Below are positions 1-64,000 of a stretch of 64,000 nt of DNA, piece by piece (position 1 is the first letter of the stretch; every line of letters starts with the position of its first letter). Under the pieces are notes generated by a model, which saw only the letters and a list, made by a program, of their open reading frames with translations, made no database searches and was not told the origin of the DNA. This DNA comes from Mycolicibacterium monacense (GTDB lineage Bacteria; Actinomycetota; Actinomycetes; Mycobacteriales; Mycobacteriaceae). The DNA is taken from positions 3,596,001-3,660,000 of the forward strand of contig NZ_AP022617.1 of assembly GCF_010731575.1 (NCBI RefSeq). The letters run 5' to 3'. Both the position numbers and the translations under genes were made by a program.

Positions 1-86
1 CGATGTCCGGCGGGCGCACGCGGACTGCGCTGCCGAACGGCGAGGTGACCTCTACGATGTCCTTGCCTAGGGAAGGACATCGGGGA

Positions 87-1067
87 ATGGCGTCACACAG
101 GTACATCGGCTACGTCGGCGGATTGGCGGTCGCAGTCGGCGTGGGCGCCGCGGTCGCAGTCTCCGGCCAGGGCCTCGCGCACGCGGAGACCGAGTCGGCG
201 TCGAGCGCCTCGGAGTCGGCGAGCGGTTCGGAGTCGTCGGGCTCCGTCGACGCCGGACCCGCGAAGCCACAAGCCGAACCGGATACCGAGGCCGACGAGA
301 CCGACGACAGCACCGAGGACACTTCTGAGGACAAGCCCGACAAGGCTGGAGCCGACAAGCCGTCGCTGAGCCAGAAGCTCCGGCAGTCGGCGAAGGATTT
401 CGAGGCCGAGCAGGTCGAGAAGCTGCGCAGCGTGTTCACGCTCCGCGCCGTCGAGAAGGATGCCGACGTCGAGCCGGTGGCCAAGCGCGACAGCGCATCC
501 GACGATGCAGCCGCCGATGCTGACGAGGAAGCGCTCGAGGATGTGGCCGCACCGGCCCGCCTGGTCCAGGAACCCGCCGACGAGTCCGCTGACGAGTCGG
601 TGTCCGCGGCCGCCGCCGCGCCGGTGCCGTGGAGCCCCGACCCGTTCCGGCCCGACGATCCGGACCCCCAGGACATGCCCGGTGCGGTCCTCACGCTGCG
701 CGACCTGCTCATGGGTGCGGCCGGCCCGGAGTTCCGCCCCTACATCCGCGAAGGCGTCGAAGCGGTGTACCGCGGCAGCCAGATCGTGCCGTGGGTGAAC
801 GTCGTCGTGCCCGCGTACAAGATCGTCCCGGCTTTCATCGAGGCCGCCCAGGGCAACAAGGCGGGCGCGCAGGTCATCATCAACGAACTGCTCAAGACCA
901 CCGGCCCGGTGTCACTGCTGTACTACGGCTACGACCAGATCGCCGACCTCGCCAACATGGAGTACGAGGCGCGCCTGCTCAAGGAGCAGTTCTACAGCAC
1001 GGCGTGGGACACTCTGGACCCGCTGGCGCTGCTGCACGAGTACGGCGACCACGGCCTGCCCGGTTAG
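87..1067 (+). CDS. Acidic secreted protein, hypothetical
   Basis: The start at 87 is chosen because GGAAGG lies at 71-76 and the product then begins with a typical mycobacterial signal peptide: a short basic start, a hydrophobic stretch at about residues 7-26, and a likely cleavage after AHA at residue 33. The 326-residue protein continues with a low-complexity Ser/Glu/Asp-rich region to about residue 180. It ends in a non-repetitive domain of about 130 residues. I recognise no catalytic motif. The same signal-peptide style occurs on other mycobacterial exported proteins, so export is well supported but function is unknown. It converges on the next gene with a 4-base overlap. Confidence 0.75.
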   Translation: MASHRYIGYVGGLAVAVGVGAAVAVSGQGLAHAETESASSASESASGSESSGSVDAGPAKPQAEPDTEADETDDSTEDTSEDKPDKAGADKPSLSQKLRQSAKDFEAEQVEKLRSVFTLRAVEKDADVEPVAKRDSASDDAAADADEEALEDVAAPARLVQEPADESADESVSAAAAAPVPWSPDPFRPDDPDPQDMPGAVLTLRDLLMGAAGPEFRPYIREGVEAVYRGSQIVPWVNVVVPAYKIVPAFIEAAQGNKAGAQVIINELLKTTGPVSLLYYGYDQIADLANMEYEARLLKEQFYSTAWDTLDPLALLHEYGDHGLPG

Positions 1068-1951
1068 GGCAGGTCTTCGGGCGTGAGTTGATCGCGCGGG
1101 ATGACCACCACCGGCACGTGCAGGACGCGCAGCATCTTGGCGGCCGTCGAGCCGAGGAACAGCCGTCGCGGTGCGCTCAACCGGCTGGAACCGACCATGA
1201 TGAGATCACCGTCGTGCCATTCCAGCTTGGCCACCGCGTCCTCGACGCCGCGCCCGTCGACGGTCAGCGAGGTCACCGGAATACCCTCGGGCAGACCGCG
1301 TTTCGCCGCTTCCAAGGTCTGGTTGGCGTGTTCGAGCGCCCGGTGCCGCACCGCGTCGACGTCACCGCGCAGCACCCCGAACGTCGGGTCGAGCGCCACG
1401 AGCGAGACCAGCCGCAGCGGTGTGCCCGCCGCCGAGCTGAACCGGACCGCGTGCTCGAGCAGCAGGTCCGCGCCCTCGCGGCGGCCGAGGGCGCACGTCA
1501 CCTCCCGGACGCGCTCGACCGGCGAGTCCCGGAGTCCGCGCGGCGCCACCGCGACGGGCATCGGCGCCGAGTGCAGCAGCTGGTTGACCACCGAGCCGAG
1601 CGTGTAACTGCCGGCCAGGCCACCGCCCGATCCCCCCACCACGATCGCGTCGGCGCCGAGCCGGCCCGCTTCGGTGATGAGCCCGTCGGCGGCGGAGTCG
1701 GTGAACACCAGATGGCTGTGCGCCGACACGTCGGCGGGCACCGACGCCATCGCATCGGCCAGCCACTTCTCGGCCTGACGGGCAAGCAGATCGTCGTGCT
1801 CACCGGTCGGAACCATGGCCGGCAGTGCCCGGTCGGACGGCAGCATGATGCAGATGTCGAGTTCGGCGCCGAGCGTGCGGGCCAGGCGGACGCCCAGCGC
1901 GAGTGCGTCCGCGCCACCGGGGGTGGCGAGATAACCGACGACCAACCTCAT
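1064..1951 (-). CDS. Universal stress protein, two tandem USP domains
   Basis: A 295-residue cytoplasmic protein with two USP domains. Each starts with a beta-strand/Asp-type segment (the first at MRLVVGYLATPGG) and ends in the ATP-binding pattern G-2x-G-9x-G-S/T: VVGGSGGGLAGSYTLGS near residue 125 and MVGSSRLSAPRRLFLGS near residue 260. Tandem USPs of about 290 residues are a large mycobacterial family that binds ATP and is linked to dormancy and stress. A start 18 bases upstream is possible, but MRLVVGY fits the family N-terminus. I found no DosR box upstream, so hypoxia control is not supported by the sequence. Confidence 0.9.
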   Translation of the reverse strand: MRLVVGYLATPGGADALALGVRLARTLGAELDICIMLPSDRALPAMVPTGEHDDLLARQAEKWLADAMASVPADVSAHSHLVFTDSAADGLITEAGRLGADAIVVGGSGGGLAGSYTLGSVVNQLLHSAPMPVAVAPRGLRDSPVERVREVTCALGRREGADLLLEHAVRFSSAAGTPLRLVSLVALDPTFGVLRGDVDAVRHRALEHANQTLEAAKRGLPEGIPVTSLTVDGRGVEDAVAKLEWHDGDLIMVGSSRLSAPRRLFLGSTAAKMLRVLHVPVVVIPRDQLTPEDLP

Positions 1952-2042
1952 GACCGAACCACCGCCCATCTCGCACGTCCGGCGAACGCCGCGGATTCCA
2001 ATCCTGTCAATCGGAGGCCGTTTTCACCGGCACTTCACCAAA

Positions 2043-2912
2043 TCAAGGTCGATACTGCGCGGTCCCGTCCTCGAGCACCAGTCGGGCGCCCGAGCCGTCC
2101 GGGGCGGCGGCCTCGGTCCGGAACACCGCGTCGCCCTCGGCGGTGCGCCACACCGACGTCGTCAACGTCTCGCCGGGGAACACCGGCGAGGTGAAGCGGG
2201 CGCCGATCGCGGTGACCCGCGTGGCGTCACCGTCGCCGAGCGCGGCGACCAGCGCACGGCCGGCGACACCGTAGGTGCACAGCCCGTGCAGGATCGGACG
2301 CGGGAAGCCGGCCAGCTCGCGGGCGAACCACGGATCGCTGTGCAGCGGGTTGCGGTCCCCGGAGAGCCGGTAGAGCAGGGCCTGGTCCTCGCGGGTCGGT
2401 AGGGCGATGCGCGCATCCGGCTCGCGCTCGGGGATCTCCGGCGCCTGCGGTCGCGTCCCAGGCTGCCCGCCGAATCCGCCCTCGCCGCGGATCACCGCCG
2501 TCGAGACCGTCTCGGCGACCACCTCGCCGGTGTCGGGGTCGGTGCCGGTGCCCTTGAACGCCAGGATGGCGTTCTTCCCCTCGCCCTTGTCCTGGATGTC
2601 GGCGACCTCGGAGACCACGCTCAGCCGGCCGGCCGGTTTGAGGGGTGCGAACAACCGGATCTGCTGCGACCCGTGCAGCAGCATGCTGAAGTTGAACGAG
2701 CCGACCTCGCCCACGGCCCCCCACGCCGGCGACGCGATGACCGCGTAGGTGGGCAGCACCTGCTGCTCGACGTCGTGGCTGTTCTCGGTGGTGAACGCCA
2801 GGTCGGCGGTGCCCGCTCCCACGCCGAGGGCGTAGAGCAACGTCTCGCGGTCGGTCCATTCGTAGAGCACCGGCTCGGACTTGCGGCCAACGGCATCGGG
2901 ATCGATCGGCAT
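2043..2912 (-). CDS. htdY: MaoC-type 3-hydroxyacyl-thioester dehydratase (HtdY-like)
   Basis: A 289-residue double-hotdog protein of the MaoC/hydratase-2 family, expected to hydrate or dehydrate (R)-3-hydroxyacyl-CoA/enoyl-CoA. The C-terminal hotdog carries the hydratase-2 signature YRLSGDRNPLHSDP, containing the catalytic Asp and His, followed by FPRPILHGLCTYG. Position and length match Rv3389c (htdY) of M. tuberculosis, next to the nucleoside hydrolase gene. ATG at 2912 is preferred because AAGGGAG lies 5 bases before it; an in-frame GTG at 2918 has no such spacing. It is divergent from the MarR gene with a 75-base shared promoter region. Confidence 0.9.
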   Translation of the reverse strand: MPIDPDAVGRKSEPVLYEWTDRETLLYALGVGAGTADLAFTTENSHDVEQQVLPTYAVIASPAWGAVGEVGSFNFSMLLHGSQQIRLFAPLKPAGRLSVVSEVADIQDKGEGKNAILAFKGTGTDPDTGEVVAETVSTAVIRGEGGFGGQPGTRPQAPEIPEREPDARIALPTREDQALLYRLSGDRNPLHSDPWFARELAGFPRPILHGLCTYGVAGRALVAALGDGDATRVTAIGARFTSPVFPGETLTTSVWRTAEGDAVFRTEAAAPDGSGARLVLEDGTAQYRP

Positions 2913-2987
2913 GGGCACTCCCTTCTCGGCGTGAATCGGACCCTATCTTTCCGGTTGAACGGCGAATTTCTGGATACCGAATAGGCC

Positions 2988-3413
2988 ATGGCCGAACCCG
3001 CGGGCTGGCAGGCGATGCGCTCGGTGCTGTTGCTCTGCCGGTCGATGACCGCAGTCGTCGACCAGGAACTCAAGGATCGTTTCCGGTTGCGGTTGATCGA
3101 CTTCCAGATCCTCAAACAGCTGCAGTCCACCGACACCGGCACCTGGCTGCTGGGCGAGGTGGCCCGCGAACTGTTCGTGCACGCGACCACGGTCAGCATC
3201 GCCACCGAGCGGCTCGCCGGACGCGATCTGGTGCTGCGCCGCGCCCATCCGACCGATCGCAGGGCGACGCTGGTGAGCATCACCGACGAGGGGCGCACCC
3301 TGGCGGAGGCGGCGACGGCGGCGCTGGCGGCCGCGGGATTCGGCCTGGCCGGCCTGACCCCCGACCAGCTCGCTGCGCTCAGTTGCGTCGAGACCCACGC
3401 CCGCACCCGGTGA
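2988..3413 (+). CDS. MarR-family transcriptional regulator
   Basis: A 141-residue winged-helix regulator. The recognition region (LLGEVARELFVHATTVSIA, about residues 50-68) and the wing with the family's DRR signature (HPTDRRATLVSITDEG, about residues 87-102) are clear. The C-terminal dimerisation helix is short. It sits divergently from the htdY gene and directly upstream of the nucleoside hydrolase gene, whose own -10 box begins 13 bases after this stop. Its target is unknown; the htdY/marR intergenic region is the natural candidate. Confidence 0.85.
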   Translation: MAEPAGWQAMRSVLLLCRSMTAVVDQELKDRFRLRLIDFQILKQLQSTDTGTWLLGEVARELFVHATTVSIATERLAGRDLVLRRAHPTDRRATLVSITDEGRTLAEAATAALAAAGFGLAGLTPDQLAALSCVETHARTR

Positions 3414-3425
3414 CCGGAGCGGGCG

Positions 3426-3431
3426 TATCCT
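3426..3431 (+). promoter_or_regulatory. -10 box (TATCCT) for leaderless iunH
   Basis: TATCCT fits the mycobacterial TANNNT -10 motif and ends 6 bases before the GTG start at 3438, with no Shine-Dalgarno sequence between. This is the spacing expected when transcription starts at the first base of the start codon. Confidence 0.5.
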
Positions 3432-3437
3432 CGCCCG

Positions 3438-4487
3438 GTGACCATCCGCGACAACGAGTCTGCCGCTCCGATACCGGTTTTCGCCGATGTGGACACCGGC
3501 GTCGACGATGCGATGGCGCTGGTGTACCTGTTCGCCAGCGAAGACGCCGACGTGGTCGGGATCGCCTCCACGGCGGGAAACGTCGGGGTGGACCAGGTCT
3601 GCCACAACAATCTTGCGCTCCTCGACCTGTGCGGGACGCACGGCGTTCCGGTGTCGCGGGGCGCCGACGGCCCGATCGCTTCGGCGTTGCGCACCGCCGA
3701 GGACACCCACGGTCCCGAGGGGCTGGGTTATGCGCACCTACCGTCGAACGGTTCGACGGTCACCACCTACGACGCCGCCGAGGCGTGGGTGCGGGCCGCC
3801 CGCGCGCATCCGGGTGAGCTGGTCGGCATCGCGGTCGGACCGCTGACCAACCTCGCGCTGGCGGTGCGGGCCGAACCGGCGCTGCCGACCCTGCTGCGCC
3901 GGTTGGTGATCATGGGCGGCGCGTTCGACTACCGGGGCAACACGACCGCGGTGGCCGAGTGGAACGTCAGCGTCGACCCCGAGGCCGCCGCCGAGGTGTT
4001 CCACGCCTGGAGCGCCCCCGGTCTCACCCCGCCGATCGTGTTGGGGCTCAACCTGACCGAACACATCGCGTTGACGCCGACACTGTTGACCAGGTTGGCG
4101 GCCGCCGCGCAGTCACCGACCAGGGCGATGAGCGTGCTCGACGACCGGGGCACCCGGTCGGTGGCCGCCAACCCGCTGATCCGGGTGCTCGAGGATGCGT
4201 TGCGGTTCTACTTCGAGTTCCACTTCGATCAGGGTGAGGGCTACCTCGCGCACCTGCACGACCCGCTGGCCGCCGCGGTCGCCCTCTACCCTGATCTGGT
4301 GCAGTACCGGGCCGCCACGGTGGATGTCGAGCTGACCGGCACGCTGACCCGTGGAATGACGATCGCGGACTGGAACGGCCGGTGGGGCCGCCCGCCGAAC
4401 GCCCTGGTCGGCATCGGCGTCGACGCCGGCGTCTTCTTCGACCGGTTCATCGACCGCGTCGGGCCGTTCGCCCGCCGGCTGGGTTGA
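3438..4487 (+). CDS. iunH: Nucleoside hydrolase (IunH)
   Basis: A 349-residue inosine-uridine preferring nucleoside hydrolase that cleaves the N-glycosidic bond of ribonucleosides in purine/pyrimidine salvage. The N-terminal Asp cluster DVDTGVDDA (about residue 17) binds Ca2+ and ribose. EWNVSVDPEAA (about residue 175) and LHDPLAAAVAL (about residue 272) supply further family motifs, including the C-terminal metal-binding Asp. It corresponds to Rv3393 in order and size. The GTG start at 3438 is supported by a leaderless-type -10 box just upstream. Confidence 0.93.
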   Translation: MTIRDNESAAPIPVFADVDTGVDDAMALVYLFASEDADVVGIASTAGNVGVDQVCHNNLALLDLCGTHGVPVSRGADGPIASALRTAEDTHGPEGLGYAHLPSNGSTVTTYDAAEAWVRAARAHPGELVGIAVGPLTNLALAVRAEPALPTLLRRLVIMGGAFDYRGNTTAVAEWNVSVDPEAAAEVFHAWSAPGLTPPIVLGLNLTEHIALTPTLLTRLAAAAQSPTRAMSVLDDRGTRSVAANPLIRVLEDALRFYFEFHFDQGEGYLAHLHDPLAAAVALYPDLVQYRAATVDVELTGTLTRGMTIADWNGRWGRPPNALVGIGVDAGVFFDRFIDRVGPFARRLG

Positions 4488-4489
4488 CG

Positions 4490-4912
4490 TCAGTCGTCGG
4501 TGACGGTGACCGTGACGTCGATGTTGCCGCGCGTCGCGTTGGAGTACGGGCACACCTGATGCGCCTTGTCGGCGATCTCCTGAGCGGTCTTCTCGTCGAC
4601 GTTGGGCAGCGCCACCTCCAGTTCCACCGCGAGTCCGAACCCGCCGTTGTCGAGCTGGCCGATCGAAACCCGCGCGCCCACAGTCGAATCGGTGACGTCG
4701 ACCTTCTCCTGGCGGGCCACCAGGCGCAGCGCGGAGTGGAAGCAGGCCGCGTATCCGACGGCGAACAACTGCTCGGGGTTGGTGCCGTCACCGCTGCCGC
4801 CCATCTCCTTCGGGATCGCGAGGTCGAAGTCGAGGCGGCCGTCGGAGCTGCGGCCGTGGCCGTCGCGGCCTTCGCCGGTGGCCAGCGCTTCTGCGGTGTA
4901 GAGGGCTTTCAT
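4490..4912 (-). CDS. ohr: Organic hydroperoxide resistance protein (Ohr)
   Basis: A 140-residue OsmC/Ohr-family thiol peroxidase that reduces organic hydroperoxides. Both redox Cys are present: ACFHSAL near residue 59 and VCPYSNAT near residue 123. The start MKALYTAEAL matches the Ohr N-terminus (typically MKxLYTAxAT). Its ATG overlaps the stop of ohrR (ATGA at 4912-4909), so the two are translationally coupled and co-transcribed. It stops 2 bases from the convergent iunH stop. The ohr-ohrR pair is an insertion relative to the H37Rv order iunH-imuB. Confidence 0.95.
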   Translation of the reverse strand: MKALYTAEALATGEGRDGHGRSSDGRLDFDLAIPKEMGGSGDGTNPEQLFAVGYAACFHSALRLVARQEKVDVTDSTVGARVSIGQLDNGGFGLAVELEVALPNVDEKTAQEIADKAHQVCPYSNATRGNIDVTVTVTDD

Positions 4913-5349
4913 GTGGGTTCCTTCCGATGGATGAGCACGTCGTTCAACTGACGGACGGCGTCGCGTAACTGCTCGGCGTCGTCGACGGACAGCCCGGTGG
5001 CCCGGAACAGTTCCTCGGGGATGCACTGCGCGCGTTCCTCGAGCGCCCGACCGGCGTCGGTCAGGTCGATCTCGACCTGACGCTCGTCGGAGCGGGACCG
5101 TTGCCGCACCACGAACCCGTTGGCCTCGAGGCGTTTCAGCAGCGGCGAGAGGGTGCCGGAATCCAGATGCAGCCGCTCACCGAGCCGGCCGACCGTCACC
5201 GGACCCTCCTCCCACAGCACCAGCAGCACCAGGTACTGCGGATAGGTGAGGTTCAACTCCGTCAACACCGGCCGGTAGGCCGCCGTCATGGCACGCGTCG
5301 CCGAGTACAGCGCGAAGCACAGATGCTGATCGAGGCGGAGCGTGGCCAT
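4909..5349 (-). CDS. ohrR: Organic peroxide-sensing MarR regulator OhrR
   Basis: A 146-residue MarR protein. The N-terminal DQHLCFALYSATRAMT contains the Cys that senses peroxide in the OhrR subfamily (compare LCFLLY in Bacillus OhrR). The winged helix is at about residues 55-100 with the wing RSDERQVEIDLTDAG. It is the first gene of an ohrR-ohr operon and should repress its own promoter until the Cys is oxidised. ATG at 5349 lies 7 bases after a TATCGT box (5362-5357, minus strand) with no ribosome-binding site, suggesting a leaderless start. Inverted repeats just upstream are the likely operator. Confidence 0.93.
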   Translation of the reverse strand: MATLRLDQHLCFALYSATRAMTAAYRPVLTELNLTYPQYLVLLVLWEEGPVTVGRLGERLHLDSGTLSPLLKRLEANGFVVRQRSRSDERQVEIDLTDAGRALEERAQCIPEELFRATGLSVDDAEQLRDAVRQLNDVLIHRKEPT

Positions 5350-5356
5350 ACCGACA

Positions 5357-5386
5357 ACGATAGCTCACAATTAAGTTGTGCACAAC
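5357..5386 (-). promoter_or_regulatory. ohrR promoter and overlapping OhrR operator palindromes
   Basis: The -10 TATCGT (5362-5357) is followed 7 bases later by the ohrR ATG. Immediately upstream are two overlapping inverted repeats: CACAA-TTAAG-TTGTG (5366-5380) and the perfect 12-base palindrome GTTGTGCACAAC (5375-5386). They would occupy about -17 to -37, ideal for blocking polymerase. OhrR binding to AT-rich TTGT/ACAA inverted repeats is known; assigning this site to this OhrR is inference. Confidence 0.65.
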
Positions 5387-5394
5387 TAGAATGT

Positions 5395-6993
5395 CTACTC
5401 GTAGGCTCCCTCCACGTACCAGCGACGCTGCCGGTAACACAGCAGCAGCGCCGCCTGACCCTTGCTTCCGTCGAGCAGCACCTGCGCCCTGGCGGTGCGC
5501 CCCTTGGCGCGGTCGGGATCCCACCACCGTTCGTCGACCGGCCACGGCCCGGCCCACCAGGCCAGGTCACCGCGGTAGCCGCCGCCGTCCAGACGCGCCG
5601 GAGGACCGGAGAACAGTCCGCGGTGGGTCACCCGGACCGGATTGCCCTCGGCGTCGAGCACCTCCACCGGATCGTCGAGCAGCACCGCGGGCGACGGTTC
5701 GGGCAGCTGACCGGGCCACGGTTGGCGCGGATCGGCCTGCGGCACCGGCTCATCCCCGAAGGCGGTGAAGGTGATCCGCTCGGCCGGGCCGCGTCCACCG
5801 CTGAGCACCGGCACCTGCACCGCTTCCGGGCCGAGCAGGCCCTGGACCCGCACCAGCGCCCGGCGGGCCCGCAACCGGTCCTCCTCTCCGACGCCACCCC
5901 ACAGCGGCAGCTGCAACGCTTCGGCCGAGATGACCTCGACCGGCCGCAACCGCAGCACGGTGATCGGCGCGGTGGGGCGGTCTTGGGGGTTGCGCCGGTT
6001 CAGCCAGCCGTCGAGTTGCCAGCGCACCCGGTCGGCGGTGGCGTCCTCGGTCAGCGGTTCGGCACACCGCCACACCCGTTCCAGCTCCTTGCCGTCCTCG
6101 GTGACGGCGTGGATCGCCAACCGGGTGCAGCCCACCCCCGCCGATTCGAGGCTGCGGTGCAGCTGCCCGGCCAGCGACCGGCCGGCGAACGCCGCGGCGT
6201 CCACCCGGTCGATGGGCGGATCGCAGTTCATCACCGCATCGAGCTCCGCCGGTGGCTCCCGGCCCGACGGACCGCGGGCCGGCTCACCCCGGGCGAACCG
6301 GTGCGCGGCGACGGCGTCCGCCCCGAAACGGGAGGCCACATCCGTCCGGGACAGGGCGGAGAACTGGCCGATTGTGCGAATACCCATGCGCCACAACAGG
6401 TCCGCCAGCTCTTCCCGGCCGGGCGCGGCCAGGCTCGGCTCGGTGGCGAGCTGGCGGATCGACAGGGCGGACAGGAAGCCGGCGTCCTCACCGGGCGCCA
6501 CGATGCGGCCCTCCCGTGCGGCGAACACCGCGGTGGGCAGCTGATCGGCGATACCGACCTGACATTCCACCCCCGCGGCGGCGACCGCGTCGACCAGCCG
6601 CTCGGCCGCGGCCTGTTCGGAGCCGAAGTACCGCGCCGCCCCGCGCACCGCCATCACGAGCAGACCAGGCCGCAGCACCTCGGCGCGCGGCACCAGATCG
6701 TCGACCGCCGCCGTGACGTTCTCGAAGTGGCGGGCATCGCGGGCCGGATCCGCCGCGGCGACATGCAGGTGCGGGCACCTGGCCTGCGACTCACGGCGCC
6801 GCAGCCCCCGCCGCACCCCCGCGGCACGCGCCGATGCCGAACACGCAATGACCCGGTTAGCCAGCGTGACCGCCACCGGCGCCGTAGGGGGCAGGTGCGC
6901 CGCCGCGGCGGCGGCGACCGCCGGCCAGTCCATGCACCAGACCGCGAGCACCCGGGCGGCCGTTTCTCGATGGGACCGAGCCACGCTACTCAC
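5395..6993 (-). CDS. imuB: ImuB, Y-family polymerase-like mutasome hub
   Basis: A 532-residue DinB/UmuC-like protein that lacks the usual catalytic acidic triad and, in mycobacteria, acts as the adaptor joining ImuA', the beta clamp and DnaE2 in SOS mutagenesis. The beta-clamp-binding motif QLPLWG is present in the second half ([12 protein letters not shown]). The N-terminus [17 protein letters not shown] matches the ImuB family. GTG at 6993 gives an 8-base overlap with imuA'; a second GTG at 6984 follows the imuA' stop directly and is an alternative. Co-transcribed with imuA' from an SOS promoter. Corresponds to Rv3394c. Confidence 0.93.
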
Positions 6994-7684
6994 CGACCGC
7001 CAGGGCCGGGCCGTGGCCCCGGCTTCTCGCCCGCATCGCCAACCGCACCCGGCTGATACGCCCGCACCCCGGCCTCGGCGCCCCGGACGAACCGGCACCG
7101 GCCACCTCGAAACCGCACACCCGGGCCTCCAACCGGGCCGTCGCCCCGGGCCAGTCACCGTTGGTGACCAGCAGCGTGCATCCCTTCTGCCGCGCCCGGG
7201 CCGTCACCGCGCGGGCCCGGCCCGCGGGTACCGACCGACCGCCCAGCCCGAGCACCACCAGATCCATCCCGTCCATCAGGACCGCCGCCACCTCCACCGG
7301 ATCGCCGCCCGGATCCGGGATGACGGCCAGCCTGCTGAGGTCCGCACCCATCTCCACCGCGGCCAGCAGACCGGCATCGGGTTGACCGACGATGGCGGCG
7401 TGACCACCGGCCGCCGTCGTCGCCGCGACCATGCCCAGCGGCAGTGACCGGGCACCCGCGAGCACCGCGACCGTCCCGCGCGGCAACGACCTCGGCAGCT
7501 GCTCAGCCAGCGATTCGGGCAGCGGCAGCAAACTTTCCGAGGCCGGTGACGGGTCGGCGGAGGGGGTCGGACCACGTCGGCCCGACCCGACCTTGCCTGC
7601 CACTGCGGCCATCTGTTTGCGCAGGTGTTCGACCTGCTCAGCGCGGGTACGATGGGTCAGGCTGAGGTTGGTCGCAGCTGTCAC
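6986..7684 (-). CDS. imuA': ImuA', RecA-fold mutasome accessory protein
   Basis: A 232-residue protein resembling a truncated RecA core: a Walker-A-like region is degenerate ([12 protein letters not shown]), and strand/helix blocks such as DLVVLGLGG and [10 protein letters not shown] follow. In mycobacteria ImuA' pairs with ImuB and DnaE2 for damage-induced translesion synthesis. Start: GGAGG lies at 7696-7692, 7 bases before GTG at 7684, whereas the GTG at 7690 is only 1 base away, so 7684 is chosen. A LexA box lies 37 bases upstream. Corresponds to Rv3395c. Confidence 0.9.
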
Positions 7685-7720
7685 AACCACACCTCCAACA
7701 TCACCAGGAACACTCGTTAT

Positions 7721-7736
7721 TCGAACTCATGTTCGA
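7721..7736 (-). promoter_or_regulatory. LexA (SOS) box of imuA'-imuB
   Basis: TCGAACTCATGTTCGA is a perfect match to the mycobacterial SOS box TCGAAC-N4-GTTCGA. It is the only such site I saw in the window and lies directly upstream of imuA'. LexA repression and RecA-dependent induction follow from established knowledge of this operon. Confidence 0.93.
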
Positions 7737-7771
7737 TACGACGAGTAAACACCGACCCACCGACAAGCGTC

Positions 7772-7799
7772 AAGCCCGGCAGGTGTCCCCGCCGGGCTT
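7772..7799. terminator. Hairpin downstream of guaA
   Basis: AAGCCCGGC (7772-7780) pairs perfectly with GCCGGGCTT (7791-7799) across a 10-base loop. It lies between the guaA stop and the imuA' promoter. The minus-strand transcript from guaA would read a GC stem followed by only a weak U run, typical of mycobacterial intrinsic terminators. Confidence 0.6.
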
Positions 7800-7825
7800 G
7801 TGCGCCAAGTCGTCGCTGGTCCCGA

Positions 7826-9385
7826 CTATTCCCACTCGATGGTGCCGGGCGGCTTGCTCGTGACGTCGAGCACGACCCGGTTCACCTCGGGCACCTCGTT
7901 GGTGATGCGGGTGGAGATCCGCTCGAGCACCTCGTAGGGCACCCGCGTCCAGTCGGCGGTCATGGCGTCCTCGCTGGACACCGGCCGCAGCACGATCGGA
8001 TGGCCGTAGGTACGGCCGTCGCCCTGCACCCCCACCGACCGGACATCGGCCAGCAGCACCACCGGGCACTGCCAGATCTGGTTGTCCAGACCCGCGGCGG
8101 TGAGCTCCTCACGGGCGATCGCATCGGCGTGCCGCAGCGTCTCCAACCGCCCGCGCGTCACCTCACCGACGATGCGGATCCCCAGCCCCGGACCCGGGAA
8201 GGGTTGGCGCGCAACGATGTCCTCGGGCAGCCCGAGTTCACGTCCGACCGCTCGCACCTCGTCCTTGAACAGCAGCCGCAGCGGTTCGACGAGTTTGAAC
8301 TTCAGGTCGGCGGGCAGGCCGCCCACGTTGTGGTGGCTCTTGATGTTCGCCGTACCCGAGCCGCCGCCGGATTCGACGACGTCGGGGTAGAGGGTCCCCT
8401 GCACCAGGAATTCGACCGGCGCTCCGCTGTCGCCCACGATGTCGACCACCGCATCGTCGAAGGCGCTGATGAATTCGCGGCCGATGATCTTGCGCTTGCC
8501 CTCGGGGTTGGTCACCCCGGACAGTTCCTGGAGGAAGCGGTCGGCGACGTCGACGGTGACCAGATTGGCGCCCGTGGCGGCGACGAAATCGCGCTGCACC
8601 TGTGCCCGCTCCCCCGAGCGCAGCAGTCCGTGGTCGACGAACACACAGGTCAGCCGGTCGCCGATGGCGCGCTGCACCAGCGCGGCCGCCACCGCGGAGT
8701 CCACCCCGCCCGACAGCCCGCAGATGGCGCGACCGTCACCGATCTGCTCGCGCACCTGCTCGACGAGCGCATCGGCGATGTTGGCCGGGGTCCATTTGGC
8801 GCCGATACCGGCGAACTCGTGCAGGAACCGGCTGAGCACCTGCTGGCCGTGCGGGGAGTGCAGCACCTCGGGGTGGTACTGCACCCCGGCGAGGCGGCGG
8901 GCCCGGTTCTCGAAGGCCGCGACCGGCGCACCGGCGCTGGTCGCCACCACCTCGAAACCGGACGGCGCCTCGGTGACCGCGTCACCGTGGCTCATCCACA
9001 CCGGCTGGACGGCGGGCAGGTCCGAATGAAGCTCTCCCCCAGCCACTTTCAGCTCGGTGCGGCCGTACTCCCTGGTGCCGGTGTGCGTGACCGTGCCACC
9101 GAGCGCCTGCGCCATGGCCTGAAAGCCGTAGCAGATGCCGAACACCGGGACGTCGAGGTCGAACAGCGCCGGGTCGAGCTGCGGGGCGCCGTCGGCGTAG
9201 ACGCTCGCCGGACCGCCGGACAGCACGATCGCCTGCGGGTCCTTCGCCTTGATCTCCTCGACGGTGGCGGTGTGCGGGACGACCTCGGAGAAGACCCGGG
9301 CTTCGCGGACCCGACGCGCGATCAGCTGCGCATACTGCGCGCCGAAGTCGACCACCAGGACGGGCCGCGGGGATGGGGAATTCAC
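7826..9385 (-). CDS. guaA: GMP synthase, glutamine-hydrolysing
   Basis: A 519-residue enzyme converting XMP, ATP and glutamine to GMP, the last step of guanine nucleotide synthesis. An N-terminal class I glutamine amidotransferase ([17 protein letters not shown] with the nucleophilic Cys, residues about 80-96) is followed by the ATP-pyrophosphatase P-loop [14 protein letters not shown] (about residue 228) and the C-terminal dimerisation domain ending KPPGTIEWE. Length equals the family norm. The start is GTG at 9385. guaB2 and guaB3 lie further along the same window and strand. Confidence 0.97.
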
Positions 9386-9440
9386 CGCCTCATTCTAGAG
9401 GCGGCCCGATTTCGGCCGTCACGTTAGTGTCGAGGCGGCA

Positions 9441-10232
9441 ATGGTTACCCCAGCGGGGAACCCGAACCTGGAAGCGAGGTCCGCTGTGCTGGGTCTGCCC
9501 GAGCGGATAACGGCCTGCCTGTTCGACCTCGACGGCGTGCTCACCGACACCGCAAGCGTCCACACCCGCGCCTGGAAGGCGATGTTCGACGCGTACCTGC
9601 AGAGCAGGGCGCAGCGCACCGGGGAGCCGTACGTACCGTTCGACGCGGGCGCCGACTACCAGCGCTTCGTGGACGGCAAGCGCCGCGAGGACGGCGTCCG
9701 GTCGTTCCTCGCCAGCCGCGGGATCGAGTTGCCCGACGGCGAACCCGACGACCCGCCCGAGGCCGAAACCGTGCACGGGCTGGGCAACCGGAAGGACGAG
9801 ATGTTCCACGAGACGTTGCGCCGCGACGGCATCGAGGTGTTCGAGGGTTCGCGTCGCTACCTCGAGGACGCGAGCGCCGCCGGCCTCAAGATCGCCGTCG
9901 TGTCGTCGAGCGCGAACACCGGGGAGGTGCTCGACATCACCGGGATGGGCCGCCATGTGCAGCACCGCGTCGACGGGGTCACCATGCGCGAGGAGCACAT
10001 CGCGGGCAAACCGGCGCCGGATTCGTTCCTGCGGGCGGCCGAACTGCTCGGCGTCACACCGGATCAGGCCGCCGTGTTCGAGGACGCACTCGCCGGGGTG
10101 GCGGCCGGACGGGCCGGCGATTTCGGGTACGTGGTGGGGGTCGACCGCGTCGGGCAGGCCGAGGAACTGCGGCGCAACGGCGCCGACGTCGTCGTCACCG
10201 ACCTCGCAGAACTGCGGGAGGACCCAGCGTGA
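9441..10232 (+). CDS. HAD phosphatase, beta-phosphoglucomutase type
   Basis: A 263-residue HAD-superfamily protein. Motif [19 protein letters not shown] (about residue 31) carries the nucleophile and acid Asp residues. VVSSSANT is motif [18 protein letters not shown] holds the motif III Lys, and [11 protein letters not shown] is motif IV. It is the Rv3400 orthologue by position. Its stop overlaps the start of the GH65 gene (GTGA), so the two are co-translated. The pairing predicts beta-glucose-1-phosphate from disaccharide phosphorolysis being converted to glucose-6-phosphate; this is inference from families and context. Confidence 0.9.
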
Positions 10233-12592
10233 TCCCCTACGACGTCTTCCCCGTCGAACCGTGGCAGGTCCGCGAGACCCGGCTCGACTTCGACCTGATC
10301 GACGAGTCCGAGTCACTGTTCGCATTGTCCAACGGGCACATCGGATTACGCGGAAACCTCGACGAGGGCGAACCGCACGGCATGCCCGGTACGTATCTGA
10401 ACTCCTTCTTCGAGATCCGCCCACTTCCCTATGCCGAAGCCGGTTACGGCTATCCCGAGGCGGGCCAGACGATCGTCAACGTCACCAACGGGAAGATCAT
10501 CCGGTTGCTCGTCGACGACGAACCGTTCGACGTCCGCTACGGCGACCTCATCTCCCACGAACGGACACTCGACCTGCGGGCAGGCACCCTGAGCCGGCGG
10601 GCACACTGGCGCTCACCGGCGGGTAAGCAGGTCAAGGTGCAGTCCACCCGCCTGGTGTCGTTGTCGCAGCGCGGGGTCGCGGCCATCGAATACGTCGTCG
10701 AGGCGCTCGACGAATTCGTCCGTGTGACAGTGCAATCCGAGCTCGTCGCCAACGAGGATCAACCCGAGACCTCGGGCGATCCCCGGGTCGCGGCGGCACT
10801 GCGCAAACCACTCGAGGCCGTCCATCACGAAAAGACCGACCACAGCGCGCTGCTCGTGCACCGCACCCGCGGCAGCGCTCTGATGATGGCCGCCGCAATG
10901 GATCACGAGGTCGACGTCCCGGGACGCGTCGAGACCAGCACCGACGCCCGCGAAGACCTCGCCCACACCACCGTGATCTGCGGGCTGCGACCCGGTCAGC
11001 GCCTGCGCATCGTCAAGTACCTCGCCTACGGGTGGTCGAGCCTGCGGTCCCGCCCGGCACTGCGCGATCAGGCCGCCGCCGCACTCACCGGCGCACGTTA
11101 CGTCGGGTGGCAGGGGTTGCTCGACGCGCAACGCGAATACCTCGACGAGTTCTGGGATTGCGCCGACGTCGAGGTCGAGGGCGACCCCGACCTGCAGCAG
11201 GCGGTGCGGTTCGGGCTGTTCCACGTGCTGCAGGCCAGCGCCCGCGCCGAACGTCGCGCCATCCCCGGCAAGGGCCTGACCGGTGCGGGATACGACGGCC
11301 ACGCCTTCTGGGACACAGAGGGTTTCGTGCTCCCGGTGCTCACCTACACCAAACCCTCCGCCGCCGCCGACGCGCTGCGGTGGCGGGCCTCCACCCTGCA
11401 GTTGGCGAGAGAGCGTGCGGCCCAACTGGATCTGCGGGGGGCCGCGTTCCCGTGGCGCACCATCCGCGGGGAGGAATGCTCGGCGTACTGGCCTGCGGGC
11501 ACCGCGGGCTGGCACGTCAACGCCGACATCGCGATGGCCTTCCACCGGTACCGCACCGTCACCGGCGACGACTCACTCGAGGACGAGTGCGGGCTGGCGG
11601 TGCTGATCGACACCGCGCGGCTGTGGATGGCCCTCGGACACCACGACCGCCACGGCGTATGGCACCTCGACGGCGTCACCGGGCCGGACGAGTACACCGC
11701 GGTGGTGCGCGACAACGTCTTCACCAACCTGATGGCCGCCCACAACCTGCGGGTCGCGGCCGACGCCTGTGAGAGGCGTTCGGAGATCGCCAGGGACATG
11801 GGCGTGACCACCGAGGAGACGGCGGCGTGGCGGGAAGCGGCCGCGGCCGCGCACATCCCGTATGACCAGGAGCTCGGCGTGCACCCCCAGTGCGAGGGCT
11901 TCACCACGCTGGCCGAGTGGAACTTCACCGAGAACACCTCCTACCCGCTGCTGCTGCACGAGCCGTATGTGCGGCTCTACCCCGCGCAGGTGATCAAACA
12001 GGCCGACCTGGTGCTGGCGATGCAGTGGCAGAGCCACGCGTTCACCGACGAGCAGAAGGCCCGCAACGTCGACTACTACGAGCGGCGCACCACCCGCGAC
12101 TCCTCGCTGTCGGCGTGCACGCAGGCGGTGATGTGCGCGGAGGTCGGACATCTCAACCTCGCCCACGACTACGCGTTCGAGGCGGCGATGATCGATCTGC
12201 GCAACCTGCACCAGAACACCCGTGACGGGCTGCACATGGCGTCTCTGGCCGGTGCGTGGACGGCGCTGGTCGGCGGTTTCGGCGGTCTGCGCGACGACGA
12301 GGGCGTGCTGTCGTTGAACCCGCACCTGCCCGACGGGTTGTCGTGTCTGCGATTCCGGTTGCGCTGGCGCGATTTCCGGTTGACGGTCCACGCGCGACAC
12401 GACGAGGTGAGCTACACGCTGCGCGACGGCCCCGACGGTCGGCTGACGATCCGCCATGCCGGGGAAGAGATCGTGCTGTCCACCCAGGAGCCGACGACGG
12501 TCAAGGTGCAGAAGCGCAAGCCGCTGCTGCCCACACCGGCGCAGCCGCCGGGCCGCGAACCGCTGCGTCGTCGTCTGACCAAACCGACCTGA
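10229..12592 (+). CDS. Glycoside hydrolase family 65 disaccharide phosphorylase
   Basis: A 787-residue GH65-type protein: an N-terminal beta-sandwich (about 1-270), an (alpha/alpha)6 catalytic barrel and a C-terminal beta domain. The catalytic-acid region is [16 protein letters not shown], where the Glu of GPDEY is the usual general acid. [20 protein letters not shown] is another strongly conserved family segment. GH65 members phosphorolyse trehalose, maltose, kojibiose or nigerose; the substrate cannot be read from sequence by eye. The coupled HAD partner upstream supports phosphorolysis. It ends 2 bases from the convergent choD stop. Corresponds to Rv3401c-region genes in H37Rv. Confidence 0.9.
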
Positions 12593-12594
12593 GG

Positions 12595-14370
12595 TCAGGC
12601 GCCGCGCGCCTCGGAAGCCTCGGCGGTGGTGGGGTCGCGGCGGTTGACCTCCTCGCGGCTGGCGTTCCAGTCCAGGGCCGCGGGCGCACCGGCGGGCACC
12701 ACGGGCTGCGCAGGGCGGATCGGGTCCAGGCGGCGGTACCCCTCGCCCTGTGCGGGTCGCAGATCCTCTTCGCCCTTGTTCGGCCACAGCGAGGCCGCCC
12801 GTTCCGCCTGTGCGCTGATGGTCAGGGACGGGTTGACGCCGAGGTTGGCCGAGATCGCCGCCCCGTCGGTGACGTACAGCGTCGGATAGTTGTAGACGCG
12901 GTGGTAGGGGTCGATGACTCCGTGCTCGGCGCTGTCGCCGATGGCGGCGCCGCCGAGGAAGTGTGCCGTCAGGGGGATGTTGAACAATTCGCCCCAGGTG
13001 CCGCCCGCGACGCCGTCGATCTTCTCGGCGATCCGCCGCGTCACCTCGTTGCCCACCGGGATCCACGTCGGGTTCGGCTCACCGTGGCCCTGTTTGCTCG
13101 TCAGCCGGCGGGTGCCGAACTTCGTGCGCTTGGTGAAGGTGGTGATGGAGTTGTCGAGGTTCTGCATGACCAGCGCGATCAGCGTCCGTTCGCTCCAGCG
13201 CCGCACGTTGAGCAGTCGCATGGTGCCGCGCGGATCCGCTTTGGCGTTGTGGAACAGCTGCTTCCAGCGCGGCACGTCGGTGCCCTCCGGGCCGGCGCCG
13301 TCGGTCATCAGTGTCTGCAGCAGCCCCATCGCATTGGAGCCCTTGCCGTAGCGCACCGGTTCGATGTGGGTGTCGGAGGTCGGGTGGATCGACGAAGTGA
13401 TCGCCACGCCGTGGGTGAGGTCGAGGTCGTCGGTGACCTCGAATTTCCCGGCGCCGACGATGGATTCCGAGTTGGTCCGGGTCAGCATGCCCAGCCGGTC
13501 GGACAGCTCGGGGAGCTTCCCGGCGTCACGCATCTTGAACAGCAGCTTCTGAGTGCCGAACGTGCCCGCCGCAAGGACGACATGGTTGGCGGTGAAGGTG
13601 CGCTTCTGGCGGCGCACCTTGCGGCCGGTGCGCACGGTGCTCACCTCCCAGACGCCGTCGGCGCGCTGTTCGAAGCTGGTCACGGTGGTCAGCGGATGTA
13701 CCTCGGTGCCCGCCCGCTCGGCGAGGTAGAGGTAGTTCTTCACCAGCGTGTTCTTGCCGTTGTGGCGGCAGCCCGTCATGCATTCGCCGACCTCGATGCA
13801 ACCCCTGCGGGCCGGGCCGACACCGCCGAAGTAGGGGTCGGGCACCGTCTTGCCCGGGGTCTTCTGCCCGTCCGGTCCGAAGAACACGCCCACCGGCGTC
13901 GGGACGAAGGTGTCGCCGACGCCCATGTCCTCGGCGACTTCCTTCACGACGCGGTCGGCGTCGGTGAACGTCGGGTTCGTGACCACGCCGAGCATCCGCT
14001 GGGCCTGCTCGTAGTGCGGCAGCAGCTCTTCGTTCCAGTCGGTGATGTGCTTCCACTGCGGGTCGTTGAAGAACGGCTCGCGCGGGACGTAGAGGGTGTT
14101 GGCGTAGTTGAGCGATCCGCCGCCGACACCCGCGCCGGCCAGGATGAGGACATCGCGGAGCAGATGGATGCGCTGGATGCCGAAGCAGCCCAGTTGCGGT
14201 GCCCACAGGAAGTTCCGCAGATCCCACGACGTCTTGGCGAAGTCCTCGTCGGCGAAGCGGCGGCCCGCTTCGAGTACGCCGACCCGATAGCCCTTCTCGG
14301 TGAGCCTCAGCGCGGTGACGCTGCCACCGAACCCCGAACCGATGATGAGGACGTCGTAGTCAGGCTGCAT
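12595..14370 (-). CDS. choD: GMC oxidoreductase, cholesterol-oxidase-like ChoD
   Basis: A 591-residue FAD-dependent GMC oxidoreductase. The FAD-binding GxGxxG lies at DYDVLIIGSGFGGSVTALRL (residues about 4-23), with a second dinucleotide contact GAGVGGGSLNYANTLYV and a C-terminal GMC motif region HFLGGAAIGDSAEHGVIDPY. It closely resembles M. tuberculosis ChoD (Rv3409c). That protein is annotated as cholesterol oxidase, but its role in sterol breakdown is disputed, so the real substrate is uncertain. MQPDYD at 14370 matches the family start; the frame is open a further 7 residues. Located just beyond the first copy of a hairpin repeat. Confidence 0.9.
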   Translation of the reverse strand: MQPDYDVLIIGSGFGGSVTALRLTEKGYRVGVLEAGRRFADEDFAKTSWDLRNFLWAPQLGCFGIQRIHLLRDVLILAGAGVGGGSLNYANTLYVPREPFFNDPQWKHITDWNEELLPHYEQAQRMLGVVTNPTFTDADRVVKEVAEDMGVGDTFVPTPVGVFFGPDGQKTPGKTVPDPYFGGVGPARRGCIEVGECMTGCRHNGKNTLVKNYLYLAERAGTEVHPLTTVTSFEQRADGVWEVSTVRTGRKVRRQKRTFTANHVVLAAGTFGTQKLLFKMRDAGKLPELSDRLGMLTRTNSESIVGAGKFEVTDDLDLTHGVAITSSIHPTSDTHIEPVRYGKGSNAMGLLQTLMTDGAGPEGTDVPRWKQLFHNAKADPRGTMRLLNVRRWSERTLIALVMQNLDNSITTFTKRTKFGTRRLTSKQGHGEPNPTWIPVGNEVTRRIAEKIDGVAGGTWGELFNIPLTAHFLGGAAIGDSAEHGVIDPYHRVYNYPTLYVTDGAAISANLGVNPSLTISAQAERAASLWPNKGEEDLRPAQGEGYRRLDPIRPAQPVVPAGAPAALDWNASREEVNRRDPTTAEASEARGA

Positions 14371-14420
14371 CACACCAGTATGGGTTACCAACGGGTAACT
14401 ATCCAGAACCGCCTCTTCTG

Positions 14421-14478
14421 CGAGCAGACACAGAATCGCGTTCCTGGGGGCGCTCGAACGCGATTCTGTGTCTGGTCG
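14421..14478. repeat. Hairpin repeat, copy 1 (left of the AbiEi/DUF559 gene)
   Basis: CAGACACAGAATCGCGTTC (14425-14443) is perfectly complementary to 14456-14474, a 19-base-pair stem with a 12-base loop; after one mismatch, three more pairs extend it to 14421/14478. The same 19-base arm recurs in a second hairpin at 15445-15500. It lies between divergent gene starts (choD and the AbiEi gene), so it cannot be a terminator for either flanking gene. Confidence 0.85.
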
Positions 14479-14558
14479 CCGCCGTGGCTCGGGTGGTTAT
14501 CCACAGGTTGCGAGTCACCACTACCGCCCGCGGACGGGATCCCCGACAGTCGACAACC

Positions 14559-15446
14559 ATGGATGCGGTGGGGCGGGCCCTGCTTCGACAGGGTGGCGGT
14601 CTGGCGACGACGCGGGAGCTGCTCGCGGTCATGACCCGTCAGCAACTGGACTGGCATGTGCGACGCGGCGACTTGGTCCGCGTCTGGTACGGCGTCTACG
14701 CCGACCACCAGCCCGACGTGCGGGGCCGGTTGTCGGCCCTCGACCTGTTCCTCGGCGAAGAGGCGGTCGCATGCCTGGGAACAGCGGCGGCCCTGTACGG
14801 ATTCGACGTCGAGAACACCGCGGCGATCCACATACTGGACCCCGGCAGGCGGGTCCGCCCGACGATCGGACTGACTGTGCACCAACGCCTCGGCGCACCG
14901 CTGCAGCGTGTGGCGGGCCGACTTGCTACCGCACCTGCCTGGACTGCGGTGGAGACCGCCCGTCGGCTCCCCCGGCCCAGGGCCCTCGCGACGTTGGATG
15001 CCGCCGTCCACTCGACCTGGTGCGACACCGGTGACCTCCAGGGAGCTGTCGACGCGCAGGCCGGCCGCCGGGGCATCGTCGCGGTGCGTGAGCTGTTGCC
15101 GCATGTCGACGGGCGCGCCGAATCGGCGATGGAGAGCGAAGCCCGGCTGGTGATGATCGACTATGGCCTCCCGAAACCGGAGCTGCAATACGAGATTCGC
15201 GGCCCCGGCGGCGTGGTGTGGCGGGTCGACCTCGCCTGGCCTGACCAGCGCGTGGTCGCGGAGTACGAAAGCGTGGACTGGCACGTCGGCCGGCGCGAAA
15301 TGGTCAGAGATCGAAGACGTCTGGCGGGGATTCAGGAGTCAGGCTGGACGGTGATCCCCATGATCGTCGACGACATCCGGCGCCATCCCGCGCGTTTGGC
15401 TCAGCGGATCGCACACCACTTGTCACGGCCCCGACTGGCCGGCTGA
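14559..15446 (+). CDS. AbiEi-type winged-helix + DUF559 (Vsr-like nuclease) protein
   Basis: A 295-residue protein. The N-terminal region ATTRELLAVMTRQQLDWHVR..YGVYA is the AbiEi-type winged helix of type IV antitoxin families. The C-terminal 100 residues look like DUF559, a PD-(D/E)XK/Vsr-like fold: Glu in ESEARLVMIDYG, Asp in VWRVDLAWPD and Glu in VVAEYES are the candidate metal ligands, followed by RDRRRLAGIQESGWTVIPM. No partner toxin gene is adjacent. ATG at 14559 is the first start giving the family N-terminus. The gene separates choD from guaB3, which are neighbours in H37Rv, and is flanked on both sides by the same hairpin. Confidence 0.75.
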   Translation: MDAVGRALLRQGGGLATTRELLAVMTRQQLDWHVRRGDLVRVWYGVYADHQPDVRGRLSALDLFLGEEAVACLGTAAALYGFDVENTAAIHILDPGRRVRPTIGLTVHQRLGAPLQRVAGRLATAPAWTAVETARRLPRPRALATLDAAVHSTWCDTGDLQGAVDAQAGRRGIVAVRELLPHVDGRAESAMESEARLVMIDYGLPKPELQYEIRGPGGVVWRVDLAWPDQRVVAEYESVDWHVGRREMVRDRRRLAGIQESGWTVIPMIVDDIRRHPARLAQRIAHHLSRPRLAG

Positions 15447-15500
15447 GCAGACACAGAATCGCGTTCCACGGCACCGCGGAACGCGATTCTGCGTCTGCTC
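15445..15500. repeat. Hairpin repeat, copy 2 (right of the AbiEi/DUF559 gene)
   Basis: A 23-base-pair stem (15445-15467 with 15478-15500) with one mismatch and a 10-base loop. Its core arm CAGACACAGAATCGCGTTC is identical to copy 1. It begins inside the stop codon of the AbiEi/DUF559 gene and lies between that gene and the convergent guaB3, so here it could also terminate transcription in both directions. Confidence 0.85.
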
Positions 15501-15511
15501 GCGGGGAAACG

Positions 15512-16639
15512 TCAGGCGCCGACCGTCAGGCCGACCTTCTGGAATTCCTTGGGGTCGCAGTAGCCGGCCTTGGCCATCGAACGCCTAAGGCCGCCAACGA
15601 GATTGAGCGAGCCGAACGGATCGTCCGACGGCCCGGTGAGCACCTGTTCGAGCGACGGCCGCTCCCCCAGCGCCACCTGCAGCAGCGCACCGCGCGGCAG
15701 CGACGGATGCGCGGCGGCGGCCGGCCAGAACCACCCACCGCCCAACGCCTCGGCCGCACTCGCCAGCGGTGTGCCGAGCACCACGGCGTCGGCGCCGCAG
15801 GCGATCGCCTTGGCCAGATCACCCGAGGTGTGGATGTCGCCGTCGGCGAGGACGTGCACGTAACGTCCGCCGGTCTCGTCGAGGTATTCGCGGCGCGCGG
15901 CGGCGGCGTCGGCGATCGCGGTGGCCATCGGCACGCTGATGCCCAGCACCTCGTCGCTGGTGGTGACACCGGAGGTCGACCCGTAGCCGACGATCACGCC
16001 GGCCGCTCCGGTGCGCATCAGGTGCAGTGCGGTGCGGTGGTCCAGCACCCCACCGGCGACGACGGGGATGTCGAGTTCGGAGATGAAGGTCTTGAGGTTG
16101 AGCGGTTCGCCGTCGTTCGCGACGCGTTCGGCGGACACGATCGTGCCCTGGATGACGAGCAGGTCGATACCCGCCTGCAGTAGCGCCGGGGTCAGCGCCT
16201 GGGCGTTCTGCGGGCTCACCCGCACCGCGGTCGTCACCCCGGCGTCACGGATGCGGGACACGGCCGCACCGAGCAATTCGGGATCCAGCGGGGCGGCGTG
16301 CAGCTGCTGCAGCAGCCGGATCGCAGCCGACGGGTCGGGTTCCTTCTCGGCGGCCTCGACAACCTGACCGATCTTCTCCTCGACGTCGGCGTGCCTGCCG
16401 ATCAGCCCCTCGCCGTTGAGCACGCCGAGCCCGCCGAGGCGACCGAGTTCGATCGCGAACTCCGGTGACACGAGCGCGTCGGTCGGGTGCGACACCACCG
16501 GGATCTCGAACCGGTACGCGTCGAGCTGCCACGCCGTCGACACGTCCTTCGACGAGCGGGTGCGGCGCGACGGCACGATGTTGATGTCGTGGAGTTCGTA
16601 CGTACGGCGGGCGGTGCGGCCCATACCGATTTCGACCAT
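15512..16639 (-). CDS. guaB3: IMP dehydrogenase-family protein GuaB3
   Basis: A 375-residue TIM-barrel protein of the actinobacterial GuaB3 group, the same length as Rv3410c. MVEIGMGRTARRTYELHDI at the N-terminus and GGVLDHRTALHLMRTGAAG / VIVGYGST in the phosphate-binding half are characteristic. It lacks the CBS pair and the usual catalytic Cys loop of true IMP dehydrogenase. Related actinobacterial GuaB3 has been linked to GMP reductase activity, which I treat as possible rather than certain. It begins 28 bases after the guaB2 stop and is almost certainly in one operon with it. Confidence 0.93.
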   Translation of the reverse strand: MVEIGMGRTARRTYELHDINIVPSRRTRSSKDVSTAWQLDAYRFEIPVVSHPTDALVSPEFAIELGRLGGLGVLNGEGLIGRHADVEEKIGQVVEAAEKEPDPSAAIRLLQQLHAAPLDPELLGAAVSRIRDAGVTTAVRVSPQNAQALTPALLQAGIDLLVIQGTIVSAERVANDGEPLNLKTFISELDIPVVAGGVLDHRTALHLMRTGAAGVIVGYGSTSGVTTSDEVLGISVPMATAIADAAAARREYLDETGGRYVHVLADGDIHTSGDLAKAIACGADAVVLGTPLASAAEALGGGWFWPAAAAHPSLPRGALLQVALGERPSLEQVLTGPSDDPFGSLNLVGGLRRSMAKAGYCDPKEFQKVGLTVGA

Positions 16640-16667
16640 GTCTCGCACAGTGCTGTATCCCAGTCCG

Positions 16668-18260
<1,593 letters not shown>

Positions 18261-18344
18261 CTATCGGTTGCGGCCGTGGCGGCTCGGCCCCGCACACCAC
18301 GTCGCCACACCGGCGACGGCTGGCGTGATCACAGTGGGGCTGCG

Positions 18345-18350
18345 TAATGT
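18345..18350 (+). promoter_or_regulatory. -10 box (TAATGT) for the leaderless DUF5319 gene
   Basis: TAATGT ends 7 bases before the GTG at 18358; no Shine-Dalgarno sequence is present, consistent with a leaderless transcript. Confidence 0.5.
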
Positions 18351-18357
18351 GGGACTC

Positions 18358-18762
18358 GTGCGAGACCACCTGCCACCTGGTTTGCCGCCTGATCCGTTCG
18401 CCGACGATCCCTGCGATCCCTCGGCGGCCCTCGACGCGCTCGAACCCGGTCAGCCGCTGGACCCGCAGGAGCGCACTGCCGTCGAGGCCGACCTGGCCGA
18501 CCTGGCGGTCTACGAGGCGCTCCTCGCGCACAAGGGAATTCGCGGTCTGGTCGTGTGCTGCGACGAATGCCAGCAGGACCACTACCACGACTGGGACATG
18601 CTGCGGGCCAACCTGCTGCAGCTGCTCGTCGACGGCACGGTGCGGCCGCATGAGCCGGCCTACGATCCCGAACCCGACGCCTATGTCACGTGGGACTACT
18701 GCCGCGGTTACGCCGACGCCTCGCTGAACGAAGCGACGTCGGACTCAGACGGTTACCGCTGA
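18358..18762 (+). CDS. DUF5319 conserved actinobacterial protein (Rv3412-like)
   Basis: A 134-residue protein of unknown function, strongly conserved in mycobacteria (Rv3412). The distinctive centre GLVVCCDECQQDHYHDWDML has three Cys and two His within 15 residues, which suggests a metal site. It is followed by YVTWDYCRGYADASLNEA. The frame is open far upstream, but homologues begin at the RDHLPPGLPPDPFADDP segment, giving a GTG start at 18358 with a -10 box in leaderless position. It is convergent with rsdA, whose stop is 8 bases away. Confidence 0.88.
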   Translation: MRDHLPPGLPPDPFADDPCDPSAALDALEPGQPLDPQERTAVEADLADLAVYEALLAHKGIRGLVVCCDECQQDHYHDWDMLRANLLQLLVDGTVRPHEPAYDPEPDAYVTWDYCRGYADASLNEATSDSDGYR

Positions 18763-18770
18763 GCGGTTCG

Positions 18771-19919
18771 TCACTCTTCTTCTGCCGCGCTGCCCGGCAT
18801 CGGTAACGCGACCGTCGTCGTGATCACGGGCGCCGCGACCTGCGGACGTTCGACGGTCGGCGCCGACTGAGTCGGCACCTCGACCTCCACCTCGGGCTCC
18901 GCCACCGGCGGCGCGACCGTCGATGTGATCGTCGTCGGGGGGACGGTCACGGCCGGCGCGGGCGAAGTCGTCGGCTGTGTCGTCGTCACCGGCGCCGAGG
19001 ACGGCGGCGGCAGTTCGACGGGCGCGCGGGTGGTCGTTCCGGGCTCGGCGGCAGCCGACGAGGACGGCGCCGAGGTGGGCGCCGTCGACGGGGCCGACGA
19101 CGGAGGCGGCGGCACCGAGGTCGGAGGCACTGTGGTCGACGGCACTGTGGTCGACGGCACAGAGGTCGTGGGCGCTCCCGACGGATCCGTGGACGACGGC
19201 GGCGTGGCCGGCGAGGTGCCGTCCGACGGCGGCGTGGCGTCCGGTGAGAGCAGCGCGGGCAGCGGCAGGTCCGAGGGCACCTCGGGCAGCACCACCGGCG
19301 GGGCGTCCGGCGGCACCGTCGCGGCGGGGTCGCGGGTTTCCACCTTCACCGACAGCTGCTGCCACTGGTCGACGAGCTCCTGCTGACGGCTGGTGTCCTC
19401 GACCGCGGCGACGGTGGTCGTGAGCGTCTGCAGCTTGTCCTGCGCGGCGGTCCAGTCGCCCTGCTCGATGAGCTGCTGCACCTGGGCCATCTGGGTCTGG
19501 GCGGCCAGCGCGACCTGATCGTCGCGGGTGGCCTGCTGGTCGCCGAAGAGCATGGTGCGCACGCCGTACAGCGGGTCGCCCGGCCCGGCGCCGTAGACCA
19601 CCGATCCGAAGCCGCCCAGACACAGCACCGCCGCGGCCACGGAGCCGACGACGGCCAACGAGAACCGGCGGCGCTGACTGGTCGCGGTGGCGCGGTCCAG
19701 CGCGATCGCCGCGTCACGCGGTGTGACGACGCCGGCCATCGGAGGCTGACGGATCTCGTCGCGCCAGCCGGCCAGCAGGTAGGCCAGCTCGGCCTCGCCG
19801 GAGTCGTACGAGTACACCGGCTGTTCGCCGGCGAGCGCGTCGAGTAGGCGGTCGGTCTGGTTGATCTCGGGCAGCGACGGATCGCCCCCGTCGAGTGCTC
19901 GGCGTGTGAAGTCAGGCAT
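18771..19919 (-). CDS. rsdA: Membrane anti-sigma-D factor RsdA
   Basis: A 382-residue single-pass membrane protein. The cytoplasmic N-terminus (about 1-84) would bind SigD. The transmembrane helix is RFSLAVVGSVAAAVLCLGGF at about 85-104. An extracytoplasmic helical segment to about residue 195 precedes a long Pro/Ser/Thr/Val repeat-rich tail (SVPSTTVPSTTVPPTSVP) that probably spans the cell wall. Gene position immediately after sigD with an 8-base overlap identifies it as the RsdA orthologue (Rv3413c). In M. tuberculosis RsdA is degraded by proteolysis to release SigD. The tail is unusually long and repetitive. Confidence 0.9.
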   Translation of the reverse strand: MPDFTRRALDGGDPSLPEINQTDRLLDALAGEQPVYSYDSGEAELAYLLAGWRDEIRQPPMAGVVTPRDAAIALDRATATSQRRRFSLAVVGSVAAAVLCLGGFGSVVYGAGPGDPLYGVRTMLFGDQQATRDDQVALAAQTQMAQVQQLIEQGDWTAAQDKLQTLTTTVAAVEDTSRQQELVDQWQQLSVKVETRDPAATVPPDAPPVVLPEVPSDLPLPALLSPDATPPSDGTSPATPPSSTDPSGAPTTSVPSTTVPSTTVPPTSVPPPPSSAPSTAPTSAPSSSAAAEPGTTTRAPVELPPPSSAPVTTTQPTTSPAPAVTVPPTTITSTVAPPVAEPEVEVEVPTQSAPTVERPQVAAPVITTTVALPMPGSAAEEE

Positions 19920-20490
19920 GGTCGTGCCCCGTTGCGATGATCTCGGCCTTGAGTCGCGCCAGCGCGCGGTGCTGGGCCACGCGGACCGCTCCGGCGGTGC
20001 TCCCGACGGCCTCGGCGGTCTCTTCGGCGCTCATGCCGACGACGACGCGCAGGATGAGGATCTCGCGCTGCTTGTCCGGCAGCACACCGAGCAGCTTCTC
20101 CATCCGGGCCGACGATTCGGCGTTGATGGCCAGCTGTTCGGGGCCCGCCTCGCCGGAGAACCGTTCCGGCACCACGTCGGTGGGGTCGGATTTGTTTCGG
20201 CTCGCCGCTCGGTGGGCGTCCGCGATCTTGTGCGCTGCGATGCCATACACGAAGGCGAGGAACGGTCGTCCCTGATCCTTGTAGCGCGGCAGCGCCGTGA
20301 TGGCGGCCAAGCACACCTCCTGCGCAACGTCGTCTGCGGACAGACCACTTCGTTCCGTCGCGCCGATCCTGGCTCGGCAGTACCGCACGACGATCGGTCG
20401 AATGGTCTCCAGCACTTCCCGGAGTGCATCTCGATTGCCCGCCACTGCCTCAGCGACGACAGCATCGAGACGATCTCCCGAAAGTGTCAT
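19912..20490 (-). CDS. sigD: ECF RNA polymerase sigma factor SigD
   Basis: A 192-residue sigma-70 group 4 factor. Region 2 spans residues about 25-95, including DDVAQEVCLAAITALPRY and PFLAFVYGIAAHKIADAHR. Region 4 is LPDKQREILILRVVVGMSAEETAEAVGSTAGAVRVAQHRAL. ATG at 20490 aligns with the conserved start (MTLSGDRLDAVVAEAV) and has a GGAG 12 bases upstream; a TTG at 20508 is the alternative but would consume that ribosome-binding site. SigD controls stationary-phase and stringent-response genes in M. tuberculosis and is held by RsdA, encoded next. Confidence 0.95.
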   Translation of the reverse strand: MTLSGDRLDAVVAEAVAGNRDALREVLETIRPIVVRYCRARIGATERSGLSADDVAQEVCLAAITALPRYKDQGRPFLAFVYGIAAHKIADAHRAASRNKSDPTDVVPERFSGEAGPEQLAINAESSARMEKLLGVLPDKQREILILRVVVGMSAEETAEAVGSTAGAVRVAQHRALARLKAEIIATGHDHA

Positions 20491-20577
20491 CGTGGGTGTG
20501 TTCTCCAACGTTACGAACGGCGTATCCGACGGTCTGGCTCAGCTAAACAATAACGATGCCTACGGGCGCCACCCGGA

Positions 20578-21354
20578 CTAGCGATCAGACCACACACCGC
20601 CCCTGTGTCGCACAGTATCTGCGCTGGTGTCGCGAAAGTCGGTGACCTCGCCCGGCGTGTACGCCGCGCTCCCGATGTCGGCGAGCAGGCTCGCCAGCGC
20701 CCAGCGCAGCGGTACCAGTCCCAATTCGCCCGCCCGGTCGAGCGCGGCGTCGGAGATCGCCCGGCAACGGTCGAGTTCGCCATGGCTGCACAGCGCCGCG
20801 GCGAGCACCACGTCGGATTTGAGGCGGTGCCGGACCGAGGTGAACGCCGCGGCCGCCGCGACGGCGCCTTCGGCGTGCTCGACGGCCGTCGCGCCGTCGC
20901 CCCGGACCATCGCCAGTTCGGCTCTGACCCACTGCAGCCGCACGGGTAGGCGGGCGTCGTCCGCGGACTCGACCACCGCGCCCGCGCGGTCCAGCAGCCG
21001 CTGCGACGCCGCGAACCGGCCGACTCCGAGCGCGTCGGCCGCGAGGCCGATCAGCGCGTCGGCGACTGCGGCGTCCGTATCCGCGGCCAGTAACGCCCGG
21101 CCGTCCCATCCGGCGGCCGGGCGGTGCCCGCCCAGTTGGCGCAGAAACGACGCCCTGGTGCTCATTGCCAGTGATCGCGGGGCAGGCCCCCGGCAGCGGT
21201 CCAGCGCGGTCAGATCGGCGAGCGCGACGGCGTAGCGGCCCTGCCCGCCGGCGGCCACCGCCCGTAACCACAGGTCGTGCGCATCGGCCGGCGGGGGCAG
21301 CGGCCATCGGTCCGGCCGACCGCCGAAGGCGGCGTCGAGTAGCGGGCTGGTCAT
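20578..21354 (-). CDS. Conserved mycobacterial helical-repeat protein (Rv3415c-like)
   Basis: A 258-residue Ala/Arg/Leu-rich protein with successive helix pairs resembling degenerate TPR repeats (for example RYAVALADLTALDRC, ADALIGLAADALGVGRFA, GELDRCRAISDAALDRAGELG). No catalytic residues, signal peptide or membrane segment are apparent. It sits 87 bases upstream of sigD on the same strand and divergent from whiB3, matching the place of Rv3415c. Function unknown; a protein-interaction role is a guess from fold. Confidence 0.8.
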   Translation of the reverse strand: MTSPLLDAAFGGRPDRWPLPPPADAHDLWLRAVAAGGQGRYAVALADLTALDRCRGPAPRSLAMSTRASFLRQLGGHRPAAGWDGRALLAADTDAAVADALIGLAADALGVGRFAASQRLLDRAGAVVESADDARLPVRLQWVRAELAMVRGDGATAVEHAEGAVAAAAAFTSVRHRLKSDVVLAAALCSHGELDRCRAISDAALDRAGELGLVPLRWALASLLADIGSAAYTPGEVTDFRDTSADTVRHRGGVWSDR

Positions 21355-21482
21355 GGGCCTGCGACGCTACCAACGCCGCTCGGCTCGGGTCAGCGGCAAA
21401 TCGAGACGACTGACGATCGCTCGAGCGGTTAACTCTTTGTGCGCGACGAGTTACGGCCGCGTTAAACGGCAGGCCGACTCTG

Positions 21483-21496
21483 CCATTGGCCAATGG
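21483..21496. promoter_or_regulatory. 14-base perfect palindrome upstream of whiB3
   Basis: CCATTGGCCAATGG is a perfect 14-base palindrome in the 409-base divergent region between the Rv3415c-like gene and whiB3 (21355-21763). I do not recognise the cognate regulator. Apart from this site and the possible promoter downstream, I see no gene in this stretch. Confidence 0.5.
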
Positions 21497-21635
21497 GAGT
21501 GAACTGCCCGAAAACCGTCGTCAGGGCCGTCGCACCTCGGCGGTTAGCACGTTTCGCGCCGACGGCAAGTCAGAAGGATGAACGTGACGTAAATTCTTGA
21601 GCTGCGGTTATGCGATTGAGCACATGATCGCGCTA

Positions 21636-21665
21636 TTGACGGAAATTCTTTCGCCCTTCTACGTT
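21636..21665 (+). promoter_or_regulatory. Candidate whiB3 promoter
   Basis: TTGACG (21636-21641) and TACGTT (21660-21665) are separated by 18 bases, a sigma-70-like arrangement. Transcription would start near 21672, leaving a 5' untranslated region of about 90 bases before the whiB3 ATG. Confidence 0.4.
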
Positions 21666-21763
21666 GTGTGCACGAGTGGTCATCGGCGACAAGTGCTCGG
21701 ATCTGTTCCACGACGCACGCTCTATTTCGTTCCCGAAATGGGTGTTTAGAGAGGGGTTTTCCC

Positions 21764-22054
21764 ATGCCTCAGCCGCAGCAGCTGCCCGGACCCAACGCCG
21801 ACATCTGGGATTGGCAGATGCATGGACTTTGCCGGGGTGTCGATTCTTCGATGTTTTTCCACCCCGATGGCGAGCGTGGCCGGGCCCGCGCCCAGCGGGA
21901 AATGCGGGCCAAGGAAATGTGCCGGCGCTGCCCCGTGATCGCCCAATGCCGTTCACATGCACTCGCAGTCGGCGAGCCATACGGAATCTGGGGTGGGCTG
22001 AGCGAATCCGAGCGCGAGATGTTGCTCAAGCGCGGTATTCGTCGGACCGCCTGA
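21764..22054 (+). CDS. whiB3: Redox-responsive regulator WhiB3
   Basis: A 96-residue Wbl protein. The four iron-sulfur ligands are Cys in GLCRGVD, MCRRCP and AQCRS, followed by the family turn GEPYGIWGGLSESERE and a basic C-terminus. It is nearly identical to M. tuberculosis WhiB3 (Rv3416), which senses O2/NO and intracellular redox state and controls lipid and virulence genes. ATG at 21764 has GAGAGGGG upstream. The frame is open further, but the family begins MPQPxQLPGPNADIW. A strong hairpin follows the gene. Confidence 0.97.
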   Translation: MPQPQQLPGPNADIWDWQMHGLCRGVDSSMFFHPDGERGRARAQREMRAKEMCRRCPVIAQCRSHALAVGEPYGIWGGLSESEREMLLKRGIRRTA

Positions 22055-22076
22055 CCGAGCCGTTCAGCGAACGAGA

Positions 22077-22110
22077 ACGCCCCATCTCAGCAAACGCCGG
22101 GATGGGGCGT
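22077..22110. terminator. Bidirectional terminator between whiB3 and aroG
   Basis: ACGCCCCATC (22077-22086) pairs perfectly with GATGGGGCGT (22101-22110) across a 14-base loop. Outer GAGAACG/CGTTCTC segments can extend the pairing. It lies between two convergent genes. Confidence 0.65.
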
Positions 22111-22142
22111 CTCCGTTCTCGGACGACGGATTCCACGGCCGC

Positions 22143-23195
22143 CTAGCGCGCCGCCAGTTCTCGCAGCACCAGATCCGTCGCGGTCCAGTCCATGCATTTG
22201 TCGGTGACCGATTGCCCGTAGGTGAGCGGCCGCGACTCGGCGGACTGCGCACCCCCGACCAGGAAGCTCTCCAGCATCACCCCACTGACCGGAAGCCCCT
22301 CGCGGATCAGCTGGGCCACCTCGGCGGCCACCGCCGCCTGGCGGACGTGGTCCTTGCCGGAGTTGGCGTGGCTGCAGTCGACGACGACCCGTCCCGGCAG
22401 TCCGGCGGCGGTCAGCTTGGCGGCGGCGGCCTGCACGGCATCCGCGTCGTAGTTGGGTCCGTCGGTACCGCCGCGCAGGATGACGTGGCAGTCCTCGTTG
22501 CCCTCGGTGCTCACGACCGCGCCACGGCCGGAGTCGTCCATCCCGAAGAAGACGTGCTGGGCCGCGGCGGCCTTCACCCCGTCGACGGCCACCTGGATGT
22601 TGCCGTCGGTGCCGTTCTTGAAGCCGACGGGCATCGACAGACCCGACGCGAGTTGGCGGTGCACCTGCGATTCGGTCGTGCGGGCGCCGATGGCACCCCA
22701 GGCGACGGCGTCGGCGATGTACTGCGGGCTGGTCGGTTCCAGGAACTCGCATCCGACGGGTAGGCCGATGTCGATGATGTCGAGCAGCAGCTGGCGGGCG
22801 GTGCGCAGACCGCGCGACACATCGAACGTGCCGTCCATCCCCGGATCGTTGATCAGCCCCTTCCATCCGATCGTCGTCCGCGGCTTCTCGAAGTACACGC
22901 GCATGACGATCTTGAGCCGGTCGCCGAGTTCGTCGGCGATCTTCGCGAGCCGGCTTGCGTAGTCCAGCGCGGCGACCGGATCGTGCACCGAGCACGGACC
23001 GACCACGACCAGCAGTCGGTCGTCGCGGCCGGCGAGGATGTCGGCGATCTCGGTGCGGTCGCGGGCCACCCGCTCGGCGCGCCGGGCACCCAGCGGGAAC
23101 TCCGCGAGCACCTCGTGCGGGCTGGGAATCGCGCTGAAGCTGCGGATGCGCCGGTCGGAGGTGGCCGGCGGGGTGGCGATCTGCGCCAGGTTCAT
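22143..23195 (-). CDS. aroG: DAHP synthase, type I (AroG/AroF/AroH class)
   Basis: A 350-residue enzyme condensing phosphoenolpyruvate and erythrose-4-phosphate, the first shikimate step. Class I motifs are VVVGPCSVHDP (about residue 65), RVYFEKPRTTIGWKGLIND (about residue 95), PVGFKNGTDGNIQVA (about residue 190) and VVDCSHANSGKDH. Length equals E. coli AroG. M. tuberculosis uses a type II enzyme (Rv2178c), so this is an additional or alternative isozyme lying between whiB3 and groEL1. The ATG at 23195 begins MNLAQIAT. A leader peptide rich in aromatic codons and a terminator hairpin precede it, suggesting attenuation control. Confidence 0.94.
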   Translation of the reverse strand: MNLAQIATPPATSDRRIRSFSAIPSPHEVLAEFPLGARRAERVARDRTEIADILAGRDDRLLVVVGPCSVHDPVAALDYASRLAKIADELGDRLKIVMRVYFEKPRTTIGWKGLINDPGMDGTFDVSRGLRTARQLLLDIIDIGLPVGCEFLEPTSPQYIADAVAWGAIGARTTESQVHRQLASGLSMPVGFKNGTDGNIQVAVDGVKAAAAQHVFFGMDDSGRGAVVSTEGNEDCHVILRGGTDGPNYDADAVQAAAAKLTAAGLPGRVVVDCSHANSGKDHVRQAAVAAEVAQLIREGLPVSGVMLESFLVGGAQSAESRPLTYGQSVTDKCMDWTATDLVLRELAAR

Positions 23196-23257
23196 TCTCG
23201 AGGTGCCTTTCTGGGGATGGGCACCTGCGTGACGGTCCGGTGCCCTTGAATGACGAA

Positions 23258-23283
23258 AGGCAGCGACCGTGTGGTCACTGCCT
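23258..23283 (-). terminator. Attenuator-type terminator in the aroG leader
   Basis: On the minus-strand RNA, 23283-23273 pairs with 23268-23258: an 11-pair stem with a 4-base loop (ACAC) followed by UUCGUCA. The one non-Watson-Crick pair is a U-G wobble in the minus-strand RNA but would be an A-C mismatch in the plus strand, so the stem is better in the aroG orientation. It sits 63 bases before the aroG start and after the leader peptide. Confidence 0.7.
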
Positions 23284-23284
23284 G

Positions 23285-23350
23285 GGCTCCGGGTGGATGC
23301 GTGCTTAGCGCTGCGCTTTATCGGCTCCGCCCGGAGCCTTGATAAAGCGC
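23285..23350 (-). promoter_or_regulatory. Mutually exclusive leader RNA stems upstream of aroG
   Basis: Stem A: GCGCTTTATC/GATAAAGCGC (23350-23341 with 23322-23313), enclosing GGCTCC/GGAGCC (23338-23333 with 23328-23323). Stem B: GGCTCCGGG (23338-23330) with CCCGGAGCC (23293-23285). A and B compete for 23338-23330. The 5' arm of stem A contains the Phe codon and borders the Tyr and Trp codons of the leader peptide, the layout expected when a stalled ribosome selects between RNA folds. Confidence 0.65.
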
Positions 23351-23379
23351 CAATAGCTGGCACGCACACCGATGTTCAC
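23305..23379 (-). CDS. Leader peptide of aroG (24 residues, SYWRF)
   Basis: GTG at 23379 opens a 24-residue frame, MNIGVRASYWRFIKAPGG followed by ADKAQR, ending TAA at 23305. Tyr, Trp and Phe codons are clustered at positions 9, 10 and 12 (TAT TGG CGC TTT). A TACCCT box (23392-23387) ends 7 bases before the GTG, fitting a leaderless mRNA. All three aromatic end products of the pathway are read in five codons, right at the start of stem A. Attenuation leaders of this kind are well known for amino-acid operons; that this one works is inferred from sequence only. Confidence 0.7.
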   Translation of the reverse strand: MNIGVRASYWRFIKAPGGADKAQR

Positions 23380-23386
23380 GCGGCCC

Positions 23387-23392
23387 AGGGTA
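23387..23392 (-). promoter_or_regulatory. -10 box (TACCCT) of the aroG leader transcript
   Basis: TACCCT matches TANNNT and ends 7 bases upstream of the leader-peptide GTG. The rest of the 305-base gap 23196-23500 holds the leader peptide, competing stems and terminator described separately, and the start region of the divergent DUF6448 gene. Confidence 0.5.
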
Positions 23393-23500
23393 CACCAGCG
23401 GATGCAGCAGACACGAACCGTGGTTGCGAGGGGCCGACGTCACCTGCGGTCCGGGTCTTTCGCCTCTGGCCCACAGCCGTGGAGCGCGAAGTATCGGAGT

Positions 23501-24013
23501 ATGCCTCCGCACTGCGATTCTCTGGACGGTCCCGTCGTCACCGCGGCCAAGGCGGCCTTGACCGAACAGAACGTCGACCTGGTACTGCCGTTCGTCCCGC
23601 AAGCCGCCGAGGAAGAGGTGCGAGCGGCGTTCGAGCGCACCCGGGCCGCGCAGGCCGAGGGTGGGCACTTCGCGCACGAGGTCGCCGACCTGTACTTCTT
23701 CGGCACCGTGGTCCGGTTGCATCGAGCGGGTGAGGGGGCGCCGTTCACCGGACTCAAACCCGCCGGCCTGGACGTCGGACCGGTGATCCCGTTGGCGGAG
23801 CGGGCGATCGAGCAGCGATCGATCGACGACCTCCACGCCTTCCTGTCCGCCGAACTGCGGGAGCAACTGCAGCGGCGCCTCGACCGGATCGGCGCGCTGA
23901 GCGCCGGGGTGACCACACCCGAGCGTCGTGAGTACGTCGAAGCGGTGCTGGGGCTGCAGGTGTACAGCCACCACCTCTACAAATTCATGCGGAAGACCCC
24001 GCACGAAGGCTGA
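23501..24013 (+). CDS. DUF6448 family protein
   Basis: A 170-residue protein starting MPPHCDSLDGPVVTAAKAAL, the characteristic opening of the DUF6448 family, with VDLVLPFVPQAAEEEV and GHFAHEVADLYFFGTVVRLHRAGEGAPFTG following. Several His residues (HC at 4-5, HF, HR, HHLYKF) recur, but no known active site is visible. The family has no established function that I can name. ATG at 23501 is preferred over upstream in-frame starts because the conserved family N-terminus begins there. It is convergent with the Met-rich exported protein gene (2-base gap). Confidence 0.8.
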   Translation: MPPHCDSLDGPVVTAAKAALTEQNVDLVLPFVPQAAEEEVRAAFERTRAAQAEGGHFAHEVADLYFFGTVVRLHRAGEGAPFTGLKPAGLDVGPVIPLAERAIEQRSIDDLHAFLSAELREQLQRRLDRIGALSAGVTTPERREYVEAVLGLQVYSHHLYKFMRKTPHEG

Positions 24014-24015
24014 CC

Positions 24016-24609
24016 TCAGCGCGGCCCCATCATCCCGCCGTGCCCGCCGTGCATCATCCCGCCGCGCCCCATCATCGGTCCCATCATCGCCGGCATCCCG
24101 TCGCGGACGAATCCGGTGACCTCCCGGGCATGGTCGCGGATAGCTTGGACGATCGCGGGATCGTCGGCGGTCTCCTCCGCGGCGACGCCGGTCGGTGTCA
24201 GGGTGAGCCGGCGTCGGTAGCCGTCTGCGTTGCGGAACAGTGTCGGCAGGCTGCTGCTCATGCACATCACCTCGGCGCCCTCCCCGACCCGCGAGTACAT
24301 CCGCGACACGTGCGCCTGAAGTTGCGCGGTGAGATCGGCCGAGTCCGACTCGGTCACGGTGCGCACGCCGCCGGGGATCTCCTCGACAGTGCGCGTGATC
24401 TCGTTGTGGCGGTTGAACATCTCCATGTACGTACGCATATCCGCGGGGTCCATACCCATCATCCCGCCGCCGGGGCCACCCGTGAGCCGGGACTCCGGGG
24501 CGGGCGAATCGAAGATGTTGCGGAACACATACCCGACACCGAGGACGCTGCCCGCGGCGACCGCACCGAGCGCGACCAGTACGGCACGACGGGTCACCAA
24601 TTGCGCCAT
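24016..24609 (-). CDS. Met/His-rich membrane-anchored or exported protein
   Basis: A 197-residue protein. ATG at 24609 follows GGAGG closely. The N-terminus MAQLVTRRAVLVALGAVAAG has a twin Arg followed by a hydrophobic helix, so it is an uncleaved anchor or an export signal (a Tat type is possible, but the motif is not complete). The C-terminus MPAMMGPMMGRGGMMHGGHG is extremely rich in Met, Gly and His, with another GGPGGGMMGMDPADM segment near residue 45. Such Met/His clusters typically bind Cu(I)/Cu(II). The role is unknown; copper handling in the cell envelope is a reasonable inference. Confidence 0.75.
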   Translation of the reverse strand: MAQLVTRRAVLVALGAVAAGSVLGVGYVFRNIFDSPAPESRLTGGPGGGMMGMDPADMRTYMEMFNRHNEITRTVEEIPGGVRTVTESDSADLTAQLQAHVSRMYSRVGEGAEVMCMSSSLPTLFRNADGYRRRLTLTPTGVAAEETADDPAIVQAIRDHAREVTGFVRDGMPAMMGPMMGRGGMMHGGHGGMMGPR

Positions 24610-24649
24610 CGCTCCTCCATTTTCGCTCAACGCACGTCGCGAACCGGGG

Positions 24650-25165
24650 TCAGCCTTTGAGCTGATCGTCGGTGACGTGCTGACCCGACTGCACGGGGGT
24701 GATCCAACGTTCGAGATCGAACCCCTGCCGGGTCGCTTCGTCCAGGTAGGCCGCTTCGATGGCGGGATCGATGCGCGGTTCGCGAGCGATGAGCCACAGG
24801 TTCTTGTGGTCGGGTGTGCCCACAAGGGCGACCGTGTAGGCGTCATCGATCTTCAAGACCCAATAGTCGCCCTTCGTAAACGGCACCCACCGCAGCAACT
24901 CCGGAAGGAACGAGACCTGCAACCGGCCCGGTTTGCCGTGCACCGGTGTCGCGCGGCCGATCGCCTGCGACGGCGCACCGCTCTTGTCGATGCAACGGTT
25001 GACGACGCGCACGCTTCCGTCGTCCTCGAGCGTGTAGTCGGCGGTGATGTCGGCGGCGGTGTCGTCCTCCCATCGGAGTGGGAGCCTGCCGATCTCGTAC
25101 CACAGGCCGCAATAGCGATCGAGGTCGAGTGATCCGACGGAGGTGACAGCAGATCGTTGGCCCAA
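24650..25165 (-). CDS. Lipocalin family protein (Blc-like)
   Basis: A 171-residue bacterial lipocalin. The GxW signature of the first strand is in LDRYCGLWYEIGRLPLRWE. YWVLKIDDAYTVALVGTPD and LWLIAREPRI match later strands, and the C-terminus IDPAIEAAYLDEATRQGFD is typical of Blc. No lipobox or signal peptide is present, so it is probably cytosolic. AGGAAGAAGGAG is 6 bases before a TTG at 25165, which I take as the start; an in-frame ATG at 25192 has no properly spaced ribosome-binding site and overlaps the upstream gene. It lies 16 bases after that gene, so they are probably co-transcribed. Confidence 0.82.
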   Translation of the reverse strand: MGQRSAVTSVGSLDLDRYCGLWYEIGRLPLRWEDDTAADITADYTLEDDGSVRVVNRCIDKSGAPSQAIGRATPVHGKPGRLQVSFLPELLRWVPFTKGDYWVLKIDDAYTVALVGTPDHKNLWLIAREPRIDPAIEAAYLDEATRQGFDLERWITPVQSGQHVTDDQLKG

Positions 25166-25181
25166 CGTGGTCTCCTTCTTC

Positions 25182-25508
25182 CTACTGAGCATCTGGCTTG
25201 TCGTCGCTCTGCTTCCTCAGCGTCTCACTGGCGTTGCCGACGACGCTGCGGATGAACTCGTACTGCGTCTTGACGAGATCGTCGGCCATGTTCAGGGCGG
25301 CGTTGACGATGTTCTCGCGCCTCGACGGATGGTCGTCGCCATGCCCGGGTAACGACTCTTCCACGGCGCCAACGAACTTGCGTACGGCCTCGATCGCGTT
25401 CCGTTGGCCGGCTTCGACTGATTTGAGGACTTCCTCGGACATCGCCACCGCACGTTCCGCCAGGTCCGACGGTCGTTCGTCCGGAGTCTTCTCGGTGTCC
25501 TCTGCCAT
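25182..25508 (-). CDS. Small helical hypothetical protein (phasin-like appearance)
   Basis: A 108-residue, charged, Cys-free protein consisting almost wholly of predicted amphipathic helix (AERAVAMSEEVLKSVEAGQR, AIEAVRKFVGAVEESL, ALNMADDLVKTQYEFIRSVV). The pattern recalls phasins and other lipid-body or DNA-coating helical proteins, but I do not recognise a specific family. ATG at 25508 has GAGGAG 6-7 bases upstream; a GTG two codons earlier is less well placed. Likely first gene of an operon with the lipocalin. Confidence 0.7.
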   Translation of the reverse strand: MAEDTEKTPDERPSDLAERAVAMSEEVLKSVEAGQRNAIEAVRKFVGAVEESLPGHGDDHPSRRENIVNAALNMADDLVKTQYEFIRSVVGNASETLRKQSDDKPDAQ

Positions 25509-25633
25509 GGTCACTCCTCGAGGGTTGAGCGCGGAGACGAGCCTGGAATGGCTCGCCCTCAGGATGCGCTCCGGCCTCGCACGTCAATAGGGCCGATGGT
25601 CGTCATCTCGGGCGCCGGCAGGACAGACGAAAA

Positions 25634-25660
25634 CACCCCCGGCCCAGTGGACCGGGGGTG
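25634..25660 (-). terminator. Intrinsic terminator of the NADP oxidoreductase gene
   Basis: CACCCCCGG (25634-25642) pairs with CCGGGGGTG (25652-25660). The minus-strand transcript continues UUUUCGUCU, a strong intrinsic terminator 39 bases after the oxidoreductase stop. An almost identical hairpin lies at 27314-27347 on the other side of the oxidoreductase/MarR module. Confidence 0.85.
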
Positions 25661-25698
25661 GGATGCCCTCCGAGAGGCTGAGATTCGCGAGAGAGACC

Positions 25699-26643
25699 TC
25701 ACCCGCTGACGGGAACGAGGACGGTCTTGCCGGGGAGGCGCCCGGCGTCGGCGTCCGCGTGCACCGCGGCGATCTCGTTCAGCGGGCGGCGTTCGGCGAC
25801 ATGGACCTCCAGTTCCCCTGCGTCGACGCGGCTGACGAGATTCGCCAGTTGTGTGGCGTCGCTGCGCACGAAGACCCGCTGTGTGCGCAACCCGCGCTGG
25901 GGATCCTCCGGCCCAGAGGTCATGGTCCCCACCAGGAATCCGCCGTCGGCGACGACGCCTGCGAGGGCGGCGGTCTCGTCCGGCGTAGTGCTGACCAGGT
26001 TGAGCACCACATCGAACGGCTGCCCCTCCACGGCGAGCGGAGTGGTCGTGTAGTCGATGTAGTCGATGAGTCGGTCGGCTCCGAAGCGGCGCAGACGGTC
26101 CGCGCCGGCCGGCTTCGCCGTCGCGGTCACGACGGCCCCGGCTTGCTTGGCAAGCTGAACCGCATAACCCCCGACCGCTCCCCCCGCACCGTTGACGAGG
26201 ATCGTCTGCCCCGCCCTCAGCGCGGCGATCTCGAAAAGGGCCTGCCACGCGGTCAATCCGACGGTCGGCAGGGCGGCCGCGTCCGCCAGCGCCACCGACC
26301 GCGACGCGGGGGCCAAGACGTCCGCCGGTGCCACCGCGTAGTCAGCGGCGGCACCGGGGTCCGCCATGGGGAGCATTCCGACGACCTCGTCCCCGACCTT
26401 CCATCGCGTCACCCCGTCACCGATCTGGACGATCGTGCCCGCGACATCGATGCCCGGCGTGTGCGGGAAGGTGATCGGGAAGACCTCGGACAGATAGCCG
26501 CCGCGGATACCGGCGTCCACGGGGTTGAACGAGGTGCCGGCCACCTCCACCACCACGTCGGCGGGACCCGGCGTCGGCCGCTGTACGTCCTCGTACTGCA
26601 GCACCTCGGCGCCGCCGTACCGATGGAATCGCGCTGCCTTCAT
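25699..26643 (-). CDS. NADP-dependent zinc-free alcohol dehydrogenase/quinone reductase
   Basis: A 314-residue medium-chain dehydrogenase/reductase of the quinone-oxidoreductase group. The N-terminal GroES-like domain begins MKAARFHRYGGAEVLQYEDV, with SFNPVDAGIRGGYL replacing the zinc-site region. The nucleotide-binding motif is ILVNGAGGAVGGYAVQLAKQ (about residue 145), and the C-terminus KTVLVPVSG closes the fold. No catalytic or structural zinc Cys cluster is seen. ATG at 26643 has AAGGAGGA upstream. It is divergent from a MarR gene with multiple operator-like repeats between them, so that regulator probably controls it. Confidence 0.88.
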   Translation of the reverse strand: MKAARFHRYGGAEVLQYEDVQRPTPGPADVVVEVAGTSFNPVDAGIRGGYLSEVFPITFPHTPGIDVAGTIVQIGDGVTRWKVGDEVVGMLPMADPGAAADYAVAPADVLAPASRSVALADAAALPTVGLTAWQALFEIAALRAGQTILVNGAGGAVGGYAVQLAKQAGAVVTATAKPAGADRLRRFGADRLIDYIDYTTTPLAVEGQPFDVVLNLVSTTPDETAALAGVVADGGFLVGTMTSGPEDPQRGLRTQRVFVRSDATQLANLVSRVDAGELEVHVAERRPLNEIAAVHADADAGRLPGKTVLVPVSG

Positions 26644-26668
26644 GGGTGTCCTCCTTGAATTGGTTACT

Positions 26669-26763
26669 TCTACTTCGAAGCATCTGTCTGATGTAACTCG
26701 CTTCGAGTTCGAAGCAATCCACACTTATATGTGATTGCGGTCACATCGCTTTGAATTCGAAGC
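26669..26763. promoter_or_regulatory. Repeated TTCGAAGC operators between oxidoreductase and MarR genes
   Basis: Three related sites share TTCGAAGC: CTTCGAAGC near 26673-26681, GCTTCGAGTTCGAAGC (26700-26715, perfect 7-base arms) and GCTTTGAATTCGAAGC (26748-26763). They tile the 134-base divergent promoter region. The last sits directly upstream of the MarR -10 box (TATGCT, 26766-26771). MarR dimers bind such inverted repeats; autoregulation plus control of the oxidoreductase is inferred. Confidence 0.7.
26729..26746. promoter_or_regulatory. CRP-type site (TGTGA-N6-TCACA)
   Basis: ATGTGATTGCGGTCACAT is a perfect match to TGTGA-N6-TCACA, the consensus shared by E. coli CRP and mycobacterial CRP (Rv3676), with one extra symmetric base each side. 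It lies between the second and third MarR-type repeats, about 33-50 bases upstream of the MarR start. Confidence 0.75.
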
Positions 26764-26777
26764 AATATGCTCCATAC

Positions 26778-27269
26778 ATGGATGAAGCGCTCGGACCCGC
26801 CCAGCTGCGCACCTACTTCGCCCTGACCGAGGCGGTCAGCGTGCTCCAGTACGCGGTGCAGGAACAACTGCGGGCCGAGGGCGACCTCAGCTATGTGCAG
26901 TTCGAGATCCTGGCCAAACTCGTCGACGCCGATCGCCCACTGACCATGACGGAACTGGCCGACGGTGTGGTGTACAGCCGCAGCGGCCTGACGCATCAGG
27001 CGGGATTGCTCGAGAGGGCCCGGCTCATCACCCGCGAACCCAGCGCGCACGACCAGCGCGCCACGCTCGTCCTCATCACCGAGGAGGGTCGAGCCCGTGT
27101 CGCGAAGGTCCTACCCGGCCACGTCGAGATTGTCCGGGAGCTGCTGTTCGACTCCCTGTCCGACGACGACGTGCGCACCCTGGGCGACATCATGAGCCGC
27201 ACTCTCGGGCACATGCGCGCCCGACCACCCCGCTCCGCCAAGCCGCGCAAGAGAGCGGCGGCTCCCTGA
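26778..27269 (+). CDS. MarR-family regulator, divergent from oxidoreductase
   Basis: A 163-residue MarR protein: an N-terminal dimer helix, a winged helix at about residues 45-105 (TMTELADGVVYSRSGLTHQAG as recognition region; SAHDQRATLVLITEEGRA as wing), and a basic C-terminal tail. ATG at 26778 lies 6 bases after TATGCT (26766-26771), a leaderless arrangement; an upstream in-frame start at 26751 would overlap the operator and is unlikely. Gene order and shared operators indicate control of the oxidoreductase gene. The ligand is unknown. Confidence 0.88.
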   Translation: MDEALGPAQLRTYFALTEAVSVLQYAVQEQLRAEGDLSYVQFEILAKLVDADRPLTMTELADGVVYSRSGLTHQAGLLERARLITREPSAHDQRATLVLITEEGRARVAKVLPGHVEIVRELLFDSLSDDDVRTLGDIMSRTLGHMRARPPRSAKPRKRAAAP

Positions 27270-27313
27270 GCGCTGCCGGGGTCGGCGCATCTGAAGACTT
27301 CTACGCCCAACGA

Positions 27314-27347
27314 ACGCACCCCCGGCCCAACAGGACCGGGGGTGCGT
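27314..27347. terminator. Bidirectional terminator between MarR gene and groEL1
   Basis: ACGCACCCCCGG (27314-27325) pairs perfectly with CCGGGGGTGCGT (27336-27347) across a 10-base loop. It lies between two convergent genes. Confidence 0.8.
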
Positions 27348-27359
27348 CGTGCGGACTAC

Positions 27360-29027
<1,668 letters not shown>

Positions 29028-29069
29028 TCACCCGTGCAATACGGGGATCTCCGGGGCGGACACGGGTGC

Positions 29070-29372
29070 TTACTTGTTGACGACAGCCAGCACGTCGCGG
29101 GCCGAGAGGATCAGGTACTCCTCGCCGTTGTACTTGATCTCGGTGCCGCCGTACTTGCTGTAGATCACGGTGTCGCCCTCGGACACGTCCAGCGGGATCC
29201 GCTTTTCGCCCTCGTCGTCCCAGCGGCCGGGGCCGACGGCGACAACGGTGCCCTCCTGCGGCTTCTCCTTGGCGGTGTCCGGGATGACCAGACCGGAAGC
29301 GGTCGTGGTCTCGGCCTCGTTGGCCTGGACGAGGATCTTGTCCTCGAGTGGCTTGATGTTCACGCTCGCCAC
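29070..29372 (-). CDS. groES: Co-chaperonin GroES
   Basis: A 100-residue co-chaperonin lid. [18 protein letters not shown] and the mobile-loop segment [19 protein letters not shown] are typical, and the C-terminus ends [16 protein letters not shown] at 29372 has GGAGGGC about 9 bases upstream; the frame is open further but non-homologous. First gene of groES-groEL1. A CIRCE operator lies 141-167 bases upstream. Confidence 0.97.
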
Positions 29373-29512
29373 GATGGAGCCCTCCACTAGTTCGGTGTAG
29401 GTCCAGGTGGTCCCGGACCTGAATGTTTTCCAGCGTTTACAGATGATCGGCATGCGTCCGGTCCCGAGCGCCGTCGTCGCGGGTGCCGACACAGGGGTTG
29501 GCCGCCTGCCAC

Positions 29513-29544
29513 CTAGCACTCTATACATGCGAGTGCTAGCACTC
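29513..29544. promoter_or_regulatory. CIRCE (HrcA operator) upstream of groES
   Basis: CTAGCACTC (29513-29521), nine bases, GAGTGCTAG (29531-29539): the classical CIRCE inverted repeat. The right arm continues as GAGTGCTAGCACTC (29531-29544), adding a third TAGCACTC half-site and an overlapping 14-base palindrome. HrcA repression of groESL through CIRCE is established in actinobacteria. The site overlaps the stop codon of the SnoaL-like gene. Confidence 0.9.
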
Positions 29545-30003
29545 AAGGCTGGGTGGTGCCTGTCGGTCGAAGTCGCGCGGGTTGATCAGAAGGTGGGCCG
29601 AGACGTCCCCGATGTGCTCCACGTCGACTTCGCGGGCGGTGAAGTGCCAGCCGTCCCCGTCGCGGGCGAACGTGTCGTGATAGCGGCCGACGACGATGGG
29701 CTGCAGCGGCACCGTCTCGGTCGCCTGCACGACGCAGAAGGTCGACCGTGCGGACGCGGTGTCGCCGTCGACGTCGACGATCGGGTTGAGCACGAGATGC
29801 CGCGTTCGCGGGGTGTTGCCGTGCTCGGCATAGCGCCTGGTCGTGGCCGCGAACAGTTCCGCAATCGGCCCGGCGCCCGCGACACCGGCGAACGAACCCC
29901 GCGCGAGCAGCAGGCCCACCCCGTCGAAGTCCCCGGCGTCGACCAGTTCGGCGTAGCGGTAGAGCAGTTCGTGGATCGCCAGGACCTGCTCGACTCTGTT
30001 CAC
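29536..30003 (-). CDS. SnoaL/NTF2-like small protein
   Basis: A 155-residue protein of the SnoaL-like (NTF2 fold) group: [20 protein letters not shown] at the N-terminus, [19 protein letters not shown] in the central sheet and [20 protein letters not shown] near the end. Such proteins act as small dehydratases, isomerases or ligand binders; the reaction is unknown. Its GTG overlaps the tsaD stop (GTGA), so it is the last gene of the alr-tsa operon. Its TAG stop lies within the CIRCE element of groES. It is not in the H37Rv order. Confidence 0.82.
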
Positions 30004-31022
30004 GCCACCTGGCTCCGCACCACCGGCAGACCCGGATCGCTGGCCGCCTCCAGCGGTGAGGGCGGTGCGCCCGCCGCGATGAGGTGTGCGGCGAACGAGG
30101 CGATCATCGCGCCGTTGTCGGTGCACAGCCGTGGCCGCGGGATCCGCAGCGTCAGTCCGGCCTCGGCACACCGCTGTTCGGCCAGTTCCCGCAGCCGCGA
30201 GTTGGCCGCCACCCCGCCCGCGATGAGCAGTGTGGAGACGCCGAGTGTCTCGGCCGCCCGCACCGCCTTGCGGGTGAGCACGTCGGCCACCGCCTCCTGG
30301 AAACCCGCCGCGACGTCGGCCTGCGACGCCTCGGGATGACTCTCGACGTAGCGGGCGACCGCGGTCTTGAGACCCGAGAAGCTGAACGCGAACGGATCGT
30401 CGCGAGGCCCCGTCATGCCGCGCGGGAACACGATCGCCTCGCGGTCGCCCTGGCGGGCCAGGTCGTCGAGCACCTTGCCGCCGGGGTAGCCGAGCCCGAG
30501 CAGGCGCGCCACCTTGTCGTAGGCCTCCCCCGCCGCGTCGTCGACCGTGCTGCCGAGTTCGATGATCGGCTCCCCCAGCGACCGCACGTGCAGCAGGTGG
30601 GTGTGGCCGCCGGAGACCAGCAGGCCGACGCTCTCGGGCAGCGGTCCGTGGTCGTAGACGTCGGCGGCAAGGTGCCCGCCGAGGTGGTTGACCCCGTAGA
30701 ACGGCACCTGCCATGCCGCCGAATACGCCTTGGCCGCAGCCACTCCCACCAGCAGAGCGCCGGCCAGCCCGGGCCCGATCGTGGCGGCGACGACATCGGG
30801 TCTACCGACGCCTGCGGTGTCGAGCGCGCGCCGCATGGTCGGGCCGAGCGCCTCGAGGTGGGCTCGTGAGGCGATCTCGGGCACCACGCCACCGAAGCGC
30901 GCGTGCTCGTCGACGCTGGACGCCACCTCGTCGGCCAACAGCGTCACCGTGCCGTCTTCGCTCAGTTCGGCGATGCCGACACCGGTCTCGTCGCAGGAGC
31001 TCTCGATGGCCAGGATGATCAC
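30000..31022 (-). CDS. tsaD: tRNA t6A threonylcarbamoyltransferase TsaD
   Basis: A 340-residue Kae1/Qri7/YgjD protein that transfers the threonylcarbamoyl group to A37 of ANN-decoding tRNAs, together with TsaB and Tsa[19 protein letters not shown] opens the actin-like ATPase fold, [16 protein letters not shown] carries a metal His, and [15 protein letters not shown] and [10 protein letters not shown] give further metal and nucleotide contacts. GTG at 31022 overlaps the rimI stop (GTGA). Corresponds to Rv3419c. Confidence 0.97.
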
Positions 31023-31495
31023 GGCACTTCTCGCTTCGCAACGCTCGGTGGGTCTCGCCTCATCGTATAGGCGTCGGCGCCGCTGACCCGGTAGTAGCGC
31101 CTGCGCAGCCCCACCCGGGTGAACCCGACGCTCTCGTACAGCGCGATGGCCGGTTCGTTGTCGGTGCGCACCTCGAGGAAGATCACACCGCCGTCGGCGA
31201 CCTCGAGCAGCTGTTCGAGCATACGGCGGCCGATTCCGCGACCCTGATAGTCGGGGTCCACTCCGATGGTGTGGATCTCGTACTCGTACGGCTCTTTTCG
31301 GCCCAGCCGGGCGATACCGCCGTAGCCGACGAGGATGTCGTCGGCGCGGGCGGCGACGTAGTGGTTGTGCGGTGCGCTCAGTTCGGCGAGGAACGCCCGC
31401 GCGGGCCATGGATCGTCGCCGGGGAAGAGTTGGGCCTCCAGATCGGCGCACCGGGCGGCGTCGTCTTCGGTGAGGGCGCCGTAGGTGACGCTCAC
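31019..31495 (-). CDS. rimI: Ribosomal-protein-alanine N-acetyltransferase RimI
   Basis: A 158-residue GNAT acetyltransferase. The acetyl-CoA-binding motif A is [20 protein letters not shown], and [19 protein letters not shown] follows. GTG at 31495 overlaps the tsaB stop (GTGA). RimI acetylates the N-terminus of ribosomal protein S18 in E. coli and of further proteins in mycobacteria. It is embedded in the t6A gene set, as in many actinobacteria. Corresponds to Rv3420c. Confidence 0.95.
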
Positions 31496-32127
31496 CGGCG
31501 TGTCTGCTCGGCGCGCGGCGTCGCGTCGGGGCGGCGCAGGTACAGCGGCACCAGCGCATCCGGCTCCGCTGCCCAGTCGGTGACGGCACGGACCAGGCCC
31601 TCGACCGACGGGTACTGCGGGCCGACGACGGTGACATCGAAAAGCGCTGCGTGGTCCGGTGATCCGGCCGCCACGGTGGCGCCGGGCGGTACGTCGGCGG
31701 GTGCGTTGACCGCGGGGCCGTCGACCCGGACGCCGTCGCGGTAACGCGCCCAGTACACCTCGCGACGACGGGCGTCGGTCACGACGAGCGCCTCGCCGGA
31801 CGTCGCCACCCCGATGGCGTCGAGGCTGCACACCCCGTACACCGGGATGCCCAGGGCGTGTCCGTAGGCGGCGGCGGTGGCCATTCCGACGCGCAGGCCG
31901 GTGAACGGGCCGGGCCCGCAGCCGACCACCACGGCGGTGAAGTCGTCGACGGTGATCCCCGCGTCGCGCACGGCGGCCAGCACGTTGGGGGTCAGCCGTT
32001 CGGCGTGCGCCCGCGGGTCCACGGTCACCCGCTCGGCGAGCACGCTCAGCCCGTCGTCGCCCCGGCGCACCACCCCGGCGGTGACGGCGGGGGTGGCGGT
32101 GTCGATGGCCAGCACGAGCGCGCTCAC
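31492..32127 (-). CDS. tsaB: t6A complex dimerisation protein TsaB
   Basis: A 211-residue YeaZ-type protein, partner of Tsa[17 protein letters not shown] at the N-terminus and [20 protein letters not shown] (about residue 65) are diagnostic. GTG at 32127 overlaps the tsaE stop and gives the same length as Rv3421c; an in-frame start at 32139 would extend into tsaE. Confidence 0.95.
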
Positions 32128-32591
32128 TGTCGGCTCCACTGCCAGATGGCGGTGCGCGCCTCGGTGTCCACGGCGCGTTCCAGCCGGATGTCGAGGTGGC
32201 TGTCGGAGAGCCGCTCGGCGACGCCCTCACCCCACTCGACCACGACGACGGCATCGTCGAGATCGGTGTCGAGGTCGAGTGAGTCGAGTTCGGCGAGCAG
32301 GTCGGTGCCGGGGTGGTCGAGCAGCCGATACATGTCGACGTGGACCATGGCCGGCCGGCCCGGTTGCCGCGCGCGGTGCACTCGCGCGAGCACGAACGTG
32401 GGCGAGGTGACCGGACCCTCGACGTCCATCGCTTCGGCGATTCCCTTGGCCAGCACTGTCTTTCCCGCACCGAGCGGTCCGGAGAGCACGACGACGTCAC
32501 CGGCGTGCAGGTGTGCGCCGAGCCGGGCGCCCAGCGCCATGGTGTCCTGCGCGGTGGCCAGTTCGGCGGTGCCGCTCTGCCGGTCAGTCAC
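32124..32591 (-). CDS. tsaE: t6A complex ATPase TsaE
   Basis: A 155-residue P-loop ATPase of the YjeE family. Walker A is SGPLGAGKTVLAKGIAEAM (about residue 38), the switch region is VTSPTFVLARVH, and the metal or Walker B-like segment is MVHVDMYRLLDHPG with VVVVEWGEG. GTG at 32591 overlaps the hydrolase stop by 8 bases. Corresponds to Rv3422c. Confidence 0.95.
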   Translation of the reverse strand: MTDRQSGTAELATAQDTMALGARLGAHLHAGDVVVLSGPLGAGKTVLAKGIAEAMDVEGPVTSPTFVLARVHRARQPGRPAMVHVDMYRLLDHPGTDLLAELDSLDLDTDLDDAVVVVEWGEGVAERLSDSHLDIRLERAVDTEARTAIWQWSRQ

Positions 32592-33693
32592 GGGACCGCG
32601 CCCGGTCGCGGATCCGCCGCGTCAGTGCGACGAGTCTGGACGGTGTGGCCCGCTCGACCAGCCGGACCAGCGCATCGTCGATCTGCTCCGGATGCTCGAG
32701 CTGCACCAGATGCCCGGCGCCGTCGACGATCACGAGCTCGGACTTGGGCAGCGCGGCGGCCATCTCCTGCGAGTACTCCATCGGGGTGAGCAGATCACGG
32801 TCACCGCAGGCGATCAACGTCGGGACCTTCGCCAGGGTGGTCAGGCCGCCCGTCTCGTCGTGCACCTCCAGCGCGTGCAGGAACTCGACCAGTGTGGGAA
32901 TCGGCGTGTCGTGCATCATCTTCTCGGAGAACGCGACGACGCTCGGGCTGATCTTCTCGTCACCGTAGGACGCCGCGCGCAGGATCGGGCCGATCACCGC
33001 CCGGGCCACCCCGCGGGTGCGGTGCACGGTGCCAGGTGCGTAGCGCGCCGCAAATCGGACCGCTTCCAGCGCAGGGTTTTTCAGGATCTCACCGAGCGGT
33101 GAACGGGATACGCCCTCGGCGGCCGAGGAGATGATCGCGGCACCGACGACGCGGGTGGGATAGCGCTGCGGGTACTGCCGTGCGTGCGAGAGCACCGTCA
33201 TGCCGCCCATCGAGTGGCCGACCAGCACCACCGGACCGCGCGGGGCGACCACCGCCAGCACCGCTTCGAGGTCCTGGCCGAGCTGGGTGACGGTGTAGGT
33301 GTCGGGGGGCGCCTCGCCGGACTGGCCGTGGCCGCGTTGGTCGTAGAACACCATCCGGACCTGGTCACCCCACTGCTCCGACAGGCGGGCGCGCTGGAAG
33401 TGGAAGGCGCCCATGCGAAGACAGAAGCCGTGGGCGAAGACGACCGTGAGCGGAGCGTCGGCGGGGCCGACCTCGCGTACGGCCAGCGGCACACCGTCGG
33501 TGGTGGTGACGACCGAGCTGCGGTCGGCGTCGAGCAGCTCGAAATCCTCGGCCGAATAGGGGTCGTCATCGGTGACGCGGCGCGCCACCGAGCGGGCCAC
33601 GGTCACCCCGGCCAGTGAGCCGACCGCCGCCAGTCCCGCGGCGCCGGCCAGCCAGCCGGCGTTTCCACGTCGCCTGTTCTCGTTGTCGATCAA
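32584..33693 (-). CDS. Alpha/beta hydrolase, N-terminally membrane-anchored
   Basis: A 369-residue alpha/beta hydrolase. The N-terminal helix [20 protein letters not shown] (about residues 12-31) is probably a membrane anchor. The nucleophile elbow is [13 protein letters not shown], the acid is in [15 protein letters not shown] and the His in [15 protein letters not shown], so the triad is complete. Tightly packed between alr and tsaE (4- and 8-base overlaps), so it is in the same operon. The substrate is unknown; esterase, lipase or epoxide-hydrolase-like activity is possible. Confidence 0.9.
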
Positions 33694-34847
33694 CGGCTTT
33701 CCCGTCGGTAGGTGCGGACGACCCGGCCGCGGGGGCTGGTGACGATCTCGTAGTTGATGGTGCCGATGATCTCGGCCCAGTCCTGGGCGGTGTGTTCGCC
33801 GCGGGTCCCGGGGCCGAACAGGATGGCCTCGTCGCCGTCGCTGACGTCGACGGGCCCGGGTCCGAGGTCGACGACGAACTGGTCCATGCAGATCCGTCCC
33901 ACCCCGGGCCGCAGCCGGCCGTTGATCAGCACCTGCAGGCGCCCACTCAGCGAGCGGTACACCCCGTCGGCGTAGCCGATCGGGAGCAGCGCGACCGTGG
34001 TGTCACGCTGGGCGATCCAGGTGTGGCCGTAGGACACCCCGTCACCGGCCTTGATCGAACGGGTCTGCGCGACCGGACATCTCAACGTCATCGCGGGACG
34101 CAGACCCATGTCGCCGAGCGCGGGGATCGGGGTCTGCCCATACACGGCGATCCCGGGGCGGACCATGTCGAAGGCGAGGTCGGGTCGGGTCATCGCGGCC
34201 GGTGAGTTGCACAGATGCGCGACCTCGAACGTCACGCCGGCGTCAGCGGCCTGGCGCCGCATGTCCGTCAACCGCTGCGCCTGCCGGTCGTTGGTGGGGT
34301 TGTCGGGTTCGTCTCCGCACGCCAGATGCGACATGATGCCGCGTACCCGCACCGCGTCCTCGGCTTGCGCCTTGGCCAGGCGTTGCAGCAGTGCCGGGTA
34401 TTCGGCGGGGCTCACCCCGTTGCGGCTCAGCCCGGTGTCGGCCTTCACGGTGAGGGTGGCCGTCATCCCGGTGCGGTGGACGGCGTCGAGGATCTCGCCG
34501 AGCTGACGCACCGAGGACACGGCGAGTTGGATGTCGGCCTGCACCGCCGGGGCGAAGTCGGTGCCCGGGCCGTGCAGCCACGCCAGCACCGGTGCGGTGA
34601 TGCCGTCGGCGCGCAGTGCGAGCGCCTCGCCGACGGTGGCCACGCCGAGTTCGGTGACCCCGGCGTCGAGGACGACCTTCGCGACTTCGGTGGCGCCGTG
34701 TCCGTAGCCGTCGGCCTTGAGCACCGGCATCACCTGGGCAGATCCAGCGCGGTCACGCAGAAGCGCCACGTTGTGTGAGATCGCGTCGAGGTCGACGACC
34801 ACCTGCGCGGTGGGGGTCACGGTCGTCTCGGATGTCTGCATGGTCAT
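33690..34847 (-). CDS. alr: Alanine racemase
   Basis: A 385-residue PLP enzyme making D-alanine for peptidoglycan. PLP-binding Lys is in [17 protein letters not shown] (about residue 44), the opposing catalytic Tyr in [13 protein letters not shown] (about residue 275), and [13 protein letters not shown] is another family signature. ATG at 34847 is taken; a second ATG at 34841 is also plausible. First gene of an operon running through the hydrolase and tsa genes to the SnoaL-like gene. Corresponds to Rv3423c, the target of D-cycloserine. Confidence 0.95.
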
Positions 34848-35049
34848 GTCACCGCGCTCGATTCTCCCAGAACCCGGTCGCCAGGTGCGGCGCGGCCGGT
34901 TATCCAGGAGGGGATCGCCGCCGGGGCGGATCGCGTGCGGGGGTCGCAATGATCGTTGGAGGATTCGGCGAGACTTTTGCTGAATAACCTCTTCGGAAGC
35001 TCGCTCGCTGAACGCTCTGCGCGGCTACCGTAGGAGTTTGGAGGAAATC

Positions 35050-35364
35050 ATGAGGCTTCCACGCATGTTCTTCGTCGCAGCAGCGATTGCTCTGGCCACG
35101 CTCACGCTGGCTTTCGGCGAACCACTGAGTCCGCGCGAGGAGGCCGCAGGACCCCAGGACATCGTCCCCGCAGTGACGGGCGACGTGACGCCCCTGAGCC
35201 ATGGCCCCTCGCCACCGTGCCCGCCCGGCGGCACAAAGGAAGGCCCATTCTGTACCGGTCCCAAGGTTCGATGCGCCAACGGCGTCATCACAGTGCTGGG
35301 CCTGTCGTGTCCACCAGCCCCCGCCCCAGTCGCGAGACAAGCACCACCGCCGCCGGTGACCTGA
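35050..35364 (+). CDS. Small secreted Cys- and Pro-rich protein
   Basis: A 104-residue protein with a signal peptide (MRLPRMFFVAAAIALATLTL, then FGEP) and a mature part with four Cys in SPPCPPGG, PFCTGPKV, VRCANGV and LSCPPAP, likely two disulfides, and a Pro-rich end. ATG at 35050 has GGAGG at 35040-35044. No family is recognised. The short stretches on both sides (34848-35049 and 35365-35490) show no other gene. Confidence 0.72.
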   Translation: MRLPRMFFVAAAIALATLTLAFGEPLSPREEAAGPQDIVPAVTGDVTPLSHGPSPPCPPGGTKEGPFCTGPKVRCANGVITVLGLSCPPAPAPVARQAPPPPVT

Positions 35365-35490
35365 CCGGACGGCAGCAAGTACCAACCCCTCCGGCTCTGT
35401 ACGTTGCCGTGCGCGGATGGTCGCTTCCGCGCTCCCAGGGTTCCATGAGCTGCGGGCACCGCTCGTCGCCGGTTACCTGTGGCCGCCCTT

Positions 35491-36876
35491 CTAATGGGCG
35501 AACGGCTGCACCTCATCGAAGTGGCCACCCGGCTTGAGCTCGTCGAGATGCTTGAGCACCGTGACCATGTCGTCGCGCAGCGCGCGGGCCAGATCGGCGG
35601 AAAACCCCTCGCGTACCACGACCCTGAGCACCGTGACGTCCTCGGCGCCCTCGGGCATGGTGTACGCGGGCACCTGCCAGCCGTAGGAGCGCAACGTCTG
35701 CGAGATGTCGAACTCGGTGTAGCCCGGGTCGCCCTTCAACCGGAAGCTCACGACCGGGATCGCCGAACCGTCGGTGATCAACTCGAAATGCTCGCTGTCG
35801 CGCAGTTCGTCGCCCAGCCACCGGGCGGTCTGCGACAGCGACTGCATGACCTGCGCGTAGCCGCCGCGACCCAACCGCAGGAAGTTGTAATACTGGCCGA
35901 CCACCTGGTTACCGGGACGAGAGAAGTTCAGCGTGAACGTCGGCATGTCGCCGCCGAGGTAGTTGACCCGGAACACCAGTTCCTCGGGTAGCTGCTCGGC
36001 GTTGCGCCACACCACGAACCCGATGCCGGGATAGGTGAGCCCGTACTTGTGTCCACTGACGTTGATCGACACCACCCGCGGCAACCGGAAGTCCCACACC
36101 AGATCCGGATGCAGGAACGGCACCACGAACCCGCCGCTGGCGGCGTCGACGTGGACGGGCACGTCGACACCCCCGTCTGCGGCCAATTTGTCGAGCGCGG
36201 CGCAGATCTCCCCGATGGGCTCCAGTTCACCGGTGTAGGTGGTGCCCAGGATCGCCACCACTCCGATGGTGTCCTCGTCGACGTGCTCGAGCACCTGCTC
36301 CGGAGTGATGACGTAGCGACCGTCCTCCATCGGCAGATAGCGCGGTTCGACGTCGAAGTAGCGGCAGAACTTCTCCCACACCACCTGGACGTTCGACCCC
36401 ATCACCAGATTCGGGGTGCGGCCCTTCCACGCATCGCCGCCGAGGCGCTGGCGCCAACGCCATTTCATCGCCAGCCCGGCGAGCATGACCGCCTCGCTCG
36501 ACCCGATCGTCGACACCCCGATCGCGCTGTTCGGGTCGTCGTCGCGCAGATCCTCGGCGTGGAACAGGTCGGCCACCATGCACACGCAACGCTGCTCGAT
36601 CGCCGCGGTCGCCGGGTACTCGTCCTTGTCGATCATGTTCTTGTCGAACGTCTCGGCCATCAGCTTCTCGGCCTCGGGGTCCATCCACGTGGTGACGAAG
36701 GTGGCGAGGTTGAGCCGCGAGCTGCCGTCGAGCATGAGTTCGTCGTGGATGAACCGGTAGGCCGCCTGGGGTTCCATCGCCTCGTCGGGCAGCCGCAGTG
36801 ACGGCACCGGCGCCATCGCCAACCTGCCGGTGTAGGCGGGCGAGACGTGCTGGACGCGACTGTGCGTGCGCGACAT
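35491..36876 (-). CDS. gadB: Glutamate decarboxylase
   Basis: A 461-residue PLP enzyme converting glutamate to GABA and CO2, consuming a proton. The PLP Lys lies in VSINVSGHKYGLTYPGIG (about residue 275). HVDAASGGFVVPFL holds the PLP-ring Asp, and ATFVTTWMDPEAEKLMAE is the conserved N-terminal segment. The length matches bacterial GadA/GadB (about 460) and Rv3432c. No gadC antiporter is adjacent. It lies 17 bases after the end-to-start junction with nnrE/nnrD on the same strand. Confidence 0.95.
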   Translation of the reverse strand: MSRTHSRVQHVSPAYTGRLAMAPVPSLRLPDEAMEPQAAYRFIHDELMLDGSSRLNLATFVTTWMDPEAEKLMAETFDKNMIDKDEYPATAAIEQRCVCMVADLFHAEDLRDDDPNSAIGVSTIGSSEAVMLAGLAMKWRWRQRLGGDAWKGRTPNLVMGSNVQVVWEKFCRYFDVEPRYLPMEDGRYVITPEQVLEHVDEDTIGVVAILGTTYTGELEPIGEICAALDKLAADGGVDVPVHVDAASGGFVVPFLHPDLVWDFRLPRVVSINVSGHKYGLTYPGIGFVVWRNAEQLPEELVFRVNYLGGDMPTFTLNFSRPGNQVVGQYYNFLRLGRGGYAQVMQSLSQTARWLGDELRDSEHFELITDGSAIPVVSFRLKGDPGYTEFDISQTLRSYGWQVPAYTMPEGAEDVTVLRVVVREGFSADLARALRDDMVTVLKHLDELKPGGHFDEVQPFAH

Positions 36877-36893
36877 TGGGTTTCCTTTCGGGG

Positions 36894-38351
36894 TCAGATG
36901 CTGCCGAGTGCCGTGCGGATGTGGTGCAGGATGCGCGACGCGGAGGTGGGCGCCGGGCGTGGGCCGGGGTCGGCCGCGGACGCGTTCGCGGCGCGGGCGT
37001 GGACGAACGCGGCCATCGCGGCCGCCTCACCGGCGGGCAGACCGGCGGCCAGCAGCGCGCCGATCATCCCGGACAGCACGTCACCGGAACCGGCGGTGGC
37101 CGCCCACGCCTCACCCGCCGGGTTGAGGTACGCGCGGCCTGGTCTACCCCCGGTCGCTACGCTCCTGCCCGCCGAACCGGGTTCGGCGACGACGGTCACG
37201 TTGCCCTTCAGCAGCACGGTGGCGCCGAACTGGTCGGCGACCTTGCGGGCCGCGCGGACGCGGTCGTCGCCCGGTGGCGATCCGGCCAGTCGGGCGAACT
37301 CCCCGGCGTGCGGGGTGAGCACGGTCGGCGCGCCGCGGTCGACGACGAGTTCGGGGTGCGCGGCCAGCAGCGTCAGCCCGTCGGCGTCGACGATCACGGG
37401 CAGGTCGGTGTCGAGCGCGAAACACAGCGCCGCCGCGCCGGCCTCATCGGTACCGAGCCCGGGCCCGACCACCCACGACTGCACCCGCCCGGCCGCCGCG
37501 GCACTGGGCGCGGCGACCACCTCCGGCCAGTGCGAGACCACCTCGGCTGCAGCACTTCCCGCGTAACGGACCATTCCGCTGGTGGCGGCGACGGCGGCCC
37601 CGGTGCACAGGATCGCTGCACCCGGGTAGGTCGACGAACCGGCCAGCACGCCGGTCACGCCCTGGGTGTACTTGTCGTCTTTGGGTCCGGGCCGCGGCCA
37701 CCGGGCCCGCACGTCGGCCGCCTCGATGCCCAGCACATCCGAGGGCGGCAGATCCAAACCGATGTCGACGAGTTCGACGCGGCCGCACTCCCCCAGCGCA
37801 TGGACGGGTTTGAGCCCGCCGAACGTCACCGTCAGCGCTGCGTGCACGTGCGGTCCGTCCGCGGCGCCGGTCTGCACGTCGAGACCGCTGGGGATGTCGA
37901 CGGCCACCACGGGGATCCCGGCGTCGTCGACGGCGGCGAACACCTCCGCGGCCGCGGGCCGCAGCGCCCCGGACCCGGAGATGCCCACGACTCCGTCGAT
38001 CACGAGATCGGTTGCTGTCGGCACCTTTTCGACCACCCGCCCGCCGACCCCACGGAAGGCGGCGAGCCCCTTGGGGTGTGCGCGGTCCGGGTTGAGCAGC
38101 ACCGCGGTGGCCGAAGCCCCACGCCGGCGCAGCAACGTCGCCGCCCACAGTGCGTCCCCGCCGTTGTCCCCGGACCCGACGACGGCGCAGACCGTCCGGC
38201 CGGCGACGCCACCGGTGCGCGCAGTGAGTTCGCGGGCGATCGCCGTCGCCAGGCCCAACGCGGCGCGCCGCATGAGAGCGCCGTCGGGCAGGCGCTGCAG
38301 CAACGGTGCTTCCGCGTCGCGGATCGCCTCCGCGCTGTAGTAGTGCCGCAT
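36894..38351 (-). CDS. nnrD: Bifunctional NAD(P)HX epimerase/dehydratase
   Basis: A 485-residue fusion that repairs hydrated NADH and NADPH. The N-terminal NnrE/YjeF_N epimerase domain (about 1-215) has VVGSGDNGGDALWAA and VVAVDIPSGLDVQTGA. The C-terminal NnrD carbohydrate-kinase-like dehydratase has VLTPHAGEFARLAG and GSGDVLSGMIGALLAAGLP with the ATP-site Gly/Asp. ATG at 38351 (MRHYYSAEAIRDAE) is the family start. Corresponds to Rv3433c. Confidence 0.95.
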   Translation of the reverse strand: MRHYYSAEAIRDAEAPLLQRLPDGALMRRAALGLATAIARELTARTGGVAGRTVCAVVGSGDNGGDALWAATLLRRRGASATAVLLNPDRAHPKGLAAFRGVGGRVVEKVPTATDLVIDGVVGISGSGALRPAAAEVFAAVDDAGIPVVAVDIPSGLDVQTGAADGPHVHAALTVTFGGLKPVHALGECGRVELVDIGLDLPPSDVLGIEAADVRARWPRPGPKDDKYTQGVTGVLAGSSTYPGAAILCTGAAVAATSGMVRYAGSAAAEVVSHWPEVVAAPSAAAAGRVQSWVVGPGLGTDEAGAAALCFALDTDLPVIVDADGLTLLAAHPELVVDRGAPTVLTPHAGEFARLAGSPPGDDRVRAARKVADQFGATVLLKGNVTVVAEPGSAGRSVATGGRPGRAYLNPAGEAWAATAGSGDVLSGMIGALLAAGLPAGEAAAMAAFVHARAANASAADPGPRPAPTSASRILHHIRTALGSI

Positions 38352-38392
38352 CACGCACACCCTACGTGGGCAGGTGGTGCGTGCGGGTGCGC

Positions 38393-39061
38393 TTACTCGA
38401 CGATGTCGGTGGCGGCCGGCCCGAACAGGTAGAGCGCGTCGAGTACCGGCGCGGGGTCACCCGACCAGTCCATCGCCACCAGTTGCGCGTGGCTGCGGCG
38501 CCCTGTGCGCCAGCGCAGCGTTTCGAATCGCGAAGTCCGCAAGCGCAGTTCATCACCGTCGGCGGGTCCGGTGTGGTACTCGCCGTCTTCGACGATCACG
38601 CACAGCGCCATGGGCGGCTCCAACATGTCGACCAACTGGTCGAACACGTACCCCACCGCCGCGGAGTCGCGCGCTCCCGGGCGGCCGAGCGCCCCGCGGA
38701 TGTCGTGCTCGTGGCTGACGATGTCGCCGACCGGGGCGACCAGGCCACGACTGCGCGCCAACTCGTCCAGGCGCCGCACCGCCTCGGATCCGGCGGCGAG
38801 CAGGTCGACAGTCGAGGTCTCGTCGAATCGGGCGACCTGCGCGGCGGTGTACGCGTCGGTGGGCACACCGGACAGGCGGCCGTCGCACCATTCCTGGGCG
38901 ACCGCGACGACGTGGGCCACGACATCGCGTACCGTCCACGCCGGACATGCCGGCACCGGGGTGTTGCACCCCGCGTCGTCGAGCGGGGCGACCAGCTCGG
39001 CGATCCGCTGGTAGCACTCCCGGTAGAGCCGGGCACTCAGCACCGCCTCAATGGTCGACAC
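38393..39061 (-). CDS. Mycothiol-dependent maleylpyruvate isomerase/DinB-like protein
   Basis: A 222-residue protein of the actinobacterial TIGR03083/MDMPI group, a four-helix DinB-like metal-binding fold. ACPAWTVRDVVAHVVAVAQ (about residue 45) gives the first metal His, and VSHEHDIRGALGRPGARDS the acid and second His. Members use mycothiol, though the substrate here is unknown. GTG at 39061 overlaps the DUF899 stop by 14 bases; a GTG at 39043 would avoid overlap. Likely co-transcribed with the DUF899 gene. Confidence 0.82.
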   Translation of the reverse strand: MSTIEAVLSARLYRECYQRIAELVAPLDDAGCNTPVPACPAWTVRDVVAHVVAVAQEWCDGRLSGVPTDAYTAAQVARFDETSTVDLLAAGSEAVRRLDELARSRGLVAPVGDIVSHEHDIRGALGRPGARDSAAVGYVFDQLVDMLEPPMALCVIVEDGEYHTGPADGDELRLRTSRFETLRWRTGRRSHAQLVAMDWSGDPAPVLDALYLFGPAATDIVE

Positions 39062-39743
39062 AGCAGCCACGCTCCTCGGACTGGCCGTATTCGTCGTGCC
39101 AGCACCACCATTCATACGGCGGATCCTGCGGGTAGCCCGCCGGCGAGTCCTCCCAGGTCTCCTGCCGGCCGAGCGCGGTCATGTCGAGGAACGTCCAGGT
39201 GTTGACGAACGCCTCGTCGCCGCGGTCGTTGATGAAGTACGTGCGGAAGACCCGGTCGCCGTCGCGGATGAAGGCGTTGGTGCCGTGCCACTGGTCGCAT
39301 CCGAAGTCGGCGTCGAAGTCGTCGGTGATCGTGAACCACGGGATGTCCCAACCCATTCGCGCCTTCACCCGCGCCAGGTCCGGCTGCGATGAGCGCGAGG
39401 CGTAGACCAGCGTGGTGTCGCGCGCGTTGAGGTGGGCGAGGTTGCCGATGTGGTCGGCCATCAACGAACAGCCCACACAGCCGTGGTCGGGCCAGCCGTG
39501 CACACCCGGTTCGACGAAGGCGCGGTACACGATCAGTTGACGACGGCCGTCGAAGAGATCGAGCAGCGTCGCCGGCCCGTTCGGCCCCTCGAACGCGTAC
39601 GGCTTGTCCACCGCCATCCACGGCATCCGCCTGCGCATCGCGGCGAGTGCGTCCCGGGCGCGCGTCATCTCCTTCTCCCTGACCAGCATCTGCCGGTGCG
39701 CGTCCTGCCATTCCTGCGCCGACACGATCGATGGTGTGCTCAT
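39048..39743 (-). CDS. DUF899 thioredoxin-fold protein
   Basis: A 231-residue DUF899-family protein related to thioredoxin/peroxiredoxin folds. Family landmarks are EWQDAHRQMLVREKEMTRAR at the N-terminus, GWPDHGCVGCSLMADHIGN with a CxxC (Cys-Val-Gly-Cys), and FRTYFINDRGDEAFVNTWTF. The C-terminus ends in a CC pair (ERGCCVDH). Redox function is plausible but unproven. It is divergent from the ArsR-SRPBCC pair; in many actinobacteria genes of these families cluster. Confidence 0.85.
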   Translation of the reverse strand: MSTPSIVSAQEWQDAHRQMLVREKEMTRARDALAAMRRRMPWMAVDKPYAFEGPNGPATLLDLFDGRRQLIVYRAFVEPGVHGWPDHGCVGCSLMADHIGNLAHLNARDTTLVYASRSSQPDLARVKARMGWDIPWFTITDDFDADFGCDQWHGTNAFIRDGDRVFRTYFINDRGDEAFVNTWTFLDMTALGRQETWEDSPAGYPQDPPYEWWCWHDEYGQSEERGCCVDH

Positions 39744-39813
39744 CGCGGCCCCTCACCAACATTAAACAATATAGTTGAACGTTACTTCGCCCAGCACACC
39801 ACACCCGGGCCGC

Positions 39814-39819
39814 TATAGT
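39814..39819 (+). promoter_or_regulatory. -10 box (TATAGT) for the leaderless arsR-type gene
   Basis: TATAGT ends 7 bases before ATG at 39827 with no Shine-Dalgarno sequence. The surrounding 39766-39830 also holds TATAGTTGAA and TATAGTCAAC repeats and TCAAC-N6-GTTGA, a possible operator for this regulator. Confidence 0.6.
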
Positions 39820-39826
39820 CAACAAC

Positions 39827-40159
39827 ATGGTTGAAGATCAGGTGCTGGATCGCGCGTATGCCGCGCTCGCCGATCCGACGCGCCGCCGACTGCTGGAAGC
39901 GCTGCGCGCCGGTGACGCACGCATCACCGATCTGGCCGCTCCCCTGCCGATGACCTTCGCCGGCGTCTCCCGCCACATCGGAGTGTTGGAATCGGCGGGA
40001 CTGGTCACCCGCGAGGTGCGCGGCCGCGAACACTGGCTGTCGCTGCGGCCGGACGGTCTGACCGGCGCCGCACAGTGGATGGACGAACAGACGCAGTTCT
40101 GGTCCACCCGGGCCGACGCGTTGGCGGCCCGCCTGTCGCGGAAGCGGCGCGCCAAATGA
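39827..40159 (+). CDS. ArsR-family regulator
   Basis: A 110-residue winged-helix repressor: AALADPTRRRLLEALRAGD (typical ArsR opening), ITDLAAPLPMTFAGVSRHIG as helix-turn-helix and LVTREVRGREHWLSLRPDGL as wing. No metal-binding Cys cluster (no ELCVCDL motif), so it belongs to the non-metal subgroup that partners with SRPBCC proteins. The stop overlaps the SRPBCC start (ATGA). Confidence 0.9.
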   Translation: MVEDQVLDRAYAALADPTRRRLLEALRAGDARITDLAAPLPMTFAGVSRHIGVLESAGLVTREVRGREHWLSLRPDGLTGAAQWMDEQTQFWSTRADALAARLSRKRRAK

Positions 40160-40590
40160 CCGAGGCGCCGACCGTGCGCGTGCAGCGCCTGATGCCCGCA
40201 CCCCCGGACGAGGTGTTCGACGAGTGGCTCGACCCGGAGTCTCTGAAGGAGTGGATGTGCCCGCATCCGACCCGCGTCGTCGATGTGCAACTCGACGCCC
40301 GCGTCGGAGGGATCGTTCGGTTCGATGTCGACCATGTGGGCGAGCAGGTCCTGATCACCGGGCAGTTCCTCGAGATCGACCGCCCACAACTGCTGCGGTT
40401 CACGTGGAGCACCTCCAACTGGGCCGATCCGACGATCGTCAGCGTCGTCGAGGTCACCTTCGCCCCGGCCGGTGACGATGAGACACTCATGTCGATCGAG
40501 CACACACAGCTCCCGCCAACGGAATTCCAGAACTTCCACAGCGGCTGGACACTGACCTTCGATCAGCTCGCCGCCACTATTCGACGGTGA
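40156..40590 (+). CDS. SRPBCC (AHSA1-type) protein
   Basis: A 144-residue START-like/AHSA1 protein: VQRLMPAPPDEVFDEWLDPE, GGIVRFDVDHVGEQVLITGQ and a C-terminal helix FHSGWTLTFDQLAATI. It is translated in an overlap with the ArsR gene; such ArsR-SRPBCC pairs are common in actinobacteria, and the cavity protein may bind the same small molecule. Its 3' end overlaps the convergent glmS stop by 14 bases. Confidence 0.88.
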   Translation: MTEAPTVRVQRLMPAPPDEVFDEWLDPESLKEWMCPHPTRVVDVQLDARVGGIVRFDVDHVGEQVLITGQFLEIDRPQLLRFTWSTSNWADPTIVSVVEVTFAPAGDDETLMSIEHTQLPPTEFQNFHSGWTLTFDQLAATIRR

Positions 40591-42442
40591 CCGACTTGGC
40601 GAGGTTGCGCGGTTTGTCGACGTCGTAGCCGCGCGCCCTGGCGACCTCCGCGGCGAACACCTGCAGCGGGATCGTCGACAGCAGCGGTTGGTAAAGCGTT
40701 GTGGTGGCCGGGATCTCGAAGATGTGATCCGCAAACGGCCGCACCGTGTCGTCACCCTCCTCGGCGATCACGATGGTGGTCGCGCCGCGGGCCTGGATCT
40801 CCCGGATGTTCGACAGCAGCTTGGCGTGCAGCATCGACGCCCCCTTGGGCGACGGCATCACCACGATCACCGGCAGACCCTCGTCGATCAGCGCGATGGG
40901 ACCGTGTTTGAGCTCACCGGCGGCGAAGCCCTCGGCGTGCATGTACGCCAGCTCCTTGAGTTTGAGCGCGCCTTCGAGCGCCACCGGATAGCCGACGTGC
41001 CGGCCGAGGAACAGGATCGTCGGCTTGTCGGCGAAACGGTGGGCCAGTTCCACGATCGGGTTGAGCTGTTTGAGCACCTGCGCGACGAGCTTCGGCATGG
41101 CCTCGAGTTCGTGGTACTCCCGCGCCACCTCGTCGGGGTACTTGGTGCCGCGGGCCTGGGCCAGGGCCAGCCCGACGAGATAGTTGGCGGCGATCTGGGC
41201 GAGGAACGTCTTGGTGGCCGCGACGCCGATCTCGGGTCCGGCGCGGGTGTAGAGCACCGCGTCGGCCTCGCGGGGGATCTGGCTGCCGTTCGTGTTGCAG
41301 ATCGCCAGCACCTTGGCCTTCTGCTTCTTGGCATGCCGCACCGCTTCGAGGGTGTCGGCAGTCTCCCCGGACTGCGAGATCGCCACCACCAGCGTGCTGC
41401 GGTCCAGCACTGGGTCGCGGTAGCGGAACTCGCTGGCGAGTTCGATCTCGACGGGCAGCCGTGTCCAGTGCTCGATCGCGTACTTGGCCAGCAGACCCGA
41501 GTGGTACGCCGTCCCGCAGGCCACCACGAACACCTTGTCGATGTCGCGCAGTTCCTGATCGCTGAGGCGCTGCTCGTCGAGCACGATGCGGCCGTCGATG
41601 AAATGGCCGAGCAGCGTGTCGGAGACCGCGGCGGGTTGCTCGGCGATCTCCTTGAGCATGAAGTACTCGTAGCCGCCCTTCTCGGCGGCCGACAGGTCCC
41701 AGTCGATGTGGAATTCCCGGAAGTCCACATCGGTGTTGCCGTGGAAGTCGCTGACGGTGTAGCCGTCGGCGGTGACCACGACGGCTTGATCCTGGCCGAG
41801 TTCGACGGCGTGGCGGGTGTGCTCGATGAACGCCGCGACGTCGGAGCTGACGAACATCTCCCCGTCGCCGATGCCGAGCACCAGCGGCGTCGAGCGGCGC
41901 GCCGCGACGATCGTGCCCGGTTCGTCGGCGTTGGCGAAGACCAGCGTGAAGTGCCCCTCCAACCGACGCAGCACGGCCAGCACCGAGGCCGGGAAATCGC
42001 CCGCGGTGTCGCCGTAGCGGTACTGGCGCCCGACCAGGTGGACGGCGACCTCGGTGTCGGTGTCGCTGGCGAACTCGACGCCCTCGGCCTCGAGTTCACC
42101 GCGCAGCGGGGCGTAGTTCTCGATGATCCCGTTGTGGACGACGACGATCTTGCCGTCGGCATCCCGGTGCGGGTGCGCGTTGCGGTCGGTGGGTCGGCCG
42201 TGCGTCGCCCATCGGGTGTGGCCGAGCCCGCTGCAGCCGACCAGTGTGTCCGGTGCCGAGCACTCCAGGACCTCACCGAGGTTGGTCAGCCGGCCCGCGC
42301 GCCGGTGGACGGTCATCCCGCCGTGCCCGTCGAGTAGCGCGATGCCCGCCGAGTCGTACCCGCGGTATTCCATTCGGTGCAGCGCGTCGACCACGATGGC
42401 GCAGGCAGGACGATGCCCGACATAGCCGACGATTCCACACAT
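40577..42442 (-). CDS. glmS: Glutamine-fructose-6-phosphate aminotransferase
   Basis: A 621-residue enzyme making glucosamine-6-phosphate, the first committed step to UDP-GlcNAc. The N-terminal Ntn glutaminase starts MCGIVGYVGH with the nucleophilic Cys as residue 2. Two SIS isomerase domains follow (VVACGTAYHSGLLAKYAIEH; VVAISQSGETADTLEAVRHA). It ends LAKSVTVE, the usual C-terminus. ATG at 42442 has no clear ribosome-binding site but has TACCCT about 8 bases upstream, so it may be leaderless. I see no glmS ribozyme. glmM lies 3.6 kb away on the same strand. Confidence 0.96.
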   Translation of the reverse strand: MCGIVGYVGHRPACAIVVDALHRMEYRGYDSAGIALLDGHGGMTVHRRAGRLTNLGEVLECSAPDTLVGCSGLGHTRWATHGRPTDRNAHPHRDADGKIVVVHNGIIENYAPLRGELEAEGVEFASDTDTEVAVHLVGRQYRYGDTAGDFPASVLAVLRRLEGHFTLVFANADEPGTIVAARRSTPLVLGIGDGEMFVSSDVAAFIEHTRHAVELGQDQAVVVTADGYTVSDFHGNTDVDFREFHIDWDLSAAEKGGYEYFMLKEIAEQPAAVSDTLLGHFIDGRIVLDEQRLSDQELRDIDKVFVVACGTAYHSGLLAKYAIEHWTRLPVEIELASEFRYRDPVLDRSTLVVAISQSGETADTLEAVRHAKKQKAKVLAICNTNGSQIPREADAVLYTRAGPEIGVAATKTFLAQIAANYLVGLALAQARGTKYPDEVAREYHELEAMPKLVAQVLKQLNPIVELAHRFADKPTILFLGRHVGYPVALEGALKLKELAYMHAEGFAAGELKHGPIALIDEGLPVIVVMPSPKGASMLHAKLLSNIREIQARGATTIVIAEEGDDTVRPFADHIFEIPATTTLYQPLLSTIPLQVFAAEVARARGYDVDKPRNLAKSVTVE

Positions 42443-42485
42443 AGAGAACCAGGGTAGTGCAAGAGCCGAGCGGGGAGAGGTGAGC

Positions 42486-42491
42486 TACGGT
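42486..42491 (+). promoter_or_regulatory. -10 box (TACGGT) for the leaderless hydrolase-fold gene
   Basis: TACGGT ends 6 bases before the GTG at 42498, the start that also matches the homologous N-terminus (ASTKKLFKAL). Confidence 0.5.
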
Positions 42492-42497
42492 CGTCAG

Positions 42498-43343
42498 GTG
42501 GCCAGCACAAAGAAGCTGTTCAAGGCTTTGACCCGCCGCGGCCCGCACCGCGTTCTGCGCGGTGACCTGGGCTTTGCCGGCTTACCCGGCGTGGTGTACA
42601 CCCCCGAGTCGGGGATCAACCTGCCCGGTGTGGCGTTCGGCCACGACTGGCTGGCAAGTGGGATGCGTTACAACGGGACGCTCGAACACCTCGCGTCGTG
42701 GGGCATCGTCGCCGCCGCTCCCGACACCGAGACCGGGATCGCACCCTCAGTGCTCAACCTGGCCTTCGACCTGGGCACCACCCTGGACATCATCGCCGGT
42801 GTCCGGCTCGGTCCCGGCAAGATCAGCGTGCACCCGACGAAGCTCGCGGTCGCCGGGCACGGGTTCGGCGGATCGGCGGCGGTGTTCACGGCCGCCGGGA
42901 TGCCGGGGCGGCTGAAGGCGGTGGCCGCGCTCTTCCCGACCGTGTCGCGCCCACCCGCTGAACAGCCGGCGGCATCTCTGGAGGTCCCGGGCCTGATCCT
43001 GGCCGATCCGGGCGATCCCATGTCGCTGCGCTCGAATGCGGTCGAGTTGGCGCGGGCGTGGAAACCGGCGACGTTGCGTGCGGTGAACAAGGTGACCGCG
43101 GGTGGCCTGGTGGAGGGCCGACGGCTGGCGCGCGCGGTGAAGATGCCGGGTGAGGACAAGGGCACGCAGAAGATCGTGCGCGCGCTGCTCACCGGTTATC
43201 TGCTGCACGAGCTGACCGGAGACAAGGCGTACCGGGACTTCAGCGACCCCGAGGCAGTGCTGCCGAAGACCGAAGTGATGGATCCGCACTCGGACGATTC
43301 GGTCGATCTCGAGAACAAGGTCGTCGCCCTGCTGAAGCCGTAG
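42498..43343 (+). CDS. Alpha/beta hydrolase fold protein lacking the Ser nucleophile
   Basis: A 281-residue dienelactone-hydrolase/PETase-like fold similar to Rv3438. The oxyanion-side HDW motif (GVAFGHDWLASGM) is present, but the nucleophile elbow reads VAGHGFGGSAAVF, with Gly where GxSxG needs Ser. ILADPGDPMSL aligns with the acid position. As written it should not act as a Ser hydrolase, so it is either a binding or scaffold protein or uses another nucleophile. GTG at 42498 fits a leaderless start; an in-frame GTG at 42480 is an alternative. Confidence 0.82.
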   Translation: MASTKKLFKALTRRGPHRVLRGDLGFAGLPGVVYTPESGINLPGVAFGHDWLASGMRYNGTLEHLASWGIVAAAPDTETGIAPSVLNLAFDLGTTLDIIAGVRLGPGKISVHPTKLAVAGHGFGGSAAVFTAAGMPGRLKAVAALFPTVSRPPAEQPAASLEVPGLILADPGDPMSLRSNAVELARAWKPATLRAVNKVTAGGLVEGRRLARAVKMPGEDKGTQKIVRALLTGYLLHELTGDKAYRDFSDPEAVLPKTEVMDPHSDDSVDLENKVVALLKP

Positions 43344-43366
43344 TTTCCGGCCGCGGCTCGGGCCAA

Positions 43367-43387
43367 CCAACCGGTTGGGTGTATAAA
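43367..43387 (+). promoter_or_regulatory. Palindrome CCAACCGGTTGG and -10 box before the LLM oxidoreductase gene
   Basis: CCAACCGGTTGG (43367-43378) is a perfect 12-base palindrome directly before TATAAA (43382-43387), which ends 6 bases before the ATG at 43394. A repressor bound here would cover the core promoter. The motif style suits a TetR-family operator, but no such regulator gene is nearby. Confidence 0.55.
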
Positions 43388-43393
43388 CCTTCC

Positions 43394-44443
43394 ATGGCTT
43401 CTCTGCGCACTGGCATCTTCTTGAGTTATGCGGGCGGTTTCCGTGAGGCCGTCGAGGACGTGGTCGAACTCGAGAAGACCGGGGTCGACATCGCCCTGGT
43501 CGCGGAGGCCTACTCGTTCGACGCGATCAGCCAGTTGGGTTACCTGGCCGCCAAGACCTCGCGCATCGAACTCGGTACCGGGGTGGTGCCGATCTACGTG
43601 CGGACGCCGTCGCTGCTGGCGATGACCGCGGCGGGCCTCGACTACGTCTCCGACGGCCGGTTCCGGTTGGGCATCGGCACGTCCGGCCCGCAGGTGATGG
43701 AGGGTTTTCACGGCGTCCCGTTCGACGCGCCACTGGGCCGCACGCGCGAGGTGGTGGAGATCTGCCGGAAGGTGTGGCGCCGCGAGAACGTCGAATTCGA
43801 CGGCCGCTACTACCAGATTCCGCTGCCTGCCGACCGTGGCAGCGGCCTGGGTAAACCGCTGCATCTGATCAATCATCCGGTGCGCGAACGCATTCCGATC
43901 ACCATCGCCGCCCTCGGACCCAAGAACGTCGAGCTGACCGCCGAGATCGCCGAAGGTTGGCAGCCGGTGTTCTTCCACCCCGAGAAGGCGGATGCGGTGT
44001 GGGGTGACGCGCTACGCGCGGGCTACGCCAAACGCGACCCGGCGCTCGGACCGCTGGACGTGATGGTGAGCGCCGCGCTGGCGATCGGCGACGACGTCGA
44101 GGACCGGTTGCAGTGGGTGAAACCGCAACTGGCGTTGTACATCGGCGGTATGGGCGCCCGGGGCAGGAACTTCTACCACAACCTCGCGACGCGCTACGGT
44201 TTCGGCGAGGTGGCCGATCAGATCCAGGATCTGTACCTGTCGGGCAAGAAGGCCGAGGCAATCGCTGCGGTGCCCGACGACCTCGTCCGCTCGGTCTCGC
44301 TGATCGGTTCGAAAGCTTTCGTCAAGGAGAGGTTGGCCGCCTTCGTCGAGGGCGGTGCCACCACCCTGCTGCTGCAGCCGGTGACCGCCGACCGCCGCGA
44401 ATCGGTGCGTTTCGTGGAGGACTTGCAGGAGCTGCTCCCCTGA
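43394..44443 (+). CDS. LLM-class F420-dependent oxidoreductase
   Basis: A 349-residue luciferase-like TIM barrel: LVAEAYSFDAISQLGYLAAK, LGTGVVPIYVRTPSLLAMTA, RFRLGIGTSGPQVMEGFHG and ITIAALGPKNVELTAEIAEG. The cis-peptide/F420 phosphate region GIGTSGPQV is typical of mycobacterial F420-dependent members. The substrate is unknown. ATG at 43394 lacks a Shine-Dalgarno sequence and follows a TATAAA box, consistent with a leaderless transcript. It is not at this place in H37Rv. Confidence 0.9.
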   Translation: MASLRTGIFLSYAGGFREAVEDVVELEKTGVDIALVAEAYSFDAISQLGYLAAKTSRIELGTGVVPIYVRTPSLLAMTAAGLDYVSDGRFRLGIGTSGPQVMEGFHGVPFDAPLGRTREVVEICRKVWRRENVEFDGRYYQIPLPADRGSGLGKPLHLINHPVRERIPITIAALGPKNVELTAEIAEGWQPVFFHPEKADAVWGDALRAGYAKRDPALGPLDVMVSAALAIGDDVEDRLQWVKPQLALYIGGMGARGRNFYHNLATRYGFGEVADQIQDLYLSGKKAEAIAAVPDDLVRSVSLIGSKAFVKERLAAFVEGGATTLLLQPVTADRRESVRFVEDLQELLP

Positions 44444-44453
44444 GTCGCGGAAC

Positions 44454-45743
44454 TCACTCGCCAACCTGCGGAACCTCGTTCGCGGCGATCTCACACGGTG
44501 TCGCCGAGTCCGGCCCGGGTGGCGGTGCAATCGGTTCGGCCAATGGAGCCGCGGGCGCCGGGGGCGGCGTCGGGGCGGGCGGCTCGGGCACGGGCGGCGA
44601 AGGCATGGGCTCGTCGGCAGTGGCATCGACAGTGGCGGCCTCAGGCTTTTCAACCGCGGCCGGCTCCTCGGGCTCGGATTCCGGGTCGGGCTCAGCCTTC
44701 TGTTCTTCGGCCTCTTCGTCGTCCTCTTCTTTGTCGTCTTCGTCTTCGTGCGCGTCTTCGTCGAGTTCGAGCGCGTCGTCGGGCTCGTCGAGATCGGGCG
44801 GGTCACCGAGTGCCTCGCCGAGCGAGGGCATCAGGCCACTGACCATCTCGCCGAGTTGCTGACCGAGACCCCCGACACCACCGGATAGACCCGAAAGACC
44901 CGAGAGGCCCGAGCCCATATCCGGTAGCGCGCCCGCCGTGGGCATCGGCGCCGTGGGCATCGCGGCTGCGGCCGCGGGTTCGGTCATCGGCGCGGGTGCC
45001 GTCGCAGGTGGCGGCGGCCCCGGCGCGGCCGCGGCCACAGTAGGCGTGGGCGCAGGCGACCATGACTCCGCAGGCTCCGGAAAGCGCGGTGGCCCTTCGC
45101 TTCTCACCGCAGTGGTGGCGGTGTCGAAGCACTGCGCGACTGCCGCGCTCGCAGCCTCCATGGCGGCGACCCACTCCGCTCGCACGTCCTGTTCGACGAA
45201 CGGTGCGACGTGGGCGTCGACCAATTCGCTGGCGGTGGCCTGGTCACCCACCCCCGTGGTGACGGTCTCCGCGGCCGCCCGCCATTCCCCGCGCACGCCG
45301 GCGGTTCGCGCGTCGACGGCTTCCGCGGCTGCGACCTTGGCGTCGACGATCCGCCAGAGCTCGTCGCGCAGGGCGCCCACCTGCTCGGCCGCGGTGGACA
45401 GCGCGGTGACCGCTTGCGCCGATGCGGCACTGTGCCGGTGCAGGAACTCGGCGGCCGCATCCGCACCCGTCCCCGTCCACGCCGCACTCAACGCATTCAG
45501 CTGCGCGTCCTGCAGTTCCTGAGCCTCGCGCACCGCGGCGACCGCCGCGCGGAGTGCGGCGTGGTCGGCGTCGAGCGCGTACAGATCCAGGCCCGCCTCA
45601 CTGGCGTAGGCCTGCTCCAGCCGGTCGTTCAGGCCGTGACCGCAGGTGCCGAGCACCTGACACGCCGAGACGTAGCGCGTGAAATCGTCGACGGCAGGCC
45701 GTCCTTCGGCCAACCGGCCCGCCACATCGAAGGTCCCGGCCAC
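44454..45743 (-). CDS. Ala/Pro-rich protein with WXG100-like domain (Rv3439c-like)
   Basis: A 429-residue protein. The N-terminal 200 residues are helical, with a WxG-type turn LNALSAAWTGTGADAAAEFL (about residue 85) and a second helical hairpin. The rest is a disordered Pro/Ala linker, a Gly/Leu segment (GSGLSGLSGLSGGVGGLGQQ) and a highly acidic Glu/Asp tail, then another Pro-rich end. No signal peptide. The position and composition match Rv3439c. With the adjacent small gene it looks like a type VII secretion substrate pair. It starts GTG at 45743, immediately after the partner stop. Confidence 0.82.
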   Translation of the reverse strand: MAGTFDVAGRLAEGRPAVDDFTRYVSACQVLGTCGHGLNDRLEQAYASEAGLDLYALDADHAALRAAVAAVREAQELQDAQLNALSAAWTGTGADAAAEFLHRHSAASAQAVTALSTAAEQVGALRDELWRIVDAKVAAAEAVDARTAGVRGEWRAAAETVTTGVGDQATASELVDAHVAPFVEQDVRAEWVAAMEAASAAVAQCFDTATTAVRSEGPPRFPEPAESWSPAPTPTVAAAAPGPPPPATAPAPMTEPAAAAAMPTAPMPTAGALPDMGSGLSGLSGLSGGVGGLGQQLGEMVSGLMPSLGEALGDPPDLDEPDDALELDEDAHEDEDDKEEDDEEAEEQKAEPDPESEPEEPAAVEKPEAATVDATADEPMPSPPVPEPPAPTPPPAPAAPLAEPIAPPPGPDSATPCEIAANEVPQVGE

Positions 45744-45746
45744 GGC

Positions 45747-46052
45747 TCACCGCACCCGCAATGCCGCGTCGGCGTCGGCCTGGGCATACCGAACGGCCGA
45801 CGCGCGCAACTCCGAAGCGACCCCACCCGCCGAGCGCGCCCACCCGCGCAGCGCGACGACGACATCGTCGAGCGCGGCGCGCAGCGCCTCACCGTGGGCG
45901 GTGTGGTCCCGGCCCGCAGCGGAGCCGTCGAATGACAACGCGGAAAGGTGTGTGCCGACCGCCGATTCGACGATGTTGGCCACGGCGTCGTACTGCCCGG
46001 CGATGCTGACAAGTGCCGCACCGTCGACGCGGGCGGCCCGAACTGCTCCCAT
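45747..46052 (-). CDS. Type VII secretion target-like small protein (Rv3440c-like)
   Basis: A 101-residue helical hairpin protein of the EspC/DUF2580-like kind: ALVSIAGQYDAVANIVESAV, then a turn LSFDGSAAGRDHTAHG, then VALRGWARSAGGVASELRAS. It ends AVRYAQADADAALRVR, which contains YAQAD, a YxxxD/E type VII secretion signal, directly after the second helix. It lies 3 bases before the larger Rv3439c-like gene and just downstream of glmM. Secretion is predicted, not shown; ESX-4 4 kb away is the nearest machine. Confidence 0.8.
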   Translation of the reverse strand: MGAVRAARVDGAALVSIAGQYDAVANIVESAVGTHLSALSFDGSAAGRDHTAHGEALRAALDDVVVALRGWARSAGGVASELRASAVRYAQADADAALRVR

Positions 46053-46091
46053 GCCAGATTAGACGCCGCGCGGTGCGCGGCGGTTCCACCG

Positions 46092-47429
46092 TCAGCGCTG
46101 TTCGCTCACCGATTCCGCGACCCGGACCGCCAGCTGGCGGGCCGTGTCCTCGTCGGCCGCCTCGACCATCACCCGGACCACCTGCTCGGTGCCCGAGGGC
46201 CGCAACAGGATTCGCCCGGTGTCCCCGAGCGCCGCCTCGGCCTCGGCGACCGCGCTCTGCACCGATGGCGCTTGTGCGACGGTCGTCTTGTCGGCGACCT
46301 GGACGTTGATCAGCACCTGCGGCAACGTGTGCATCGGTTCGGCCAGCGCCGCCAGGGATTTACGCGTCTGGGCCATCCGCGACATCAACCGCAGACCGGT
46401 GAGGATGCCGTCACCGGTGGTGCCCATCGAGGGCATGACGATGTGACCGGACTGTTCGCCGCCCAGTGAGTACGACCCGGCCCGCAACTCCTCGAGCACG
46501 TACCGGTCGCCGACGCTGGTGGTGCGCACCTCGATGCCCGCGTCCCGCATCGCCAGATGCAGACCGAGATTGCTCATCACCGTCGCGACCAGGGTGTCGG
46601 AGGCCAACTCCCCGGACTCGCGCATGGCCAGCGCGAGCACCACCATGATCGCGTCACCGTCGATCACGCGTCCGTTGGCGTCGACGGCCAGGCACCGGTC
46701 GGCGTCACCGTCGTGGGCCAGACCCAGATCGGCGCCGTAGGACACCACGGCGGCCTGCAGGGTCTCCATGTGGGTCGACCCGCAGCCGTCGTTGATGTTG
46801 AGCCCGTTGGGATCGGCGTTGATGGTCAGCACGTTGGCACCGGCGGCACGGTAGGCCAGCGGTGCGGCCGCCGACGCGGCGCCGTGGGCGCAGTCGACCA
46901 CGACGGTCAGCGCGTCGAGGCGGGTCGTCACGGCCTTGCCGACATGCCGCAGATAGCGGTCGAGGGCGTCGGGGGCGTCCACCACGCGGCCGATTCCCGC
47001 GCCGACCGGGCGCTCCCCCGGCCCCTGCTGCACGAGTTCGGCGATGCGGTCCTCGGTGGCGTCGTCGAGTTTGTGCCCGCCGGGGCCGAAGATCTTGATG
47101 CCGTTGTCGGGCATCGGGTTGTGCGACGCCGAGATCATCACGCCGAAGTCGGCGTCGTAGGCGCTGGTCAGATAGGCCACTGCCGGGGTGGGGAGCACAC
47201 CGACGCGCAGGGCGTCGACGCCTTCGCTGGTCAGCCCGGCGATCACCGCCGCCTCCAGCATCTCGCCGCTGGCGCGGGGATCGCGACCCACGACGGCGAC
47301 TCGGCGCCGGGCATGTCCGGCGGTGCTCAGCCGGCGCGCGGCCGCCGAGCCGAGCGCCAAGGCGAGCTCAGCGGTCAGGTCGCGGTTGGCGACCCCGCGC
47401 ACGCCGTCGGTGCCGAACAGTCGAGCCAT
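46092..47429 (-). CDS. glmM: Phosphoglucosamine mutase
   Basis: A 445-residue enzyme interconverting GlcN-6-P and GlcN-1-[18 protein letters not shown] opens the protein, the phosphoserine loop is [17 protein letters not shown] (about residue 100), the metal loop is [12 protein letters not shown] (about residue 242), and the phosphate loop [15 protein letters not shown] is at the C-terminus. ATG at 47429 (MARLFGTDG) is the family start. Together with glmS in this window it supplies GlcN-1-P for UDP-GlcNAc. Corresponds to Rv3441c (mrsA). Confidence 0.96.
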
Positions 47430-47480
47430 GCCGACAAACTTCTCACACATGGCGCCCGCGGAGCCAACTGCCGGACAGCA

Positions 47481-47513
47481 CACCGCCCGCATCCGAGGGG
47501 GATGCGGGCGGTG
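47481..47513 (-). terminator. Terminator of the first small secreted protein gene
   Basis: CACCGCCCGCATCC (47481-47494) pairs perfectly with GGATGCGGGCGGTG (47500-47513) across a 5-base loop, 12 bases after the gene's stop. The same 14-base arm recurs at 48232-48263. Confidence 0.8.
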
Positions 47514-47525
47514 GCTTGGTCCTGG

Positions 47526-47897
47526 TTATCCCTGGGGCCGGTTGGCGGCGCCGGGAGCCTGCTCGGAGCTACCCGGGCCGTTTTGGGTCACGGTGACCCC
47601 ACCGGCATCGGCGATCTCGCATTTGGTGATCTGGGTACCGGCAGTGTCGACCTGCGTGACCTCCTCGCTCAGGAGCCCGAGGTTCGCGTCCGCCACGTCG
47701 CACAACTGCGCGACGACGTTCGCGGCGACGCCGACGTTCACGTCTTCAAGAATCGTCACATCGCCGATGCCGACATTCACCAGGCCATCGCCGATGATCG
47801 TGTCGGGCTGCGCCTGCGCGAGACCCATTCCGGCCGAGAACATGAGCGCTCCACCCATGACGGCACCAGCGGACGCACGCTTCACAATGCTCTTCAC
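47526..47897 (-). CDS. Small secreted protein, paralogue A
   Basis: A 123-residue protein with a signal peptide (MKSIVKRASAGAVMGGALMF .. AQAQP) and a mature part LVNVGIGDVTILEDVNVGVA with two Cys (QLCDVA and TKCEI). It aligns along its length with the neighbouring gene at 48278-48712 (VxVGxxxxxILExVxV, then a conserved Cys pair and E-rich segment). GTG at 47897 has GAGGAG 9 bases upstream. I do not recognise a named family. Upstream, 47898-48229 is AT-rich and carries a 12-base element shared with the paralogue. Confidence 0.75.
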   Translation of the reverse strand: MKSIVKRASAGAVMGGALMFSAGMGLAQAQPDTIIGDGLVNVGIGDVTILEDVNVGVAANVVAQLCDVADANLGLLSEEVTQVDTAGTQITKCEIADAGGVTVTQNGPGSSEQAPGAANRPQG

Positions 47898-48087
47898 GTA
47901 GATAACTCCTCTATCAGTCGTAGAAGCGCGATCCGGCCCCCAAAAGAGACTGACCCATACCGGCGGCGGGAACGGCCCACCGTCGCCATTTCGACGTCGC
48001 GCTTCCACGAAGAGGCTTCCTTGATCCAACCGTGTTCAAACCGAAATCTCACCGAAATTTCATCAGCAAAGTGTATAATCAGCCAAA

Positions 48088-48099
48088 TCTAATTAACTG
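48088..48099 (-). promoter_or_regulatory. Shared upstream element (copy 1)
   Basis: CAGTTAATTAGA (minus strand), about 190 bases before the start of paralogue A, in an AT-rich stretch that also has TGATTATAC (a -10-like sequence). The identical 12-mer lies at 48895-48906, a similar distance before paralogue B. Confidence 0.55.
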
Positions 48100-48229
48100 C
48101 CACGTAAAACGGGCCGCCGCCGATACGCTGGTGAACGCACCACAGAGTCCTTCGCCGCGCCGCCGCTCGTTGTTACTGGAACCTCCGACGCAACCGCGCC
48201 CAGCACCGACGCGAAAACCCCGGAAACGA

Positions 48230-48265
48230 CTCACCGCCCGCATCCGGGTGGATGCGGGCGGTGAG
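48230..48265 (-). terminator. Terminator of the second small secreted protein gene
   Basis: CTCACCGCCCGCATCC (48230-48245) pairs perfectly with GGATGCGGGCGGTGAG (48250-48265), 16 pairs with a 4-base loop, 12 bases after the gene's stop. Its inner 14 pairs are identical to the terminator at 47481-47513. Confidence 0.8.
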
Positions 48266-48277
48266 CAAGTGGATCGA

Positions 48278-48712
48278 TTACCCGATCGGGGCGCTGTCGG
48301 CCGGCGCGGTCTCCGCCGACTCGGCCTCGCCCGGAACCTGCGCGCCGTCCGGGGTTGCGGCAGGCGCCTCAGCGGGCACCTCGGCGGCGGGCGCCTCAGC
48401 AGGCACACCGTTCTTGATGGCCAGCGCGCCACCCGGCAGGTTCTCGCACACCGTCTGGTCGGTGCCCTCGCTGGTGACCTTCTCGACCAGGGCGGTCACA
48501 TCCGAGGCCGGGGTCCCGCAGATCGCACCGGCGGCGGTGGCGGCCGTATCGACGTCCACACCCTCGAGGATCGCGGTGGTGCCCACGGACACGGTCACGA
48601 CGCCCTCGGGCGCCTCGACCGGCTGCGCGTTGGCCAGGCCGAGCCCGGCGGTGAACAGGAGTCCGCCACCCAGGATGGTGCCGGCGGCAGTGTTCTTCAG
48701 GATCTTGTTCAT
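48278..48712 (-). CDS. Small secreted protein, paralogue B
   Basis: A 144-residue protein: signal peptide MNKILKNTAAGTILGGGLLF ending ANAQ, a folded part VVTVSVGTTAILEGVDVDTA with two Cys (AICGTP and TVCEN), then an Ala/Pro/Glu-rich tail from about residue 105 that paralogue A lacks. ATG at 48712 has AAGGAG 9 bases upstream. Same strand, separate terminator and upstream element. Function unknown; cell-wall or extracellular location predicted. Confidence 0.75.
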   Translation of the reverse strand: MNKILKNTAAGTILGGGLLFTAGLGLANAQPVEAPEGVVTVSVGTTAILEGVDVDTAATAAGAICGTPASDVTALVEKVTSEGTDQTVCENLPGGALAIKNGVPAEAPAAEVPAEAPAATPDGAQVPGEAESAETAPADSAPIG

Positions 48713-48894
48713 GGGGAGTGCTCCTTTTCAGTCACGAAGCCACGGCCCGGTGCGGTACGAGTGACTGACTCGCCCCCGGAGGCAGAAGGTCTGCCGACGC
48801 CGTCCGACGGCGCCCGTGCTTCGACTTCGAGGGTTTCCCAACCGGGCGCCGGGTTCAAGCCGCCCGCGGAGCAATGCGCATTTACCCCGGGTTG

Positions 48895-48906
48895 TCTAAT
48901 TAACTG
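48895..48906 (-). promoter_or_regulatory. Shared upstream element (copy 2)
   Basis: The same CAGTTAATTAGA element as at 48088-48099, about 185 bases before paralogue B. The 337-base gap 48713-49049 otherwise holds AT-rich promoter-like DNA and the rplM-rpsI terminator. Confidence 0.55.
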
Positions 48907-49004
48907 AATGGACGCTGTCATCCGTTGAATTCGCAGGGCAAATACGATTCGGATAACGCGCCGATTTTACTCGATTCGCATTGTGGGACGGCTCACAAAA
49001 GACA

Positions 49005-49038
49005 AATCGCCGGGCACATCGAAATGTGCCCGGCGATT
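49005..49038 (-). terminator. Terminator of rplM-rpsI with UUCG loop
   Basis: AATCGCCGGGCACAT (49005-49019) pairs perfectly with ATGTGCCCGGCGATT (49024-49038). On the minus strand the four-base loop is UUCG, and the stem is followed by a U-rich run (UUGUCUUUUG). A strong intrinsic terminator 12 bases after rpsI. Confidence 0.92.
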
Positions 49039-49049
49039 CGGTGGAACGA

Positions 49050-49522
<473 letters not shown>

Positions 49523-49526
<4 letters not shown>

Positions 49527-49966
49527 TGCGCCACCTGCTTGATCTCGAACGGAATCGGCTGCTGTGCAGCGTGCGGGTGGTTCGGACCCGCGTACACCTT
49601 GAGCTTCTTCTGCACCTGCCGGCTGAGCTTGGTGTGCGGCAGCATGCCGACGATCGCGTTCTCCACGACACGGGTCGGGTGCTTGATCAGCAGCTCACCG
49701 ATCGTGCGCCGGCGCAGGCCGCCGGGGTAACCCGAGTGGCGGTAGGCGTACTTGTTGTTGAGCTTGTCGCCGCTGACGGCGATCTTCTCGGCGTTGATGA
49801 CGATGACGAAATCGCCACCGTCGACATTGGGCGTGAATGTCGGCTTGTGCTTGCCGCGCAGCAGTTTGGCTGCTTCGACGGCGAGCCGGCCGAGCACCAC
49901 GTCGGTGGCGTCGATGACGTACCACGAACGTGTGGTGTCACCCGCCTTCGGCGTGTACGTAGGCAC
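49523..49966 (-). CDS. rplM: 50S ribosomal protein L13
   Basis: A 147-residue L13, equal to the Rv3443c length. Landmarks are [38 protein letters not shown] and [23 protein letters not shown] at 49966 ([14 protein letters not shown]) is the conserved start; earlier in-frame codons at 49975 and 49984 are not. First gene of the rplM-rpsI operon, separated from the ESX-4 genes by a hairpin. Confidence 0.98.
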
Positions 49967-50169
49967 AGTGCTTACCCTTCTCATCTCGGGTTTTACCCCG
50001 CTCGGACCCCGGTGACCCGGGTGACGGTCTGGCGTGACGGAGGGTGGTCCCGGCGACCGACGTTGACCCGGGGACCCGCGTTACCGTGACGGCACCGCAC
50101 GCCAACGTGGCAGCTTACCTGCGCGCGTCGTCGCAGGTCAAAACGCGGTTGGACACCACTCGCACAGAA

Positions 50170-50212
50170 CTGTGCGGTCCCGCCGGGCTCCCCTCCCGTT
50201 GGGACCGCACAG
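50170..50212 (-). terminator. Hairpin after esxT
   Basis: CTGTGCGGTCCC (50170-50181) pairs perfectly with GGGACCGCACAG (50201-50212); CACAGA/TCTGTG just outside can extend it. It lies 18 bases after the esxT stop and separates the ESX-4 operon from rplM. Confidence 0.7.
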
Positions 50213-50229
50213 GGTCTGTGTGCGTGGGA

Positions 50230-50526
50230 TCACCACCCCCACGCGTTGGCCGCGCTGCGGTCGGTCGCCGCGACGTCGTCGGCGCCGTCGCGCACGGCCC
50301 GGCCCAGGCTGAACAGGATCTCGTTCAGCGCCGCGGCCGCCTGATCCCAGCGCAGCTGCTCGGCGCGGTACGCCTCGGCGGCGTGGCGGGTCCACACCTG
50401 CTGCAACGGGGCGATCTGCGCGCGCAGTTCGTCGAGTGCGGCGTTGAGCCGGCCGTGCGTCGCGTGGATCTCCTGGCGGACGGTGTACTCGATCTGGTCG
50501 AAGTCGTAGGACAGAACCTGGTCCAT
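50230..50526 (-). CDS. esxT: ESX-4 secreted protein EsxT
   Basis: A 98-residue WXG100-superfamily protein, Rv3444c orthologue. The helical hairpin turns at LQQVWTRHAAEAYRAEQ, where the WxG motif reads W-T-R, without Gly. VLSYDFDQIEYTVRQEIHAT opens the first helix. I do not see a canonical C-terminal YxxxD/E signal, so export presumably depends on the EsxU partner or another signal. ATG at 50526, 20 bases after esxU. Confidence 0.93.
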   Translation of the reverse strand: MDQVLSYDFDQIEYTVRQEIHATHGRLNAALDELRAQIAPLQQVWTRHAAEAYRAEQLRWDQAAAALNEILFSLGRAVRDGADDVAATDRSAANAWGW

Positions 50527-50546
50527 GGTGTCTCCAATTCTCGCTG

Positions 50547-50870
50547 CTACAGGGAGGTGCCGACGACACCGATTTGGTGGGAGTGCCCGTCGGAGGCGGC
50601 GATCAGCGTCTGCTGGTTGCTGCGCATGGTTTCGGCGATGCGCTGCAGAGCGGTGTGCAGCTTCACCGATTCGCCGTTCCAGCGGTCCACCACTTCGCGG
50701 AACCGGACGGCCGCCACCCCGCCCCACACCGACGGCGGCACGCTGGTCATCCGGCCGATGAACGATTGCAGCATCGCCCGGATCTCTTCGTTACGGGCGT
50801 CGATCGCGCCGGCGACAGAGCCCATGAGCTCGAAGTCGGTGTTGAGCGCGCCGCCGGTGGGTGTCGTCAT
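50547..50870 (-). CDS. esxU: ESX-4 secreted protein EsxU
   Basis: A 107-residue WXG100 protein, Rv3445c orthologue. The turn is [20 protein letters not shown] (W-G-G). ATG at 50870 ([12 protein letters not shown]) has AGAAGGGAAG upstream and follows the Rv3446c-like stop by 53 bases. It forms a predicted heterodimer with EsxT. No Tyr is present, so no YxxxD/E motif exists in this partner either. Confidence 0.92.
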
Positions 50871-50923
50871 CGAGGGGCTTCCCTTCTGTTGCGGTCGGAT
50901 ATGACTTACGACGGTGCCGATGC

Positions 50924-52072
50924 TCATCCGGTTCCGTTCTCGGACATGTTTTTTCCGAACACCGCGTGCGCCGAGTGCACCGCGGCGTCACACGCCGACC
51001 GAACGGCGTCGGTTCTGCCCGGTGGGCTCTGGCAACCGATCCCGATCCGCAGCGTGTCGTCGACGAGCACCACCCAGTCGGTCTGGTGCCTCGCCCGACG
51101 CTCCCGGTACGTGACGACGGCCCGACCGCCGCGTTCGTCGCGGGCGTGGAAATCGGTGAACACCCCGGGGGGCTGCGCCTCGAGCGCGCCGAGCAGTGTG
51201 TCACCCACCTCTCCGAGGGACTGGGCCCGCGGCAGCGGCGACTGCGTGACATGCAGCGCGACAGCGGGATCCGCGGGTGACGTGATCTGCACGCGGGCCG
51301 ATCCGCCGCCGTCGGTGATGCGCCGAACGGTCCACAGCGCGGGTACGACGACCGCGGCGCGACCCTCCACCAGGAGGGTGCTCGGCTCCGCCGGTGGCGG
51401 TGCCGGCTCGTGCGTGACCACCGCCGCACCGACACCCGCCGCGGCCACCAGCGCCCCGGCCAGTACCGGTATTGCGCGTCGCCCGGACCGTCTCGGCGGT
51501 GGTGCGGCGACGGGACGGGTAGGGATCTGAACCACCTGGGTGGCGGCCGGTGTGACGGTGACCCCGGTACGACGGAGGGCGGCCGCGATCGCCGTCGCCA
51601 GTGCGCTCCCACCGACACCCGGCGGCGCATCGACGACGACCGTTTGCGCGTGGCCGATTTCACGAACGACCGCCGCGCACACCGCGTCGTCGGACGTGCG
51701 GGTCAGGGTGCAGATCCTGGCCGCGGTGACGGCGACATGCTCTGCGGCGATCTCCACGACCGCGTCGTATCCGCCGCCGAGCGCCTCTGCGCGGGTGACG
51801 GCGACCGCGGCGCCGCAGATGTCGCCCGCCGCGTCGAGTACCGCCTGCACCCGGCGCCTGCTCCACCAACCGGGATGCACCACCGCGAGCTCGTCGGCAC
51901 CGGGACCGACGGCCGACCGCAGGAGATCCGTCATCACCGCGCGGACGCGGACCGGACCGTCTTCGACGAGCATGAGGGTATCGTCGATCGATTCGATTGC
52001 CGCAGTGGCCAACTCATCGTCGACCCGGTTGGGGCCACGCATCGCGACCGGACCGACCTCAACGGTGGTCAC
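50924..52072 (-). CDS. Type VII secretion-associated membrane protein (Rv3446c-like)
   Basis: A 382-residue protein. The N-terminal domain (about 1-185) resembles a degenerate actin/ATPase-like fold ([20 protein letters not shown] at the start). One transmembrane helix [19 protein letters not shown] lies at about residues 210-228. A C-terminal extracytoplasmic domain ([39 protein letters not shown]) resembles the TIGR03931 type VII secretion-associated family. GTG at 52072 overlaps the eccC4 stop (GTGA). Its role in ESX-4 is not defined. Confidence 0.87.
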
Positions 52073-55000
52073 GGCGGATCGGTCCACGCCACCTGGATCA
52101 GCTGCTCGCCGGCGCCACGGGTGATCAGCGTCGCGCGCCCGGGGGCCAGCGCGCTGGGACGCGCGGATCCCAGAAGCACGCCTTCCTCGGGGCCGGCGCT
52201 CATCATCAGCCCCATCGCGCCCAGATCGCGCAGCCGTGCCAGCAGCGGATCGAACATCGCCCGGGCCGCACCGCCGGAGCGGCGGGCCACGATCACGTGC
52301 AGTCCGACGTCGCGCGCATGCGGCAGGTACGTCAGCAGCGGTGTCAGGCCGGCGCCGCCCGCCACCAGGTCGTAATCGTCGATGACGACGTAGATCTCCG
52401 GACCCGACCACCAGGATCGGGTGCGCAGCTGCTGCTGGGTGACATCGGCGCCCGGCATCCGGGCCGCGAGGCGCTCGACCAGGGCCGGCACCGCGGCGGC
52501 CAGAGCGGCCTCCGCCATCACGTAGCCGGTCAGATGCTCGGATTCGACGACCCCGAGCAGGGTGCGCCGGAAATCGACGACCAGCAGCTGCACCGCCTCG
52601 GGCGAACTGCGGGCGGTCAGCCCGGTGCACAACGCGCGCAGCGCCGCGGTCTTGCCGCACTCGACGTCGCCGAGCACGATGAGGTGTTGCTGCGCCGCGA
52701 AATCCAGTGTCACCGGCGCATTACCGTTCTCACCGATTCCGATGACCACCCGGGTGGGTGACTCCGCGGCTGCCAGGTCGTGGCGGTGGACGAGCGGGGG
52801 CAGTTGCGTGATCGGTGGTGCGTTGCGGTGGCCATAGCGGATTCGCAGAGTGTCCGCGGCCGCGGTGAGGGCCGCCGCGAGCCCGTCGGCGGTCGGTTGA
52901 CCGTCGAGGCGCGGCACCGCGATCACCGTCTCGTGTCCGTCGCGGGTGAGGCCCCGCCCAGGCGTGCCGTCGGCGAGTTGCCGGGCCCGCTTGCGGTCCA
53001 TCTCCGACTCCGCCGGATCCCCCAGTCGCAGTTCGATCCTCGTGCCGAGTTGGTCCTTGAGCGCGGGTCGCAGATCGGCCCACCGCGAGGCGGCCAGAAC
53101 GACGTGGATCCCGTAGGACAACCCCTGTACGGCCAGCGCGGTGATCGACGGCTCCAGCTGCTCGAAGTCCCGGCGCAGCACCGACCAGCCGTCGACGACG
53201 AGGAACACCTCACCGTACGGGTCCGCTCCGGTGGCGGGATCGCCCGCGGCGCGGCGGCGCCGGTACTCGGACATCGACTCGATCCCGCCGCGCCGGAAGC
53301 GTGATTCCCTCGTGCGCAACAGACTTTCGCACTCCGCGACGATCCGCCTGAACAGCTCGGTGTCCTGCCGGCCGGCCACCGCCCCCACGTGCGGGAGTTC
53401 CGACATCGCGGCCAGGGCGCCACCGCCCAAGTCGAGGCCGTAGAACTGCACCTCGCGTGGATCGTTCGTGGCCGCCAGCGCCAGCATCAACGTGCGCAGC
53501 GCCGTCGACTTACCCGAGCGCGGACCTCCGATGACGGCGACGTTGCCCGCCGCTCCCCCCAGGGCGACGGTGAAGAGGTCGCGACGCTGTTCGAAGGGGC
53601 GGTCGACGAGGCCGATCGGCACCGTCAGCGGCGCGGCCTGGTCGGTGGGGGCGCGCGACAGCACCGCATCGAGCGCGGACGCACGGGACAGCGGGGGCAG
53701 CCATACGCGGTGTGCGGGCGCGCCGAACCCCGCCAGCCGATCCACCACGGTGTCGAGCACCGTCGGCGCCGACCGGCACGCCGACTCCGGGACAGGGTGA
53801 TCCGGCTCCTGACGGACAGCGGTGAACAGCCGGGGTCTCGGGTGTTCCTCAGGAGGCGCCGGGTTCGCGGTGACGGGGCCGGAGACGAACGCGGTGCGGA
53901 ACCGGGTCATGTCACCGGACGCCGTCTTGAGGTAACCCACTCCCGGCGTGTTGGGCAGTTCGTGGGCGTCGCCCACTCCGAGCACCGCACGGGATTCGGT
54001 GGCCGAGAACGTCTTCAGGCAGATCCGATACGACAGGTGGGTGTCGAGCCCACGAAGCCGGCCCTCGTCGAGCCGTTGACTGGCCAGCAGCAGATGCATG
54101 CCCAGCGACCGGCCGACCCGCCCGATCGCGACGAACAGCTCCGCGAAATCGGGCTGCTGGGCGAGCAGTTCGGAGAACTCGTCGACCACGATCAACAGCA
54201 CGGGCAGGGCCGTCAGATCGGGTCGGGATGCCTGCGCCTGCCGGTAGCCGGCGATGTTGGCGAGGTTGCCCGCGGACCGCAACAGCTGCTGGCGGCGGTG
54301 CATCTCACCCGCGAGGGCGTCACGCATGCGCGCCACGAGGTGCGACTCCTCGTCGAGGTTGGTGATGACGGCCGAGACGTGGGCGGTCCGCTCGAGACCG
54401 AGAAACGTGGCCCCGCCCTTGAAGTCGACGAGGATCAGGTTCAGTTCATCCGGCGGATGGGAGGCGATCAGTCCGAGGGTCAACGTACGCAACAGCTCCG
54501 ACTTGCCCGAGCCCGTGGCCCCGACGCAGAGCCCGTGTGGTCCCATTCCCTGCTGAGCGGCTTCCTTGAGATCCAGTTCGACCGGTGTTCCGTTGTCGGA
54601 CAATCCGATCGGCACCCGCAGGAACCGGTCCTGGGGCGGCGATCGCCACGCCGCGGCGGGGTCGAGCGTGGTCGGATCGGTGATGCCGAGCAGGTCCTGC
54701 CAGTTCCTCGGCGTGCCGCGGACCGGCGCCTGCGCGACCCGACCGGCACTCGCGGCCAACCGCCTGACACAGGCGTCGGCCTGATCGGTCGTGAGGCCGT
54801 CTGGGCGGCCCGCGCGGTCGTCACCGGTGCGGTCCCGGATCGTCAGTTCCCCGGCTTCGACGTGCACCGTCATGTCACCGCGGTCCGGGCCACCGAGACA
54901 CAGCACCGTCAGATCCGGTGCACGCGCCGGTGGTGGGACGCCGTCGACGATCAGCAGGGTATGCCCGCCGGATGACCGGTGGTGCGGTGTCCACTTCAGC

Positions 55001-55758
55001 CACTCCCATTCACGGGCGGCCGCCGCGCCGGACTCCGCACGGACGGAGATGTCCCCGGGGCCGTGCAGAGTGACGAGTTGGCAGAGCGCTGACCTCGCAA
55101 GATCCCGCACCGCCACCGGATCTCCGGTGACACAGATCAGCCCGGGTTCGGTGACCTTCACGGTGAGCGGCAGACCGTCGACCGTGGCCCGGTCCCGGAC
55201 CAGCGTGCGCACCGCTTCGGCGGTCACCGGGTCGACGTCGTCGGTCCGGCCGGCCTCCGGGGCGATGAGTCGCACACTCATGGGCGCTCGGCCGAGACCG
55301 ATTCGCACACAGCCGAACCCGTCGCCGTCGACCGTCTTCTCCCACATCCGTGCGCTGCCGGCGATCGCCCACAGTGTGTCCGGGTCGGGGTGCAGGCGGT
55401 GCTCGTCGTCGTACTGTCGGCTAGCGGTGCCGGCGACGGCGTGGTCCACACCGTCGAGGTAGCGCAGATACTCGCGTCGGTGTCGTTCCACCTCGGCGCC
55501 GCGTTGGGTACCGCGGGCGCCGAACGCCAGGGTGCCGACCAACGACATCACCATCATGACGGGAAAGAACCCGAACATCGGGCTCCTGGCCTGACCGGCG
55601 CCCGAGCTGAAGTACAGCAGCATCATCCCGCCCGCGGCGACCAGCATCGCGAACGGCATCAGCCGCGCCAGCGGATGCCCGCCGGTCGGACGCGGCACCG
55701 GCGGCGGCGCGTCCAGTGTGAATTCGCCCTTACGGGGGATGCGTTCGGAGATGTCCAT
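52069..55758 (-). CDS. eccC4: ESX-4 core ATPase EccC4 (FtsK/SpoIIIE type)
   Basis: A 1229-residue single-chain EccC. Two N-terminal membrane helices (LARLMPFAMLVAAGGMMLLY, then MFGFFPVMMVMSLVGTLAF) precede three FtsK-like ATPase domains with Walker A CVGATGSGKSELLRTLTLG (about 415), VIGGPRSGKSTALRTLML (about 755) and VLGDVECGKTAALRALCTG (about 1035). Walker B regions are LILVDFKGGATF, FLVVDGWSVL and YVVIDDYDLV. It drives export of Esx proteins. It is divergent from eccD4 with a 118-base promoter region. Rv3447c orthologue. Confidence 0.96.
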   Translation of the reverse strand: MDISERIPRKGEFTLDAPPPVPRPTGGHPLARLMPFAMLVAAGGMMLLYFSSGAGQARSPMFGFFPVMMVMSLVGTLAFGARGTQRGAEVERHRREYLRYLDGVDHAVAGTASRQYDDEHRLHPDPDTLWAIAGSARMWEKTVDGDGFGCVRIGLGRAPMSVRLIAPEAGRTDDVDPVTAEAVRTLVRDRATVDGLPLTVKVTEPGLICVTGDPVAVRDLARSALCQLVTLHGPGDISVRAESGAAAAREWEWLKWTPHHRSSGGHTLLIVDGVPPPARAPDLTVLCLGGPDRGDMTVHVEAGELTIRDRTGDDRAGRPDGLTTDQADACVRRLAASAGRVAQAPVRGTPRNWQDLLGITDPTTLDPAAAWRSPPQDRFLRVPIGLSDNGTPVELDLKEAAQQGMGPHGLCVGATGSGKSELLRTLTLGLIASHPPDELNLILVDFKGGATFLGLERTAHVSAVITNLDEESHLVARMRDALAGEMHRRQQLLRSAGNLANIAGYRQAQASRPDLTALPVLLIVVDEFSELLAQQPDFAELFVAIGRVGRSLGMHLLLASQRLDEGRLRGLDTHLSYRICLKTFSATESRAVLGVGDAHELPNTPGVGYLKTASGDMTRFRTAFVSGPVTANPAPPEEHPRPRLFTAVRQEPDHPVPESACRSAPTVLDTVVDRLAGFGAPAHRVWLPPLSRASALDAVLSRAPTDQAAPLTVPIGLVDRPFEQRRDLFTVALGGAAGNVAVIGGPRSGKSTALRTLMLALAATNDPREVQFYGLDLGGGALAAMSELPHVGAVAGRQDTELFRRIVAECESLLRTRESRFRRGGIESMSEYRRRRAAGDPATGADPYGEVFLVVDGWSVLRRDFEQLEPSITALAVQGLSYGIHVVLAASRWADLRPALKDQLGTRIELRLGDPAESEMDRKRARQLADGTPGRGLTRDGHETVIAVPRLDGQPTADGLAAALTAAADTLRIRYGHRNAPPITQLPPLVHRHDLAAAESPTRVVIGIGENGNAPVTLDFAAQQHLIVLGDVECGKTAALRALCTGLTARSSPEAVQLLVVDFRRTLLGVVESEHLTGYVMAEAALAAAVPALVERLAARMPGADVTQQQLRTRSWWSGPEIYVVIDDYDLVAGGAGLTPLLTYLPHARDVGLHVIVARRSGGAARAMFDPLLARLRDLGAMGLMMSAGPEEGVLLGSARPSALAPGRATLITRGAGEQLIQVAWTDPP

Positions 55759-55876
55759 CAGTGGTTGGACGGTGCCCGGCGCCGATCGGTTCCCTGTCCA
55801 CAGGAACCGAATTCGGTGCGCGGGACTGTCGTGGCGCGCGGTTACGGTGGCGACATCTCAAGCGATGGGAGTAGCC

Positions 55877-57178
55877 GTGTCGGCCAACGTGTGTCACGTC
55901 TCTGTCCATGCCGACGACGTCGGCGCGGTGGATCTCGCGCTGCCCGCGCGGCTGCCGGTGGCGTCGCTGATCCCGGACATCGTCCGATTGGCCGGTGCCG
56001 ACACCGGGACGCCGGCACGGTGGGAGCTCGCCACGCTGTGCGGCACCGTCCTCGACGAGGCGGTTCCGTTGCAGGATCAGGACGTTCGCGACGGTGACGT
56101 GTTGCTGCTGAGCCCCACGCTGTCCCGTGTGCCGCGGTTCGACCGACCCGATGTCGTCACCGCGGTGCTGGCGTCGGCGCCGCCGCAGGGTGACACGCGT
56201 GCGCTGCGGGTGGTCGTGGGGGTGATCGCGGCGGCGGCGGGGGCGCTCGCCGGTCTGGCCGGGCAGAGATCGGCGTCGCTGATCACCCTCGGCATGCTGG
56301 CGTGCCTGGTCGGCGGGACCGCGGTCGCCATGTCGCGGGCGGGACGGGAGATGTGGGTGTGCGGTCCCCTCGGGTGGCTCACCGTGCTGTTGGCCGGGCT
56401 GTGCGGGGCGCTGGCCGTTCCGGGCGCGCTGGATGTGCCTCACGCACTGCTGGGTGTCGCTGCCGCAGCGGCTGTTTCGCTGGTCCTCCTCCGCCTCCGG
56501 GTCGGGTCGCCGGTCGTGTCGACCGCGGCGGCGTGTGCGGGCCTGCTGTGCGCCGCGGTGATGTCGGGCGCGGTGGTGTGGCAGGTGTCGCCGCATTCGG
56601 CCGGCGTCGCGCTGGCACTGCTGGCGCTCGGTGCGTTGAGCCTGGCCCCACGTCTCTCTGTCCTGCTCTCCGGGCTGGCTCCTGCACCCTCGCTGACGGA
56701 CGAACTCCTTCCCGACGCGGCCCACCGGGCGGCCGCCGGGCACCGGCTTCTCGTCGGGCTGGTGATCGGCATCTGTGCGGCGGCGTGCATCGGCACCGCC
56801 GTGGTGGCGATCGGGGGTCTCAGTGGTGCGCGACACTGGCTGTCCGGCACCGCGTTCTGCGTCGTCGCCGGAGCGGCGATGCTGCTGCGGTCACGCTGCT
56901 ACGCTGCGGGCGCGTGCCGGTGGGCGCTGACGCTGTCCGGATCGTGTTCGCTCACAGCAGCATTCGTGGTGGCGGCGATGCGGTACGGTCCTTGGGCGGC
57001 GGCGGTGGCGGTCTGCGCCGGCGTCACCGTGATCGTGCGCGAGAGCCCGGGTGAGCCGTCGCCGCTCGCCGCGCGCTCCGTCGAGGTGCTCGAGTACGCC
57101 GTCCTGGCGGCGGTGGTGCCGGTCGCCTGCGCGGCACTCGACCTGTTCGCCATGGTCCGCACCTCGGACCTGATATGA
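55877..57178 (+). CDS. eccD4: ESX-4 membrane channel subunit EccD4
   Basis: A 433-residue protein: a ubiquitin-like N-terminal domain (VCHVSVHADDVGAVDLALPA, residues 4-90) followed by many hydrophobic helices, about ten to eleven (for example VVVGVIAAAAGALAGLAG and LGWLTVLLAGLCGALAVP), matching EccD architecture. GTG at 55877 has GGGAG 5 bases upstream; ATG at 55865 is an alternative without it. The stop overlaps the mycP4 start (ATGA). Rv3448 orthologue. Confidence 0.93.
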   Translation: MSANVCHVSVHADDVGAVDLALPARLPVASLIPDIVRLAGADTGTPARWELATLCGTVLDEAVPLQDQDVRDGDVLLLSPTLSRVPRFDRPDVVTAVLASAPPQGDTRALRVVVGVIAAAAGALAGLAGQRSASLITLGMLACLVGGTAVAMSRAGREMWVCGPLGWLTVLLAGLCGALAVPGALDVPHALLGVAAAAAVSLVLLRLRVGSPVVSTAAACAGLLCAAVMSGAVVWQVSPHSAGVALALLALGALSLAPRLSVLLSGLAPAPSLTDELLPDAAHRAAAGHRLLVGLVIGICAAACIGTAVVAIGGLSGARHWLSGTAFCVVAGAAMLLRSRCYAAGACRWALTLSGSCSLTAAFVVAAMRYGPWAAAVAVCAGVTVIVRESPGEPSPLAARSVEVLEYAVLAAVVPVACAALDLFAMVRTSDLI

Positions 57179-58512
57179 CCGGCCGAATCACCGCGGCGAC
57201 CCTCACCGGACTGCTCGTGGCGGCGGTTCCGTTGGCGACGGCCCCGGAGGTGTCGGCGGTGACCCCACCCGCCGTCGACGACGCGTTCCTTCCCGCCGCC
57301 GCACCACCGGCACCGCCGCAGCGCACCGAACAACGCGCGGAGTGCTCCGGCGCCGAACGCGACCGGGACCCGCCTGCGGACGCACGCCAGTTGGACATGC
57401 TGAACCTGCAGAGCGTGTGGCCGCTGACCAGGGGCGCGGGCCAGACGGTCGCCGTCATCGACACCGGCGTGGCCAGGCACCGGCTCCTCCCCCGACTCAT
57501 GCCCGGCGGTGACTACGTGTCGACCGGCGACGGAACCGACGACTGCGACGGGCACGGCACGCTGGTGGCCGGGATCGTCGCGGCGACAGGAGAATTCACC
57601 GGCGTGGCGCCGGATGCCGCGCTGCTGGGCATCCGTCAGTCGAGCAACAAGTTCGGGGCGGCCGACGATCCGGGCGTCACGGGGTACGGCGATGTGCAGA
57701 CACTCGCGACGGCGGTGCGCGCCGCGGCGGACCTCGGTGCGACGGTGATCAACGTGTCGTCGGTGGCCTGTCTGGCTGCGGCCGATGCGCTCGACGACCG
57801 CGCGCTGGGCGCCGCCCTCGCCTATGCCGTCGACGTGCGCAATGCGGTCGTGGTGACCGCGGCGGGCAACGTCGGCGGTCCGGGCCAGTGCCCGACGCAG
57901 AACGCCACCCAACCGGGCCGACCGGATTGGCAGAGCGTCGAATCCGTTGCCAGCCCGGCCTGGTACGACGATCTGGTGCTCACGGTCGGATCGGTGCGCA
58001 CCGACGGCGCCCCGTCGGAGTTCAGCCTCGCCGGACCGTGGGTCGACGTCGCCGCGCCGGGTGAGCACGTGGTGTCGCTGGACCCCGATGGTGACGGCCT
58101 GGTCGATGCCCTGCCGACCGCCGACGGCGACGCGTCGATCGCCGGCACCAGTTACGCCGCGCCGGTGGTCTCGGGGGTCGCGGCGCTGGTGCGCTCGCGC
58201 TGGCCGCACCTGACCGCCCGCCAGGTGATGCAGCGCATCGAGGACACCGCGCACCGGCCACCTGCGGGCTGGGATCCCGTCGTCGGCCACGGTGTCGTGG
58301 ACGTGGCGGCCGCCGTGAGCGGCGGCGTACCCGCCGACACGACCGAGACCCCAGCGCGGTCACTGCACGCACCGGCCGACGTCCCGCACGACGGGCGGCC
58401 CCGCCGGGTCGCCATGGCCGGAGCGGGGATCTGCGTGGCGATCACGGTGCTCGTCGCGCTGAGCGCCTCATCGCACCGGCGCGGCCACTCCGACCGCGTC
58501 GCGCGTCACTGA
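57175..58512 (+). CDS. mycP4: ESX-4 mycosin protease MycP4
   Basis: A 445-residue subtilisin-type membrane-anchored protease. N-terminal signal peptide; the triad is Asp in VAVIDTGVARH, His in DCDGHGTLVAGIVAA and Ser in IAGTSYAAPVVSGVAALV. The C-terminus VAMAGAGICVAITVLVALSA is a transmembrane anchor with a basic tail. Mycosins stabilise the type VII complex and cleave substrates. ATG overlaps the eccD4 stop. Its 3' end overlaps the convergent eccB4 by 45 bases. Rv3449 orthologue. Confidence 0.95.
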   Translation: MTGRITAATLTGLLVAAVPLATAPEVSAVTPPAVDDAFLPAAAPPAPPQRTEQRAECSGAERDRDPPADARQLDMLNLQSVWPLTRGAGQTVAVIDTGVARHRLLPRLMPGGDYVSTGDGTDDCDGHGTLVAGIVAATGEFTGVAPDAALLGIRQSSNKFGAADDPGVTGYGDVQTLATAVRAAADLGATVINVSSVACLAAADALDDRALGAALAYAVDVRNAVVVTAAGNVGGPGQCPTQNATQPGRPDWQSVESVASPAWYDDLVLTVGSVRTDGAPSEFSLAGPWVDVAAPGEHVVSLDPDGDGLVDALPTADGDASIAGTSYAAPVVSGVAALVRSRWPHLTARQVMQRIEDTAHRPPAGWDPVVGHGVVDVAAAVSGGVPADTTETPARSLHAPADVPHDGRPRRVAMAGAGICVAITVLVALSASSHRRGHSDRVARH

Positions 58513-59841
58513 CGCTGCGGCACGGCTCAGTTCGGGTCCGCGGGGCAGCCGGGCCAGCACCGGCCACGGCGCAGGCACCGGCGACGACCCCACGCCGAGC
58601 GTGCGGGCGGTGTCGTCGTCGGGCACCCCGAACAGCACACCGAGGTCCGTCACCAGATAGCGCGGTTGTGCGCCGCCCCCGCCGCCGGTGACGCCGACCG
58701 GACGGGTGTAGACACTGCGCCCCGGCGGAAGGGACACGCCGTCCACGTTCGGTCCGGCACCGTCGGCCTGCGCAAGCTCCACGACCGCGGCAGCCGGCGC
58801 GGTGTCGACGAGCGTGGTGGTCACGTCCGGGCCGTTCATCGCCCAATGTGCGCACAGCACAGTCGGTTCGGTGATGGTCACCCGATCGGGATGGGTGGCG
58901 GTCGGCAGCGGGGCCACGGCGCCGGCCGCGGCCACCGCATCGGGGGCGACGGCGGGAATGTCTTGACTGCGTTGGCGGACGGTGAACCGGATCAGGTCGG
59001 CGGTCACCTCACCGATGCGCTGGACGCCGTCGGCCAGCACGACGTAGTACTCCGCGGTGTCGGCGCGCGGCAGGCGCACGACCTCACCCACCGGATGGCC
59101 TGCCACGGCACCCCGGCCGCCGGCGCGCGGCACGGCCGGGGCGGTGATCGGCGGGTTCTCGGGCAGCGCGTCGAGTAGTGCACGGGAGACCGGTCGCGGG
59201 GTCACACCGTCCAGCCGCAGGGCCCGCACGACCGCGGTGTCGCGCAGGTCGACCGCGGAGCGCCGGCCGGCGTGCAGCAGGTAGGTGACCGCCGGACCTT
59301 CCGACCGTGCGGTGACCAGGACGGCGCGATCCCCGGCGAGGACGCCCGGCGGTTGCGGTCCGACCGCCACCGACGTCGATTCGGCGCGGTCGCACACCGT
59401 CCACCCGGCCTCCTGCGGCGGCAGCACCGGCCCGATCACGGCCGGCGCGCCGGCGATGCCGACCTGGGGTCCGCGCCGCGCTTCGGCCAGCGCGCGGGCG
59501 CTGACCGTCCGGGGCTCCGCGGCGTTGCCGACCACCAGGCGGGCCGAGGCGAGGTTGGGCACCGGATGCAGAGTGTCGGCGATCCGCACGTAGAGGGCGC
59601 CGGACTGCGCCTCCATCACGATCGGGGCATCGCCGAGGCCGCCCTGCGGGCGCAGCACCGCCAGGATCGCGCAACCGGCCACCGCGATGGCCGCAAGCAC
59701 CGCACCGGCGACGAGTGCGATCGACTGGCCGCGCAGCGGATCGTCGAGCATCCGGACGTCCGCGCGGACCAGTGCGTGTTCCATGCGGCGCATCAGGAAC
59801 CGGTATCCGCTGACGTGCAGCCCGGTGGTCGGTCGGCCCAT
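58468..59841 (-). CDS. eccB4: ESX-4 periplasmic ring subunit EccB4
   Basis: A 457-residue protein starting MGRPTTGLHVSGYRFLMRRM, the conserved EccB opening, with one transmembrane helix (SIALVAGAVLAAIAVAGCAI, about residues 40-59) and a large extracytoplasmic repeat domain. TVCDRAE and VLCAHWAMNG hold the paired Cys. ATG at 59841 has GGGGGTGG upstream. It is divergent from the GGDEF-like gene. Rv3450c orthologue. No eccE gene is seen in this window. Confidence 0.95.
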   Translation of the reverse strand: MGRPTTGLHVSGYRFLMRRMEHALVRADVRMLDDPLRGQSIALVAGAVLAAIAVAGCAILAVLRPQGGLGDAPIVMEAQSGALYVRIADTLHPVPNLASARLVVGNAAEPRTVSARALAEARRGPQVGIAGAPAVIGPVLPPQEAGWTVCDRAESTSVAVGPQPPGVLAGDRAVLVTARSEGPAVTYLLHAGRRSAVDLRDTAVVRALRLDGVTPRPVSRALLDALPENPPITAPAVPRAGGRGAVAGHPVGEVVRLPRADTAEYYVVLADGVQRIGEVTADLIRFTVRQRSQDIPAVAPDAVAAAGAVAPLPTATHPDRVTITEPTVLCAHWAMNGPDVTTTLVDTAPAAAVVELAQADGAGPNVDGVSLPPGRSVYTRPVGVTGGGGGAQPRYLVTDLGVLFGVPDDDTARTLGVGSSPVPAPWPVLARLPRGPELSRAAASVTRDAVGVAAPVR

Positions 59842-59955
59842 ATCCACCCCCGAGGGGGAGCGTAACCGCGCTCCGCGCACCTCCCTGACGCCGATTTTCC
59901 GGCCGCCATGTCGGTGCTCGGGCATACAGTTGACGCAGCAGTGGGAGGTGTCACG

Positions 59956-61083
59956 ATGTTCCAGGCGATGCGGCAGTACTGGCGCCAGCCGGAACATTTC
60001 TATTGGCTGACCTCCTTCCTGGCCGCGCGGGAGGCGCAGTCGGCGACGTGCCGGCTGATCGCGATGTTCGTCGCGACGCTCGGGGCGGTGCCGCTGGCGA
60101 TGCAGTGGAGCGACGCCGGCCCGAACACCACCTTCGAGCGCGGTGTCGGCGCCGCGGTCACGCTCAGCTGCCTGGTGATCGCGGGCTTCTGGTTGCGGCG
60201 CCGGTGGCCGTCGCGGCGGCAATCCGGCGTGTTCGTGGCGGTGACGGCCGTCATCATCGCCGCCGGCTCCCTGATCATGTCCGACCCCGAGGCCGGTCTG
60301 CTGCTGGCGACGGGCTTCGCGGTGTTGGGGGCCTACATCGCGCTGTTCCACACCGCCCACTACATCGTCGGTGTGTTCGCGCTCTCCGAGTTCACCGGCG
60401 TCGTGCTGGCGTTCCGGCTGGCCGAGACGGCGGGTGCGGTGTGGGCGCTGACGGCGCTCACCATCGTCATGACGGTCACCGTGGCGGTGCCGTTCGCCTG
60501 CCACCTGCTGCTCTACGCCGTCGACATCGACGTGGACAACGCCGACATCGACCCGCTGACCGGGTTGTTGAACCGTGAGGCGTTCTACCGCGCCGCCGGC
60601 CACGTGGTCTCCCGCAGCCGTGACGACGATCAGCGCCTGGTGTTGGTGGTCATCAACCTCGACAACATGCGACTGCTGTGTGAGACCGACGGTGAGCTGG
60701 CGTGTGAGCGGGCCCGCGTGGCGATCGGCCAGACCCTGCGTGAGACGACCCGCCACAACGCGTTCGTCGCCCACACCGGTGACGACGAGTACCTGATCGC
60801 CGACACGTTCGCCACGACGGATTCGTTCCCGCTGGTCGAACGGGTGCGGAAGGCGATTGCCGCGACGCCGCCACGGGTGACGGCGAGCATGGGTGTGGTC
60901 AGTACACCGATGCGCGGTTTGGGTGCCTGCCCGCCGACGGAGCTGCTCGACGAGCTGATCACGGTCGCGACGATGGCGATGTACGACGCCCGCCGCGCCG
61001 GGGGCAACCAGGCCCGTTACGTCTCGTGTGACCGGCCGGCCGTCCTCGACAACGCCCGGCCGCTGGGCACCGACGACCTCTAG
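59956..61083 (+). CDS. Membrane protein with degenerate GGDEF domain
   Basis: A 375-residue protein: a soluble N-terminus (about 1-30), six hydrophobic helices (about 35-190, for example LLLATGFAVLGAYIALFHTA), then a GGDEF-like domain opening DIDPLTGLLNREAFYRAAGH. The signature reads VAHTGDDEYLIADTF, GDDEY instead of GGDEF, so diguanylate cyclase activity is doubtful; it may bind GTP or c-di-GMP or have lost function. ATG at 59956 has GGGAGG 8 bases upstream. The stop overlaps the convergent CGNR gene by 4 bases. Confidence 0.85.
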   Translation: MFQAMRQYWRQPEHFYWLTSFLAAREAQSATCRLIAMFVATLGAVPLAMQWSDAGPNTTFERGVGAAVTLSCLVIAGFWLRRRWPSRRQSGVFVAVTAVIIAAGSLIMSDPEAGLLLATGFAVLGAYIALFHTAHYIVGVFALSEFTGVVLAFRLAETAGAVWALTALTIVMTVTVAVPFACHLLLYAVDIDVDNADIDPLTGLLNREAFYRAAGHVVSRSRDDDQRLVLVVINLDNMRLLCETDGELACERARVAIGQTLRETTRHNAFVAHTGDDEYLIADTFATTDSFPLVERVRKAIAATPPRVTASMGVVSTPMRGLGACPPTELLDELITVATMAMYDARRAGGNQARYVSCDRPAVLDNARPLGTDDL

Positions 61084-61634
61084 GAGTCCTTCGCGCGACG
61101 CTCACGGTAGGCCGCCACATGCTGACGGTTGCCGCAGTTGCCCGTATCGCAGAACATCCGCGACCGGTTGCGCGACAGATCCACCAGCACCGCCTCGCAG
61201 TCCGGTGCCGCGCAGGTCTTCAGCCGCCGCAGCTCCCCGGCGCGGATCAGGTCGGCCAGCGCCATCGCCATCTCGGCGCCCATGCGCTGCCACAGCGGAT
61301 CGTGGATCGACGCCAGGTGCAGATGCCATTCCGGCATCTCGGGGTGGCGGGTCAGCCACGGGGAGGCCCGCGTGTCCGACAACAGCGCATTGACCTGACC
61401 GACGGTGCGCTCCTCGTCGTCGGCGGCCGCCCAGATCTTGCCGAGCCGCTCCCGCAGCCGATGCACGGCGGTGAGTTCGGCGTCGTCGCGGTCCCGCCGT
61501 CCGGTCCAGCCGAAACCGTCGAGGTACTCATCCAGCGCGGCCATGTCGCCGAGTTGTTCGCCCTGGACCCGATCGCTGTTGATCAGCACACACGCTGCCC
61601 GCAGTGTGAGTTCTGTGTCATGAGTGAAATTCAT
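61080..61634 (-). CDS. CGNR zinc-finger/ABATE regulator
   Basis: A 184-residue actinobacterial regulator: an N-terminal ABATE-type helical domain (HDTELTLRAACVLINSDR) and a C-terminal CGNR zinc finger with Cys at LKTCAAPDCEAVLVDLSRN, RMFCDTGNCGNRQHVAAYRE, a four-Cys site. It is divergent from the EamA transporter and probably controls it. ATG at 61634 (MNFTHDTE) is 11 bases after GGAG; ATG at 61643 is only 2 bases after it. The start region overlaps an operator-like repeat. Confidence 0.85.
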   Translation of the reverse strand: MNFTHDTELTLRAACVLINSDRVQGEQLGDMAALDEYLDGFGWTGRRDRDDAELTAVHRLRERLGKIWAAADDEERTVGQVNALLSDTRASPWLTRHPEMPEWHLHLASIHDPLWQRMGAEMAMALADLIRAGELRRLKTCAAPDCEAVLVDLSRNRSRMFCDTGNCGNRQHVAAYRERRAKDS

Positions 61635-61693
61635 TTGACTCATGACTCCTTCGATCGATACGGTCAGGACCAAAGCTCATTTTACTCATTACA
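61619..61693. promoter_or_regulatory. Direct repeats in the CGNR/EamA divergent promoter
   Basis: TCATTTGACTCATGAC (61631-61646) and TCATTTTACTCATTAC (61678-61693) match at 14 of 16 bases, 47 bases apart. The first copy is also within the inverted repeat CATGAGT-N12-ACTCATG (61619-61644) and covers the CGNR start codons. The second lies just before the EamA ribosome-binding site. Likely operators for the CGNR regulator. Confidence 0.6.
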
Positions 61694-61708
61694 TCTCCGG
61701 AGGTGTTC

Positions 61709-62782
61709 GTGGCTGCGCACGGCGCTCTCACTTCGCAGCGGGCCCCGGTCGACCACTTCCGGTCCGGCCTGATGCTTGCCGTCGGTTCGGCGTTCGCCTT
61801 CGGCATGTCCGGACCACTGGGCAAGTCGCTGATGGTCGCCGGGTGGAGCCCCACCGCGGCGGTGACGGCCCGACTGGCCGGCGGCGCGCTCCTCATGGCG
61901 GTGTTCGCGACCGTCGTGCGCCCCGGTTGGCTGCGCGAGGCCGTATCGCACTGGCGGACCGTCTTCGCCTACGGCGCGGTTCCGATCGCCGGCGCCCAGC
62001 TCTTCTACTACAACGCCGTCTCGCACCTCACGGTCGGCGTGGCACTGCTGCTGGAGTACACCGCCCCGCTGCTCGTGGTGGCGTGGCTGTGGCTGACCAC
62101 CCGCCGCAGGCCGTCGAACAGGACGCTGGCGGGCGTCGCGCTCGCCGTCACGGGCATCATGCTCGTCCTCGGGGTCATCGACAGCGGCGGATTCGCCGCC
62201 GCGCACATCAGCCTCGTCGGCGTCGGCTGGGGCCTGGCCGCCGGTGTGTGCGCCGCGTGCTACTTCCTGATGTCGGAGCGGGTCGCCACCGGCGAGGAGA
62301 ACGCAGGCAGCGTCCATCCGGTCACCCTGGCGGCGGCCGGGTTGGCCGTCGGCGGGGCGCTCACCGCGCTGCTCGGCCTCGTCGGCGTCATGCCGCTGAC
62401 CTTCACCGCCGCCGACACCGTCATCGCCGGCTGGGCCACCTCGTGGGTGGTGCCGGTGATCGCGCTCGGCCTCATCCCGACCGCGATCGCTTACACGCTG
62501 GGCATCATGGGCATTGCGCGGCTGCGGCCGCGGTTCGCCTCACTGGTCGGGCTGTCGGAAGTGCTGTTCGCCGTGCTGGCGGCCTGGGTCCTGCTCGGCG
62601 AATCGATGACCGTGGTGCAGGCGCTCGGCGGGGTCATCGTGCTGAGCGGCCTCGCGCTCGCCCGCCAGGGAGACCGGCAGGATTCTCGCGATGCCGACGG
62701 CGGGGACCTGGTCGCCGAGGCGATGTGGCCCGAAACACCGTTCGAGGATCGCAAAGAACCGGGATCCGTTGGCTGTAGCTAG
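61709..62782 (+). CDS. EamA/RhaT-type transporter
   Basis: A 357-residue DMT-superfamily inner-membrane transporter with ten hydrophobic helices in two five-helix EamA repeats (AVGSAFAFGMSGPLGKSLMV in the first; GVGWGLAAGVCAACYFLMSE and LVGLSEVLFAVLAAWVLLGE in the second). GGAGG at 61699-61703 is 5 bases before GTG 61709, which I take as the start; GTG at 61703 would overlap that site. The cargo is unknown; such proteins export amino acids or other metabolites or drugs. Regulation by the divergent CGNR gene is inferred. Confidence 0.9.
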   Translation: MAAHGALTSQRAPVDHFRSGLMLAVGSAFAFGMSGPLGKSLMVAGWSPTAAVTARLAGGALLMAVFATVVRPGWLREAVSHWRTVFAYGAVPIAGAQLFYYNAVSHLTVGVALLLEYTAPLLVVAWLWLTTRRRPSNRTLAGVALAVTGIMLVLGVIDSGGFAAAHISLVGVGWGLAAGVCAACYFLMSERVATGEENAGSVHPVTLAAAGLAVGGALTALLGLVGVMPLTFTAADTVIAGWATSWVVPVIALGLIPTAIAYTLGIMGIARLRPRFASLVGLSEVLFAVLAAWVLLGESMTVVQALGGVIVLSGLALARQGDRQDSRDADGGDLVAEAMWPETPFEDRKEPGSVGCS

Positions 62783-62799
62783 CCCACCTATGTGATTAT

Positions 62800-63474
62800 G
62801 TGCCGGTGATCTCGCTTCGGGCCGGTGCGCGCCTGGCCGCCACCGCACTCTCCGTCGTCACCGCCGGTGTCCTCGTCGCCGCGGGCCCCGCGCCGAGCGC
62901 TACCGCGCAGGGCTGCTCCGATGTCGAGCTGATCTTCGCGCGCGGCACCAGCGAACCGGCGGGCATCGGCCGGGTCGGCCAGGCACTCGCCGACGCGATG
63001 CGCCCGATCCTCGGGGGGCGCACGCTGAGCACCTACGGCGTGAACTACCCGGCCACCTACGACTTCCTGACCACCGCCGCGGGGGCGGCCGACGCGACCG
63101 CGCGGATCGCGTCGGTCTCGAGTCAGTGCCCCGGCACGCGATTCGTGCTGGGCGGGTACTCGCAAGGCGCGGCGGTGATCGACATGCTCGCCGGCGTTCC
63201 ACCGCTCGGGAACCGGATCGGCGACATCGGATCGGCGCCGCCGCTGCCGGGGAGCTACGTCAGCGACGTCGCGGCGGTCACGGTGTTCGGCAACCCCGCC
63301 ACCAAGTTCGGCAACCCCGTCAACGCGCGGGGCCTGTTCGCCGGACGCGGAATCGACCTCTGCAGCGACGGCGACCCGATCTGCTCGGACGGCCGCAACC
63401 CCTTCGCGCACACCAACTACGAATCGTCGCCGTTCATCGGTCAGGCAGCAGGATTCGCAGCCGGCCTGATTTGA
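62800..63474 (+). CDS. Cutinase-family esterase (Cut3-like)
   Basis: A 224-residue secreted serine esterase. Signal peptide to about residue 36 (TAGVLVAAGPAPSATAQ). Catalytic Ser in FVLGGYSQGAAVIDM, Asp in LCSDGDPICSDGRN and His in NPFAHTNYESSP; Cys pairs QGCSD/SSQCPG and LCSDG/ICSDG fit the two cutinase disulfides. Its position after ESX-4 matches Rv3451 (cut3). GTG at 62800 is used; another GTG at 62806 is possible. Confidence 0.92.
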   Translation: MPVISLRAGARLAATALSVVTAGVLVAAGPAPSATAQGCSDVELIFARGTSEPAGIGRVGQALADAMRPILGGRTLSTYGVNYPATYDFLTTAAGAADATARIASVSSQCPGTRFVLGGYSQGAAVIDMLAGVPPLGNRIGDIGSAPPLPGSYVSDVAAVTVFGNPATKFGNPVNARGLFAGRGIDLCSDGDPICSDGRNPFAHTNYESSPFIGQAAGFAAGLI

Positions 63475-63479
63475 CGATC

Positions 63480-64000
63480 ATGTCGGTTACCATCGACGGG
63501 GTGCAAGATCATTCCGCCTCGCCCCGCTGGGTCCGCCGGTGTCTGACGCTCGCCGCGTCCGTGTTCGTCGCCGCCGGACTACTCATCGCGCCTTCGACAC
63601 TGTCACGCACCGCCGCCGTCGCGTCCGCGCAGTCGTGCCCACAGGCCGAGCTGATCTTCGCTCGCGGCCGCACCGAATCGCCCGGCGCCGGTGTGATCGG
63701 CAATGCACTGATCAGCGCCCTGCGCAGCAAGACCGACAAGGACATCGGCCTCTACTCCGTGCAGTACCCGGCGGACACCGAGATCGACATGGGCGCCAAC
63801 GACATGAGCTCACGCATCCAGGACATGGCCGGACGGTGCCCCGACACCCGCCTGGTGCTGGGCGGCTATTCGCTCGGCGCGGCCGTGACCGACATCGTGC
63901 TCGCGGCACCGATCGCGGCGTTCGGTTTCGACAGGCCGCTGCCGCCGGGCATGGACCAGCACATCGCCGCGATCGCCCTGTTCGGCAACGGCGTCGCGTG
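63480..64000 (+). CDS. Cutinase-family esterase (Cut4-like), truncated by window end
   Basis: The frame is open from ATG 63480 to the end of the window (173 codons, no stop). It has a signal peptide (LTLAASVFVAAGLLIAPSTL), then SCPQAELIFARGRTESPG and the catalytic Ser motif LVLGGYSLGAAVTDIVL; the Asp/His half lies outside. It aligns with the preceding cutinase (ARGxTESPG, GGYSxGAAV), so the pair is a tandem duplication as in Rv3451-Rv3452. A GTG at 63501 is an alternative start. Only 5 bases separate it from the cut3-like stop. Confidence 0.88.
   Translation, partial: MSVTIDGVQDHSASPRWVRRCLTLAASVFVAAGLLIAPSTLSRTAAVASAQSCPQAELIFARGRTESPGAGVIGNALISALRSKTDKDIGLYSVQYPADTEIDMGANDMSSRIQDMAGRCPDTRLVLGGYSLGAAVTDIVLAAPIAAFGFDRPLPPGMDQHIAAIALFGNGVA

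Follow-up and report, generated by a model that had tools for sequence, protein, structure and literature searches.

DAHP synthase is the control point at the entrance to the shikimate pathway, and AroR, an attenuator reportedly described by Neshat et al. in 2014, is said to lie upstream of aroF in Corynebacterium glutamicum. For the attenuator before the DAHP synthase gene of this species, the accessible part of Mentz 2013 (PMC4046766) reports an F-Y-F leader. According to the text of PMC11802643 available to us, transcription at AroR goes up under Phe limitation and Tyr availability has no effect despite the Tyr codon; an LtbR site at the promoters of trpL and aroG is also noted there. Since the Tyr codon of AroR comes without a Tyr response, the presence of a codon in such a cluster is not proof of sensing.

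Attenuators of this general kind are described elsewhere in the Actinobacteria. The accessible portion of PMC13236596 describes a transcription attenuator at the ilvB1 uORF of Mycobacterium tuberculosis and cites leaderless Cys uORFs of mycobacteria. The ilvB1 uORF shares with the locus studied here a mycobacterial leader ORF with sensor codons and competing stems, the premature transcript being that of ilvB1; it differs in its branched-chain codons (LVVI), in its operon and in being described with a Rho-independent terminator. In the trp, leu and ilv attenuators of Actinobacteria, hairpins are likewise preceded by short leader peptides that carry amino acid codons, and several are leaderless in Streptomyces lividans, but in the passages available no Phe or Tyr leader is among them (PMC1262725, PMC8079986): the 2005 survey of Actinobacteria saw no RNA structure conserved ahead of the operons for phenylalanine and tyrosine (PMC1262725, in part), and the 8 leaders in the accessible text of PMC8079986 include no aro gene. 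In the uORFC-13-1 motif of Acholeplasma aroF, a uORF whose Phe codon(s) lie immediately ahead of a terminator likewise precedes a DAHP synthase gene; this motif belongs to another phylum, has an RBS and, in the part of PMC8632094 available, is reported to contain one or more Phe codons but neither Tyr nor Trp. Our literature search, with most subscription papers outside its reach, returned no description of a mycobacterial or a Tyr-Trp-Phe version.

Layout of the locus and comparison with AroR

The window analysed here is a 64,000-nt stretch of the Mycolicibacterium monacense genome. On its minus strand, 23392-23196 comprises a -10 box, a leader ORF, a long stem, a competing stem, a hairpin and a Shine-Dalgarno (SD) sequence, followed at 23195 by the ATG of an aroG-type gene (Table 1); 184 bases separate the leader start from this gene. 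The original prediction, made from the letters of this locus, had named most of these features, and the minus-strand sequence agrees with it on the -10 box, the GTG 7 bases on, the 24-residue peptide with its Tyr-Trp-Arg-Phe run, the long stem whose 5' arm takes in the Phe codon, the competing stem, the hairpin with a wobble as its only imperfect pair, and the type I DAHP synthase downstream.

Table 1. Features of the leader region and the gene behind it (positions in the window)
Feature	Position	Strand	Basis and details
-10 promoter element TACCCT	23387..23392	-	sequence; 7 bases upstream of leader GTG
Leader peptide ORF, 24 codons, MNIGVRASYWRFIKAPGGADKAQR	23305..23379	-	GTG 23379; stop TAA 23307-23305
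Sensor codons TAT TGG CGC TTT (Tyr-Trp-Arg-Phe)	23344..23355	-	TAT 23355-23353, TGG 23352-23350, CGC 23349-23347, TTT 23346-23344
Protector hairpin P1	23313..23350	-	predicted fold: 23350-23341 with 23322-23313; inner stem 23338-23333 with 23328-23323
Segment A GGCUCCGGG, 5' arm of competing stem	23330..23338	-	leader codons 14-17; pairs with B
Segment B CCCGGAGCC, 3' arm of competing stem	23285..23293	-	pairing counts
Terminator-like hairpin T, AGGCAGUGACC/GGUCGCUGCCU, tail UUCGUC	23258..23283	-	sequence; 11 pairs, one of them U.G
Segment C GGGCACCGG, downstream third strand able to pair with B around T	23237..23245	-	pairing counts
Hairpin over aroG Shine-Dalgarno	23201..23226	-	23226-23220 with 23207-23201; SD AGAAAGG 23212-23206
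aroG-type gene, type I DAHP synthase, 350 aa	22143..23195	-	TIGR00034 503 bits; PF00793 299 bits

The RNA 23379-23196 has a folding energy of -95.7 kcal/mol, against -63.9 (sd 4.1) in 200 shuffles, none of which was as low (z -7.8); this fold had been proposed as a check together with masking of the 5' arm, and a mask at Tyr or Trp does give A:B. P1 is the predicted fold when no ribosome stalls, and segment A is concealed in it. A:B in the window sequence has 9 pairs (23338-23330 with 23293-23285), and in some relatives the pairing of segment B reaches CCACCCGGAGCC (23296-23285). A single base (23284) separates B from T; that the competing stem stops 1 base short of the terminator had been remarked on from the start, and the missing overlap recurs in many relatives. 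Rfam 15 gave no match at gathering score in the window and none with E up to 1 in 23150-23420. A 13-base pattern occurs twice in the genome, at the leader locus and as TACTGGCGCTTCA at 3512277.

We recognised the C. glutamicum locus by the primer strings in PMC7356990. It reads MFAARFYFMSGSGASPRQLAISCAT, with A, B and hairpin laid out as in the window. Like the window element, AroR stands before the type I DAHP synthase gene and begins after a TANNNT box without an SD (for the window, the leaderless start is deduced from spacing and SD absence only); likewise, A (GGCUCCGG) and B (CCGGAGUC) come after its aromatic codons, and a hairpin directly adjoins B (fold gap 0). As differences, the AroR codon run is F-Y-F and lacks Trp, its U-tract is strong and no C is visible, where the window has Y-W-R-F, a weak U-tract and a C. 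Because of this Y-W-R-F motif the window element is not classed as an F-Y-F AroR: on sequence grounds it is a positional counterpart of AroR with other codons, and AroR is its closest relative. Two loci, L244 and L261, of the genus group that holds the C. glutamicum-like genome (g27), carry W-R-F-Y-F leaders (MRNWRFYFEWGSGR, MRMWRFYFSKAPEAETS); Trp is therefore present in part of the genus and absent in C. glutamicum AroR.

The original prediction had also regarded a leaderless-mRNA leader peptide that senses three amino acids in a mycobacterium as unusual. Leader-peptide attenuation in mycobacteria is already known, for example in the ilvB1 uORF (PMC13236596, in part) and the leaderless Cys uORFs, and leaderless or aro-gene attenuation is no novelty either, given the S. 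lividans attenuators (PMC8079986, in part) and the C. glutamicum attenuator before the same gene (PMC4046766 and PMC11802643, both in part). Our verdict is that the element is real and ordinary in kind. What is new is its three-aromatic form with conserved rare codons and its reach from Mycobacterium to Streptomyces.

Around the element, the divergent ORF 23372-24013 (+) contains a DUF6448 domain starting near residue 51. As its listed ATG (23372) falls inside the opposite-strand leader and the domain begins only at about residue 51, the true start probably lies further downstream. A WhiB regulator (21668-22054, +) and a sigma-70 family factor (19912-20508, -) are encoded near the gene; we take them to resemble whiB3 and sigD of M. 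tuberculosis.

Conservation of the leader and its codons

The type I gene is present in 139 of 396 genomes of the genus Mycobacterium and in 248 of 397 genomes of the order (E up to 0.001). We compared the upstream regions of 137 of the 139 genus orthologues (G079 and G196 were left out), 73 non-Mycobacterium loci of the order among the matches listed for the 248 genomes, plus L012-L014, and loci of other Actinobacteria from named contigs. The leader rule asked for TANNNT, 6-8 bases, ATG or GTG, and 8-40 codons with at least three F, Y or W within six. It was satisfied by 134/137 Mycobacterium regions, by 68/73 of the non-Mycobacterium loci of the order among the matches listed, and by 20/29 of the other Actinobacteria loci; on reverse complements there were no matches in any group (0/137 for Mycobacterium), and shuffled Mycobacterium regions gave a mean of 0.0/137 over 10 shufflings. 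Named carriers include Mycolicibacterium iranicum, M. colombiense, Williamsia, Gordonia, Tsukamurella, Dietzia, Catellatospora, Streptomyces, Isoptericola, Glycomyces, Kribbella, Nocardia, Rhodococcus and Amycolatopsis. The rule detected no leader at two Nocardiopsis loci, Gryllotalpicola, one Streptosporangiales locus, four loci of the bifidobacterial family, and L014, the sole locus examined of the family labelled f16; at L282 none was found by the rule or by eye. The Streptosporangiaceae locus L053 shows the motif by eye outside the rule, probably because its ORF is longer than 40 codons, and L011, L124, L132, L243, L266, L267 and L277 also look related by eye though outside the strict rule.

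A TANNNT box lies 6-8 bases before the in-frame ATG or GTG leader start in all 137 Mycobacterium loci, and at this spacing before only 34 of the 2868 other RTG codons in the same regions. Of the 134 rule-passing leaders, 121 have a distance of 7 and 13 a distance of 6, and none of six SD-like pentamers sought before the leader start was present in any of the 137 loci. From the fixed -10 spacing and the lack of an SD we infer that the mRNA is leaderless, with transcription starting at the leader GTG (23379). The same counts bear on the reading that a small functional protein or a chance ORF, without regulatory role, happens to sit beside unrelated stems. Nothing specific speaks in its favour, and the absence of reverse-strand matches, the co-occurrence with the DAHP synthase gene, the fixed spacing and the covariation described below speak against it; we rejected the chance ORF on the leader-rule counts versus controls and the promoter-linked start (137/137), and give the whole reading next to no credence.

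The cluster motif is YWRF in 133 and YWLF in 1 of the 134 rule-passing Mycobacterium leaders; natural exceptions occur among the 3/137 rule failures, namely HWRF (L011) and YRRF (L124, L132), with His for Tyr and Arg for Trp. Phe, Tyr and Trp are all in the cluster in 134/134 Mycobacterium and 88/90 other actinobacterial leaders, a co-presence that the rule does not impose (any three aromatics suffice). The codons are rare ones. Phe is UUU in 134/134 Mycobacterium leaders versus 19/373 in 40 ORFs of the window with 200 or more codons and a GC3 of 0.75 or above, and Tyr is UAU in 129/134 versus 36/267; in the body of the type I gene in 37 loci, UUU accounts for 5/330 Phe and UAU for 5/183 Tyr codons. 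Conserved UAU and UUU may sharpen a stall. The 3' arm of P1 is variable (U-A to U-G, mismatches) and the codon arm nearly constant. Because the one varies while the other hardly changes, the sequences suggest that codons rather than pairing hold the sequence of the codon arm.

YWRF is followed by APGG in most of the leaders listed, and constancy of this sort could point to an arrest peptide, in which a free aromatic amino acid would cause the nascent YWRF-containing chain itself to stall the ribosome. We think this very unlikely: order and neighbours vary across families (YWRF, YFWF, YRWF, WYQRF, FYWF; FYF in C. glutamicum), the codons for APGG lie in segment A and its inner partner, so that RNA pairing can explain this motif, and the preference for rare codons points to decoding.

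Conservation and covariation of the stems

Pairing was counted in an alignment of 38 divergent sequences, L051, L310 and L261 having diverged too far to be included. In A:B, 95.2% of cells are paired, with both sides changed at 4 of 11 pairs, and hairpin T in 93.7%, with both sides changed at 4 of 10. For the partner-swap test, segments were cut by position in 40 hand-picked representatives and subjected to 10000 permutations. Because related sequences are not independent, the results of both tests are strong hints and not probabilities: no shuffle of 500 and no slid version reached the pair counts observed for A:B plus T on five measures, and A:B bound its own partner at -23.3 versus -18.8 kcal/mol for swapped ones (0/10000 permutations; own partner best in row in 9/40), the arms of T likewise preferring their own. 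The competing stem A:B thus covaries across families. The original prediction had named a lack of conserved aromatic codons and of covariation in orthologous leaders as what would speak against it; in the alignment the aromatic codons are conserved and the stems covary, which supports its reading as ribosome-mediated attenuation.

For P1 with the inner stem and T, 0 to 8 of 500 shuffles reached the five measures in the 38 sequences, and four of six slid versions surpass the set in the number of doubly changed pairs. When B:C and T were counted together, 0 to 6 of 500 shuffles reached the measures, and one slid version was higher and one equal in that number. Of the two parts of B:C, one has 73.7% and the other 81.1% of its cells paired in the 38 sequences, and B:C retains one mismatch in 35 of these and in 120 of 123 near relatives. 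Its own partners bind at -17.2 versus -15.1 kcal/mol for swapped ones (0/10000; 1/10000 in 25 representatives of GGCUC type; best in row in 2/40). A direct A:C pair was rejected, as its own partner was no better than swapped ones (831/10000, 40 representatives). Segment C is conserved in mycobacteria and several other groups.

The near-relative set held 123 of 153 sequences after near-duplicate removal, L016 and L234 being lost for want of an anchor. In its fast-growing group B:C is paired in 87%, C:D in 96% and D:E in 97% of cells; the slow-growing group is weaker, with 77% for C:D and 67% for D:E. The hairpin over the aroG SD (23226-23201) is paired in 97% of cells in fast growers, and a modelled stall leaves it unchanged.

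Loci of the Nocardia, Rhodococcus and Amycolatopsis type (L061, L091, L105, L083) have YFWF leaders and a different stem plan. In these a downstream GGGUCGGCC-like strand, shortly before the SD, resembles the inner partner of A, and the hairpin has no adjacent U-tract; they are possibly a translational version.

Modelled ribosome stalling and the proposed mechanism

We modelled the ribosome as an unpaired stretch (mask) in equilibrium folding. Without a ribosome the probability of A:B is 0.00 in the window sequence and 0.35 on average in 106 of the 123 near relatives, where it exceeds 0.5 in 32%; a modelled stall at Tyr or Trp takes it from 0 to 1 in the window. By A-site codon, the mean over the 106 near relatives is 1.00 for Tyr, 1.00 for Trp, 0.78 for Arg and 0.42 for Phe, and the distances to segment A are 17, 14 and 8 bases in all 106. 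P1 and A:B are thus mutually exclusive stems, switched by the Tyr/Trp mask, in the window sequence and its near relatives.

A codon scan sampled 25 of 111 sequences with footprints reaching 10, 12 or 14 bases to the front. From two codons before Trp up to Trp, 8.9-9.0 of the 9 A:B pairs formed. At the three fronts respectively, Arg gave 9.0, 8.0 and 5.9 pairs and Phe 7.0, 5.0 and 1.6. Further upstream the means were about 5 to 9 pairs, and the window sequence was high again 7-8 codons before Trp at some footprints (8.7 of 9 at -7, front 12). By these pair numbers Tyr and Trp appear well placed and Phe marginal, at the edge of a window of positions whose upstream side is not sharp in the model. 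The original prediction held that one leader could sense Tyr, Trp and Phe together; Tyr and Trp do fall in the modelled window, Phe lies at its edge, and joint sensing of all three would go beyond these results.

Equilibrium folding does not make the switch general. Transcripts of the 40 representatives, ending at the end of T, were folded both ribosome-free and with a stall at the first aromatic codon; 6 or more A:B pairs formed in 21 and 32 of them, respectively. The stall added at least 3 pairs in 13, and fewer than 6 formed in both states in 8, some through a misplaced T. As A:B is predicted regardless in 21 representatives, the off state there would come from the ribosome at the stop codon and not from P1. 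With the mask at the stop codon A:B still reaches 0.96 in the near relatives; a ribosome there would sit between A and B, and we infer that it forbids the pairing sterically.

The name "terminator-like" is apt for T, as its U-tract is weak. The tail is only UUUCGUCAUU, T escapes a terminator scan that requires at least 5 T in 8, and the first 8 bases hold 4 T in 98 of 132 mycobacterial loci and 5-6 in 34. In the window sequence A:B takes no base from T, and folding keeps T in both states; classical strand exchange therefore does not explain antitermination there. The printed gap between A:B and T is 0 or 1 in 28 of 40 representatives, the unpaired end base not counted, and 6-8 in 6 of 40, C. 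glutamicum included, in some rows because the stem-loop search misplaces T. Part of the family does show overlap, since among 26 hand-picked sequences the stalled fold of the Amycolatopsis representative captures the hairpin's 5' arm.

Our preferred reading, to which we assign a probability of about 0.78, is that a ribosome-mediated attenuator on a leaderless mRNA would set the level of type I DAHP synthase by the supply of charged aromatic tRNA, with Tyr and Trp probably sensed by virtue of their position and Phe less surely. Transcription would start at the leader's own GTG. With amino acids plentiful, the ribosome would be at the stop codon between A and B, or gone with P1 hiding A; B would stay single and T would halt RNA polymerase ahead of the gene. 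When Tyr or Trp is short, the ribosome would halt with its front just before A and block P1, and A would pair with B, as modelled for Mycobacterium, whereupon T would no longer halt transcription. Because A:B adjoins T without overlap, we propose that it would hinder T sterically in the polymerase exit channel, not by competing for bases; this is the weakest step. We hold it doubtful that one leaderless family from Mycobacterium to Streptomyces combines both properties, reading all three shikimate end products through one rare-codon run (Tyr, Trp, Phe) and blocking termination sterically, without a shared base, through a three-strand switch (A:B or B:C) flush with the hairpin.

Two other readings were considered. 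The weak U-tract of T and its absence from the terminator scan would suit premature termination, Rho-dependent or pausing-based, that translation of the leader would prevent, T being only a pause or stability hairpin, and so would a Dietzia locus (L057) without a U run directly after the stem and the Streptosporangiaceae locus (L053) with none visible. Simple Rho access, however, needs neither the adjacency of A:B to T nor its covariation across families, and U-tracts are better in C. glutamicum (UUUUUUG) and the 34 mycobacterial loci above; we judge this reading unlikely. The stall might instead open aroG translation, not transcription, through a relay: A:B would leave C free to pair with D, which would in turn release the SD (E). 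The idea was derived from the chain of complementary segments. The B:C, C:D and D:E pairings are conserved, most strongly in the fast-growing group, B:C partners beat swapped ones in all 10000 permutations, and the signs of the relay would fit. Mean SD openness, however, is 0.55 with and without the stall (101 of 123 sequences folded), a Tyr stall opens the SD by more than 0.1 in 11 sequences and closes it in 11, C:D and D:E are weaker in slow growers, and no C is visible in the C. glutamicum sequence. As the modelled SD openness is unchanged we rejected the relay, which we consider improbable. 

The preferred attenuator is tied to its gene across genomes. A covariance model of the element, run on 61 genomes with stricter filters that lose weak matches, matched in 12, once each and directly upstream of the gene; all 12 are among the 14 genomes with the gene, and the 47 without it gave no match. 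Of the two misses, G050 has a leader of another type (VTRSYRWF..., L013) and G051 none by the rule (L014). Type II DAHP synthase was found in all 41 genomes searched, that of the window included, so the attenuated type I is a second enzyme and mycobacteria with the element appear to hold two DAHP synthases. If the reading is true, an end-product switch on the second enzyme would explain how the cell brings in extra capacity only when aromatic amino acids are short. The leader lets three-way sensing be tested codon by codon, and it provides a case in which to study how an antiterminator can act without overlapping its terminator. The mycobacterial element also fills a gap left by the 2005 survey, as far as its accessible text goes (PMC1262725).

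Outside the Actinobacteria, at 10 of 48 loci a type I DAHP synthase gene is preceded by a leader-like ORF rich in aromatic residues, such as MQVRSAFYFYFWFSVPGG (shuffles, mean 0.4/48). These ten (L070, L071, L072, L086, L102, L103, L104, L108, L118 and L120) are labelled Comamonadaceae, Burkholderiales or related betaproteobacteria.
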